Of a DNA stretch of 64,000 nt, positions 1 through 64,000 are shown one piece after another; position 1 is the first letter of the stretch; each line of letters opens with the position of its first letter. A model generated the notes under the pieces. That model worked only from the letters and a program-made list of their open reading frames with translations. It was not told the origin of the DNA and ran no database searches. This DNA is from Pocillopora verrucosa (lineage: Eukaryota > Cnidaria > Anthozoa > Scleractinia > Pocilloporidae), in NCBI RefSeq assembly GCF_036669915.1, contig NC_089322.1, forward strand, positions 12,588,178 to 12,652,177, read 5' to 3'. Both the position numbers and the translations under genes were made by a program.

Positions 1-3000
1 AATGTGGCACATGCCAGAAAGTCAAAGGGGTGAAAAAGGGTGCTACCGCTTGAGTATGTGTTCAAATTTAAGCGAAACAAGTATGGCTTACAGCCTTTAC
101 TGATGTGATGGAGTATTAATTTACTAGTTAAAGTACACTTATCAATTAATGACATTTCCCAATAAATCAAAGTAGCGGCTCTACTGACAATGGAAAAAAT
201 AACATTTGGTATTGATTCTGTGTGAAACTTCAGCTTGGAAGTTAAAGAAAATGATGAATTAATTATTTGGATTAGCAGACACTATTGGGTTGACTCATGT
301 TCTGTTGCATTAACATCCTTTAGATATTCAAAGCAAAAGGAAATTGTTATGGTTGATAATAAAAAAAAATTATATATTGACAATGGAAAATATAACATTA
401 GTTTTGGATTTCAAGTAAAACTTAATCATGGAAGTTAAAAAATACGATGCCTGAACTGTTTTATTGACTTCTGCACAGTTAATTGACATACAAAGCAAAA
501 GGAAATTGTTATTTCATTGTGAAATACATGTTAGTTTGAAAGTCAAGTAATAGAACTACGTGACAAGTTGTAATTCTCCATGTAAAATTCTTGTTTCTTT
601 CTTGGGATCCAATGAAAACAACCCTGGTTCATTCACTGTTTTGAATGTACAAATTATTTTTATTTCTTTGGGTTATTGGTAAGCAAGATTATTTAGCATA
701 ACATGCCAAGTTCAAGTTTTGTTAAAATAAAAATGTTGTCATATTATGTTTGATCTTTTTAATGATTGATACTCTAAATAACCCTACAGACACTACAAAA
801 AAGCTCATTTAATTGCTATAAGTTAGAGCTTTGATGTCCCAGTATCTTTTAGTCCACAGCCTTTAATTCATGAGTTTTTCAACTGATTTCCAGTACAAAC
901 TGCGCAGTCTCGTTTCTCAATGGTTATGAAGACATACGAAGGAATGTTTGCCTGCCAGTATAAAAATTCAGGGACAAACCTACCTTTCCCTTCATTATTG
1001 ACCCCAAGTATCTTTGCCAAACAAAAACGAAAAGAAGAGCCTCGACCCTCTCCCAACCGACATTTTAGCCCATCGAATCTCGAACGTAAAGAACTTAATG
1101 GCGGATTCAGAAAACTCATGTATTCTATTACCGGTGTAACGTATAATGTCACAATTACCCCGAGATTGTCTTAGAAAGATCAGTTTGTCTTGATCGCGGA
1201 TTGTAAGAACTTAAACTAACTAACTTGACTTAAAGTATCTTTTTATTTCTGTACGTCTGAAGTTTACGTTACTTTGCAAATTAAAACAAAGTAAAGATGG
1301 TGCACAGTATACTTCTAAAAATTGCATAAAATTTTGTTGTAAACAAAGCAAATGAATTACGATCTGTCTGGATTCGTCTTTCCAGAAGGGAATATTTTCC
1401 ACAAATGGTTTTCATTATGTTACAATCCAAGGGGAAGGTCTTGTTTGCACACATATGATCAAATCGATGTTTCATTCAGGGACTGAAGCACACTGCACAT
1501 AGACTGTTTGCTTTTTAGGTTTACCGATTAGTGCTAAACCATGAACATTGACGAAATACGAAGAAGCGTGTTAAGATAATTTCGATTCATGGCGTGACTT
1601 TTCTAGACGTCTTTCAATTAAATTCACGATATTAAATGATCGATGAAAGTTGAAAGTGAACGGAGATAATTCAAAGAGTTAGAAAAAAGATAACTGGTCG
1701 GCGCGCTTGACGGTTTGACTGTTTGTCGCTCAAGTGAATGACACGAAGTTGTTTGAAACACGCATCGTAAAAAGAGACGCTCGCTTGGTTAAGCGATCGA
1801 TTTTATCAAACTTTGGTGACTTTAGAGACGATGCTTTGCAAAATTTTCAAGTTGTGGTTGCAAAGCTCAGGATTTGAGAAGTGAGCTCGATTCAGTAAAA
1901 TCATTTCCTGCGAAAACACAACCGCTTTAACCCTCACATCTTGCCTCTATCCCGGAAGTAAAAAACACTAAATTTTCATGCATTTTAAGTTTATAGAAAG
2001 ACGTAAATTGTAATCAAAGTAAAGGTCATAGCTATAAGAAACGAAGGAATCATTTCAACTTACTTTTGCTTCGTCTTCCTTTCTGCTTCTTGGTCTTAAA
2101 ATGTCGGCAATGGTAAACAGCAGTCTCTATTTGTAATATGACTACAGCAAATTTCGGGGAAGCCCCTCGAACTCCCCTTGCCCAATGCTGTTGTTGTGAG
2201 AAATAAAAACCATCTTTAACAGCACCTGTGAATTGATCGATAAAAACTGGCTCTCAGGGAAAAAAACCACAGTTTATTAACACAAAGTTATTCAATTGAT
2301 TTTATCTTGTATCCTTAAAAGTATTTTGTGACTATCTCCAACGTTATTGCTCACATAATTTAATATGGATGAAGGTGCAAACTAAATTCTCATAACTTGA
2401 TTCTTCGAAATCCAAATTTAGGAGTGACAACACAGTTCGCAACTGAACTTTAACCAGCCAGTGAATGAACGGGTAAATAATAAGTTTGACTTCGTTTTCT
2501 TAATTTCCTTACTCCCATATCGTTTTTTAACAGACGCTAACAATTATTGAACAACTAAGAATATTGTCGCCCTACCACCCATATGTTCGCGTGACGACGC
2601 AAACAAACCAACTTGCTCTTGGTTACGTGATAAACTTTGCAGCGCACATTTTTCTTTTAAATTCTGAAGTTATTTGCAACGTGTTTTCTTTATGCGAAGA
2701 TGAAAGCATGTGTTTCCAATATTATGATGGAGCATGACGAAGAATACTTAGTTTTTTGGCAACATCAGCAGCTTCCGAAGAGTAAGGAGAAGCGGCTGAT
2801 TCTAGCAATATTTTATCTTGGGGGTAGGGGAGGGGGTGAGTGCAGAGGTGGGTAAGGAGGCCTAAACGACCTAAATAGAACTTGCATGCAAGATCGACCT
2901 GAGTTAGGGACTCAGTTTTCATCGGATTGTTTTGGAAGTCATAAAAAGTTATCTTGATTGTGTAGTTGTTAGTGTTCGTCATGCGTGAAACTCAAAATTT

Positions 3001-3244
3001 TAAATTTTGTTCGTAATGTTATTAACATGTACCTGTCAAACATATTTTGTTTTCAATTAATTTTTTCATTGGCCACTAAACATTCCAAGCTCTCACGCAT
3101 TATAAATTTTCTACTCCCGCCGCATTAAGGAAACTTCTGCAATATATATATTTTTTTCACGCTAAAAGTCACAATCCCTTCGACGTTTGGGTTTTAAGGG
3201 GCTAGGTGCTCCTCTCGATCCCTAGTCGACTTGATACGCCCTAA
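1..3244. other. Intergenic, no gene recognised
   Basis: This stretch is AT-rich with many stops in all frames. The longest open frames, about 85-95 codons on opposite strands at 868-1174, overlap each other and match no family I know. I see no exon with family-specific residues, no RNA gene and no clear terminal repeats. It may hold regulatory DNA or old transposon remains. Confidence 0.5.
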
Positions 3245-3694
3245 AAAGTCAGTGATGTTAAGTTTAACAAATCATTTTTACTATGCACCCACTAACAATA
3301 ACTGTCTTCACAGTTATGAAGCCATGAAGGAAAATCATGGGGTTAGGAATTATAAGGCATACATATCAGATATATTCTCAATGCATGAAAGAGATAAGAT
3401 TGGAGCATAACAAAGCTGAGCAAGAACATATCTATCTGAAATAAATAACCTTCGCAACAAGCTATCTGTATTGAAACTTGGTAAATTTTAAAAACGGGGA
3501 AGGAGAGAGATTAATTTTGAGATCGGGCTAGAATCACTTGTACCAAAGGGGGCTTGGAAGTGGCGGCCTGCATACAGTTACCTTCCCCTGTACTCCCACC
3601 CCATCCCCCTCAGTACAGGGCCAATCAGCCTTGTTATGACGGAAAGCGATGAATTGCACATCCTACATCAGTTCTAAGAAGGAAGTGAAAGAAA

Positions 3695-4873
3695 ATGGCA
3701 GTTTCGGAGGTTTGTGGCGATACGAGTATCAACTCAAGTTTCATGGGTGAAGTGATGTCTTCATACAATTCACATGAGGATAGAAACAATCTTTTGGATG
3801 AGGTCGATCGAAGCCCTCGCTCACCGAATGCGATAAGACCATGCTTCTACATATTACAGATCTTGGGCATGTGGAAACCTAAAAACGGCAAGTTTGAATT
3901 TTTATGGCAAGTTTATCGGGTGTTTGTGTATATCGTCTGGTCAGGATGTCTCGCATCTATTATGTGTTTGGATTTTGTTCACTATGGCTTTAATACGAAA
4001 AGGATTCATTTCAGGGAAGTCACGAATAGCGCTTGTACTTGCATCGATTTCCTGTGCCCTTTCGTGTTCACTCTGTATTATTTCAACCGCGGTCAGTTTG
4101 TAGAGTTGGTCTTCAAAGTACAGAATGTTTCTCATGGGTGGAAGCAGAAGTTACGCCGTATTTCTCTCTGGTATACTCTAATGTCTGTTATTCTCTGGGT
4201 GCTCTGTGCCACATTTTTCATGGTTCACTGGTTTCCGTTCTTCTCTGAGTGGTGGCACTACGCAGTTTACATATCCGCGGTTGTTTACATCGCAGGCTGG
4301 TGGGCAACATGGCTCAGTATCTACGGATTTGTTTGCCATGTCCATAGTCTACAAATTGATACCGTTATAGAACATATGAGGATGAGAGAACGCCGGCCAA
4401 TTTCCATTTTACGAGAACACTTTGAGCTTCAGCAATCAATAGAGAAAACGCAGAAAGATTTCACTGTCATCATTTCTATGGCTGTAGCATATCATATATT
4501 GGATTTGCTAGTTTTTAGTTTTGCGTATTTTAATTCAGCCTTTGGTAGCGACTACCCTATCTGGCAATATGTCGGTACTGTACTTTTCGATTTGCTTAGT
4601 ATTATTTTCAAGCTCTACCCTCCGGCTCTTGTGGCAGCAGCATCACATCGCATAGTTGTAGAGGCTTCAAAAGGATGCAGGAGAAGCCTCCACTCGGCAG
4701 ACCTACCTACAGAAGATATACAGTTATTCCAGTACATGGCGCTGTGCGAGCCAGACATGGGTCTCAAAATTCTTGGAATTCGTATCACTGTAGAATTAAC
4801 AGTGAAGATTCTTATGACAATTGTCACTGCTGGTGTATCATTTATAGCTTTTGTTATACCTCGGCTCAAGTAG
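3695..4873 (+). CDS. Seven-transmembrane receptor, gustatory-receptor-like candidate (copy 1, intact)
   Basis: This is an uninterrupted 392-residue frame from an ATG. By eye there are seven hydrophobic segments near residues 70-95, 112-130, 157-180, 188-213, 256-280, 288-318 and 368-389. The N-terminal stretch is polar and there is no signal peptide. A charged loop lies at 225-255, and the last segment ends close to the C terminus. Length, absence of GPCR landmarks (no DRY, no NPxxY) and this layout resemble the gustatory-receptor-like family known from cnidarians and insects; that assignment is inference. If correct, it is a plasma-membrane ligand-gated channel or receptor. It has a near-identical, damaged paralogue at 9284-10312, so this is the parent or surviving copy. 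Other multi-pass orphan families remain possible. Confidence 0.7.
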   Translation: MAVSEVCGDTSINSSFMGEVMSSYNSHEDRNNLLDEVDRSPRSPNAIRPCFYILQILGMWKPKNGKFEFLWQVYRVFVYIVWSGCLASIMCLDFVHYGFNTKRIHFREVTNSACTCIDFLCPFVFTLYYFNRGQFVELVFKVQNVSHGWKQKLRRISLWYTLMSVILWVLCATFFMVHWFPFFSEWWHYAVYISAVVYIAGWWATWLSIYGFVCHVHSLQIDTVIEHMRMRERRPISILREHFELQQSIEKTQKDFTVIISMAVAYHILDLLVFSFAYFNSAFGSDYPIWQYVGTVLFDLLSIIFKLYPPALVAAASHRIVVEASKGCRRSLHSADLPTEDIQLFQYMALCEPDMGLKILGIRITVELTVKILMTIVTAGVSFIAFVIPRLK

Positions 4874-5052
4874 ATGAATTATTCCATGCTGTTTTTTTTC
4901 TACAGTAGACTCATTCAGCAAGTAAAAATGTATTAGTTTTCTGTGAACAGCCATAATGTTGGATACCTTAACGCCGAAGGAGAGGTAGATGGACTCATTC
5001 CGAAAGCGCAGTTTTTCAGCCAAGCCAAAATAAATTAACTTTTTACCCCTTT

Positions 5053-5746
5053 TAAACTCGTGAATTGCGCGCATGCGCAAGAGCGAGTTGTAAATACGAT
5101 GAGGGGAATGGCACTCGCTCGCTCGATTGGTCATTTCCCGTAAACTTTTTTTCGATTTTAGTTTCAACAAGCGGCGCCAGCGACTGGCAGGCATGTAAGG
5201 ATTCACACAGAAATAACAGAACAACCTTCGTTTTTCATATAATTGTAATTTACAATCCTTGAACTTGAAAACAATCCGAAGATTCATTGAAAATATCACT
5301 TACTGCGAAGCGCTCGGAGTTTACAGATGTTCAAAAGCTTTTTCTATTACGGCGTGAGATTGAGGACAAAATCGATCATTACGTTTCGTGTCGTGTGTTT
5401 TTCCTGTTGATAAAGAGGGAATCGTTAATGTTTTCATTAAGAAAGTATTGCCTTGATTTTCTAATATTTACAATGAGAGACAGTAAATTTACTTCCAACC
5501 TTTTCTTTTGAACCAGAAACAGAAATGATAATCGTTTAAAACACATGACATCATCCACCCTTGTCAAATGCAATAACATGATCATTTCAATTGTAATGCC
5601 TTCTCATCCCAACGTTACTTAGTTTCTTTGCTACATTAGCGAACACTGAACTACTGCTCGTACTCCACTGAGATATGACAATCAACCACAAAATTCCCTG
5701 AACCAGATAACATTAATCCAAAAAATCATGTGTCAATTCACGAGTT
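5053..5746. mobile_element. MITE-like insertion in copy 1
   Basis: The ends are inverted: AAACTCGTGAATTG at 5053-5066 and its reverse complement at 5733-5746. The element sits where copy 2 (about 10495) runs straight from TTTTTACCC to the CAACAT flank, so the second copy gives the approximate empty site. About 690 bp, no coding capacity recognised. The family is not identified. Confidence 0.6.
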
Positions 5747-6166
5747 TGCTCACAGAGCGCTTTGATTTTTTTCAACATTAAAAATTGTGATAATTTCTTC
5801 TGCGAAAACAAAATTAAAGATTGTTATTAAATTTTATAAATGATGTACATTTCAGCATTCCAAAGATCTGATTTTTTCGAACTTCCGTGATGTCTTCACA
5901 TTAAAGAATCGATCTCTGCGCAGTCTTCTCAGAGATTCAAAAGCACGGTTGATCAAATTTAAAACTCAACACCTTGCCGAAGCCTGTTAGATGTCATTTT
6001 CACATTGACACATTTATTTTCATTTACTTTCAGCAGCTACTTGTTTTTGCCCACAAAGGTTGCTCAGGGTTTATGCTTGGCCTTCTTAAAGAATTTATGG
6101 TAAAACGCGAGACTAAGTATAGTTAAACAAGTAATAAAGAAAATCCACTCTGAATTTTACACATAC

Positions 6167-6513
6167 ACTGTAGTTGTCCCAAATTTTCTTTCTCGGTTTT
6201 TAGGTAATCCAGGTAAAGAGGAGGTTTCGGAAACACCATAATCCGAGAGACTTTAACGATAATAGGAAGAAAAGGTAATAAGTATTTTTTCATGCGTATT
6301 ATTATAATAATAAAGGCATTTATTTATGCATGATAAAATTACAGCGTAGCTGATATGGTCGTGTCTAGTCTGACAAGAAAAGAAAATTACAGTTGTAATT
6401 AAAACAACAAATATATGATAAAGATTCTACCAACATTAAAATACAGTAGCAATTAAAAATACTAATATATGATTAAGATTCTACCTACTTAAGGTACAAA
6501 CAAATTAAAATGT
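6167..6513 (+). repeat. Segment inverted relative to 11307-11660
   Basis: The stretch beginning ACTGTAGTTGTCCC and ending AAACAAATTAAAATGTG occurs in reverse complement at about 11307-11660. The flanks on both sides match in direct orientation, so it is a local inversion of one duplicate rather than an independent insertion. Short inverted words (ACACAT / ATGTGT) lie at its edges. Confidence 0.7.
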
Positions 6514-6613
6514 GTCAATGTTTAACGTCCTTTAGTTCCACAGATGGATATCCGGTATTTCTTTCAATCAAGAGCATCAATCTGACGCTGTTTCTTTACT
6601 ATTTTACGTTCAG

Positions 6614-6678
6614 CTCTTGAGTACAGCTCCAAGGCTTGGACATCAGTCTAGTACACCCTGGGACTGTCATTTTCCAAC
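6614..6678 (+). pseudogene. Duplicated GST exon 3, dead copy
   Basis: This 65-bp stretch is flanked by a good acceptor (TTCAG) and donor (GTGAGT) and matches the real GST exon 3 at 13316-13380 with its introns (6510-6823 versus 13214-13529). In the exon phase an in-frame TAG lies at 6649-6651, in place of the AAG of the real exon. No other GST exon is nearby. It marks where the duplication broke inside the GST gene. Confidence 0.88.
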
Positions 6679-7028
6679 GTGAGTTCAGATACCTTAAACA
6701 GGATCGTTAGGTTTGCTTCCTAGGCTGGCTCTTCTACATGGTTTACTGTCTCTATGCTAACTTGGCCAATTTATCATTGTGCAAATCTACTACAGAGCTG
6801 TAGCATGTTGTTGATTCGCCCAAAGGGTCTGTGGTGTTAAGTTTAACGAATCGTTTTTACTATGCACCCACTAACAATAGAGACCTTACGCAACAGGACG
6901 GCAGAATGAGGACGGCGACCGTGGACCGCGCGAGTACTGGTCCGAGCACGCGAGGGTTGACGTTGCCGTCCTGAACGTAAACAAACCTTACGCAATACAA
7001 CGCGACATGCACAGGCCCCGAAGGAAAA

Positions 7029-7724
7029 ATGGCCACCTTCAGGGAGGCAAGAGAGGCTCTTTTGCTTGCTAATGCCTTGGATTTGATCGCCGATGAAGAA
7101 ATGCTGTTACTCTACGACGTTAACACTTCAAAGAATCTTGACATTCCTTACTGGAAGTACGAAAAATTCAATCTGGACTCTCTTTCCGACGACGAATGCA
7201 AAAGCGAATTCCGTTTCTTAAAACATGATATCTACAATCTGCTCGACGTTCTGGATCTTCCTGACAAAATTACCTGCCCAAATCGTTTTTATGTTTACAG
7301 TGATGAAGCGCTATGTTTGCTTCTGCGTCGTTTTGCCTTTCCATGCAGGTACGAAGACCTTGTTCCCCGATTTGGAAGGCCTGTACCGCAATTATGTATG
7401 GTGGTGTCTGAGATGATGGATATTCTTTATGCCCGCTTCGGACAGTTGTTTTCTGGTATTAATCAGCCATGGCTATCACAAGCAAATCTAGTTGATTTTG
7501 CAGAAGCTATCTACAATAAAGGAGCCGCCCTTGACAACTGTTGGGGATTTATAGACGGAACTGTACGACCAGTTGCTAGGCCTGGCGAAAACCAAAGAAT
7601 ATTGTACAATGGCCACAAGAGAGTGCATGCGATAAAGTTTCAAAGTGTAGTTGCACCAAATGGTCTGATCGTAAACCTTTTTGGACCTGTGGAAGGATGC
7701 AGACACGACAGCGGAACAGAGTAG
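7029..7724 (+). CDS. HARBI1-type nuclease, C-terminally truncated
   Basis: The frame has 231 residues from an ATG 122 bp inside the left inverted repeat. The C-terminal half carries the DDE-nuclease signature of Harbinger transposases: FIDGT near residue 175 with the first catalytic Asp, then NGHKR, and GCRHDSG near 225 with the second Asp. The frame stops two residues later. The usual remaining 100 or so residues, including the catalytic Glu and the helical C terminus, are not found downstream in any frame. It is therefore unlikely to be an active transposase. An intron joining a lost 3' exon is possible but unsupported. Confidence 0.85.
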   Translation: MATFREAREALLLANALDLIADEEMLLLYDVNTSKNLDIPYWKYEKFNLDSLSDDECKSEFRFLKHDIYNLLDVLDLPDKITCPNRFYVYSDEALCLLLRRFAFPCRYEDLVPRFGRPVPQLCMVVSEMMDILYARFGQLFSGINQPWLSQANLVDFAEAIYNKGAALDNCWGFIDGTVRPVARPGENQRILYNGHKRVHAIKFQSVVAPNGLIVNLFGPVEGCRHDSGTE

Positions 7725-7896
7725 TTTTCATAATTAATCAAGTTGTAAATTACTGCACAACAGTAAAGAAACAAACTTAGACATAAAGAAAATGGGCGAA
7801 CACTGAGTATGCTGTCCTATTTCCGGACTTCTTTTACAATCATATACACAGTTATATCATACCTTGAAACGGCACTAATACCATCTAAAATTTTAT

Positions 7897-8263
7897 CTAC
7901 CTTTATTACATGAAATTTTAATTAATGCCGCCTCGAAAGTGTCGCTAAATTAAAGTGAGTACACTGTGAAATTTTGCCATCTGTATGTCTATGGGATAAA
8001 ATGTTGCCATCTGCAAAAGTTGAATGATTTTTTTTATATATATTTAAATCAAGTTATGACATTTATAATTTTATCAAATACATTTTCGCATCAAATAAGC
8101 TTAAATATTTTGAATTCGCAAAAGTTTCAGTTCGTGAAATCGCTAAACTAAGTGACTTATGTTCCAAAATTTTACGAAAAATCGCTAAATTAAAGTGTCG
8201 CTAAATGGGAAATTTTCAAAATCGCTAAATTAACATGTCGCTAACATTTCATGCAATAAGGTA
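7897..8263. mobile_element. Small foldback element nested in the Harbinger
   Basis: The ends are imperfect inverted repeats: TACCTTTATTACATGAAAT on the left, and TACCTTATTGCATGAAAT on the opposite strand on the right. Inside, the word TCGCTAAATTAA recurs several times in one orientation (around 7943, 8188, 8222). No coding capacity. Confidence 0.55.
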
Positions 8264-9283
8264 TACGATTTAAAATTTAATCTATATCTATCTTTATTAT
8301 AAATTTTGTAAGTTACTTTCACTGCAACAAGGGCCGTGAATTTTTATCGCATAAAGACGGCTCCGGCTCTTAGTTTTTATCCGTAATTACGATGAGAGTT
8401 AGTCAAGAAGTTGTCACTTTACTAAACTGCCAACAGAGAAAACCTTAAATGCTTACAATCCTTACTAATTCATTTCTACTTGTGCCCAAAAAATAACAAA
8501 TTATTGCTCATTAGGCGAAAACAGCGACATGTAAACACACCATTTTGCGTAACAAGTTCGCTTCATTTGCCGTTTGTAAAAAGACCTATCACCAGACACA
8601 GAGGCTCATAATTAAAGAAATAATATGTTTCTATGCTATAACCGAAGAAAAAGACAGTTTAGATTAAAATAAGGGGATAAAAATACTCACGTTCTCCTCA
8701 CAACCTCAGTCGCCTTGTTTTCACGTCGTGAACGTCAAGAGGACGGCAGTCTCAAACCGGAAGTTGCGTCAAATGGCTCACGAATCAGGTTGTCACGCGC
8801 GTCACACGATCAATTTTGCTGTCCTCTCCCTTCTGCCGTCCTGTTGCGTAAGGTCTCTAATAACTGTCTTCACAGTTGTGAAGCCATGTACAAAAATTAT
8901 AGGGTTAGGAATTATAAGGCATACATATCAGTTATATCCTCAACGCATGAAAGAGATAAGATTGGAGCATAACAAAGCTGAGCAAGAAAATAACCTCCGC
9001 AACAAGTTATCTGTATTGAAACTTGGTAAATTTTAAAAACGGGGAAGGACAGTGATTAATTTTGAGATCGGACTAGAATCACTAGTACCACCGGGGGCTT
9101 GGAAGTGGCGGCTTAAATACAGTCACCCTCCTCTGTACTCCCACCTCATTCCTCTACCGGGCCAACCAGCCTTGCGTGACGGAAAGGGATGAATTACACA
9201 TCCTGGATCAGTTCCAAGAAGGGAGTGAAAGAAAATGGCAGTTTTCGAAGATTTTTGGGGATACGAGCATCAACTCGAGTTTC

Positions 9284-10312
9284 ATGAGAGAAATGATGTC
9301 TTCATACAATTCACATGAGGACAGAAACCATCTCTTGGATGCGGTCGATCGAAGCCCTCGCTCACCGAATGCGATAAGACCATGCTTCTACATATTGCAG
9401 ATCTTGGGCATGTGGAAACCTAAAAACGGCAAGTTTGAATTTTTATGGCAAGTTTATCGGGTGTTTGTGTATATCGTCTGGTCAGGATGTCTTGCAGCTA
9501 TTATGTGTTTGGATTTTGTTCACTATGGCTTTGATACGAAAAAGATTCATTTCAGGGAAGTGACAAATAGCGCTTGTACTTGCATCGATTTCCTGTGCCC
9601 TTTCGTGTTCACCCTGTATTATTTCAACCGCGGTCAGTTTGTAGAGTTGGTCTTCAAAGTACAGAATGTTTCCCATGGGTGGAAGCAGAAGTTACGCCGT
9701 ATTTCTTACATACCCGCGGTTGTTTACATCACAGGCTGGTGGGCAACATGGCTCAGTATCTATGGATTTATTTGTCACGTCCATAGTCTACAAATTAATA
9801 CTGTTAAAGAAAAAATTAGGATGAGAGAACGCCGGCCAATTTCTATTTTACGAGAACACTTTGAGCTTCAGCAATCAATAGAGAAAACACAGAAAGATTT
9901 CAATGTCATCATTTCTATGGCTGTAGCATATCATATATTGGATTTGCTAGTTTTTAGTTTTGCGTATTTTAATTCAGCCTTTGGTAGCGACTACCCTATC
10001 TGGCAATATGTCGGTACTGTACTTTTCGATTTGCTTAGTATTATTTTCAAGCTCTACCCTCCGGCTCTTGTGGCAGCAGCATCACATCGCATAGTTGTAA
10101 AGGCTTCAAAAGGATGCAGGAGAAGCCCCCACTTAGCAGACCTACCTACAGAAGATATACAGTTATTCCAGTACACGGCACTGTGCGAGCCAGACATGAG
10201 TCTCAAAATTCTTGGAATTCGTATCACTGTAGAATTAACAGTGAAGATTCTTATGACAATTGTCACTGTTGGTGTATCATTTATAGCTTTTGTTATACCT
10301 CGGCTCAAGTAG
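9284..10312 (+). pseudogene. Damaged second copy of the receptor gene
   Basis: It is about 95 per cent identical by eye to 3695-4873. Two lesions are visible. First, one extra base just after the ancestral ATG (GTTTTC against GTTTC, near 9241) puts that ATG out of frame, so the first usable in-frame ATG is at 9284. Second, a 102-bp in-frame deletion removes residues 158-191 of the intact protein, that is the whole third membrane segment and the following loop. The rest stays open to the same stop. With six segments and no normal start it is unlikely to work as a receptor, though the open frame suggests the damage is recent or that some expression persists. Confidence 0.75.
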
Positions 10313-12669
10313 ATGAATTATTTTGCGCTGTTTTTTTTCTACAGGAGACTCATTCGGCAAGTAAAAATGTATTAGTTTCCTGTGTGCAGCTATAAGGTTG
10401 GACACCTTAACGCCCCAGGAGAGGTAGATTGACTTATTCCGAAAGCGCAGTTTTTCAGCCAAGTCAGAATAAATTAACTTTTTACCCTTTTTTTTCCAAC
10501 ATAAAAACTTGTGATAATTTCCTCTGCGGAAAAAAATTAAAGATTGTCATTCCAAAGATCTGATTGTTTCGAACTTCCGTGATATCTTTACATTAAAGAA
10601 TCGATCTCTGCGCAGTCTTCTTGGAGATTTAAAAGCACAGTTTGATCAAATTTAAAACTCAACACCTTGCCGAAGCCTGTTAGATGTCGTTTCCGGCTCG
10701 ACCGTAAAGGAGAGACCATTCATTTGCAAGACACCTTGACACATTTATTTTCCTTTACATTCAGCAGCTACTTGTTTTTGCCTACAAGGTTACTCAGGGT
10801 TTATGCCTGGCCTTCTTAAAGAATTTATGGTAAAACGCGAGATTAGGTATTGTTGGCAACCGTCTGTCTCGGAAGACAATGGAAATCTGCACCTAAGAAG
10901 TAAAATCACGTCAAGCTGCACCGCCGGCTGTGGCTGTGAAGCCCAATGCGGGAGCCGCAGACCCGCTGGCATTTGCGCAGGTTAAGTCATTTGTGGGGGT
11001 TGGTGGAATTGGGGCAGACTGGAGCCTCTGTCGCCTGCGAGTCCTCTTCACCTCCCACTGGCTCTCCCTCTTCAACTCGGCTTGTTTGACGCCGGCCTTG
11101 ACAGTCGATCGCCAGAGTGTACGGTCGGCTTTATAGTTATGAAAAAAATATGTGTTTATAGATTTCAAAACCTAAGACAGATATGGTTGAGAAGTTTATC
11201 CAATAAACGAGCGCTATACTCTGGAACAGGCTTAGCATTGAAATTAGAATGAACAGCTCGTTGGACAATTTTATATGAGTAATAAAGAAAATCTTCTCTG
11301 AATTTTACACATTTTGACTTGTTTGTATTTAAAGTAGGCTGAATCTTAATCATATATTAGTAATTTTTATTGCTACTGTAATTTAATGTTGGTAGAATCT
11401 TTATCATATATTTGTTGTTTTAATTACAACTGTAATTTTCTTTTCTTTTCAGACTAGACACGACCATATCAGCTACGCTGTAATTTTATCATGCATAAAT
11501 AAATGCCTTTATTATTATAATAATACGCATGAAAAAAATTCTTATTACCTATTCTTCCTATTATTGTTAAAGTCTCTCGGATTATGATGTTTCCGAAACC
11601 TCCTCTCTACCTGGATTACCTAAAAACTGAGAAAGAAAATTTGGGACAACTACAGCATCATGAACCAACGCACGTAAAACAAAAAGAAAAATACACTTTC
11701 ATAAATTTGTACTCTTCTCCCAACCATCTCCCCCCTCCCCTTCAAAACGAATAAAACGAATAATCGGCTAAAATGACGCACAAAAAGGCCGTCTTCGTTT
11801 CTTTACTTTTCACGAACGCAAATGGATGGTGCGAGGTCGCCTTTATCGTTTACTTTATCGCCAATGCATTTGGCTCACAGTAAGAGTCCACCCTCCAAGA
11901 TTACCTCGAAGCCTTTGTCAGGTTTCGATATAACAATGCAAAAGAGTGTACCATTTTGACTTCTCATATACCAGTGGTTTTAGACTCTTAGAGTGCAATC
12001 AGTATAATGTTAGTTTAGTTTAAGGTCCTTCATATCGTTTGGCAAGACTTAAAATGAACCATGTGTTTCGTTCCGTTATACTTGATAGAGGTCTCGATAG
12101 CATTCTTCAATATTGCCCTCTCCTAAAGCTAAATTTCCAGCTATCTTTCTCGACTAATATTAGTAGTTATTGCGAAGAATAAAAATTAAAGCATTTCATT
12201 AACATTTATTTAAAAACATCAAGAAATCTAGGTTGCAACTTTGGAAATTTAGGTAGCAACTTTTTGGATTTTAGGCACCTTTTAAACATTTTTTGGCGCT
12301 CCAGTGAGCAACTTTCCAGCATTTTACGAGCACAGTCGGGACAGGCCTTCTCCCAGAGCCCATGTTGAAAATAGCTGAAACCCAAGGAATGTCCTCAGGA
12401 TTCTTTTCAAAATTGCAAAAGGGGGAGGGTTTGCTTTCTACCAAATCGTTTCAAGTTTTGTTTGTTTTCAACCGCTTGATCCTTTTTCTCAAGTAGTCTA
12501 TGTTTAGTATAAATTTCATGAAGCATACATGACATGTTTCCTTGCTTTTTTCGAGTGGATGACCTTATCTGTCTAGACTGTGTGACAAAGCCGCAGGTAC
12601 TTTTCAACGTTGCGTGGGTTTATGAAACAAAATTGAATAACACAATAAGGAACTCTTGAAAGAGCTCAA
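10313..12669. other. Intergenic between receptor copy 2 and GST
   Basis: It holds the 3' flank shared with copy 1 (10313-10850), a unique stretch (10850-11275), the counterpart of the inverted segment (11307-11660), and about 1 kb of unassigned AT-rich sequence up to the GST start. No gene recognised. Confidence 0.6.
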
Positions 12670-15600
12670 ATGGCACCTATTCTTGGTTACTGGGACATTC
12701 GAGGGGTACGCCTCACATCATAACTTGCATTTGATCAGTTGGTGGCAAATATTGGGCTGATTTATTGACTCCACGTGTACAATTTTTTTAAAAATTATTT
12801 TTTGCATCGAGCAGCTTGCTGAGCCCATCCGTCTACTTCTAAACTACACTGAAACCGACTTTAAGGATGAGCGCTATGAACTTGGTGATGGTAAGGTGTC
12901 TTAAATTTCTCGTGATCATTGATAACGCGCGGGTGGCGTTGAATAATCAACAGCCCAATCGCTAATGTCTCTTGCAGCTAGCCCTGTACATGTACTGTTG
13001 AATACACAAAGTAAGCTCTTAGAATGAATACATTTTTTCTTTGCTCTAATTGTTTTCTTTAAGTTGGAACATTTTCGTAATAAAACCAGGCACTTCTTGT
13101 ATTGTCTGAACTTGTTGTCATCCGGTGACATGAAGAATCCAAACATATGAAAATCATAGATCATGCACATAGCGACCAAAGTCAAGGAATAATGACTAAT
13201 AATTAAAGAAACAGTGTCAATGTTTAACGTCCTTTAGTTCCATAGATGGATATCTGGTATTTCTTTCAATCAAGGGTATCAATCTGGCGCTGTTTCTTTA
13301 CGGTTTTACTTTCAGCTCCAGAGTACAGCGCCAAGGCTTGGACCTCAGTCAAGTACACCCTGGGACTGTCATTTCCTAACGTGAGTTCAGATCCTTTAAA
13401 CAAGATCTTTAGGTTTCCTACTTAGGCTGGCTCTTCTAATAGTGTCTACTTGGTTTACTGTCCCTATGCTAACTTGGCTAATTTATTATTGTGCAAATCT
13501 ACTACAGAGCTGTAGCATGTTGTTTACTCTAAGCAAGGTTGGGGCTGGGAGAAAAGCGTGACTCTCCCATAAAGAATTAAACATCAAACCCTCGGGCCTC
13601 CTCATGAAGCTACCAAAAACTTGTAAGCATTAGGCCACTTTTAAGTTTCATATATCAGATGTGATTGGTATTGAGCAGGAGGATTTGTAATTTTGAAAGT
13701 GTTGAGTGTTTCGATACATAAAGAAGAAGGTAAGTTTTGAAATTGATTGTCAAACGTTATCTGTGTGCACACACAACATTTTTAACCCTCTAGCCCCTAA
13801 TGGTGACTAGCATCTAACTTTACACTGAGGTATTACTGCTGAATCAAACATTAGGCTCATGAGAATTAAATGATCTCAAACTTGAAACACTCTTGGTTGT
13901 TACCCCATAACTTCTTTCTACTTGTCAGTGCTTAGAAAATGTATGAAGAACAGTATGGAGAATGTACATGCTGATTTTAGCATAAAAAGGTTGTAACACT
14001 GTAGATTCTAGTGGTAATTGCAGGATGGTTGAGGCATGTGAACCTAGTATCTGGTCTAGCTCACTAACAAGTTCTCCTGAGCTTAGTAGTAGAGAATTGA
14101 AGGGTGAAACGCATATGTCTCAAGTGTGATTCTTTGTGGGCTGAGACCCAAACTTTTTCTTTTTCCATTCTTTGAACCAAAATGACAATGTTTTTTGACA
14201 TTTATTGAATGAGATGTTTATCAGTGAAATGTATCTTGAATTTTCAAATTTTTCATTTTGCTACACTATTCTGTGTGCTGTGTCAACATGCATTGTCCTT
14301 TGCCCATGAAGTCTTTGCAAATTAGTCTCTCAGTTTAAAGCAATAGTCAGCCCCTTACAATCAGATATGATTTTCCTTGGATTTCTGACAGAATGAAATT
14401 TATTGTTAGTAACTCAAACCCTTGATTACTCCAACCTCCCACTTGCAGCCATTTTTGTTTCTCTGCGGGAAAGGTTCTATGTAACTTTGGTTTTGATATT
14501 TTCAGTGCTGGACAAGTCAAAACATACTGTAGTTCAAAGCACTGTATTTTCTCTAATCAGCCATGTAGTCTGCATGTGTTTTGGCGAAAAGAGTGTATTA
14601 GTAAAGTGGAGTTTTACTATGGAATATTTATTTGGAGAAACATCCCCAAGATTCCTATCTTCTTGTGCTTCTTGCATTAAATTTTTCTTTTTCGGTGCCT
14701 TCCTTTTGTAATAATCCATGTGAGGCTCTGTAAAATCATAAGGGTCCTGGAATAACTTGCTCAGGGAAATGTTTAGTAAATGCTAAAATGTTGAAGGGCA
14801 CATATTTATATGATATGGACAAGAGTTGGATATAATTTTCCTTGGCTCTTGCCACAGATCTTTTGTCTGTGGGATTTAGTTTCAGATGCTCAACCAAGGA
14901 CTTTCCAATTAATTGGGTGATGTCCCAAGCTTGTGAGAAGCAACTAGATTTGCTTTCTGCTCTCTTATGGGTGCTTAAGTTCCTTTCAATTTAATACAGC
15001 TGTGTATTAACGGGTTTTGTGTTTCCTTTCTTACAACAGCTTCCTTATTACATCGATGGGGATACGAAGATCAGTCAGAGTAATGCAGTAAGTCAATAAA
15101 ATTATAGGAATTGTTCCATGAATAATCTGTTAATTTAAAGTGCTTAACGCTTCCTTAATTATCTAATAAATGCAATTTGCAGATACTTCGTCATATAGCA
15201 AGGAAACATGATTTGTGTAAGTGTGCATTTCCATTATTTGACTAATAGTTCTGGAGAGAAGGTCAATTAATACAAAGAACATCTTCAAGCAAATAGAAAC
15301 TTGTAAATTGATGCTATTGTCAGAACTTAAAAACTCTTGCTTAAACCTTGATTGCTTTGGCTTTGTTTTATCTTGCTTTAGGATTGGTCTAGTAAATTCT
15401 TCGCACCCTCTCAACCAAAAGTATTCAAAACTAAGACCAACTGAACCTTGGTCACTTGCTTTTTTCTGAACTTCAGGCATACAGTTTTCTTGTTTTTACT
15501 TTTAATTCTTATTTTCTCTCGGTAAAAGTTTTCTTTGTTTTAATTGGTCATTTCAGTTACTTTGGACTGGTTTTACAACACTATTAAATGCAATAAAAGG

Positions 15601-18600
15601 TCCGTGCGTGGTTCTGATTAATTAGCATTTTAGACCATCAGTTTTACAAAGATAAATACAAGCTACAGTCAAACCTGTATTAAGTAGTCACCCATGGGGA
15701 ATGGTGGAAGACCGCTTGATTTAGGTTAATAGCCTAATTCAGGTTCTACAGAATAGGGTTATTATAAAAAATGATAAAAGTGGCATTTTATGTCATAATT
15801 GACCACTTAATTTGCAAAACTTGTTCAGAAATACTGCTAACATTGATTTTGGGAGATAAACATGGATCAAATTTTGCCTGAAAGACTATTCTTAGTTTGA
15901 TTTAAGAGGTTTGGCTTTGAGTGACCATTCAGTACAAATGAAGGACAATACAAACAGGCTATTGGGACTCATGGTGACCATGGTGGTCACCCTTACAAGG
16001 GTGACCACCATGGCTTAATAAAGGTGACCACTTAATACAGGTTCAACTGTTTAATGATGATGTTTGTCCAAGAGATGATTGGTTCCATGTGTACATCAGT
16101 AACATTTTTCTACTCTGGTAAGCTTGTAAAGAAGAATGCTCTTTGTAATTTGTAAGGTGGCACATCTGAAGAAGAGAAAGTAATGGTGGATGTTGCAGAA
16201 AACCAGGTTTGCTCTCTCTTCTCTTCCTTAAGTAAAATTTTGCTAGTAAGAACTTTAACAGCTGTTGCAAGAATCTTCTTGTTTTGTTATATTTCTGTGA
16301 TCTTCAAATGATCTGAAAAGGTTGCAATCTGCATTTTGAACTGACTACTACTTTAGAGAAATGATGAATATTTTGCTATGTTTGCATTCACCATGATAGA
16401 AAAACTACACTCATTTTTCAGGATAGTAAAATGTATACATTATTCCTCTTTGCATTTTATTTTAGGCTGATCAGTCTCTGAGTCTACAATATCTTGCTTT
16501 TTTTTCCAAAATTGTGTTGTGGTAATCAAAACTGTATGTTATTTCTATAAATCTGAATGTCTCTTAGCCTGCTGTGTAGGTCACAGGACATTTTGATTTT
16601 GATTATGTGTAAAATAATTATATGATGACTTTATTTTATAAAAAGTTAATTTTGTAACACTATTTTAAACTTTTTGCAGCTCATGGATTTCCGCAAAAAG
16701 TTTACTGCATTGTGTTATAATCAGAACTTTGTGAGTACTAACACTTGAGAGTAGTTTGTACATAATTTATTCAATTTCAAACATAGTTTCTCACAATTAT
16801 TGTGACCATTGTTTTGATATTTCTTGGGCTTGAATATTCTAAAATATCCATTAATTTTTGCATGGTGCAAAGTTGCTGGGCAGTTATCAAGCAATAAAAA
16901 CTCTATATCTAAATTTATCTAGTAATTGTTTTAATCAAAAAGAAAAAAGACCAGCATAAAAAAGCTAGCTCAAGAGTTTCATTTTTTAATATTAATTAAT
17001 TTACTTGGAAGAAAGACAAACTTATTCTTTTAGAATGTATTTTTCAAATTTCCAATGACCATTGATAGTGAGTGGGTTCTAGTTGAAAAGTTTTTTCACG
17101 ATATTTTTTCTTTGCATTTTCCTTAGCTATTTGTTGTTTTAACTTACCTGTCTTACCTATTTGGAGAATGGTGATGCTATTTGCTTTCATTCTTGAGTTT
17201 TTGAGGTGTCACACAGACTCTTTGATCTGTAAATAGATTTCTGACATTTCAGACATTTTGTGTCAAGGCTTGTTGAATTAGCAATATGTTACTCTTTTGA
17301 ATGAGATGTTATTAAGGTGTGCTTATTAACAGTAGATTTGTTGTTGTTGTTTAATCATATACTAGATGCCAGTTGGTTATACTCTTTTGGTGAATATTTA
17401 TCTTTCCTGGCAGGAAACATTGAAAGAGAACTACCTTAATGATGTCAAGCCTATGATTAAACAATTTGCTGAATTTTTGGGAGAAAAGAAATTTGTAACT
17501 GGAGATAAGGTAAACAAGTAATAGGATCCAAATGTCGATGACAAGTTAAGGCTGAAGAATGCACCAGTAGAACTTGCCAATCAAGGCCTGATGCAGAATA
17601 GGGTTTTCTTAAGCTTTTGTTTAGTTTTTTGGTTTTTTAGCTCAGAGAGGGTCGTTCAGCTTTTTTAATCAATCCTTTTCCAACCTTTCACCTTTTCACC
17701 CCCCCCTAGAGTGACTGGCCTCTAATTCCTCCTTTAAGTGTCACCCTGAAATCAAACATAAAGGTCATGAGAGTTGAGGAACAAACCACCTATTCAAGGA
17801 ACTCCTGATTTCAGAATTGGTTTTCATTGCCAATGCCATTGGTAATGTAGAGAGAATAGTGTGGTGAATATTAACCCTTAACACCCTAACATCAGTATGC
17901 ATATTCTCCATACTATTCTCTCTATGTTTCCTATGGCATTGACAAGGAGAATTTGGTTAGCAATGTAGAGATTCCTTAGTTAGTGATCATTTCAGTTATT
18001 CTCATGGCCTTGATGAGAGATTCAGGGATGACATTTTAAGGAGAAATTAGATGCTAATCACTCTTAGGAGTTAAAGGGTTAATGTTAGGGTGTAAAGGGT
18101 TAATGTTTGATTACTTTTATTTGAGGGAACATAAATTGTGAAAACTCTGATGAAGTTCAGTTCCTCTGAGAAACCAAATCTAACTTCCTGTAGAATAGTT
18201 AGCATTCATCCGGCCTACGATCCTCAATATTGAAAGACTTAATATTTTTCGTTGCGACAGATAACGTTTGTTGATTTTATCCTGTATGAAATAATGGATG
18301 AACACCAAATTTTTGATAGTACTTTGTTGGAGCCACACAAAAACCTTAAGGTAAAAGTTATTTGTTTTCTTTTTGATGCATATTTCAACTTGAGGCGAGG
18401 AAGAATATCTTCTAAACGTCACGCCTGTACACCTCAGCGTTCTTTAGGTGCTTCATTGAGGAGACTTTAGGGGTTACCCCATTAATGCCCCTTTAGCACT
18501 TCTCATTCACTCTAGATTCCATTTTCTGTCAGGCTTGAGAACAATCCTTTTTAGCTCGGTTCTTTTGTTATTTTCATCTTTGTTGTTACCTTTCTTTGAC

Positions 18601-19656
18601 TACATGATTTTTCGTGGTATTCAAGTGAATGCTTGCAGATTTTGTGGCCCTCTCAATTCTCAGTAGCTTTGTGCAAGGAATATTCCCCAGTTGGTCTAAA
18701 ATACACTATAAATTGATCACAGGCTAAAACTCAGTAGAAATCAGTGGACTTTTCTGTAGTCTTTTTTTTCCTTGAAAGAGAGGAACCAAAGAGGGGAACC
18801 AAGGGGATGATTTTTCAAGGGAAGAAGGGACCATGAGCTAACATGGGTGTAGTTAGCTACAGGATTTTTATTCCCTGGAGGAAAAATATTTTTTAAGTCG
18901 TCGAAGAAATTCTTCTCTGTAAAATTTGAAATTCTGTGCTACAGTATTTTTGGAATGTCTGAATATCAAGTTAGATTTTGATTAAACTGCCATGATGTTG
19001 TGTACTGAGGATAAAACACAGAGGAAAGTATTAAAGGGAGGTTCAGGCGTTTAGCAGTGCAGAGCAATTTTCGATGAGCACTCATCCATAAAAAAACAGT
19101 TAATTTATATTTTTCAGATTCATCTTCACAAGTATTCTACAACTGCTCATACAATTTCTAACGTTACTTTCCACTCAGCATCCCTTATACATTTTGAACT
19201 ATAATTTACTCTATCTTTTTATTACTCAATAAACTACTTCGCTTATTTTCAGGATTTCTTGAAACGCATTGAGGTAAGTAGGCATTAAGTTTCCTGTAGC
19301 CATAGTAAGTGTCTTCAATTTTTATTCGAAGAGGAAGATGTTGATCGCGAGACGGTGCAGTCAGTATCGAGTTGCTGTAGAATGTTTGGATAGGTTCCCT
19401 TTGTTTTTAACTGTGGCCAGATTGTGTGTTATGATAAGTTAATGTGCTTCTCCGTTGAGGACGAGAATAAGGCCACCTGTACCACCTTGGATATAGTTTA
19501 ATTTTTGTCACTCCGTACGAATGCTGCCAAGTGACAACTTTTTCAAACTATCTTTGTGGTTTCTTTGTGCAGGAACTACCTACCATTGCGGCCTATCTCA
19601 AGTCAGACAGGTTTAAACCTCGTCCTATTAACAACAAGATGGCAAAATTCAAGTAA
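12670..19656 (+). CDS. Glutathione S-transferase, Mu class
   Basis: Cytosolic enzyme joining glutathione to electrophiles. Eleven exons assemble in phase to 216 residues, the usual Mu length: 12670-12705, 12815-12890, 13316-13380, 15040-15087, 15183-15216, 16157-16206, 16680-16730, 17414-17509, 18261-18350, 19253-19273, 19573-19656. The N terminus has GYWDIRGLAEPIRLLL with the catalytic Tyr of Mu enzymes. SQSNAI gives the glutathione gamma-glutamyl contact, and IARKH, ITFVDF and the C-terminal RPxxNKMA region are all family marks. Exon 3 is small and easily missed; its sequence is duplicated at 6614. All junctions are GT-AG. An AATAAA lies at 19732. Several introns carry small foldback elements. 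Confidence 0.93.
13787..13990. mobile_element. Small non-coding repeat in GST intron 3
   Basis: It begins AACCCTCTAGCCCCTAATGG and resembles the more complete copies near 17683-18103 and 41355. Its ends are degraded, so the boundaries are approximate. Confidence 0.35.
15663..16050. mobile_element. Foldback MITE in GST intron 5
   Basis: The termini are inverted copies of AACCTGTATTAAGT followed by GGTCACC-like sequence (left at 15672, right ending about 16044). A second, internal hairpin has a 17-bp stem, CCATGGTGGTCACCCTT, at about 15978-16014. About 385 bp, no coding capacity, TTAA-rich ends. Confidence 0.65.
17683..18103. mobile_element. Nested small TTAACCC-ended elements in GST intron 8
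   Basis: Two related units lie head to tail: one from about 17683 and one from about 17874, the latter closing with AGTTAAAGGGTTAA near 18080 and a further GGGTTAATG. Ends are TTAACCC / GGGTTAA. Related fragments lie at 13787 and 41355. Confidence 0.5.
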
Positions 19657-20558
19657 ATTGCGGTGAAAAGCGAGATGAAAACCAAGCTTTCTGCTCTTTT
19701 AGCTTAGTTATGTAGATTTGTGTTGGTGAGAAATAAAGTTATCGTAGTCTGCACACAAGACTAACTGATCGTGGTCCCTGTATTAGTTCAGAAGCAGGTC
19801 ATCCTCCCCTAGATGGTATGCAAGTCCTTCGCCGATCATCCTCTCCTCTCCCCTCCGCCACCGCCACCGCCACCCCCACCCCCTTTCATTTGGGTCTTCT
19901 GACCATTTTTCTGTACGCATTAATACACAGGATAAATTCTTCATGGGAACTCAAAATCTCCGCTTTGCCCCATGCTCTTGACGTGACGAAATTTTTTGGA
20001 TCGGATTGTAGATTAGTTTGTAAACAATGATAATGACATAGCCACGTCATAACTTGTACATACGTGGAACTGTGAAACATTGAAAGTGTCGGAAAACATC
20101 GTTACTTTTGGCTCCTTATAATTCGTTGCTCTAAACCACAAACAGCTTTCTTTTCAAGTTCAATGAAAGCCTTCACTGGTCGATTCTCTCATCATATAAA
20201 GGATGGATGGCACTTTCTTGTTTGACAAGTTCACGTCGATGATATGTTCCCCGTGGCTGTGATGATCTGTTAATAAGTAGTATTTCCTGTGAAGGCGCAT
20301 GGGGCACTTGGTGGTAGTTAAAGGATACTGCAGCGGGATGAGGCTAATACCATTGTTTGCCCGCCTCACTCTCGGCTTCTCTCCAATAACCGAGAGCCTG
20401 CATGGGACCGAGTCTGGCGGCCACCCAGCGCGGCTGACGCGCGGCCTGCGTCATAAAAAAGCATTTGTAACGTCAATCTTCACTTCACTCGTTTTTGCGG
20501 CAAGAGCTAGTTTGCGCTTTTCGAGAGAGAGTAAAAAAAGTTTGGAGACGAATCGGAA
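19657..20558. other. GST 3' flank and upstream region of the secreted-peptide gene
   Basis: The GST 3' untranslated region with AATAAA (19732) ends around 19760. A CCACCGCCACCGCC tract follows near 19860. The rest has no recognisable gene; the GC-richer part at 20390-20460 is a plausible promoter area for the gene starting at 20559. Confidence 0.4.
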
Positions 20559-21607
20559 ATGAAGTGGGTGACTGCGCTAATAGCGCTTTCGCTTATATTT
20601 TTGTTTTCAGATGTTATATACAGTGCTAAACTGGAAGGTAAGATTTTTCCTTCCTTTTTAAAACATTTTTCCCTTCAAGTCGCCCAGCAGGTAATGACTG
20701 TTGTGGACTCAGCAACAAAGACTTAAGCTGGTTCTTCATGTCAATCGGTTCACACTTTTTGAAGGGATTCGCTCAGTTTTCGTCGCTAAATCTGTCAAGC
20801 AAAGAGGTTTGAACTTTTCCCGATGCACATTCTTATGAAAAGTACTTCAAATCATTTTCCGCAAAGCAAATGTTTCTGGTTGCTATGGTAGCGCGCGCGT
20901 GGTTTTAAGTTCATTTCTTTGTTGCGCGCGCTTCACAAACGGTTACGTTTCACCAGATTCTTTTTATTTTCCAAAGTAACGAGCGTTGATTATTGTAAAG
21001 AACCAACAAGAACGCGACGCTGAAAGAAGTACAAAATAATTTAACCACCGAAAATTTACTGAAATTTTTTGTGGCATTTAAAAAATATTTTCATTTGATT
21101 TTTTTGTTTCTGTTCAATACATTTAGTAGGCATACGATACGTCCCTTTTACTACACTAATACAATTCACTACTGTACCAAATTACTTCTTTTTTATGTGT
21201 AGAAACTTTTACTCGAGTCAGTGAGAGGCACGGGCGGAATGATTTCTACGAACACAAGATGATGATGATGACTGGAAATTGGGACAACAAGGTTTGTCGA
21301 AATTTTGATTACTATGGCGTACCTCTTATCGGCTGTAAGGAAATGCAGTTCAAGAAATATCCTACTTGTAATTTGACACCTTGTTTCCCGGGGCAAGTAT
21401 TGTGACACCCAATTCTTGCAGCGTCTCTCTCCACCTAGCACCTCACCTGGGAAGAAAACATACCCGGCTTTAGATACCAGTGCGCGAGTCGTTACAGAAA
21501 CCAAAGAAACCGCGGAGGGTCAGAAATCTACGTTGGACTATTATACTATGGAAACCGGAATAAGCCTCCACCGCGTGGGCCACTTTTTAGCGTTTGGAAC
21601 ATTTTAA
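20559..21607 (+). CDS. Secreted peptide precursor, putative amidated neuropeptide
   Basis: Three exons join in phase: 20559-20637, 21203-21291 and 21422-21607, giving 117 residues. The N terminus is a clear signal peptide (MKWVTALIALSLIFLF, then a polar cleavage zone). At the exon 2/3 junction a Lys from exon 2 and an Arg from exon 3 make KR, followed by LSPPSTSP and then GKK. This is the pattern of a prohormone: dibasic cleavage, peptide, amidation Gly, dibasic cleavage. No known family recognised. A second possible terminal exon in the same phase lies at 21762-21863; it would replace exon 3, ending the protein after 89 residues with two Cys and no KR/GKK. The exon 2 donor (GTTTGT) is weak. 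Product function is inference. Confidence 0.5.
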
Positions 21608-21761
21608 TGCACCAAGTCTAAATTCTCAAAGGTATTAGATTTGATATTTCGTTTTAAGTTCCGTTTAACTTTCTTCTTCTTATGTTCTAAAGTTCTAAAC
21701 TAACGCGACTACTTTTTCTGATTTCACATAGTCAATAATTTCTCTAAATCATCATTGTCAG

Positions 21762-21863
21762 GTCTTTAAGTGCAAGAAAATCCCTCAGTATCTCGGAAAC
21801 ACGACATGCTCTGACGATGAGGTTTTCGAGATTACAAACCCTGGATTGATATCCCGGATATGA
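21762..21863 (+). CDS. Possible alternative terminal exon of the secreted-peptide gene
   Basis: It has a good acceptor (TTGTCAG) and 33 codons to a TGA, in the phase that fits exon 2 (21203-21291). The encoded tail has two Cys about 11 residues apart and an acidic stretch. If used, it replaces the segment carrying the predicted amidated peptide. Transcript support is absent here. Confidence 0.3.
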   Translation, partial: VFKCKKIPQYLGNTTCSDDEVFEITNPGLISRI

Positions 21864-22339
21864 AACTTTACAGTGACAGTAATGACCCAGGTGCAGGACG
21901 GTACGTTCATACTATTGATCTTTTGTTGATTCTCAAGCTACGAGATTCGACAATATGGGGAAGGTCTTCTTGGTCCGAAGAAAAACCTCTGCCTGTGTTC
22001 AGAGAAGATCCGGCGGCCACAGGCGTTGCAGAGGCATCTAAATTGCTGGGCGGCATATCGAACAGGAAAACTAAACTTCAACTTTCTGATAGATTTTTCC
22101 CTTTAAAAGTTACTTCATTCAAACTTTTACTTGATCTAAAATCTCGTTGAGGAGGCACATTGGTATCCAAAGCCGTGTTACAAAATTCGTTTTAAGGGGT
22201 TCGCCAGCTATGACAACAGGGGTTGAGTTCCTTCAGGCCCTCTTTTGACCTCTTGGGTGGGTTCATTCGAGCGGTAGACATGAGCGTAACAAGTAGACGA
22301 GGCCTGGAAACGAGGCGCACGTAAACATTGGTAAACAAG
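21864..22339. other. Upstream region of nicolin-1
   Basis: No gene recognised. An open frame at 21860-22150 has no family features. Confidence 0.4.
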
Positions 22340-25300
22340 ATGGCGACGGAAACGGCCTCTGAATGCAAGATTATAATTAAAAAACCTATGCTACTGAAGG
22401 TTGGAGATTTGGCTAGCGAGTTCAGGTCTGGTGTGTCAGTGGTTGACATAATTCTTCCAGGAATGAATGCTGTGCAGGTAATGCAGAATTGGATTATTTA
22501 ACCCACACACTTGAACAGTCTATTCGGTTCACCTTCAATCTTGCTTCAATGAGTCAAAATGTAGGAGATTCCAGCTTGAAACAAAATCACAAGCTTAACA
22601 TGGAGCTTCAGAGTTTGTGTGTTATTGAAGGGTGTAGTACAGTGAAATAAACTTCAGCATAAATGAATTTTAATGTACTGTTATTTTCTCAGGCTACAAA
22701 AGTTGCCTCTTTTTCGTGAGTTGTTTCGAGAATCGCTTGTAATAGGGCTAGGTGCTAAATTTTGATTTGTAGGAATTTTTAAATTTTCGCTAGAACGTAA
22801 AGGGTTCAGTCTTTTATTCCACCTCATTCTGTTTAGTTCTCTTACAATTCAGAGGATAGATTTGATAGCATTAATTGCATTCTCTTTTCAAATGGATGTA
22901 CTCCCATGCCATGTATTGTGAGAGACCTAAACAAGAACAACTTAGATTGAGAAAATCATACTCAGGCCCTCAAAGTCTTGGGCTGGGCAAATCAATCTGT
23001 TCTAGTTGCTAAGTAGCTGATATTAATGAATTATATGATGAGGTTAAGCATGATATTCAACAATTATTTGCTTAAGGCTAAGTGGATATTGTTGAATAAT
23101 CCCCAAGACAAAGTCAAGGGGATTATTTGACATTATTCATCGAGCTATAGGTGAAAAATTGTTATTGTATAATTGTTGAGGTGCTTTCAAATTATGTTGT
23201 AAACATTTGTTTTGATGATGAAACCATTTTTTCCAATTGATTTGACTACTGTTATCAAAGAAAAAACACCCTACTCTATATTGACTGTATGCCCTTGACC
23301 AATCAGAGTTTTGATAGTAGGTCTAATGTATGAGAACATTAGTTATCAAACAGTTCAGATTATTAAACTTAGCTTAGCTTAGTTTTTTTCTCTTTTTAAT
23401 ATACTTTATCAGGTTGGAAATCTGACATTTAAGAACTCTTACACAGCGTCTGTTATGGTAAAACTGAAAGTTATAGGTAAGGTTGTTCATAAAATTGATA
23501 TTTTTCTTTTAATATTTGTGATTTCACTGATAAAAGTGTTTCAAATCCATTTACACCACTCTTATATGATTATGATATATCTTGCATTTTATAATATTGA
23601 CAGATGTATCATGATCAGTTAGAGATGGAAAGATGCAATCTTACCAAGAGTAATTACTATGCAACTTGAGTCAGATGACTAAAGGCAATTTTGTTGTAAT
23701 GGTTACAAACACTATCAGTGATACGTAGTCATTCTGAACAATTGTGAAATAGGAAAAATGACAGCTTATTAAATACTATAACTGGATAATTTGTTGTTAA
23801 CTGAAGGACTCTTTTAGATCATGCAGGTGCTGAGCAATGGAAAACCCTTGTGAAGAACTACACTCTGATGCCTCATCCTCATTTAGAAACAGGAAGCCAG
23901 GATTTTTTTGTGATTAATATTAGTAAGGTATAAAATTTTACTTAAATGTGATACAAGACAACTAAACAGTAACACTTGACTGATGAAAGCAGATCTATTC
24001 AACCTTAGATCAAAGTTAGATTTTCTCTCTGAAGTTCTATATTAGGTAGATGCATGGCCTGAGGGAAATAAAGATTATTATTTCTCATACTTAATAGGTT
24101 TTAAAGAATTGAAGAGGTAAACTAAGGCTAATTGACAAGCTTTGAGAATACACTGAACATCAATCCCTTTTTGGGGAAGAGGACATTTTTTATTGATTAT
24201 TATCTTACAACATGAGAGAGAAAATTTGGCATAGGGGAAAACTCTTATAAACTGGTTGGCAACCAATATTGCCCTAATCAACTGTGGTCTTGTTCACTTT
24301 CATGCACTTGACATTGTGAGACACACTTGTATTGCTAATACCATGTGCGATTCTGTAACAATGAGATGCATAAACAGTGTGTGTGAGCCAGTTCTGATAC
24401 CATGTTCCTTTTCACCTGGGGAACTACTTGTAGAAATATTAGTGTGCTCCTTCCAAGTGGTCTCAGATTGAAAGGCAGTGCCAATTAAGGATTAAATTAT
24501 CTTCAGCTTGGTAATTGTGAATTTCTATGGTCTAATGCACTTATCATTTTTATTTCTTCAGAATGCTTTTCTGGCCTGTAAATAACAACTTAGGATTGTA
24601 AATTCTATTTCACCAAAGCTCCTTACTTTTCTCTAAAACACAACTAGTCACATACAGGGTAATTTTATGAAATGCCAATTGCCATCTTTTTGTTATTTCC
24701 TTTGGTTAATGAGGAGGTGCAGTCACGTTTTCTTGACCAGCTGACTATTTTTCATCTGCAATGATCATGATTTGGTTTACCTCTTGGAACAAGGGAAATG
24801 TTGAAATTTCCAAACAGAGATTAGTGACTGGTTTTTCAGTGGTACTGGATGATGATTTGTAATAGTTATGTGGCTCTTAATTTCTCCTGAGGGTAAATTT
24901 TTTATTAGTAGAGGCTTGCCAGTGTTCAATGCTAAACCTTGAAAGTTTTCCTTTGTACAATGTTTTTCCCTTTGTGTGATAAAAATGGAATCACATTTAT
25001 GTGCTCTCATTTGAAAGGGTAAATCTTCCTGTCTATTTTTTCAAGAGTTTCCAAATGTGTTAAAGGTAATGCAACTGAAAACTGTGGCTGAATTTTCCCT
25101 TTATTCAGCAGCTAGTGGTTACTTATTGTGTAGAGTTGAGGGATGTAACCAATGGGCATCATTTTTCAAAGATTGGAATCACTATTTTCCTGTTATCATG
25201 ATTACCCTTGGCATACCAAGGTGGATACAAAATGATACAAAGGAAACCTCTAAACTTAATAAATTGGCAGTTTCAATTAATGGTATTATACTCTCTTAGA

Positions 25301-27563
25301 TATCAAAGCAGCATATGTTATATATCACAATAAACTAATTTTTAGTGGTTAAACTGGCAAAAATAATTAGAATCAAGTATTGTACAGTCCAGCTATTACA
25401 CTGAGATACTTTTTAATCATTTTAGATGGACGAGCCTCCTCTTCAAGTGATAATGATGAGGTTAATTCTCCGACAACCTTCCCCTCACTGGAGTAACTTT
25501 GGCATAGAAGAGATAAAGTGCTTTCTACATTCACCTATGGTAATTCAACAAGTTTTTTGTGCTTAAACTAATTTTTTGTCTGTTGAAAGTTAAGACAGAA
25601 TGATATTTTTTCACCTTTGGGATGAATCTATGCCCAGATGTTTCAAACAAATCATGTATTGACACCTCAATACAGTTATGAACAGTTAAATGACAAATAA
25701 ATGGAAACATATCATTTTGTACCAACTTTTAGAAAGATATAAGAATACATATTGAGCCTTCAACTCCAATGAGTGACCAGGACAGAATTTCTCCTTACAA
25801 TACCAATACAATATCAGTCATAAATGTAATGAGAATAAAGTAAAATATCAACTAGTGAGATAATTAGTTGATCCATTTAACTAAATTCTCCCAATTAAAC
25901 TCATAAGAATTGTATGGTTGACAGTACAAGAATTACTAATGAGATCTTGGTTGTGAAAGGGTTAAAGCATTCATTCATTCATTCTCCAGAGGAAAAAGTT
26001 ATCAATAATATATTATTTCGTCAAATTGTTGAACCAGAAGCATGTACCAGCAGCAGGTTGAAAGTATTATGAAACTGCGTGTAAATTTCAAATATTACTG
26101 AATGTGGAAAAAAATATGAATCCAGAGTTTGTAGTAGTGAGTTTGGATCTGTTGGGTTGTATTAGTCCCTGCCACCTTCTTTCACATTTTAAAACCAGTA
26201 TGGATGATATCTTTGAAAGTTCTTATGTAGAATTAAAACAGTAAACATGGAAGGAGGTGACAACCCTTCATGAATTCACAGCTAATTCAATGATCATTAA
26301 ACCACAACTCTTAGCTAATATCCCATATACATCAAAGCTTAAATATGTTTTGAGCTGTATGTTAAACACTGTGTTGAATAGTTTTCTTTATAGGAGCTGG
26401 TTAAACTGCTGCTTGTCAACTTCAACTTTAACATTTTGAAATAACTACTAACCACTTTGCATGGGAAAATTCAGTTTTTCAGTTCTCTGTTTCTGATTTT
26501 CATTCAGTTAACCCTTTCACTCCCACAAGTGACCAAGACAGGATTTCTCCTTACAATATCAATACAATATTAAGCAGGCAGGTGATGAGAATAGAGAAGA
26601 ATATCAATCATGGGATTATTAGTTGATCCAATACCAAATTCTCTGAACTAACATCATAAGAATTGTATGGCAGATAGTAAGGAGAATTACTAATCAGATC
26701 TTGGGAGTGAAAGGGTTAAATGTGGTTGAACTAAACATGTTTTGCTGGTGTGAATGGGGTACTAGTCTTGTTTGAATTTGTTTAAAAAATGTTGTCATTC
26801 TATTTTCCAATGTCGTGTGTAGAAAAGTCCAAGATATAGCTTTAATGCTACAAATTCTAGCACATAATAAGACTTTCATTGCTTTTCAGAATTGCTCATC
26901 AGTACCAGAATGGCTACATAATGATGACTGTCATAATCCTGGTGGAATAAAAGCAGTACAGGTGCATATCAAATGTGATATAATTGTAGTACTTATTATC
27001 TGAGTGGTTGTTTTAGTGTCCAACCTATTGAAAATTATTGTAAAAGTTTTTTTAAAAACTCCTTTAGAACTCACAAACAGGTAAAGCTATGTTTTGTTAA
27101 AATCAATTGCCCTCTGCCAGAGTATAAGAGGCAGGTTGGTCCAAAGTTGGTTGAAGAGGATTTAGTCTAAGCAGGTGTTTGTTGTCCAGTGTATGTCACT
27201 TTTAATGATTCCATCATTTTACATTTTAATATTTTACAGTCAAGTGAATTGACTGCTTCTAGATGTGGTAGTTAAACTTAATAATTGCAAAGTGACCATT
27301 TTATCAAAAATTCATTGAAGCTAACAATCTTTGTTTCAGAATGTCTCTAACTCAGAGAATGTGGCCTCCAGCATTCAGCAACTTTGGGCATTGACCCAGG
27401 GGGTGATATCCTCAAAACAGAATCTGTCTATTGGTCGTTTTGATGTAAGTTTTAAGCTTTATTGGTTTCAACAGCAATGATAAAAATTCACTCATTTGGC
27501 TGATGAGAATTTGTTTTTTAGATTGACAGAAGCTATGACATCAACTTGTTATCTTACACATAA
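22340..27563 (+). CDS. NICN1: Nicolin-1
   Basis: In mammals this is a subunit of the tubulin polyglutamylase complex. Seven exons, 211 residues against 213 in human: 22340-22477, 23413-23476, 23827-23927, 25426-25539, 26890-26961, 27340-27444, 27522-27563. Family residues seen: a VGD/SVVDI start, VGNLTFKNSYTA, NYTLMPHPHLE, MRLILRQPSPHW, IQQLWALT and the C-terminal SIGRFD...YDINLLSYT. All junctions are GT-AG and phases close exactly. The start is the first ATG of the conserved exon. Part of exon 4 is duplicated at about 31855-31905. Introns 4 and 5 differ in content: intron 4 carries two copies of a 210-bp TTAACCC-type element. Confidence 0.95.
25756..25965. mobile_element. TTAACCC-type MITE, family A copy 1
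   Basis: About 210 bp in nicolin-1 intron 4. It shares AGTGACCA, TTTCTCCTTACAAT, CAATACAATAT, TTAGTTGATCCA and TAAGAATTGTATGG with the copy at 26508. The left end is degraded; the right end is GAAAGGGTTAA. Confidence 0.65.
26508..26719. mobile_element. TTAACCC-type MITE, family A copy 2 (most complete)
   Basis: It starts TTAACCCTTTCACTCCCA and ends TGGGAGTGAAAGGGTTAA: an 18-bp perfect terminal inverted repeat. It is 212 bp long, non-coding, and TTAA-ended, as expected of TTAA-targeting elements. Confidence 0.8.
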
Positions 27564-27659
27564 CAGTACAGCTGCTTGATGTATGTGATTTCCTGGCCAA
27601 GGAAAGAGAGGAAATATGAACCATGTGATGTTCATGTGTCAGTATGGTTCCATACAGAG

Positions 27660-27985
27660 TAAACAAGGCTGATGCTTACAATGTATCATCTATCTTCAAC
27701 TGGGAGATTCCCAATGGGAGAAGCATCTGAGAATTCCTACAGATTATGGATCTGACTGAGTTTATACAACAGAACGACCAGTTTGAATTTGATAGTGAAC
27801 ACTACCCTTAGGACAGCTATTGACTAAAAAATGGCACCTGCCTATGTCAATTTATTTAGGGATAGATTGGAAGGAAAATTTTTGACACAAGATCTGATTA
27901 GGCTGTATGTTTGGTTGAGACACATTGATGACATTTTTATGGTGTGGACTAGTGGCAAGGATGAATTGGGAACATTTTTTAATTA
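27660..27985 (+). mobile_element. Penelope-like reverse transcriptase fragment
   Basis: In broken frames one can read a QNDQFEFDSEHY segment, then MAPAYVNLF, then WLRHIDDIFMVW, which is the fingers-to-palm part of a Penelope-like RT including the catalytic IDD. A stop interrupts the segment between them. It lies about 100 bp after the last nicolin-1 exon. The matching C-terminal portion of such an element is found at 32290-33185. Confidence 0.8.
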
Positions 27986-27999
27986 CTGAAATGAATGAT

Positions 28000-28990
28000 G
28001 AATGTATGATACAATAAAGTTTATGTGTCACTTAATGGGTTTATGTGGTTTATTTGGAGCCCTCATGATGAGCAGATTTCGCCACCTGAAATTGACCATA
28101 ATTAGTGCTAACGTTGTATGTGAAGTCTCACGTGCCACATTGTAAAGGAATAATTGATCCACAAAGTTCCCCAAATTAAATCTTAGGTCATTCATCTTGT
28201 GGGGTTGGTTAAGCATTACACATTAATCCACCGTACCAATCTTGGCAGAGAAGAAATTGACCTCGTACGCAAGTCTCTTCCGCAGCCGTGTCCTTTCTGG
28301 TCATCAAGAGAATAGCCAGAGAGAGGCGAACTTGGAAATGACAGAAAACGCTCGTTTTCAGCGTAATGCGCGGGTAGTGTTGGTATTGAGACATATAACA
28401 GGATCTTAGATCGTAAACTTAGGGTGATAAAAATGCCGATCGGGAGGATTTTCGATGCGCAAACCGCCTCCACGTGGACAACAGTCGAAATCGTAGTCTG
28501 CAGCCCTGACATCATCTTATAGCAGGAATAGCAGTGATGGCAAAGCAAGCTTAAAACGGCAGAGAACGCTGGAAACCACGACGGAAACACAAGATGTTAG
28601 TAAGTTCTATTGATTTTACGTGAAAGATGTTCATATTTTGAAATACTTATCATTGTAAATCGAACATATTTCGTTCCCAATACTATTCCTATATTCTCAA
28701 CGGTTCCTCTCGTCACTTAACATCGAGCCACACAACGCGTGACACTTTCATGGAGAGTCTGCTCCACGTGGAACTCTTATCGCAAGATGCCCGTAAAAAT
28801 AAGGATAGGCGTCGCACCTCGCGTTGAGATACCGACCTAAACATTGACTTTAGACGGATGTTTGCACCCTGGCTTCGTCTTCGGGGCTTCTCCCTCTTTT
28901 CTGAAACAGATCTTTCCGTGGCGTTCCGACTAGATCGTACTTTCATCTGTGAAGATGATATCTTCTAAATTCTCTTCGCTCTCGAGGGAT
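28000..28990. other. No recognised gene; two minus-strand frames of unknown meaning
   Basis: A 77-codon minus frame with ATG at 28946 (rich in Arg and Ser) and an uncapped frame at 28216-28590 are visible. Neither shows a family motif, and the second has no ATG before an upstream stop. Sequence is less AT-rich than the surroundings. They could be exons of an unknown gene or retroelement debris. Confidence 0.25.
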
Positions 28991-29099
28991 TATTGGGCGA
29001 AAGCCAGTCGGGCGACTCAGTTTGCCTCGAGAACTAGTTGGCAGCACTTAGGCCCGTATTTAGTACATCCAAGTTTTTGCCGAATTCGTTTGATGGTAA

Positions 29100-30180
29100 C
29101 CGTAAAAGGCTGAACACCCAGCCGAGTCCTCGACACTAACACATACTATGCTAAGATGTCAGCGCTGATCGGGATCGGACCATGCAGTTCATACGGAACG
29201 GACAGATATCAGTGACCAACTCTGCTCAATACTCTTCTATCATCGGCAGTGAGAAGATTCAGGACCACGAGATCATGGTGTCCTTTGACGTAGAGTCACT
29301 GTTCATCAACGTCCCCATTGAAGGTGCTGGGTGTTAGTGTAGTCCTCGATACTAACACATACCATGCTAAGATGTCAGCGCTGATCGGGATCGGACCATA
29401 CAAGCTCCTTGAGAAGGATCCGTCGGACCCGCAAACTGTTCGAGAAGCTACTCTCCTTTAAGCGGAACGGACAGATCAGGGATGTAGATAACAGCCGGAA
29501 GCCGGGAAAATTACCCGGTTGTGAACGCGATTTTTCCGGCTGTGAAGCACTACTTCTTTCCCCAAAATGTTTTTAAATGTTGTCAGAAGATTGTTGTTTA
29601 TTTATTTCATTTGTTTACACCTTCACATCTAGATATAGCGTGCCAAAGGCACGCTAGAGTCAGGTGGGCCTTCGGCCCAAATACCCGCCTATCATTGCAA
29701 GATTCCCGCCTGCTAAAAACTTAAGCTACATCCCTGACAGATATCAGTGGCCAACTTTGCTCAATTCTCTTCTACCATCAGCGGTGAGAAGATTCAAGAC
29801 CACGAGATCATGGTGTCCTTTGACGTAGAGTCACTGTTCATCAACGTCCCCATTGAGGGTGCCGTAGAAGCCGCGCGACAAAGGTCAGAGAGTGACCCAA
29901 GCCTTGCAAACCGCACGACACTAGCACCTGCTCAGATTGCGAACCTCTTAGACTCCGTGAGAACTTGCGCGTCCAAAGTGCGAAAACAGTCAGTCGGGGA
30001 TGAGAATTAGAGAAGAAAAAGGAAAAGAGAAGTGAACCAGAACAGGTATGTTATTAAAGCGGAACGGGCACATATCAGTGACGAACTCAGCTGACTTCCC
30101 TTCCGTGAGAAGACTCAGGACCACGAGATCATGGAACCCTTTGACGTAGAGTGACTGTTCACCAACATCCCCCTATATGT
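29100..30180 (+). mobile_element. Scrambled Penelope-like RT remains, triplicated
   Basis: Two copies of a segment reading NTYHAKMSALIGIGP occur (29130 and 29355; the first has one substitution). Three copies of a segment reading DHEIMVSFDVESLF...NVP, RT motif 1-2 of Penelope-like elements, occur at about 29220-29330, 29765-29870 and 30095-30170; the third is the most decayed. The longest open stretch is 29747-30010. Its 3' end is fused to a fragment of exon 2 of the gene at 30606-31621. Confidence 0.8.
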
Positions 30181-30605
30181 TTAGCCCGTGCCCAGACCTC
30201 CACCTCCACCTCTACCACCAATTTTGGAGTCAGACCTCTCGGAAAACAAGGACTCGCCTGAACAATAGGGATCGAAATCCACCAATCACATTACATCGCA
30301 GTGATACACCTGATAAAGCGTTAGCAGTCGACCTCATCGCCAGATGAAGACTTTCTTTTACGGTAGTGACTTATTTGTGACTCACAGTTCTAAATATACG
30401 TTTAGGATATCAACGAGAACATAGATTAACACATTAAGTGAAATGGCTTGCTTTCAAGCAAGGTTTTATTTGTACTGCATGGAAGTTCCATACTGCTAGA
30501 CTGTGATTGGCTCTTTCTGTGAACTTTCGATCCGACCTCTAGTATAAATACAATTTCAATTTAATTATGTTTTAGTTAATGACGTAAAGTTCACCATTAA
30601 CTAAT

Positions 30606-31621
30606 ATGTCTTTCAGGGCTAGTTTGAAGGTACCAAAGTATGGTCTGTTCTATTTCCCAATAGACCAGACTACTAGTATTATTCCTATTAAAAATATCCA
30701 AAAAGTTGTCCAAGGAGACAATGTAAGTAAGGGCAGCAAAGTAATGGTTAAGTTCGAGAGGCAAGTTTATCAAGCTGAAATAATCGGTGTCAACGGTAAA
30801 TGTGCTCATTTTTGGTTTACTAGTATTCAATTCTATTGTGTTCGTTTAACTTTAGAGTAACTATACTCAGGCTTCCTTTCACGTTGTCTAAACATCTGCT
30901 TATACTTCAGATGATTTTTCCGAATTGCGCGAAACGGAATCTAAGTTTCTCGAGGACCCCGGAAATTCTGAGCTGTTCAAAAAGCAAGAGGAGGCGACAT
31001 CAGCCATTACGAGTGAAGAGCCGACCGAGATAGCTGATAAAACGATCGAGAAAGCTGCGTCCAAAAAGCGGAAACAGTCAGTCGCGGATGAGAAGGCGAA
31101 AGTGAAAAAGGAAAAGGGAAGTGAACCGGAACAGGTATGTACAGTTACGCTGTGAATTCGAAGAAATTTACTTTAAAGATCTGTCCCGCTTCCCCTAAGT
31201 AATTCGCATAAAACAAATTTTTGCCTTATAGGCCACCATCCCCAGAACACCATCCCCAGCACCTTTGTCATACACACCAATGCTGCCATCAGTTCTGTCG
31301 CCTCTACCACCGACACGTAAACTTAGGCCGTCCCACTCCGTGCCACCAAACCTTTCCATGCAGAGCCAGACTGACAGCCATTCAGAAATAATCACATGGC
31401 TTCGGCATATTTCTGCGCAACAAGAAGCAATGAAAGAGGGATTGAATACGCTAATTGGAGTGCTCGCTGGTAAAACCGAATCAGCCACCCCCCCTGCTGA
31501 AAACTTTGAGGCCAAAGTTCAACAAGAAGTTCCACCATTCATTCCATCTGTAAATGAGTGGATGAACACAATGTTATCTGAGGAAGAAACTCGTGAGGAT
31601 CCATACCTGTATGGTTTTTAA
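30606..31621 (+). CDS. Unrecognised three-exon gene
   Basis: Exons 30606-30795, 30911-31134 and 31232-31621 join in phase to 267 residues with GT-AG junctions. Residues 1-65 form a small beta-rich region (YGLFYFPIDQT, SKVMVKFERQVYQAEIIG) reminiscent of the N-terminal part of BEN-associated cnidarian proteins; that resemblance is weak inference. Residues about 66-138 are highly charged with a likely nuclear localisation signal (KKRKQ, KVKKEKG). The C-terminal part is Pro/Ser-rich, then has a predicted helix (HSEIITWLRHISAQQEAMKE) and an acidic tail. No catalytic motif. It may be a chromatin or transposon-derived protein. A piece of exon 2 is duplicated at about 29965-30045. Confidence 0.6.
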
Positions 31622-32260
31622 GTGGTACTGGATGATGATTTATATTGGTTATGTGCCTCATAATTTTTCCTTAGGGTAAATTTTATAATAGTAGAGGCGT
31701 GTCAATGTGCAATGTTAAATTTTGAAAGTTTCCATTTGTGCAATGTTTTTTCCATTACGCAATAAAGATGGAATCAAAAAGTTGCTTTCATTTGAATGGG
31801 TAAATCTTATCTGTCTATTTTTTTTCAAGTTCCCAAATATGTTAAATGTTATAACTTTTGCATAGAAAGATAAAGTGTTTTCTGCATTCACCTATGGTAA
31901 TTCAACTAGTTTTTTATGCTTAAACTAGCTTTTTTCTGTTGGTAGTTAACCAATGATATTTGTTCACCTTTGGGGTGAATCTGTGTTGTTGGATGTGTTA
32001 AACAAATTATGTATTGTTCTTAGTTGAATGGTTTAATGACAAATCACTGGAAACACATTCTTTATCAAATTTTAGAGAGATGTTAGAATATGTACTTAAT
32101 CCTTTAACTCAACTGAGTGACCAGGGCAGAATTTCTCCTTACAATACCAATACAATATCAAGCAGAAAAGCAGTGAGAATAAAGAGAAATATCAAGTTGG
32201 GAGATTATCAGTTGATCTAATACTAAATTCTCCTCACTTAACTCATCAGAAATGTATTTA
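31622..32260 (+). repeat. Duplicated piece of nicolin-1 intron 3/exon 4/intron 4
   Basis: 31622-31850 matches 24839-25075 and 31850-32240 matches 25495-25960, including the last 50 bp of nicolin-1 exon 4 with its donor (AGTGTTTTCTGCATTCACC then TATGGTAATTC) and part of family A MITE copy 1. About 420 bp of intron 3 and the first part of exon 4 are missing. The exon fragment has lost its frame, so this is a dead partial copy about 6.4 kb downstream of the gene. Confidence 0.8.
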
Positions 32261-32289
32261 CCTATATTTAGAAATAACAAACACTGATG

Positions 32290-33185
32290 GGAAAATAGAG
32301 ACAGATTTATACACAAAGCCTTCCTACAACCATCTGTTTATGTTTCACACACCATGTCAGCCATGCACAAGTAAGGAAACCAAACCATACACCCTTGCTC
32401 TGAGGTTAAGACTGATCTTGTGAGAAGGTATTTAGTTTGGGGCAGTGGAACTGTGCACATTTTTTGTTAGAAAAAAGAAGAAACCAAGAGTTTGTCACCA
32501 AACAAATTCAACAAACAAAATTGAAAATCAGAGGGGAATAATCAATACCATGCCCAAATGGCAGAGTACTTGTGGTTATCATCGACCATTTTGTTCAAGG
32601 GTATGTAGGTGACCTTTCAGGAGAATTGCATTCCCTCGTGCTGAACTCCTAAAAATGTAAAAAGCAGTCAAAGGAGTTCCTCTTAGGGCTTTTGAAGGAC
32701 CAATAAGCCATACTGATTAACTAGCACATGTGAAATTTGTCTGACAGTGCTCCAAGTAGTAATGGAAAGGAAAGAAGTAATGTAGTGATGGGTGAGGTCT
32801 GGTGTGCAACATCTGAAACTACGCCACAGACTTAATTTGAAAAGAACCAGAAAAATTTGTATCATTAGTTACAAGCCAGATTGTTATCACAGTACAATTA
32901 CTATTGTGCAAGGATTGTCAGAAACACTCAGTACATTTAGGATCAACAACCAAGTTTTTATCAGATATCAATAACCACAAGTTGCATCAGGGAGCACACT
33001 TACATGTAAGGCTCTCTGTGGAGTATGGAGAGAGAGATCTCTTCAGATATTACAACAGTCTGGGACACCATGAACTTAATGATATTTCAGTTCAAGTGAT
33101 AGATAGGATGACATACAAACAAGCCTTACAAGATCAAGAGGGGCAATGGACCTACAGGCTTCACACAATTGGGCCACAAGAGTGA
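32290..33185 (+). mobile_element. Penelope-like element, C-terminal part with decayed GIY-YIG endonuclease
   Basis: Readable pieces are IETDLYTKPSYNHLF, YTLALRLR, then after several stops CKDCQKHSVHLGS and INNHKLHQG, LFRYYNSLGHHELNDISVQ and QWTYRLHTIGPQE. These follow the order of the RT thumb and the GIY-YIG endonuclease of a Penelope-like element. The GIY and YIG residues themselves are degraded. Inactive remnant. Confidence 0.75.
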
Positions 33186-33894
33186 TTTCTTTTTAGATAA
33201 GAATAGATGGGAAAGAATCTGGGCACACTGAATTTCAAAATTTGTTTTCAAGCAACTACACCTAAAGTGTGTTGTTATTGTGTAGATCTGTGAATAGTTT
33301 TTGCTTGAAAGCTTTACCCTGACAAGGATCAAGTACTACCACTGGGGTTTTACTTAAATCTTTCGTTTGTGTGCCATTGCCAGTGCTATTCAGCTGGAAC
33401 GAAGTTTGCTTATTTACAGAAAATGTAACACTACTTTCATGATAGCAAAACTATGTGAAAAGGAACTTCTATATGAAATGTCCAAATTGTCACAGACCGT
33501 TAATAAATAGATTTCTTGTTATTCATTTTGATGTTGGTTGATTTCCTCATCATTATGCATACAGTTCTTGGTTAAAGAAGACGATAATACTTTGGCTTAA
33601 ACGGAAATCTCTCCGAAATTACCCTCGTCCATCGAACTGATACTCGTTTTAAGTAAAACAATGTATAAATTATCGAGAATAATGAAACTGGTCGATCGAT
33701 GAAGGACATGATACGATTGTCAGTTCTAACTTATGTTCCCAGCAAACTGGCTCAGATGTCTTGGTTTCCAAATATGCTTTTGAGTAAGAGAGTTTAAACT
33801 TTGTCCAACACGCGTAACTAAGACAATGAGGAGAAAATTCAAGTGTACGTTAGGGGTAGGACTGCTATGGAATCCAACAAATACGAGGGCGTCC
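33186..33894. other. Intergenic
   Basis: AT-rich sequence between the retroelement remnant and MANBAL. Nothing recognised beyond the probable 3' flank of MANBAL. Confidence 0.4.
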
Positions 33895-34098
33895 TCACTT
33901 CTTTTTCTTCCTTTCTCTTAATTTAGGATGTGACGAGTTAGATGCCAGATGAGATTTTCTTGCTGTTTCTTCCTTTGCATGGAAATCGTCTTGGTCGTCA
34001 ACCCGTTTGTTTATAGGAACCACTACAATTGCCAGTATACAGATCAGCTGAAAAATACCACCGAGAAAAAGACCGTAGTGAAGAATCAAATCCCACAT
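33895..34098 (-). CDS. MANBAL: Small membrane protein MANBAL
   Basis: 67 residues from the first in-frame ATG at 34098 (upstream the frame opens without an ATG). The core HYGLFLGGIFQLICILAIVVVP is the single membrane segment typical of the animal MANBAL family (human protein 85 residues), followed by a charged tail ending in KLRERKKKK. Function is unknown in the family; it is probably an ER or other endomembrane protein. Compared with human it lacks about 17 N-terminal residues, so an upstream coding exon cannot be excluded. It is transcribed away from the BTB gene, whose ATG is only 104 bp off. Confidence 0.85.
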   Translation of the reverse strand: MWDLILHYGLFLGGIFQLICILAIVVVPINKRVDDQDDFHAKEETARKSHLASNSSHPKLRERKKKK

Positions 34099-34202
34099 TT
34101 TCGCTACGCGGTAATGATGTTGTTGACTTGCGACCGTTGCGCCCAGTGTAATTTTGGCTTCCTCGACAATAAATGCTCGTACCCAGACCTTAGTGAGAAA
34201 AC
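34099..34202. promoter_or_regulatory. Probable bidirectional promoter
   Basis: Only 104 bp separate the start codons of MANBAL (minus) and the BTB gene (plus), so the promoters and 5' untranslated regions must overlap or extend into the neighbour's first exon. No TATA box is obvious. Confidence 0.55.
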
Positions 34203-34955
34203 ATGGCTGCTGCCAGTCCACCTTCTGGAGCGAGCGACAATACTAACACTCCTTCTAAAATAATTACTTGTAAGCCAGAACTGGATTTTTCCAATCCTTG
34301 GAAAATGAGTGATCTAGTACTTGTTGTCGAAAACAAGCGATTTCATGTTCATCGTACCATTTTATCGATGTGTTCTCCTGTTTTCGACCGGATGCTTTCC
34401 TCGGACTTCAAAGAGAAAACTGCAACTGAAATTCCACTTCCTGGGAAGAAGGCGGACGAAATAGAGGAACTCCTTCGTTCTATTTACCCTTACGTTGAAC
34501 ATCGAATCTGTGAAGAAAACTCCTTTTCTTTGCTAGAGCTTTCATGTGAATACCAGCTGGATAGACTGAAGGCTCGATGTGAAAAGTACTTCATGTATAA
34601 GAGTATGACTAATGACGAAGCACTCGAATTTGTCGTTATGGCACAAAGACATCAGCTTAGTAATGAACTGATTCAAAGGTGTATGCAAAGGTTTGTTTCG
34701 CAGGAAACTAACTGGGAAACTCTTAAGAAAAATGAATTATTTTCCCAGCTAGAGCCACGGTATTCACAGCAACTTGTAGAGGAAAGAGTGAAGTACCTGG
34801 AGAAAAGGCTGACCTCGTGTAAGTCAACTATTGAAGTTTTGAAGATGAAGAAGAGTGACAAAGACGATGATGACCATGGGCCTTGTTCCTATCGAAGACA
34901 TTTTATGATGAGGAAACGGTTCAGAGAGCTTGAACACTCGAGTCCGTTTGACTAA
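34203..34955 (+). CDS. BTB/POZ domain protein
   Basis: Single exon, 250 residues. The BTB domain spans about residues 32-130: SDLVLVVENKRFHVHRTILS, SPVFDRML, then IPLPGKKADEIEELLRSIYP. A helical region with a BACK-like start (LSCEYQLDRLKARCEKYF, NDEALEFVVMAQRH) follows, then a coiled-coil stretch at about 190-220 and an acidic/basic tail. BTB proteins of this shape commonly act as adaptors for Cullin-3 ubiquitin ligases; that role here is inference. No MATH, Kelch or zinc-finger part is present. AATAAA lies at 34974. Divergent from MANBAL. Confidence 0.9.
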   Translation: MAAASPPSGASDNTNTPSKIITCKPELDFSNPWKMSDLVLVVENKRFHVHRTILSMCSPVFDRMLSSDFKEKTATEIPLPGKKADEIEELLRSIYPYVEHRICEENSFSLLELSCEYQLDRLKARCEKYFMYKSMTNDEALEFVVMAQRHQLSNELIQRCMQRFVSQETNWETLKKNELFSQLEPRYSQQLVEERVKYLEKRLTSCKSTIEVLKMKKSDKDDDDHGPCSYRRHFMMRKRFRELEHSSPFD

Positions 34956-34979
34956 GAGTCTCTACACTTCTGGAATAAA

Positions 34980-37123
34980 AAGGGTGTTTGTGTGATGAAC
35001 TTAATATTTAATTATGACATGTGAAAGAGGAGTAAGCACGAAATTCAAGACTCCAGTTGATAAAGTATTGGACTCATTGGTGTATTCGGGCTTTCAATTT
35101 TTTAAATTAACATTGTAGCATTTTGAATTCAACATTTAGTCAATATTTGCAAAAAATCTTATTTGGTAATTACTCTGGAACTGTTGAATGTGGGTTACCT
35201 CAAACTATCTCATGTCCAACATGTGCCAGTGAGACAGTTAAATTAATACAGTCATACAAAAAAAGTATCTCAAAATTTGTTATAAACATCAAGTTACAAT
35301 GTTTCGTGAATTACTTTTGCTATCAATGGTTTATGAGCTTTGATATTTGTGTGCACTGTGGAAATCTCAGAGAAGAACCAAATTACATTCATCTTAAGGA
35401 AACACTAGATAATGTTAGTTAGAGTTAGAGTAGGTAAAGCAAGACTTCAGCATAAGTTTTATCTGTCTACTGTAGATACAATAGAACCCAGCTAACTCTC
35501 AAGGGAAACAAGGAAGAGTTTGAGTCAGCTGATTGTAAATGATGGAAAAATGGGGTTAAGGGAAATCACATCTTTTTTGAGTTAGCTGGGGGTTTCAAGT
35601 TAACAAAGTTTGAGTTAATAGGAGTTCTACTGTAGTCTTTTTTCAATCATCTTAACAAGGCAGAAAATGTTAGTTTTCTCAAACCAGTATGAGCAGTTAA
35701 CTAAGGGGTGAAAAATGGAATGAATCATAGTAAATTACTTAATTTAATAATAACCCCTCCATGGTAGAAATCTAACATCTGTCTTGGACCTAGCATCAAA
35801 CTAAGAAAATAAGGAAGGTGATTCATTGAAAATTGATGTTTTTAAAATCAGCTAAAATTAATATTCTCTAACATGCTGATATTTTCATCTAATGCCCCCT
35901 AATTAAGAGATCAATTCTGCCCAAAATTTATCTAAATTGCAGGAGCCAAATAAAATGTCATGCTTTCAGGCAGTTAATGTTATATGAACAGTTTAGTTGA
36001 TTGCTCTCAAACTCAAGGCTTGTCACTCCTAGACATTAATCACCACTGAATGGGAGTCCTCTACCTCAATCAAATTAGAGACAGAAGAAGAAAGAAGAGA
36101 GGCATGCACTGGCACCAGTAGAGAAATTCTGCAATTCCTAAATTTTTTCTTTACTCTTTGATAATTTGTTTGCTTAGTTGCCAGTTGGCAGCAAGGGGTG
36201 CGAAAAATTTGCAATCAAATAAAGATTACTTAATGTAATGTGCCTCAAGAGCATCAGAGATTCAGAGCTACAGAGATTTCAAATTTAAGGTTATGTCAGC
36301 CTAACAATTTCACCAATCCACCCCATCCCTCCCCCTTCATGAAAATACTTTCAATAACACAAAAAAAACATGACCTCATCTGTTTTCCCTTAGGGCTCTC
36401 TCTAAAGCATTTTGAGGAGTTTTGATTTTTGAGTACTTATCATTTCTTCCTCTTAAATCATATTCTTCCATAAAGTGTACAGTAGTTTTACACATGAATG
36501 GCATTAACTTTTTAGAGCTTTTGCTTTTTTTTCAAACAAATAAGGGAAAGAGGTCCTGCTCGGTAAAGAGCACTTACAAGAAAAGAAAGCAGCAGTTGAA
36601 AATTATTTCGCGATACTACCAATAGTAAATTGATAAAATAACCATTTGTTTCAATCAATTATTTTTCAATAGTCCACGTTCAGTTTACTGTCTTTACCTT
36701 TAGGAGTGATGCAGAAATAGCTCGCTTAAGATGGTTCAAATATTTGCTTAGGAGCTAATCTTGAGCAAATAAGATCTACAGAAGATCTACAAAGTGTGTC
36801 TTAGTACCTGCAATCCCACTTTTAGTGCTGGATATCACTTTTATGCAGACTTGAAGTGATGTAAAATTGTTCACTGAACACTTAAGATGGTTTGGAGCAA
36901 AAATTACATTACCATGTTTCTCATTTACCCACAAACCCTATATGCTCCAATTTTCCCCTTGTAGAAATTCAAGTTTCAAATAAATAGGCTTCATCTCTAA
37001 AATGCCCATACTCACTCCTCCCTCCTAACCAAAGACAGGAAGTCTATCTTGAAATTTGGCACCATGCCTGACTTTCTTGCATAGTGCATTGCAAATGTTA
37101 TAACATACTATAATTGTAATTTA
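34980..37123. other. Intergenic with one small foldback element
   Basis: No gene recognised. At about 35470-35640 a small element with imperfect inverted ends (CTACTGTAGATACAATAGAAC and its degraded mirror ending TCTACTGTAG) includes the repeated word GTTAGCTGGG / CCCAGCTAAC. The 100-codon plus frame at 35123-35422 lacks an ATG start and has no family features. Confidence 0.45.
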
Positions 37124-37129
37124 TTTATT
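37124..37129 (-). terminator. Candidate polyadenylation signal for SEPHS2
   Basis: AATAAA on the minus strand, about 0.95 kb beyond the stop codon and 0.44 kb beyond the SECIS element. If used, the SECIS lies within the 3' untranslated region, as it must. Confidence 0.4.
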
Positions 37130-37551
37130 CAGACTAGGTAGCATTATCAAAGAATAATTGCGTTTGAGAGGCTGTAAGAGTTCTCCCTTTAAAATTTTGA
37201 AGGTTCTTCAACCAAGGAAGTGTCTACTGCATATTAAATTAATTTCAGTCGAGTGAATGTTCACATGAATAACAATGAATGGTATTTTGGTTTTTTGCCT
37301 AGGAGCTCTGAAAATTAGTATGCCCTCCAGGAACATATTAGAGTGTTTACAGTTGGTTAATGATACTGATCCTAATTTAAAGTAAAACTACAAACAAGTT
37401 ATGAGTCAACTTCGTTTTTCATGAAAAAAAAAAAATGGCAGTTGCAACAAGTACACAGCAGATATTCTATTGCACTCAGTTTTTAATGGGTTCAAATGAT
37501 AATTTAACTTACATTGGAACTCACATGAAGCTCTTAAGAAATTATACTGGC

Positions 37552-37624
37552 CTTGCGTTATATCTATAACATCAGCTCCTTAGGTTACAATCTTTACCTT
37601 AAAAGCTTCATACAAGATAACAAC
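37552..37624 (-). promoter_or_regulatory. SECIS element (form 1-like) of SEPHS2
   Basis: On the minus strand: quartet ATGA (37611-37608), 12-nt stem strand AGCTTTTAAGGT (37607-37596), loop AAAGATTGTA with the required AA at its 5' side (37595-37586), second stem strand ACCTAAGGAGCT (37585-37574) and GAT (37573-37571). The stem has 11 of 12 positions paired, counting two G-U pairs, with one A-A mismatch. The quartet gives the expected tandem G.A/A.G and U.U pairs. Below it, TATCT pairs with AGATA, and after one mismatch more pairs follow. This is 468 nt past the stop codon of a gene with an in-frame TGA at the selenocysteine position. Confidence 0.88.
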
Positions 37625-38078
37625 TAGAGCACTTAAATTTTCACACACAAATTAAACACCATGAATTCACTGAAGGAACAAAGAGTCAAGCTAATACTTA
37701 GTACCACAAATATGAACCATTCAAGACAGTGACTTGGGAAATTTGAGCCCAACAAGCATCATGCAATAGGCTCAGCAGAGAAAGCAAAATTACTAATTAC
37801 CATCTTTGTTGCAGATCTCCTGTGATATCTGAAGCATCCATTCTTCAGGATTCACTTTTTTACCCAAAGAACTTCATATATGACATCAAGGATGGCATCT
37901 ATCATAGCAAAAATCAAACTAAACAGTTTGAATTCAATTGAAAATAACAAAACCATACTTCTTTGAATAATAAGACATTACGGCATGGAGTAGGGGTTCT
38001 AACCTTCAAAACAAGTAGTTATCTATCATACATAATTATTAAATTTATTTTTTATTTAGTATAACTGGCGACCAACTC

Positions 38079-41000
38079 CTAAACTTCAATAATCTTAAGA
38101 TCTGTCTCCAACTTGGCCTGTCTGTTTCCATTCACCACTTCACCAATAATCCAGGATGGTTTTCCATCTAAAGCTTCAAGCTCATCACAGTAACTCTGGG
38201 CTTTGTCATGTGGCAGACAAACAAGAAGACCACCTTAGAATCAAAACAAGTAATGTTACAAACCTTAAATAATGTTTTAGATGTCTATATTCAGTCTACA
38301 GGCAGTCCCTCATTTTAAAAGAAAAAAAAATTAGTCTCACTCCTAGGGTTCTATGCAGGCCACTAACATCAACTTTTTTTCACTTTTTTTTCCCTTATGC
38401 AACTTACTTTGAAAAAGAGGAGGAACTGCAAACATTCTAAGGTATATCTTGCCATAATAACCCTACACACCATTGTTATGAGCTGACAAAAGCATTTTTA
38501 TCATTTAACCACCAATGAAATACCAAGTAAGTTTTTGCTCAAAAACTTGATATCTTCACATGCGAAAATAAATGCTATCTTCACACCTGAAAAGATCACT
38601 TTTGCTATGGTTACATATGAAAATCACACCTTTATAAATAAATTAGTATTTCATTGGTGTTAATATAATAAATAGAATATTTTATGGCTGCTTGGAGGTA
38701 CGACATTTTTCATTTTGTGTTGAAAGATATTTCTCTTGTTTTCTTTGCTCACTTGTGAAATATTTTTCAACACTTGAAGAGAAATTTCTTACCTCTGTGC
38801 TGCCATGTAATATCCTCTCTCTATTAAAAAAAACACCAATGAAATACCAAGTGATCCTTTGTCTGAAACATGATATCTTCATACATGAAGATAACATGTT
38901 ATCTTCACATGTTTTGTGATATTTTCAAACATTAAAAGAGAAATTTCGTGTCTCTGTGCCATCATGCAATCTCTATCCATATCGCTGCTACTACTTGAAA
39001 TTCACAAAAAGTAAAAATGAATCAATCGGTTATTGAAAGAAAATGCAACTGCCAATGAGAATACCAATGACAAGCACACTTGGGCTCAATAGGCAACCTA
39101 TATGGCATGTTGTTAGCAAATAATGCCAACACAGTTTAACCCTTTAACTCCCAGATCAAATTGGTAATTCTCCTCACTGTCAACCATACAATTCTTACAA
39201 TGTTAGTGCAGAAAACTTAGCATTGGATCAACTAATTATCCCCAAATTGATATTTTTCTTTATTCTCATCACTTATCTGGTTGCTACTGTATTGATATTG
39301 TAATGGGAAATTCTGTCTTAGTCACTCATGGGAATTAAAGGGTTAAGGTGGTACTGGAAGCTAACTTGGTGAATTTTCAACAATTTTGAGTATAAAACAT
39401 TTCAGGACAGATTTGTTGCAACAACTTGGAAAGATTTTTAGTGTAGTCTGCCAAATACTATTTTATTTCAACAATTTCATCCTCAAAAAATCAAAAAAAG
39501 GTTGAGATCCAATACCCTCTCATTTAGTAAATTTGTGGCAGAGCATGACAGACTGTGCTGCAGACTTTTCCTCATTGTAATTAGTTTTGGTTTGCCAAGT
39601 TTTAGATCAAAAGAATTAAATCTTCCTAGAGATTATGCTGTTGCAATAGCATGACACCATGAAGCTGCACTAATTAATTTGTGAAAAGCAGCAATATCTT
39701 TGGTAGAATTCATCAGAGAACCCATGTTTACTTTCCTTCCTTCAGTCTCCATCTTGTGTAAGCCAGTGATAAATAGCTGCAGCGGCAAAATGCAAAATAG
39801 CGCAATATAGATGGTCATGATTGCCATATTCATCTTTCAATTTTTTTCCTCAAACCAATCACAACACAATAACTATCTGCCCCATCTGTAGCAACAACAC
39901 CTATCCTGTAGTATTAAGAAAACCTTAGCACCTATGCTGTGCATTAGCAAGAGATGGAAAAGCAAAAGTAGAGGTTGCAATAAATGTTCTAGGCCTTCTC
40001 TCACTTAAAGAAATTGATGTTGCTTAGCTGGAAATTGAAAAGAAGGAAAGAGCATCACTAGAAATAACAAAAATACAAAGTGGTGTGGGCATTTAAAAGT
40101 CACAACTTTCAATCTATTAAACATGGTGTGACAAAATAGAATACATGGTTATTCACTCCCTTATGGTTGTGAAACATCTCTAAAATTAGAAATCATTAAG
40201 AAATTTTTAGAATACCAAGGCTAATGAAAACATATTTGTATTTTTGTTGCTTGGGAAATATAAGTGGTCAGCTACCATCAAGCTCTTTCCCATAAAAAAA
40301 AAGTGTGTCATAATTCATTACTAAATGATTACTTATGAAATGGATGTGTCAGAAATGTAAGTTAAAGAAAATACTGGATGAACTGCCAACACAATTAGAC
40401 CAGGATCCCATCTCTATTTTGCTGCCAGATTGTCCTTTGAGGCAAAAGTTATATTGCATGTATTTCTAAGACAGCATGTTTTTTAATTGTCAAATTTTAG
40501 AAATAAACTACATAAAACTTAGCCATAACCTTTACTATATGACAAAATAAAAGCATTCCAAAACAGTAGAGTTAGCCAGTACTGCTTTGATTGGAAAGCT
40601 ACATCATGTTCAGTTATGACTCACCAGAAGTTTCAGCTGAAAATCCATCCAGTAATTTGAAATTAATACCAGAAGCCTTAAAAATCTTCACCATGTTGGC
40701 CAAGATGGGAAGTGTGTGTATTTTAAATGACACCTCGCCTTTCTGGTTTTTTGCCAAATTATTTGCATGTCCAAGAATTCCAAATCCAGTAACATCTGTA
40801 GCACCATGGGCATCATACTTGTGCATCATGCGAGCAGCATTCCGGTTCAACCTAGACATTGATTCCACAGCATTCTCGTAGCTTTTTTCCACTTCTGCAG
40901 GTGTAACAACATCCTTGATCTTGTTCCAAAATTTGGGCTGTAGAGATGTCAAAGTTAGACTTCAAGTTAGCACCTTACATTTAGAGTAAAACTGGTCTCA

Positions 41001-42338
41001 AAAGAGAAAAAGAAAAAAAAAGAAGACATCTTGGAGAGAGTTATCCAGTCTCTCTGATAGCCTGTACAACAAATCAGTTATTTCATCCCAGAAAGTAGTT
41101 TATACACAACAATAAAATTTTCAGTAAATCATTTTTATGAAGGGAGAGACTCACATCAATATCCTCCAACCACTGGTGTGCATTGACAGCAATCTGAGTT
41201 CCAAGAGGTTTAGTAAGGACTAAAACATCACCAGCCACTGCACTTTCTGGCCTTAACATAAAGTAAATCAACAATTTGTTGGTTAATTTATTCTTCAAGG
41301 CTGGTTGTATTTAATTCAGCAAATTTGATAAACTGAAGATGACAGGAAGATGAATTAACCCTTTACACCCTAATATTAGTGTCCATATTCTCATCATTGT
41401 TGTCTTTACATTTCCCATGATACTGACAAGGAGAATCTATTTGACAATCAGGAGCTCATTGAATTAAATTTCCAATCTTAACATTTTAATAGGCCAAAAA
41501 AGACATTTTTCCAAAATCTCTTGACAAAACGTTGCATCCCCCTCTTTGGATCATATTTCAGCGATCTCTCCCTATGGAGAAAAGTTAATAAAATTTTGTA
41601 TTGTATTAGAAACTCATAAACCCAAGACTTGTCTAAATAATTCAGGACTGGCCCAAGAAATGAGATAATCATAGACAAGATGACGAGTAAAAGAGGTACA
41701 TGATGGTTTTATTGTCAAAAGATTATAAATTTGAATAAAATCCCAATTGGACAGTAGGTTTTGCCTCGTTACTCAATATTGATCTTCATGTACCAAACTT
41801 ACATGATAAATTCGTCGTCGGAGACAACACTGGAAGCAACTCCACCAGTAATGAACCATGGATTAATCACTGTCTGTCCTCCGTTCACTGTTGTACCAGC
41901 TTCTAATGCCAGATCATTGAAACCTTTGATCACTAATGGCGTCACAACTTCTCTTTCCTTCAGTGTCATTTGACTGCTTACTCCAAGTAACATTAACATA
42001 TTATCACATTCAGTAACCCCCATAGCGTATAAGTCACTCAACACATTCGCGCAAGCAATCTTTCCTTGCATGTAAGGATCATCCACGAGAGGATAAAAGA
42101 AATCAGTGGTCTGAACAAGACTTATTCCCTTATGCCTTGTGGGAAGAACACAACTGTCCATTCCAACACCGATTTTTCCTTCTCCTCTCTTGTGATCAAG
42201 TCCCTCAAGGAGCTTTAGCAGTTGCTCCTGAGGGACTTTGCATCCTCATCCTTTGAGTTTTGTGAAGTCTAACAGACGAAACGTTTCGGACAACCCGTGA
42301 TCCTGAGGGATAAATCTGGAATATAATCCAAGAGACAT
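38079..42338 (-). CDS. SEPHS2: Selenophosphate synthetase 2, selenocysteine-containing
   Basis: It makes selenophosphate from selenide and ATP, the selenium donor for selenocysteine. Five exons... in fact four introns split it as 42338-41803, 41251-41155, 40937-40625 and 38233-38079, that is four exons and three introns, closing in phase to 366 codons plus stop TAG at 38079. Codon 31 is TGA (42248-42246) in the context KLKG-U-GCKVPQ, where family members have Sec, Cys, Thr or Arg, so it is read as selenocysteine. Other marks: [86 protein letters not shown] and [11 protein letters not shown]. The ATG at 42338 is the first after an in-frame TAG; the N terminus is shorter than in human SEPHS2. 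Confidence 0.95.
38511..38980. mobile_element. Composite small repeat in SEPHS2 intron 3
   Basis: The words ACCAATGAAATACCAAGT (38511 and about 38835) and the inverted GTATTTCATTGGTG (about 38648) recur, as do GATATCTTCA and AGAGAAATTTC. It looks like two or more copies of a non-coding element inserted into each other. Boundaries approximate. Confidence 0.45.
39136..39346. mobile_element. TTAACCC-type MITE, family A copy 3
   Basis: It starts TTAACCCTTTAACTCCCA and ends GGAATTAAAGGGTTAA. It is in opposite orientation to the nicolin-1 intron copies: for example it reads AACTAATTATCC where they read TAATTAGTT. Confidence 0.75.
41355..41480. mobile_element. Partial TTAACCC-type element in SEPHS2 intron 1
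   Basis: It starts TTAACCCTTTACACCCTAA and shares ATATTCTC, CATTTCCCATG and GACAAGGAGAAT with the 17874 element. The right end is lost. Confidence 0.5.
42246..42248 (-). other. SEPHS2: Selenocysteine UGA codon
   Basis: In-frame TGA at codon 31, at the active-site position of the family. The frame stays open and conserved on both sides for the length of the exon, and a SECIS structure lies in the 3' flank. Read as a stop, it would leave a 30-residue peptide. Confidence 0.93.
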
Positions 42339-44516
42339 GGTTTCACAACCTCGTGACACCTTCTATTTAGATTTCCCAAGTTCGAACAAATGGGACGGAG
42401 ATGGAAAACTGCGATCCTTTTGGTCAGCTTAAATAGATCGGTGGTGTAACTACCATGCAGTATACACCGATATCCCCAAGGCCATGATTGCCGGATTTCA
42501 TATCGTGAGGGACTGGGGCGAGTTTGGAGCCTGCTGGACATTTGCAACCAAGAGCAAAATAGCGGTGTACGAAAAAATAGGCGACCAACTAGGCGACCAT
42601 GGATGGATCCTCTTCCTCTAAGAAATAGCATTGGAACTGTGCTGGGGCACTGTGTACTAATAACTGGCGGAATGAAGGACTAGATTTTATACCCTTAGTC
42701 CAATAGGTAAAAGAAACGGTGAACTAAAGGCATCTTTATGAAAGTTCTTATGAATGAAAACATTGACTGACAGAAGCAAGTGATTTGTTCGGCACACTGG
42801 TCCAAAGGACGACGAGAAAGCATTGAAGATAACAAAAAATTGCCTTTTACGGGCATAAATGCCCTAGACGCGCCTCTCCATTGAATAGCGGGCTCTGTGA
42901 TAAATGACACTAGAGATCACAAATTTGAGCCTATGACAATCGAATTCAGAAAAAGGGAAAAGGCGAAAGGGCAATTTCAAATACTTTGAATATATCATTA
43001 TCATAAATAATTATCATGGAGAAATTTGAAATCAAATTATAAAAAAAATGGGAGATTTTTCAAACAAAGGATATCCAGCTTTAGGCGACCGTGCAGGAGC
43101 CAAGTCACCATTAGTCTTGGTGTCATGGGATGGAAATTTCGTCGTTAGAGAAAGAGCATAGAGAAGAGTGCTGACGTCAAGGGAATGAGTTGCACGTAGC
43201 AAGAACTAGTAAGCGAACCATTAAGGTCGTCACACCATTTTAGCTTTTGGTAGCTTTTGCAGCAGAACAGCGGCTACCATTGTCCCTAGATAAAATATTG
43301 GTCCATCTAGCAGATGCTATAATAGCGCAATTTTGCATAATAACACAAAATCTTCTTAGCGATTTTGGTTTCGAAGGTCATTTGGCACTAAAACAATGAA
43401 ACGCAATTTCCCACTGATGTTGGTGGGGAATTCCGACTCAAAATTTTGAATCGCATTGTTTTTAGACGTGAGCAACTTTATCGTTTTGGCAGAACTATTT
43501 CCCCAGATGCAACCTCTCGAAATCTCTATCAGGAGACAGCGGAATCCATCGAGTATTCGCTTTTTTCTTGCAAAATATTGTTTAAATTTTGGAAATATGT
43601 CTAATCCTGGTTTAAATATAACTGTAAACTCAGACGGAATGTGATATAATTTTTGGGAAACTTGATGTTTAAGAAGACTTTATTTTAATGAATCGTATCT
43701 TACTGTGGAAAACATTATATACACTATAAAAGTGGCAAAAATGTTTCATATTTTTCAAAGTTTCATCGCACGGAATAGAATTATTTACAAAATTGAGGTC
43801 CAAATTGCCAGAGAAAATAGTCAGCTCTCAGACCATTTCTAAAAATGGGAAAAACTATTAAGAGATTGGCCTCGGACAGGTGGAAGTGGAAGAAAAAAAG
43901 TAATAATTCAGCAAACAATAAAGGTAAATTCAAACATATATATGTCACACAGGTGAATAGTACTTTTCCCACGCGCTAATGGGCTAGTATGGAAGTGAAT
44001 AACAATACGGCTATTCACCTCGATCAAGAGACTGTCTCTAAGAATTTGGAATGAGAGCAACAGCTTTAGTAAAAAACAATGTTGGAAGCCACAACGAGCG
44101 GTTTATCTAGTAAGTTAGGTTGAATTTACGTTCATCGTTCCTAATCCTTTTTTAGTTTTGTATATATAGAGAGTTTTCTCATTACATAATCATATTATAG
44201 TTCAACAGATGTCTTCATCTTTGAAATGTTTATCAACTTTTTGAAAAATTCGTTCCTGAGTTAGATTTATCAACCAGATGAACACCTTAATTGGTGCACA
44301 CCATTAAGTTTGAATGATGCAAGGCACGTCCATGAACTCCCAACCATCTTGAAATGAGTGAAGTTCATTGAGGATTTTTCTTTTTGATGCTGTCAGGAAG
44401 GTGAGAGTTTACAATGTCCTGGTTGGGCGGTTACTATAAAGACGAAATATATCATGTTGCACTTCCAGATAAACAGTAGCGAAAGTTGAGGAGAAAGCCG
44501 TTTATTCAGCTGCAGA
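42339..44516. other. Intergenic between SEPHS2 and the GPCR
   Basis: It contains the SEPHS2 promoter side and the GPCR promoter side. A 120-codon minus frame at 42269-42631 begins with ATG but runs in another frame over the SEPHS2 start and has no family features. Nothing else recognised. Confidence 0.45.
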
Positions 44517-45464
44517 ATGATCGCGACAACAAATTCACCAGAACGCGGAACGCAGACGATAACTTATCAAAAACTGTTATGCTCACCCACTTTTGCTAGT
44601 GGGTTAAAGCAAATCCCAATTTATTTCTGTGCAGCTAACATTCTCATCTCCCTCGCAGTATTCATTGGGAATTTCCTTATCCTTGTTGCCCTAAACGAGG
44701 AAGGTTCCCTTCATCCACCTTCCAAACACTTGTATCGTTGTCTGGCCGCAGCTGATCTGTTAGTTGGTCTTGTTACTCAGCCTTTCTTTGCTGTTTATCA
44801 CATGTCCTTAGTTTACGGACATTGGAGTCTTTGTCGATGTTCAATCGACGTAGTCTACATCACAAGCTATACATTATGTGGAGTATCATTGTTAACGTTG
44901 ACGGCCATTAGCGTGGACAGACTTCTCGCCCTGTTGTTGGGAATGAGATACAGACAAATCGTAACTTTGAAACGCACGTACATCATTACAGCCATCCTTT
45001 GGATTATATCCGGTGTTGCTGCTGCATTTTACCCTTTAAATCTTCAAATAACCCGTTTGTATGGTATTATAATTGCAGTATTTTGCCCAGTGATCTCTAC
45101 CTATTCATATATTAAGATCTTCTGCGCTCTCAGTCATCGTCAGACTCACATACAAGATCATAGGGGACAACAGCCGAGCCAACCAAATGCACTGAACATG
45201 GAGCGATACAGAAAGGCAGTATACAGTGCCCTATGGGTGCAGTTAGCATTGGTTGCTTGTTATGTACCAAAATTTATAATTACAATTGTGATCATTCAGA
45301 GAAAAACTTATTCTTCACAGATAATAATCGTTGATGGAATAACGTCGCTTGCAGTGTACTTAAACTCAGCCTTGAACCCGTTTATTTACTGCTGGAAGAT
45401 AAGAGAAGTGAGACAAGCAGTAAAGAAGACAATCAGAAGAGCACTTTGTTGTACATGGACTTAG
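44517..45464 (+). CDS. Class A G protein-coupled receptor, orphan
   Basis: Single exon, 315 residues, plasma-membrane receptor. Seven segments: TM1 at about 36-60 with GN, TM2 at 72-96 with LAAADLLVG, Trp103 before TM3, TM3 at 107-135 ending DRLLAL in place of DRY, TM4 at 152-173, TM5 at 181-204, TM6 at 235-260 and TM7 at 272-292 with NPFIY. Cys108 near the TM3 start is present but I see no Cys in the short second outer loop, and the TM6 CWxP motif reads CYVP. This pattern fits the melanocortin/adenosine/cannabinoid-like group and its many cnidarian orphan relatives. The ligand cannot be told. The intact frame and the C-terminal CC, a possible palmitoylation site, suggest a working gene. Confidence 0.9.
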   Translation: MIATTNSPERGTQTITYQKLLCSPTFASGLKQIPIYFCAANILISLAVFIGNFLILVALNEEGSLHPPSKHLYRCLAAADLLVGLVTQPFFAVYHMSLVYGHWSLCRCSIDVVYITSYTLCGVSLLTLTAISVDRLLALLLGMRYRQIVTLKRTYIITAILWIISGVAAAFYPLNLQITRLYGIIIAVFCPVISTYSYIKIFCALSHRQTHIQDHRGQQPSQPNALNMERYRKAVYSALWVQLALVACYVPKFIITIVIIQRKTYSSQIIIVDGITSLAVYLNSALNPFIYCWKIREVRQAVKKTIRRALCCTWT

Positions 45465-45635
45465 ATATTTTTCCCTGGGGTCACACACGTATCACGATGC
45501 GTACGAGCTCATAGTCTGATAAAACTACAATTGTAAGTACAGGAGAAACGGACTTGTTATCGGGTGAGATTATAATAATACGTATCTCCATTAATGTAAC
45601 TCAGTTTCAAGTCGCTTCCTGCTAAGGAAGCCGGG

Positions 45636-45809
45636 ATGGAATCATCATCTCTACTCGAGAACAGACTTAACCTTTTCCGTAAGTTACACAAACTTTTGAT
45701 GAATAGTGCATTATTCAATTCTTTAACTACCTGGCAACTTCACGAAACGTGGAAAGAAGTATCGCAGGATAGGTACGTAACGGCAATTTGCGATGCTTTG
45801 AAACTCTGA
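45636..45809 (+). CDS. Small open frame, doubtful
   Basis: 57 codons from ATG (MESSSLLENRLNLF...) to TGA just downstream of the GPCR. The composition is protein-like (Leu-rich, helical) but no family is recognised. It could be an exon, since a GTACGT donor lies inside at about 45774, or chance. Confidence 0.2.
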   Translation: MESSSLLENRLNLFRKLHKLLMNSALFNSLTTWQLHETWKEVSQDRYVTAICDALKL

Positions 45810-46457
45810 GGAGATAGACAATTAAAGTCATGTAAATAAACGATTTTAAACAAACGGGACATTTGAATTTATTGTTTAAGTTTTATTGTATAAGTTGTTT
45901 AACCATGTTAATAAGCGGAGAACAGTTTTATGAATGATCGGTGGGGGAGCTTATTAAATCATTTCCTCATAAAGGAGTCTCGTATTTCTTAAATTGAGTC
46001 GGAGTTTCAGTTTAAATTTTGTTTTAAACTTTTATGTCAAAAAGCGGCCACAAACGATCAGATCAGTGTTTCATTTCATTAGATAAAAATTGTTTGTCGT
46101 TCTAAGTAATTCTCCACTCATCGATCGATTCTTCATCTGCGTTTTCGAGGAACTTCAATTCTTTTGAACAAAGACAAGGCGGGGGCGAATATTAATTTGG
46201 CGCATGCAATCACCAGCCGTATACACGCAGATTGTCCAAAAACTAAACAAATTAGGACTTTTCTAATCTTGTAGTCAAATTAACTTTCGAAAGGAAAGAT
46301 ATTTGACCAAACGTTGCTCCTGATTAAAAAGTGTAGGAGTGATATGAATCAAACGAAATGTATTTCTTTCTTGTTAGGGGAAATATGTGTAAGTTTTGAA
46401 AGAGATAAGGTAAACAGAGAGTGGGAGAAATTATATAAGTTGGGAAAATGAATAAAA

Positions 46458-46904
46458 ATGAAAACTGCAGGGTGTGTTGGCTTAGTTACGCGATATTTTG
46501 CATCTGTCGTAGTTCCTTTTTTTAATCCTAGTCGGACACGAAAAGAAGAAAATATAACTCATCGATGTTTTGTAATAACAAGACATTCTATTCCTTGCAA
46601 TGACTGTGATAACGAATACATCGGACAGACCAAACGCCAGTTTGGTACACGGTTAAAAGAGCACCAAAAAGCGGTTTTTCTTTGCAAAAAGGAAAATTCA
46701 GCTTTATCGGAGCATACTTGCCTAACCAACCATACAATTGGGTGGGATAATTCTAAAATTATCACTACTAATCGGCGTTACCACCAGCGCCTTTGTTTGG
46801 AGGCTTGGCACATTAACTCCGCCCACGCTCCTTTAAATCGTGACGATGGCGGTCTGCTTCCTGACGCCTATTTACACCTCGTCAGAAAAAAGGCCGCTAA
46901 TTAG
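46458..46904 (+). CDS. GIY-YIG endonuclease region of a Penelope-like element (5'-truncated)
   Basis: 148 codons from ATG; the element's reverse transcriptase is missing, so the true frame began upstream. Marks: CNDCDNEYIGQTKRQFGTRLKEH (the YIG strand and catalytic Arg), a Cys/His set (SEHTCLTNH), then CLEAWHIN with the catalytic Glu, and the typical ending LNRDDGGLLPDAYL. It cuts DNA for element insertion. No stops in this part, so the insertion is rather young. Confidence 0.88.
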   Translation: MKTAGCVGLVTRYFASVVVPFFNPSRTRKEENITHRCFVITRHSIPCNDCDNEYIGQTKRQFGTRLKEHQKAVFLCKKENSALSEHTCLTNHTIGWDNSKIITTNRRYHQRLCLEAWHINSAHAPLNRDDGGLLPDAYLHLVRKKAAN

Positions 46905-46929
46905 TGATCATATAAAAGGACCTCTTGTT

Positions 46930-47000
46930 GCAGCGTTTAGATCACCCCTGATGAAGGCACTAGACAGGAGTGTCGAAACGTTGGGTCTATGAATTGTAAC
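46930..47000 (+). ncRNA. Hammerhead ribozyme-like motif in the Penelope-like element 3' region
   Basis: CTGATGA (46948-46954), a stem GGCACT...AGTGTC with a 7-nt loop, then GAAA (46975-46978 region) and CGTTGGGTC with a possible minimal third stem and GTC cleavage site. Penelope-like elements are known to carry hammerhead motifs in their terminal repeats. Stem I pairing is weak here, so activity is uncertain. Confidence 0.6.
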
Positions 47001-47534
47001 TTCTTCGGTTACATTCATTAAATCTGCAAACCAGTGTAGCTTCAAACTATGTCTGATTGTCCACCTGGTTGCCGTGTGAACTTTAATATATTTTAACAAG
47101 ACATTAATTACACGTTGTTTAAAATCACTCGGGATCTAAGTCACACTATTGATTTTTTGTTTGTTTAAGTGAAAATCTATCAACAAATCTTTCAATTTGA
47201 AAAACTTAGTAAATTTTTGCGGATCGCCAAATTTTCGCCAATCTTCCGTGGACCCAATGTCCTCTTTGGAGGTCTCCAAATTTTGGCAAAGCAAGCAATC
47301 AAATTCTTTTTTTAGACCATTCAGCTGTCATGTTGTGATTGACGTATGAACCATCAGTGACGTTTTATTCAAAGAATAATAATAATAATCTGATGCGACC
47401 GCCGCCAAAATTTGGACAATGCGAATTTTTTGCCAATTTTTGACGCGCGAAAAAATTAGAAAATATTTTAATTCGCTTTAGTGCGACCCGGCCTTTGTAG
47501 CGACTTTTTATTTCATCTCAAAGGTATCTCCGGG

Positions 47535-49465
47535 TAATGTGAAAAAATTGCTTTTGGTATTTTATTTACGCAATTGGAAATCATTCATATTTTTAACGCT
47601 TACAAACAACTTGAAACATTTTTTTACAAATATCTGTCACAATCTGACACCTGTCAATTAGAGAGCGTGTACGAAAAAAAAAAAGCGCATGTACACTTTT
47701 GAAAAGAAAAAGCAAGGGTATAGGTTTGGCAAATAAACTCAATGTTAACAACTGTCAAGACAACTTTTTCTTCAAAACCATTTAATGATCTTATGGAAAG
47801 TATTCACTTCCATCGATAATTAGTGTACGAAGAATATTGTAAAATTGTAAGGAAAGTAATCGAAAGTAAATTCAAATGTATGTTTTGAAGTTGTGGGAGT
47901 TTGCTCGTTTGTTTGCTGTAGTGGCGCGTGTAAATCGTGGTTTTTTTTTTTTACCAAATAATTTAGGTTAAATGAGACACTTTAACAAGACCCAAGGAGA
48001 AGTTAATGAGGCTTTTTCTCGTTTAATTCATTCGGTTTTTGCGGTGTAATTTACGATGCAAATGGACAAATTGAACAGGCCGACTTGAAAAGACTTACCG
48101 AAAGCGTGGTTGAGGTAGGACGTAAAACTTCGCTATAACTAACAAATTTGTTTGAGAGAATTCAGATATTAAATGAATGAAAATTCCATCGATTAATTCA
48201 ATTGTAAATAAATATCTCACTGTTTTAACTTTCTGAGTTACTTTTTGTGAAGGATTAAAGTTAATTGAAAACTGTTTTTGGGCCGCGAGTCAACCCATTT
48301 CATGACATATTTGCTCATGTGCCACAAATTCATATCGAAAACAATTTTCTACTGGCAACGAAAGTGATTTGAGGGTGAGAAAAGAGACTAAGTTATTAAT
48401 CGGCTTGACTTGTTTAACTATACTTTGCTTGAAAATAATGCCCAGCCGGAAAACAAACTTAAAGTATGAAGAATGGCAAAGGAGCTAGGGTAACGCATTG
48501 GTGAGTCGCCGAGTACATCCCTACCATCGTTGCCACTTTTCATAACTATATCTCGTTTCTTTGGCTGAGCAGTATTTTTAAGCAAAGACGTCGATCACTA
48601 CGTCAAGCCGATAAATAACTTATTAATCCTCTCTTTTCTCTCACTCAAATCACTTTGGTTGACAGAAAAATATTGGTTTCGAAATGAATTTTTATAAATT
48701 AAATTGGTTGACAAGCGGCGTAAAACCCGTCTGTAATTAATTTTAATCCTTCACAAAAAGGACCTGAAAAGTTAAAACGTGAGGTATTTGGTTACAATTG
48801 AATTAATCGATGGAACTTTCATTCATTTAATATCTGAATTCTCTCAAACAATTTGTTCGTAGTGAAAGGGCGAGCGAAGTCTTAAGTTCTACTACAAAGA
48901 CGCTTTCGGTGAGTCTTTATATGTCTGTTCAATTTAGACATTTGTACCGTAAATTGCACAACAGAAACTGAAGGAATTCAGTGAGAAAAAGCCTTTGTGT
49001 CTAGTTGAAGAGTCTCATTTGAATTTAGCTTTTGTGGAGAAAAGACCGGATATACACACGCCATTGCAGTAAACAAACGAGCAAACTCTCACCACTTCAA
49101 AATCAAAAATTTGAATTTACTCACAATTACTTTCCTTTCTAGTTACTTGCTGAACAGAGGTAAATCTTCATCCATTAAGTAATCGTCGATGAGAGTGAAT
49201 AACACTTTCCGTAAGATCATTGAATGCTTTTTAGGAAAACATTGTCGTAACAGTCCTTGCAAAACTAGTTCCGTTGCTTTTTCAAAAGTGTACTTGCGTT
49301 TTTCTTCAGTTCTTACGCGCTCTAGAATTGACTGGTGTCAGATTGTGACAGTTACCTGTAAAAATAATGTTTCAAAGCTTATTGGAAGCCTTCTAAATCA
49401 CCTTTATCATTACGCAAATAAAATGTTTTGGTGAAGCATCTCTCTTTAATTTGCATTACCTCTAT
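47535..49465. repeat. Large imperfect inverted repeat, arms about 0.95 kb, spacer under 30 bp
   Basis: The left arm (about 47535-48495) and the reverse complement of the right arm (about 48520-49465) share long blocks in the same order, for example GTCACAATCTGACACC, GTTTGCTCGTTTGTTT, TTTGAGAGAATTCAGATATT, TTCCATCGATTAATTCAATT, GTTATTTATCGGCTTGAC-like sequence and TATGAA-ATGGCAA near the centre. Divergence is perhaps a quarter of positions, with small gaps. No coding capacity. A transcript would fold into a long hairpin. Confidence 0.85.
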
Positions 49466-49598
49466 TTTAACTACCATCTACTCGCTCAAAAATTGTTCAG
49501 TTTATGGAAGATCTTGTTGTAATTACAGCCCTAAATCATTCAGGTTCTTTTGGAGAGAATTTCATTAAGTTTAAGGAAAAAAATAAAATTGTTATTCA

Positions 49599-49684
49599 CC
49601 AGCCTAGGTCGGTCCGTATTGGGAAAAACTATCCTCAAGACAGAGGGCACAGTTTTTCCCAATACGGAACTCCCGGCTGGCGAG
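49599..49684. repeat. Short foldback hairpin
   Basis: TCCGTATTGGGAAAAACT (49613-49630) is followed 20 bp later by its exact reverse complement (49651-49668). Weaker pairing extends outward to CCAGCC / GGCTGG. A tiny MITE is likely. Confidence 0.75.
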
Positions 49685-50349
49685 TAACATACATCTATTT
49701 AAGAGCTGGTTTGCAGAGAAGGCCTCTTCAGACTTGAACTTCCCGCTAAAGTTAACAAAATAGGCACTAAACGAAAACATGACCCTTGGATTCTATCTTG
49801 AGATGGGTGCAGCGCGTTTTGTTTCAGTATAGCGTCCGACTTGCATAGTGCGATATGAAAACAAAACGTACACACAAACATAGTTGCCAGCTCGAGTTGT
49901 AGAAAATACAAGGGACATTTTATATCTAAATAAAAACATGCCTCAGTCGAGGTGATTACAGTAAAGGCGTCACAAAGGGTCTTTTAAAAGCTCAATTTCA
50001 GAAAAACACCTACCTTAACCCTCCTAAAGACTCCTGATACTCGACGATTATTGCGACTAAAAGCATAACCCATTGTGTAAAATTAAAGTTTGAAACAAGA
50101 CAATCCAATTGATGAAGTGGAAAAGGCTACTGGACTCTCGTAAGCAGATCTTGCGTTGAAATCGTACAACTTCATTGTGACGTTTGAGCCCGCTCCTCAG
50201 TGGTTCTCAGAGAGATCTGATTGGCTCAAAAGTTGAAATTTGAATTACTAGAACGTTTACTTCGCGCGCATATCATAAAACATGAAAAACGTGTTTGAAA
50301 CTTGTTTGTCTTTCTTTAGAACTTGGTTTGTTGAAACATACTTCGGCCA

Positions 50350-51260
50350 ACAACACTTTGGTTCATCATGTCATGAAAACCGTATCAACGAAATCATGTC
50401 CTTTGGACCCTATGACAACCCGACCAATCATAGACTACTTCGATCATATTGTACCTGTCAATACAGCGAGTCACTGTTGACTAGTTTGTTTCTCGCTTGT
50501 ATCAGTTAAACACTCCCTCGTACGACCACTACTTAAACAATCGTATATTCATCAGGATAAAATGAAGAGCTGTAGACCTGGAGTAAATATTTCGTTCCTA
50601 TCTAATATAATCAAAGAAGTGGTAGTGCTTCAAATATAATCTCATTTTTGAAACTAACAAGTGGTTCCCTTCTCTGCAATCTGCTTATCGCAAAAACCAC
50701 TCTACTGGGTGTCTACTGAAACGGCACTTTTACGCGTCCCGACGATCCAATATCATTTTTCAAAAGGTTTTCTTGATGATGCTAGAATTAATCGGCTGCC
50801 TTCATTACTTTAGTTGTCAACATTCTCATACGCAGGCTCAGATGTCATGTTGGTTTCTCTGACATTGTACTCTAACGGGTTTCCTTATCCCTTTGCGGTC
50901 GAACGCACTGCATCATTTGTGGAATTTCAGTGAGGACGTTATCAATTGGAACATTCAGCATATGCTTTTTCTGTCACCCTAGGAAAGCAGAGGCCACCCA
51001 ACTTACCTCCTTTTTGTTCGAATTGAAATCCTGTCATTGACCATTGTTTATTCGCTAACTCGGCAAGAGAACAGTCTGATAAAGTATAGTAGGAGACTTG
51101 ACTGTCATATTAGGCCAGGAGCTCACTCTACAACAGTTCCTCAATAACATTTGCGTAAAGGCGATCTTGGCAATAAGTTATATAGGTCGGATCAGAAAAT
51201 ATCTGTCTCAAGATAATCTCAAACGTATTGTTAATGCTTTTGTGATATCAATCCTCGATT
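50350..51260 (+). mobile_element. CR1-like LINE reverse transcriptase debris
   Basis: In changing frames one reads STKSCPLDPMTTRPIIDYFD (about 50380), LQSAYRKNHSTGCLL (about 50680) and LTLQQFLNNICVKAILAISY followed by IGRIRKYLSQDNLKRIVNAFVIS and LDYC (51125-51260). These are the N-terminal, middle and C-terminal marks of CR1/L2-type RT in the right order, with stops and deletions between them. Inactive. Confidence 0.75.
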
Positions 51261-51280
51261 ATTGCGAGGTGGAGGTGATA

Positions 51281-51329
51281 GCGGTGGATATTTCCCGAGC
51301 TGCGAAAGAGCGTAGTAAATATCCACCGC
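51281..51329. repeat. Short hairpin
   Basis: GCGGTGGATATTT (51281-51293) is mirrored by AAATATCCACCGC (51317-51329), a 13-bp perfect stem with a 23-nt loop, directly after the LINE fragment. Confidence 0.7.
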
Positions 51330-51663
51330 GTGCCGCCGACGCTGAGGTGAGTAGTTGTTTTAGTACTGCATATACTAAAAAGTGTGGCAATGGAGCACAA
51401 AATTTTGCCTTATTTGTTCCTGCAACGATTACAATAAATCCCGCGCGAGTTGCTCAGAGGTAAATAGCAAAGGATTTTCTGAATTTGAGTAATCAATCAG
51501 AGTGCTCCTTCAACACTATCCACTGCAATTTAGTATACAATAACTTTCTCCCCGATATCATATGACATGATCATGAAAAATTACATGTTCAGAACCTTGC
51601 AATACGTCTAAATACAGACACCAGTCGGAAAAAACGCGTTAATTCTGAGCTTATACATAGATA

Positions 51664-51803
51664 ATAATACATGGGCGCGCGTAGATATGGAATTTCTCTT
51701 CGAGTGTTTAACTCGATAGCTCACGAGTAAGAGAAGCGAACGAGAGAGATGTCGAGTTTAACACGAGAAGAAAAATTTCATATCTACATGCAACCATGTA
51801 TTA
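51664..51803. mobile_element. Foldback MITE
   Basis: The whole 140 bp is an imperfect palindrome: TAATACATGG, GTAGATATGGAATTTCTCTTCGAG-type sequence and TTTAACTCGA on the left are mirrored in order on the right (TCGAGTTTAA, GAAATT, CATATCTAC, CCATGTATTA). No coding capacity. Confidence 0.75.
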
Positions 51804-53416
51804 CTGTTCTGTTTGTCATATAAACACAACAGCCCTTTACTGACATGCAAAGTCGACTTAATTAACGAATGAAAGTAAAAGGATCGACAATCCCCGAATA
51901 AAAATCGTAAAGTGCGTTGGTGCACTCGAGCTGAAAACATGCGTTGAATCACTACGAAACAAACAATGGGCCTAATTTTCCTTATAAAAAATTCTCATGT
52001 ATTGAATTGGTCCTTACTTACAGAAGAAATCTTTCAGGTACACCGCCAAAATCGGCCTGTGGAAAATCTTCCAGTTGTTGATTTTCGTTCTCAGCCGCGA
52101 GAAATGCCATTACCAAAGCCACTGAATACGTAACTTTCGGTTTTAATTTTCCTATGTTGGTTTTCTTCCCCTTCTAGAAAAGTTTGAACGTCACTGTCTG
52201 TAAGCGATTCGGATTTTTCAGTGTTTTAGCAGCCATAATCCGAAAAGGTTCCGACAAGTGACTTAAACTAAGAATGTTGAAGGCTTTGCCGTTCTTCATC
52301 AACTTGACCGAGTGGCGCGAAAGGGGAGTGACATGTCTGCAGCTTATTGGCGATATCAAACAAATGTGAAAAAATATCGTAATTTTTCACGAATGTTGCT
52401 ACAGCTTTTCTCAGGACTGAAAATTTTTGTATAACACCGTAGTTTATATGATAAAGTATACTACTGCTTGTTCATTAAAGAACTGTTGAAAAGTTGAAGG
52501 TACTCCTCTTATCCCTGTTTAACAAGCAAATAAAAAATACAGAAACAAAATTTTAAAAATTTTCTCACATAATGAGTTATGTTGAGAGGTGCAACACCGG
52601 CGGGACGTGACTATGAGATTGATTTTGTAGACTTTAGTGTCTTTTTGCATTTTGCGAAGCGAGGACTATTTGTAAAATCACCAGCGGTAAATTTGAGTGA
52701 AAAGAACAAGAAAACTATGATAAAAGAATGGCTTCTTCTGGATGGCGAAAATCGATAAAGGATGTCAGATAAAATATCCCGGCCAGCGATGTTAACTAAG
52801 AGACAAAAGTTACAACAAATCGAGAACAGCCATCATCACTGATCTACTAGTTTTAAGCACGACAAACATTCTTAACAAGCATAAAAAGGCGAAAGTGACG
52901 AACACAAACTGATAAGTACAATGTCGTAAGCAAAAACCTTCACTTCCACTCCTCACATTCGGGTAGGATCAACATTAACATTACTGTAACTTGAGTATAA
53001 TCTTTTATTACTAACTGTTTTAAGAGAATACTAAAATGTGCCCATAAGGAATAATTTCTGAGATAAACACTGCTCGTTGTCTCTTTTCCATAAAGATGAA
53101 ACAGACCTGTACATGGCAGTAGACGCACAAAGAATATAGAGTCACACCGTCGTAAAGCTGCTTCTCAACCAAGCGGTGTGCCTGTCGACCCCATGAAATG
53201 CGAAGGAGTATTTACATAAAATTAAAAAGTAGACTGCGAACTTACATAGAACCAGCTGTATTGGAAGTGCAACCTCTACAGAGGACCACATAACGAACAC
53301 TTGTCTACGAGCGATAAACGTCATTCCCGTTTTACCGAGAGAAATAATGGGACCTTTTTTTATTTATTTTATCTATTAAGTGTGAAGGAAATGTCTCACA
53401 CAGCTCGACTCCTAAG

Positions 53417-53419
<3 letters not shown>
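51804..53419. other. Intergenic
   Basis: No gene or RNA recognised. The SNIP1 3' end lies beyond it. Confidence 0.4.

Positions 53420-53491
<72 letters not shown>
53420..53491. repeat. TA microsatellite
   Basis: About 35 uninterrupted TA units, 275 bp past the SNIP1 stop codon and possibly in its 3' untranslated region. Confidence 0.97.
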
Positions 53492-53493
<2 letters not shown>

Positions 53494-53765
53494 ATCAACT
53501 TCACCAACAATCGCAAAATTGTGCTTTTCCGCGACAAACTGAAATCAGTCTTCAAGCGATAAAAAATTTTGGTAAACATCTCCATAGAGAGTTCATGGTG
53601 ACACTACTCCTCTGAGCTTCTTCTCGTTCATTTGTGGAAAACAAAAATGTGGCCCTTTTTTTCCCTCGTGGCTTGGCGGAGCTATCTGAATTATTTTTGG
53701 ACTCTCATGGTGAACAAAAGTAAAGCTAAGAATTTAATATCTTTTAACACTCGCAGTGTTCTGTA

Positions 53766-56700
53766 TCATTCAGCTGGTTCTTCATCGTCATCATCGTCAA
53801 CCTGAGATTTCTCCGTTAGAATCACATACTCTCTGGTACTGAAGCCGAATTTAAGAACATCCTACAAGAAATAAAAATTATATAATTATTAATATACCAC
53901 AAGGAAATATTACATTGCAAATGCCGGCTGGGAGGTGCCTTTGGTGAAAACTGTGACCGCGGTCTTGAAAGTGTTACCCGAGGCCACAGGCGTGACCAAT
54001 AGAGGAACAGGTTCATTTTTGTAAAAAAATTGGAAAATATTGCCTGCCCTAAGAATTAATCAGATTGCAAGTTTAACGTGCCCTCTTTGAAATAAAAGGG
54101 GTGTTACAAACATACGCACGTGAAGTGGAAAGCGGAGACAGAAACATGACGATCCTTGCCCAGTATTTTAAACTAAAAAACGAAGCCCTGAGTTTTGAGA
54201 CTCGGCTTACGTCTCGTCACTTATGGAAGCTCGTCTGCAATTTATTTCTTCGTCCCCGCGTAAATAAAGCCGTTACCTTTTCTTTCAACTCATAGAATCT
54301 TCTGGGCTCAATTTTCTGGTTGTTGAGGAATGTTCCATTTGCAGATTCCAGATCAATGATATATGGTCTACAGTTGAAAAAGAAACAAACAAAAAAAAAA
54401 CAACAAAAACAAAGTAAAAATGACAGAAATTATAATACTACAAACTGACTGCCAGTGCCTCAATAAGGGCCATGGAATTTTGCTCAACAGATTCAAACAA
54501 GTTATAAATTTTACTGAAGTGACGGGAAGGGCCTAGCAGTTGGAAATCAACAGATCTTTGCTAGTCAAGACGAAGAATAAATGAACGCTTTATCATCATC
54601 ATCATTACTGCCATCAGCATTATCTATTTCCTGGGATAAAACCATTAAAAATTTGAGCGTTACACTACAACACACAAAACATCACATAAAACTGTTAGAC
54701 ATAATTATGTGTATGGTCTCATGTGGGTTTAAATTTTTTTCCTATCGTACTTTATGTCCACAGCTTGGGTAATTTTAAAAACTTTCCAAATATCACTTGT
54801 GTTTACACATTGCTATATGCTTGCACATTCAATGCAATTTCCTGTATATAAGCTTGGCATTGAGCTTTGAAGAATTTAAATGGTGGTAACAATAGCTTAC
54901 CACTACACATAGAGTAAAAACCACTTGCCTTTTTTCTAAGTCATAATAAGTATATAGGTAATAACAGGATGTTGAGTGCAATTTGGTGTTAATAAGCACA
55001 AGTGAATTTCTTAAAAACAACAAAATTGCATGAATGCTAATGCACAAATGCAATTTGTAGTCTTTGAAAAATTTGCAAGGTTTTATTACACAAAATTACA
55101 AGAGAAATAATGTTATTACTTGTTTATAATGTACATGAAAAAACATCAAGGAAAGCCAAGGCACTGCCTCAGGCATAATAATAGTGAAGATGAAATTTTG
55201 AAAGTGTGTGCGCACTATTTGTAATTTGCACTCATGTTACAACTTTGCACTTGTGTGCCAATCAGAAGCATGCAATTTTTTCATTTGCATTGTTAAATCT
55301 GTTTCCAGGAACACTCAAAAACCTCTACAGCAATGAAAAACATACTTGACTCTTTTGCCAGAAGTACCATCTGGCTTTTCATAATCTACTAGTCTGTACT
55401 GGAGAACTGCATGCTGTTTTGAACACGATGGGTGATCTACTGCGATATCAACTATCTGAAAGATGTAAATAAAGGAGATAACTAGCCAATCCTGTTTGAT
55501 TGAGCAAAAAGTAAATGTAAAAATATTTAAATGCTTTACATATAACAATGACAAAGAAGTCTCAAAATCTCTTGTAACTTTTGCAATCTTTTGATAATTT
55601 ATTATTTTAGATTTTTGGTTAACAAGTATAATGACAAACTTACATGTCTCTGTCTTCCAATCAAGTAAGCACTTTGTCTGTGAATGTGCATAACAGCTAC
55701 AAAAAAAAAATTTTTATATTTCTCACATCAAAGTAAAATAAATGGAGTAAATCCCTCCCAGGGTAAACAGAGTAAGTTGCCAGGTGATTAACGAGAGAGG
55801 CCCCCAAAAAAACAACCTCCAACATTGTCCTAAATGGAGTACATGGACTGTTCTTGCCAACTAAAATCAGCTGGAACACAGTTGTGAAGACAAGAAATAC
55901 AAAACAGTTGAGACTCCAATAAGGGGTATTCATTACAGGAGCTGGCTTCATTTTGGCTTTCTCAAGGGGTGTTAATTTCAGTGATATGCGATAATCTTAG
56001 GAGGCTAGGACAAAAAATTTTTGAGCCTTCAGGTACGTACACATTGCCTCCTCTCCTTTAAAAGGATAAAGACGCCATCTTGTCCTCGGCTTCCTTGCCT
56101 CTATGGGTTCATTATATTTGATGACCACACCCTTGAAACAACAAGCAATCAATAACTGTGAATATATGAAAATCATATAATTATGTGAACTGCGGTTTAA
56201 GAAATGAACATGAAAGCAATCTTTGCAGTAATGAACTCTACTTAAGCAGTAGTGAAAATAGGGCCTGAAAATAAAAATTCAGGCCTGTACAGAATTGAAC
56301 CCATGACCTTGGAAATACTGGTGCAGTGCTCTACCAACTGAGCTAACAGGCCAACCGGGAGCTGGTCATTATGTGGGTTTGCGATAAACCCCTGAATGTA
56401 TCAATAACTGTGTATATATGAAAATCATAATATGGGAACAAATAATGTTACTGATATCAACCTTTAGACTGTTAACCATTGTTTACTTTAAATAACTTTG
56501 TATCATTTGAATAATTCCAAGAACAGCAATGCATTTCAAGAAGTATATACTAGTCAGTACTCAAAGCTCAAGAATTTACAGAATAGACACTTGCGACTGG
56601 AAATCAGAAACTTGTCATCAAAAAAGAATTTATGTTGGCAGTGGTCAACAATCATTTTGGAAGGTTGGCATACCATCTCAAGATTACCCTTAGAAATCAT

Positions 56701-59700
56701 GCACTGCAGACATGATTACCTGTGACCTTGAGTGTCCTTGACACATGATTATTGTGTAATCTGCAGCTAGATGTGTCCCAGGGTCTGATTTTAAAAATTC
56801 TTTGTATGCTTTCAGCCAATCAGAAAGAGATAGTGAGTTGAATGTATAAGAATTAACATTAAACCCAAACATCAAATCAAGTACAAAGCAAATACATAAA
56901 TGTCCAGTGCTAAAGGATTTTACTCCAAATGTACCATCAATTAAGACAGAAACCAAAAATTTTTTTCTGTGGAATAAAAGCAGAATGACAAATTTATTGA
57001 ATTTGTAATGACTATCAGGTGTAGTTACCTTGTAAGTGTTTGAATATTCTGTTAATTTTCCTGAAAGATTGTAATTGGGACCATCTGGTTCAAGGTTTCC
57101 ATCTTGTCCACCACTGTCCTCAGCAGGTCTTTGATGCCTTTGAATTTGAATACATTAAGAGAATTCTTTAAATTGGCGACCAAGAAATAGGTATAACAAG
57201 TTTTAAACACAATTGTCTATAAATTAGGATGTATTATTCTTCTATTTATTACTGACAGAAATCCCTAAGTTTGATCAAGTAATTTTTTTATGCCTTATGA
57301 GAAAGAAATGTTCAGTATTTAATCCAGAAAACCAAGCATAACCATACAAGAAAAATCAGTCATCTACCAAATGAACATCTTTGGAAGAAAAAAAGAGGCC
57401 TAACAAAATATTGGAACTAACAGCCTAGGATTATTTTCTGAGTGTGCTAAAGCATTACAAGTTACACATAATTTTACAACTCTGAAACCCTTTACATATT
57501 GAAATTTAACATTATAATTGTACATGTATACTGTGCTGAGAGAGAGTAGGAGTAATTTACTTCATGAATGAGAAAATGTGACAGAGCTCAAAAGCCAAAA
57601 GAGTTAGATGAGCAAATCAATTACAAAAGCATGAATACTGAGAAACATTACCACATGGAAAGGAAATGTGAGGCAATCAAATACTTGACACTCTTGAACA
57701 AAGATGTATTTGTATGTGTAATAATAATAATTTAATGGACTTGATGACTCTTTGAGAATACATTGGAATGTCTTTATAGGTGGTTCTTTATTTTAGAAAT
57801 ACAAATCAAACCCCTCCTTCTCCTCTTCCACTATATCAGAATTGGGGGGACATGGGTTACCTCATAACCAGTAATGGTGCAAGTTATTATAGTATTAAAC
57901 ATTCATACATTCTGAAAATGATGCTTACTCTGTTGGTGAATGTTGCCTTTCCTGCCTTCTGTTGTGGTATCTTCTCTCTGGATGAGAGGCTGAAAAGATA
58001 AACAAATTATCAGTCAGAAAATAATGCAAAATTTATCATCAATAAATTGTAACATTTTATATTAAAAGACAATTTGAAATTAAAACTAAATAGTTAAGAG
58101 GGTAGGAATTACATTGAACACAAAGTTTTTGAGGTAGTGATATTGTTTTGAGGAGTCTAATTGTTTCCTTCCTTTGGTAGCTTTCATAACAAGTGACAAA
58201 ATTCAGTTGCACAAGGTGTGTGGCAGGTGTGTACCCAGACAATCACATGTTCCTTAGAAATTGTACCCTTCACATACTCAGTCATTAAAGATGTTCCTCT
58301 TAAAAAGCATTGAAAAAAGTGAAAAATAAAATTATCCAATTTTAAATATGGTTTAATAATTTGAGCCATTCAATTGAAAGGCAATGTAATGGATGAAACA
58401 TTAGAAAAAAAAAGGTTTCTATCCACCAACCTTCAGGAGCTCTTTCATTGTGATACTTATCTTTGTCCCATTCTCTTCTACTGGCAGATCTACTCTGATT
58501 AAAATGAAAAGCATGACAATAACTAAATAACAACCCATAGTCCATGGTAATTTGCCAAGAGCAACCAGTTTTTCCAGCTAAGATAAAAAAAGGAAAGGTA
58601 GCTGTGTCTAGAACATAAAAATGTCATGTAGTTCTAAGAAGACTGCAACAAGTGAAAAAGGTTCTAGGAGACTAGTGAAAAGAAAATTATTTTAGGTTAT
58701 GTTGTATTAATTGCATCTTGTGCAAATAGAATATGAGTGATGGTAAAAATGTTTTTTGAGCCTAGGAAAGAAATAGAAACAGACGTTTTTTTCCCTCGTG
58801 TTGCAAGCCTGGGACAAAGAAAAAATTCTGCATCTCCATGAGAAATTAAACCCCACACCTTTGCATTTTGATGGGCTACTGCTAGGCCAAAGACACTCTA
58901 TGGTGAACTAGGCAGTAATTGGGTTCAAAATCATGACAAATATCCTGTATACAGCTAGGATTAGCAATGTTGAAAGTATTGTGCATATAAAAAGAAATCG
59001 CATCTTGTAACTCTATAAACAGGGATGAAATAAAAAACTTTCATTTACTGCTCAACAAGTTCATTTATTATCAAATGCTCTGCTAAACTTACTCCATGAC
59101 TTGTGTCTTGATGATGACTCCTCCTTCCACCATCCACTCTGTTATTTCTTGGTTCTAGATGCTTGCTTAAATAAGAAGATATTACTCAAAGTTCAACTGC
59201 TGTGCTTTGGAAGACAAAAATTCAGAGGAACAGTTGTAACAGCACAAGAAAAACTTGGGTCTAAGATTAATGACACTGTTCTATCACTAGCCACATGTAC
59301 AAGATGTATAAACTTCTCAAACTAAGGAGCAAAGTGGGAAATTAACAATGAAAAAAACTATAAATTAGACAATATATTTCTTTCAGCAGACATCAACATT
59401 AATTTGCTGTAAGAAAAATAGGGAAATACATTTGGCTGTTCATCTTATCTCATCAAAGTAAGCATAAGAATTCACAGCTTTGAAATACAGTTTGTAACTA
59501 ATCGATACAGCCATTTCTTTTTTTTTCTCAAACATATCCTTTCCAATGGGAAACCAATCCATTGCAGACATTAAGCTAGTTAAGCCAATCAGTGGCTAAA
59601 TCAGCATGTTCTCTACCAATCAAATTGAAGTACATTCAAGTAATTTTCCCCTAACAGAACATGAATTAATATTTGGAGAAAATGTTCACTATTTTAAGAG

Positions 59701-60260
59701 CTAAACAGAAATCAGGACAGTTACTCCCTTTCAATATTCTAAGTGTGCATAAATTTCTGGCTCGCTTAAAGAATGCATTTCGAACAATTCTTAATGGTTG
59801 TGGTCAGAAATCTTAAAAGGAGAATAAATTATCCTTATATTTGAATTGATAACAAAAAGAACTTCGTTTGAGTTATAGGCTAAAATTACTGCTGCTGTTC
59901 GCCTTTATTGCTGATCGAGATAAGAGTTCCTTTCGTTTTCCACCTTTGATTTTATTTCCGAAGCAAAGGAAATTATGTAAGAGTCAAGGTCCATGCCTTA
60001 TTACATGAATCACTTTCCCTCAGTGGTGCAGAACTATTTATTAGCAAATCACTTTACGGCAATTTGGTTCCCTTTTGAACTCCAAAATTTGTGATTAGTT
60101 TCGATCTGTAACTGAAAAAAAAGGCCTTCTATTTTACAACTTACTCCCTGCGTTGACTTCGCCTATCACGTTCTCTTTCGTTATCACGATCGTCTCGATT
60201 TCCTCTGTTTCGTGCAGGTGATCGCGATCTCGAACGATGTCTCCTCACAACGCTCGCCAT
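53766..60260 (-). CDS. SNIP1: Smad nuclear-interacting protein 1, FHA-domain protein
   Basis: Nuclear protein of the spliceosome and of small-RNA and transcription control in animals. Ten exons join in phase to 287 residues: 60260-60145, 59165-59093, 58494-58431, 57989-57929, 57137-57029, 56131-56041, 55696-55644, 55455-55346, 54367-54277, 53861-53766. Residues 1-105 are Arg/Ser-rich (HRSRSRSPARNRG). From about 142 the conserved block starts: GVVIKYNEP, RWRLYPFKG, VMHIHRQSAYLIGR, DHPSCSKQHAVLQYRLV (FHA phosphopeptide loop), IIDLESANGTFLNN, RRFYELKEKDVLKFGFS, and an acidic tail. The human FHA GSGNGT reads ESANGT here. The human protein is 396 residues, so the RS region is shorter. Exon 2 uses an acceptor (TTTAAG) upstream of a decoy. 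Confidence 0.96.
56148..56431 (-). mobile_element. tRNA-derived SINE in SNIP1 intron 5
   Basis: On the minus strand a tRNA-like head reads GGCCTGTTAGCTCAGTTGG, GAGC, then GGGTTCAATTC and ACAGGCC: acceptor, D-arm (A box) and T-arm (B box), while the anticodon stem does not pair, so it is not a working tRNA. An unrelated tail follows. An imperfect 31-bp direct repeat (ATCAATAACTGTG...AAAATCATA) bounds it at 56148 and 56400. It sits 17 bp from the acceptor of exon 6. Confidence 0.75.
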
Positions 60261-60593
60261 TTTAAACTAATCGTCGCTTCATATAATTAACACAGAGTGT
60301 GATTCGAAGTTTGGAAAGATACTTCAAATAAGACTTCACAGAACTAATGTGTCAACGTAAGCCTTCTCAAGAGGAAGACGAGAAACGGGATAGAACGGTC
60401 AAATGGATTTTCAATAATCTTTCAGGCATGAATTTTCAATAGAAAACCTCTTGTGATGAAATCCTTTATCATTCTTGTGGAACTTTATTCACCTTACATA
60501 CCTCCTCTATATACGTCATGGCTGAATGCCATGAAAACGAAAAATGGCAAAAAACATTCATATTACAGACTTCATGTATGGCTTACGACATGC

Positions 60594-62560
60594 CCTAGTT
60601 AGCCTAGTTTTACCACGAGAAACCCACTTCTGCCCCGAATTAACCATGTTCTACCACATTAACATACATTTACCCTAATTTGGCCATGTTCTACCCCGTT
60701 AACCCACCTCTATCCTAAGTTACCCATGTTCTACCACGTTAACCCCAATCGACCCAAGGTTAGCCATGTTCTATCACATTAATCCCCATCTACCCTAAGT
60801 TAACCATTTTCTACCACGTTAACCCACATCTACCCCAAATTAACCATGTTCTACCCCGATAGCCCCCACCTAAGCTTATTTAGCCAAGTTCGACCTTATT
60901 AACCCCCATCTCCCTTAAGTTAACCATGTTTTACCACATTAACCCACATCTACCCTACGTTAACTATGTTCTACCCCGTGAACCTACATCTACCCTTAGT
61001 GAACATGTTCTACCACGTTAACCCCAATCTACCCCAGGTTAGCCATGTTCTACACTCTTAACCCCCATCTACTTTAAGTAAACCATGTTCTACCACGTTA
61101 ACCCACATCTACCCTAAGTTAGCCATGTTCTACCACGTTGACCCACATCTACCCTAAGTTAGCCATGTTCTACCACGTTAACCCACATCTACCCTAAGTT
61201 AACCATGTTCTACCACGTTAATCCACATCTATCCTTAGTTAACCATGTTCTACCACGTTAATCCACATCTACCCTAAGTTAGCCATGTTCTACCACGTTA
61301 ACCCACATCTACCCTAAGTTAGCCATGTTCTACCACGTTGACCCACATCTACCCTAAGTTAGCCATGTTCTACCACGTTAACCCACATCTACCCTAAGTT
61401 AGCCATGTTCTACCACGTTGACCCACATCTACCCTAAGTTAGCCATGTTCTACCACGTTAACCCACATCTACCCTAAGTTAGCCATTTTCTACCACTTTG
61501 ACCCACATCTACCCTAAGTTAGCCATGTTCTACCATGTTAACCCACATCTACCCTAAGTTAACCATGTTCTACCACATTAACCCACATCTACCCTAAGCT
61601 AGCCATGCTCTACCACGTTAACCCAGATCTACCTTAAGTTAGCCATGTTCGACCTTATTAACCCTCATCTACCTTAAGTTAACCATGTTCTACCACATTA
61701 ACCCCCATCTACCCTAAGTTAGCCCTGTTCTACCCTGTTAACCCCCCTCTACCTTAGGTTAACCATGTTCTATCACGTTAACCCCCATCTACCTTAAGTT
61801 AGCCATGTTCTACCACGTTAACCCATATCTACCCCAAGTAAGCCATGTTCTACCCCGTGAACCCACATCTACCCTTAGTGAACCATGTTCTACCACGTTA
61901 ACCCCAATCTACCCTAGGTTAGCCGTGTTCTACCCTGTTAACCCCCATCTACCTTAAGTAAACCATGTTCTACCACGTTAACCCACATCTACCCTAAGTT
62001 AACCATGTTCGACCTTATTGACCCCCATTTTCCTTAAGTTAACCATGTTTTACCACATTAACCCACATCTACCCTAAGTTAGCCATGTTCTACCAAGTTA
62101 AATCACATCTACCTCAAGATAGCCATGTTCTTCTCCGTTAACCCCCATCCTGACCCTAAGTTAACCATGTTCCACCTCGTTAACCCACATCTACCCCAAT
62201 GTCTAATGTCTACCACGTTAACTCAAATCTAGCCTAAGTTAACCATGTTCTACCCCGTCAGCCCCCATCTACCCTTAGTTAGCCATGTTCTACCACGTTA
62301 ACCCCCAGCTGCTCTAAGTTCATCATGTTCTACCATGTTAACCCCCATCTACCCCCAGTTAGCCGTGTTCTACCACGTTAACTCACATTTACCCTAAGTT
62401 AACCATGTTCTACTACTTTAACCTACATCTACCCTTAGTTAGCCATGTTTTACCACGTTAACCCCCAGTTGCTCTACGGTTCATCATGTTCTACCACGTT
62501 AACCCCCATCTACCCTTAGTTAGCCATGTTCTACCGTGTTAACCGACATCTACCCATATC
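60594..62560. repeat. 40-bp minisatellite, about 49 units
   Basis: The unit is AACCATGTTCTACCACGTTA followed by ACCCACATCTACCCTAAGTT. Units at the centre (61080-61560) are nearly identical; those at the edges are diverged, as expected for arrays grown by unequal exchange. At 61340-61500 an A/G difference (CACGTTA / CACGTTG) alternates, giving an 80-bp higher-order unit. 40 is not a multiple of 3 and no long frame results. Confidence 0.97.
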
Positions 62561-62750
62561 AGCCCGAAGATTCTTCAACGCACAGCGCTTCGTGCGTTTC
62601 TCTAAGTTGTGTCCCATTGAGGACAATTTTCATAGCTATTAGTGGACCGTTTGTTTACCTCTGGGTTGCCTTAGCGAGGATAATATCCCGTTGAGAAAGG
62701 CACACGTGAAAAATTTTAAGTATGAGGATGAATTATAATTTTTCATCCAG

Positions 62751-63745
62751 CTACCAAACAAAACCACCCTTAAGGAGATCGATGCAAGAGATACTGTCAC
62801 AAGCGAAAATCCTCCGCCTGATTTGCCGAAAGAGGAGGAAGTGGCCAACGATGTGATCCAAGTTGACGTGAGGTACTCCCAATCAATTCCGTTAAAGAAG
62901 CTTCATGAAATCATCGTTATTCCTACTGCTGATCTGATCGAAGACAACGGGCTAACATTCGTTCCTGAGGGGCCATTTTGCCTTGTACCTTATGCAACAT
63001 TGCAGGGCTCGAACTTATCATATCTAAGTGATTCTTACAGAATTTTTGTGCTTCCCTCTCTGACGACGTTACAACTAATTCATGATTGCCCAGCTGACTT
63101 TCACACGAAGACTGATACATTGCTTGTTCGCGACCCTTGTTTCAAAGATATTATCTATCAAGGAAGATGTCTGGTGCAACTTCCAGGAGCGAGGAACGAA
63201 GTGGAGATGATCGGACGTATCCTCAATGTTTTCCCCCTCACTGGAGAAGTGGCAACAAACATGAAGTGTTAAAACGAATATCATCAGTAGTATTAGTTCA
63301 CATTGCAGCGCACGGTAAAATGGAGACTGGAGAAGTTATCTTGGCACCAAACACTACAAGAGAAAACCCTCAGCCGCAAGAGAAGGACTATCTACTGACG
63401 ATGAAAGATGTCATAGAGGGGTTGCAGGTACGACTGGTTGTACTAAGCTACTGTCACACTGCTCGTGGGGAGATCAGGGCCGAGGGTGTGGTCGGCATGG
63501 CGCGTGCACTTCTGGGTGCCGGTGCTAGATCTGTTGTAATAACCTTATGGGCGATTGGCGACAAGGGAACCCTAGAGTTCATGTGTTTCTTCTACAATGC
63601 ACTTGCTAATGGCAACAAGGCAAGTGAAACTCTCAATCAGGCCATGAAGTGTATGAGAAAAATTGAAAAGTTTAAGGAGGTGAAGTACTGGGCACCATTT
63701 GTTCTCATTGGTGATGACGTCAACCTGGATTTCAAGGATATTTAG
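62751..63745 (+). pseudogene. TTC28-like CHAT-domain terminal exon with a frameshift
   Basis: An acceptor (TTTTTCATCCAG, 62750) opens a frame reading the CHAT region of the TTC28-like family: GPFCLVPYATLQ, YRIFVLPSLTTLQ, LLVRDPCF, LPGARNEVEMIGRIL. At about 63257-63259 one base is missing: the frame ends in a TAA at 63270, while the -1 frame continues with the expected HEVLKRISSVVLVHIAAHG (CHAT His), LVVLSYCHT (CHAT Cys), GVVGMARALLGAGARSVV and YWAPFVLIGDD to a stop at 63745. CHAT domains are caspase-like folds; in this family they follow TPR repeats, which are not in the window. Either a recent pseudogene or a base-call error in an otherwise intact gene. Confidence 0.85.
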
Positions 63746-64000
63746 AAGCTGGAGCAAGTAAATATTCTGTTTATAAATTCGATTCGATACAAAGTTACAC
63801 TAAATCATAATTATGGCTCATATGTGGGCACTGATACTTGTGTGTCATTTTCCTTTCAGTTTGGTTACGAATTTATTTTTTTCTCCGGAAAATTGAGCTG
63901 TAACAGAATCAAATAGACTAATTTACGATGATAACATTTTTTTTTAGGAAACATCATGGAGTAAAAAAGAAAATCTATTTTAAAACAATCCTGTTGCGCA
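63746..64000. other. 3' flank of the CHAT gene
   Basis: AT-rich, no further exon seen up to the window end. Confidence 0.4.

Follow-up and report, generated by a model that had tools for sequence, protein, structure and literature searches.

A Sec-type SPS2 gene of Pocillopora verrucosa with a pair of SECIS-like elements in its 3' flank

A 64-kb stretch of genomic DNA of Pocillopora verrucosa, in the following called the window, carries on its minus strand a gene that is, by its sequence, an animal SPS2, the well-known kind of gene for the selenium-activating enzyme that uses UGA for Sec. The gene itself is ordinary; unusual is that the SECIS-like element in its 3' flank is doubled. We consider it highly probable that this sole SPS gene found is a metazoan Sec-type SPS2 whose UGA is translated as Sec by means of a SECIS and a Sec redefinition element (SRE), with the proximal SECIS-A as the likely main SECIS and the distal SECIS-B as its probable duplicate. 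The annotation is corrected on two points: the gene encodes a full-length protein, and the hairpin named first is probably not its main SECIS.

Structure and identity of the SPS2 gene

The gene extends from 42338 to 38079 and comprises four coding exons; all introns are of the GT-AG type and the product has 366 residues (Table 1). The original prediction of a complete gene with an in-frame TGA at codon 31 was confirmed, since the frame is intact and remains open for 335 codons past the TGA, across three introns and up to the TAG. Human SEPHS1 aligned with predicted residues 7-366 in a protein search (E 3.9e-140), and the TGA faces a Thr of SEPHS1 within KG-x-GCKVPQ, which puts it at the active-site position, as had been proposed for SEPHS2. 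A protein family search gave 252.8 bits for TIGR00476 selD (cut-off 125 bits), AIRS and AIRS_C domains are present and the similarity to SelD/SPS spans nearly the whole protein, assigning it to the SPS2 family. A second SPS gene was not found in a search of the own genome. These findings support the identity as Sec-type SPS2, and we infer that Sec is inserted at codon 31.

Table 1 Features of the SPS2 locus, positions in the window
Feature	Position	Strand	Basis
Coding exon 1, from the ATG to donor site gtaagt, contains Sec TGA	41803..42338	-	open frame, protein match, own-genome match
In-frame TGA, codon 31, Sec reading inferred	42246..42248	-	faces Thr of human SEPHS1
SRE-like stem-loop, 10-nt loop on a 15-bp stem interrupted by one bulge	42198..42238	-	predicted fold, synonymous-recoding test
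Coding exon 2	41155..41251	-	open frame and splice sites
Coding exon 3	40625..40937	-	open frame and splice sites
Coding exon 4, ends in TAG stop	38079..38233	-	open frame and splice sites
Two AATAAA between the stop (22 and 29 nt away) and the SECIS pair	38044..38056 (first bases 38056, 38049)	-	
Copy 1 of probably duplicated 3' segment, holds SECIS-A	37822..37951	-	local alignment, repeat spacing
SECIS-A, proximal; core ATGA...GGAT at 37877-37836	37818..37892	-	strict and fold-based scans; sub-threshold Rfam SECIS_1
Copy 2 of probably duplicated 3' segment, holds SECIS-B	37557..37682	-	local alignment, repeat spacing
SECIS-B, distal; core ATGA...TGAT at 37611-37571	37557..37624	-	strict and fold-based scans; no Rfam SECIS match
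ATTAAA, candidate distal poly(A) signal beyond both SECIS	37482..37487	-	

That this genome has the Sec pathway is supported by two identical tRNA-Sec genes (77.8 bits), matches to six exons of SepSecS, an eEFSec domain III above its cut-off (E 7.6e-39), a PSTK-like match that scores under its cut-off, five GPX genes with TGA at the catalytic place and a SelW gene with TGA and a same-strand SECIS_1 match (34.0 bits) 1.4 kb off; the working pathway claimed before is in line with these genes. A search for SelM/Sep15 gave no match, and its controls gave none either. In the mechanism we propose, eEFSec would bring the tRNA-Sec that decodes the UGA of codon 31, the SECIS-binding protein would be recruited by a SECIS in the 3' UTR and the SRE-type stem-loop after the UGA would disfavour termination.

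Two SECIS-like elements in the 3' flank

Eukaryotic SECIS elements of form I have a UGAN/NGAN quartet, a helix of about 11 bp, AA in the apical loop and a lower helix. SECIS-A and SECIS-B fit this definition in their predicted folds, SECIS-B with one stem mismatch, and both are presumably transcribed with the gene. SECIS-A, whose ATGA lies 201 nt beyond the stop, was overlooked in the original prediction, which had described SECIS-B. The features given for the latter reappeared in the fold: an ATGA 467 nt beyond the stop (468 nt had been stated) with GA on the 3' side, a stem of 12 positions of which 11 are paired and one is a mismatch, and AA at the apical loop, which starts with AAA.

The gathering score of Rfam SECIS_1 (35 bits) was reached by neither element. 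In a 161-base stretch, SECIS-A was matched at 37886-37825 with 21.8 bits (E 0.031, model positions 1-64 of 64). SECIS-B was unlisted at E up to 10 in stretches of 6001, 201 and 161 bases, which does not agree with its description as a textbook SECIS; the Rfam scan of the 3' flank returned a sub-threshold SECIS_1 match, at a place other than the hairpin first described. Neither element was listed in the 6-kb stretch at E up to 10 or in a genome-wide SECIS_1 search that scored 150 of 8262 candidates, and a scan of the window at gathering scores gave a single tRNA match and no SECIS. SECIS_1 is a poor test in this genome, because of the control elements SelW scored 34.0 bits and GPXb 20.0 bits, and the GPX4-like one gave no match.

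A strict core descriptor found four matches in 376,878 strand-bases of the window and the fetched loci (some loci overlap; L007, L016 and L018-L030 were omitted as repeats of other stretches). Half of these matches, two, lie in the SPS2 3' flank. On the minus strand of the window, the strict and the fold-based scan found two cores each, all in this flank; the plus strand gave zero and five, respectively. Shuffling of the 601-nt flank produced at least one strict core in 33 of 4000 sequences (24 of 3000 in a separate run) and two cores in 0 of 4000. SECIS-like cores are, therefore, more numerous in the SPS2 flank than expected by chance. Both descriptors are specific rather than sensitive, since the strict one was passed by none and the fold-based one by one of four control SECIS-like elements, which are all predictions: SelW and GPXb (L032) were taken from sub-threshold Rfam matches, GPXa (L031) from its likeness to GPXb and the GPX4-like element (L035), without an Rfam match, from its fold and the usual form of GPX4 SECIS. 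No trustworthy control SECIS was found behind the Sec-type GPX genes of L033 and L034. Loose core settings gave 82 matches in the window (minus strand 47, plus strand 35; 37 at -11 or lower) and 4 more at a Cys-type GPX locus (L036); matches of this kind were rejected as evidence. In an alignment of the four controls the stems were out of register, partly from ranges shortened at the 3' side.

Relationship of SECIS-A and SECIS-B

SECIS-A and SECIS-B are identical in 52 of 80 aligned bases (65%) and spaced by 266 nt, and the ungapped repeats between the copies are spaced by 266 and 267 nt. None of 2000 shuffles reached the local alignment score and, in a separate test with two scoring schemes, none of 1000 did. 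Under the harshest scheme 36 of 1000 shuffles equalled it, and for the upstream flanks alone 23 and 49 of 2000 shuffles scored as high or higher, so that shared SECIS motifs may account for part of the likeness. The SelW and GPX4-like elements, which belong to unrelated genes, also outscored 500 of 500 shuffles. We suggest that the two elements probably arose by tandem duplication of a 3' segment. An origin from a dispersed repeat was unsupported, as the 461 bases of the doubled 3' segment matched their own place only in a genome search; old repeat copies could be missed by it, because the 65% likeness of A and B was not reported either. In viral and prokaryote contigs that were also scanned, no relative could be confirmed.

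SECIS-A is the likely candidate for the main SECIS of the gene, and SECIS-B looks like the distal, weaker member of the pair. Since its core was kept after the presumed duplication, SECIS-B probably contributes to Sec insertion or serves as a backup for it. A serious competitor, to which we give somewhat less than an even chance, is that SECIS-A works alone and SECIS-B has arisen as a hairpin by chance or is a relic in decay. This would mirror human SEP15, whose second, upstream SECIS is described as nonfunctional in the accessible part of PMC2874816, and it agrees with the higher predicted energy of SECIS-B (-16.3 compared to -21.0 for SECIS-A), its stem mismatch and its lack of an Rfam match. 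Against it, SECIS-B retains ATGA, AA, GA and most stem pairs: of the 10 upper-stem pairs, four are unchanged between A and B, four are changed on one side and one on both sides with pairing kept, and one is lost. After 28 random substitutions, as many as separate the two elements, the strict descriptor was still passed by 34 of 20,000 mutants of SECIS-A and 17 of 20,000 of SECIS-B; with half as many (14) by 830 and 366 of 20,000, respectively.

The UGA-adjacent hairpin, poly(A) signals and known systems

The hairpin that begins 7 nt beyond the TGA, where the Sec redefinition element is known to lie, had also been overlooked. Its predicted MFE was -27.1 over 20 codons. Recoding with the gene's codon usage (n = 2000) reached the MFE in 0, 1 and 1 cases over 20, 24 and 30 codons, and recoding with uniform synonymous codons (n = 2000) reached the energy in 4, 3 and 30. 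Lying a few nt downstream of the Sec UGA, the stem-loop is thus stable beyond codon constraint, and its likeness to an SRE is that of a stem-loop by the UGA in a predicted fold.

Because two AATAAA precede both SECIS, a SECIS-less transcript is conceivable. According to the available portion of PMC4561486, SPS1 function is proposed to have started when transcripts lacking a SECIS were read through without Sec and, following this general hypothesis, the UGA of the gene described here might also be read as an ordinary amino acid on such mRNAs to give an SPS1-like product. We regard such a dual function as unlikely. The strong SRE-like hairpin, the two early AATAAA and the failure to find a second SPS gene in the genome speak for it; against it, at least one AATAAA is present within 60 nt in 6.5% and within 201 nt in 22% of shuffled flanks (n = 3000; two within 60 nt in 0.2%), and the readthrough hexanucleotide GGG-UG[C/U] given in that portion is unmatched by the GGA-TGC found here. 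Slightly less likely still is a built-in switch, in which early polyadenylation would give a SECIS-less mRNA and, by hairpin-driven readthrough, the SPS1-like protein, and the long mRNA with the SECIS pair would give the Sec enzyme; if true, the gene would represent the undivided ancestral state out of which other animals evolved separate SPS1 and SPS2.

That SECIS-B alone works, as implied originally, and SECIS-A is incidental is improbable: SECIS-B has a TGAA/TGAT quartet, with the same TGAT as the SelW and GPX4-like controls, and the AAA loop start, but SECIS-A has the lower energy and an Rfam match at the level of the GPX control (20.0 bits). A pseudogene or assembly error with the TGA as true stop, for which the TGA alone speaks, is hardly credible in view of the intact frame and splice sites, the Sec context at the TGA, the UGA-adjacent hairpin, the SECIS-like elements and the lack of another copy in the searches.

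The preferred Sec-type SPS2 shares with metazoan SPS2/SEPHS2, as characterised in part of PMC4561486, the common sequence, the domains, the UGA in KG-U-GC, 3' SECIS-like elements and the post-UGA stem-loop, and, like its counterparts in other animals that lack SPS1, it is a single-copy gene. It differs by its two related SECIS-like elements; paired SECIS in any SPS2 were not found described in a literature search of partly accessible texts. An unduplicated animal SPS gene with a strong UGA hairpin, early poly(A) signals and a SECIS-like pair offers a compact test of the proposal made in the portion of PMC4561486 cited above, and the locus also tests the role of a second SECIS in a gene with a single Sec codon. 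Ciona SelW1, Branchiostoma DI_b and human SEP15 resemble it in having one Sec codon and two SECIS, in different protein families, and Nematostella Gpx_a is named as a two-SECIS gene (PMC2874816, PMC3473315, both in excerpt). Unlike in SEP15, whose upstream SECIS is described as nonfunctional, the upstream element looks better here. SELENOP has two SECIS per 3' UTR, on average 334 nt apart in the vertebrates examined (PMC3316567, in excerpt), compared to 266 nt here, and many Sec codons instead of one.

The SPS2 gene and the selenocysteine pathway

The gene encoding a Sec-type selenophosphate synthetase (SPS2) is located on the minus strand, and its four exons, separated by GT-AG introns, join to 1101 bases in which the sole internal TGA is codon 31 and the terminator is TAG; this bears out the original prediction of a complete gene with an in-frame TGA at that codon. 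An in-frame stop precedes the ATG by 9 codons, and the interval between them holds no second ATG. Human SEPHS1 (3fd5) aligned to residues 7-366 (E 3.9e-140), with Thr facing the Sec codon, and the SelD and AIRS family models concurred with an SPS identity. A search of the whole genome (353 Mb, 52 contigs) with the protein gave four matches, which were its own four exons, and therefore no second SPS gene was found. Two AIRS_C matches of equal score (52.2 bits) on different chromosomes (C14:11597195 and C2:20109598), apparently duplicates, were absent from the matches of this search. Intron 3 contains a dispersed, partly palindromic, MITE-like repeat (38480-38930) with at least 89 matches genome-wide on both strands.

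A working selenocysteine pathway had also been implied, and genes for it are indeed present: two tRNA-Sec genes on different chromosomes (C2 and C4), identical across 86 nt, SepSecS exons on C1, eEFSec domain III on C2, Sec-type GPX genes and SelW. Beyond the tRNA-Sec genes no likeness between the two loci was detected, the best local alignment ending at the gene. PSTK-like exons on C1 scored under the family cut-off. A TGA was found in the stretch read of 7 of 8 GPX exon matches; in the translated GPX genes, the catalytic place was TGA in five and Cys in one. In SelW, the TGA lies within GA-U-GY.

Coordinates of the SPS2 exons and tRNA-Sec genes, and sites of the fold-based SECIS scan with total energy
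Feature	Position	Strand	Energy	Remark
SPS2 exon 1	42338-41803	minus		GT-AG intron next
SPS2 exon 2	41251-41155	minus		GT-AG introns both sides
SPS2 exon 3	40937-40625	minus		GT-AG introns both sides
SPS2 exon 4	38233-38079	minus		ends in TAG stop
SECIS-A	37876	minus	-21.0	fold-based scan
SECIS-B	37610	minus	-16.3	fold-based scan
SelW control			-22.2	fold-based scan
Plus-strand site	2836	plus	-17.5	fold-based scan
tRNA-Sec gene	L008 1501-1586
tRNA-Sec gene	L009 1501-1586

Two SECIS-like elements downstream of the stop

A strict SECIS core descriptor ([AG]TGAN, 9-13 bp stem with at most one mismatch, AA opening the loop, NGAN) found two sites in the entire window on both strands, both on the minus strand: SECIS-A at 37877, 201 nt 3' of the SPS2 stop, and SECIS-B at 37611, 467 nt 3' of it. 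Over 376,878 strand-bases (window and fetched loci, partly overlapping) four sites were found, including these two. A fold-based descriptor gave the same two sites on the minus strand of the window and five on the plus strand; at a total energy of -16 or lower, four sites remained in the larger set, of which the plus-strand site at 2836 is regarded as a chance match.

The full Rfam model SECIS_1 was covered by SECIS-A with 21.8 bits (E 0.031 on 161 bases), which does not reach the gathering score of 35, and no match was obtained with SECIS-B on a stretch of equal length. Neither element was reported on 6 kb, nor among the 150 of 8262 candidates scored in a whole-genome search. Among four predicted SECIS-like elements of the same genome used as controls, SelW reached 34.0 and one GPX (GPXb) 20.0 bits; the GPX4-like element gave no match. 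SECIS-A, which had been overlooked, appears to be the better supported element, given the sub-threshold SECIS_1 match and a fold energy of -21.0 versus -16.3. The hairpin originally predicted stands as a site, but appears to be the weaker of the two and has no SECIS_1 match.

Single-Sec-codon genes with two SECIS elements are already known, according to PMC2874816 and PMC3473315; a table in PMC3473315 lists one Sps selenoprotein gene for Nematostella. A literature search covering titles and abstract openings, together with passages of PMC2874816, PMC3316567 and PMC3473315, returned no report of a doubled or second SECIS in SPS2, which may nevertheless have been noticed earlier.

Probable origin and upkeep of the pair

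SECIS-A and SECIS-B share 52 identities in 80 alignment columns, and their local score was reached by 0 of 2000 shuffles; with 1000 shuffles per scoring scheme, it was reached by 0 in two schemes and by 36 in a harsher third. Part of this likeness is probably accounted for by the shared SECIS motif, since SelW and the GPX4-like element, which belong to unrelated genes, reach z 4.8, versus z 6.7 for A and B. Among the 15 pairs formed by A, B and the controls, only GPXa-GPXb were more alike. The likeness extends ~60 nt 5' of the elements, and a 22-nt repeat spaced by 267 nt lies beside the SECIS repeat spaced by 266; the upstream flanks by themselves were weakly significant (23 and 49 of 2000 shuffles). 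The best reading of the sequences is judged to be that a segment of the presumed 3' UTR was duplicated in tandem, though this is unproven. No further copies of the segment were found in the genome by a search too insensitive to detect even the likeness of A and B.

Random mutants of A retained the strict core in 34 of 20000 cases with 28 substitutions (all divergence placed on one copy) and in 830 of 20000 with 14, which argues that both elements are maintained. In the upper stem, which alone was counted, the ten pairs comprised one double and four single changes still paired, and one pair lost in B.

Candidate poly(A) signals, UGA-adjacent hairpin and neighbouring features

Two AATAAA motifs lie 22 and 29 nt beyond the stop, 5' of both elements, and an ATTAAA at 591 nt lies 3' of both. 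In shuffled flanks (n = 3000), at least one AATAAA occurred in 6.5% within the first 60 nt and in 22% within the first 201 nt; two within 60 nt occurred in 0.2%. SECIS-less SPS2 transcripts, arising from the use of a different 3' exon or of another poly(A) site, are proposed in PMC4561486 as a root of SPS1 function, and the arrangement seen here would fit this proposal.

A 15-bp stem with one bulge starts 7 nt 3' of the TGA (42238-42198). The energy over 20 codons from the TGA (-27.1) was matched by 0/2000 recodings with the gene's codon usage and 4/2000 with uniform synonymous codons (30 codons: 1/2000 and 30/2000). When the coding sequence is ranked by stability in 20-codon windows, the top nine begin at codons 27 to 35, and each of them overlaps this hairpin. 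Stable stem-loops by the UGA are described for all UGA-containing eukaryotic SPS genes in PMC4561486.

Elsewhere in the window, a 324-residue open frame with a 7tm_1 (rhodopsin-like GPCR) match (44490-45461, plus) lies ~2 kb from the SPS2 start, and a 252-residue frame with a BTB domain is found at 34197-34952 (plus). An Rfam tRNA match at 56281-56352 (minus; 34.5 bits, no ARAGORN call) is perhaps a tRNA-derived repeat. A CHAT domain at 62739-63745 (plus) is split by an intron or frameshift across two overlapping open frames (profile 3-130 and 131-289). A tandem array of 49 copies of a 40-bp unit (60593-62555) is the probable source of the GC skew across 60-64 kb, which has a value of -0.28.
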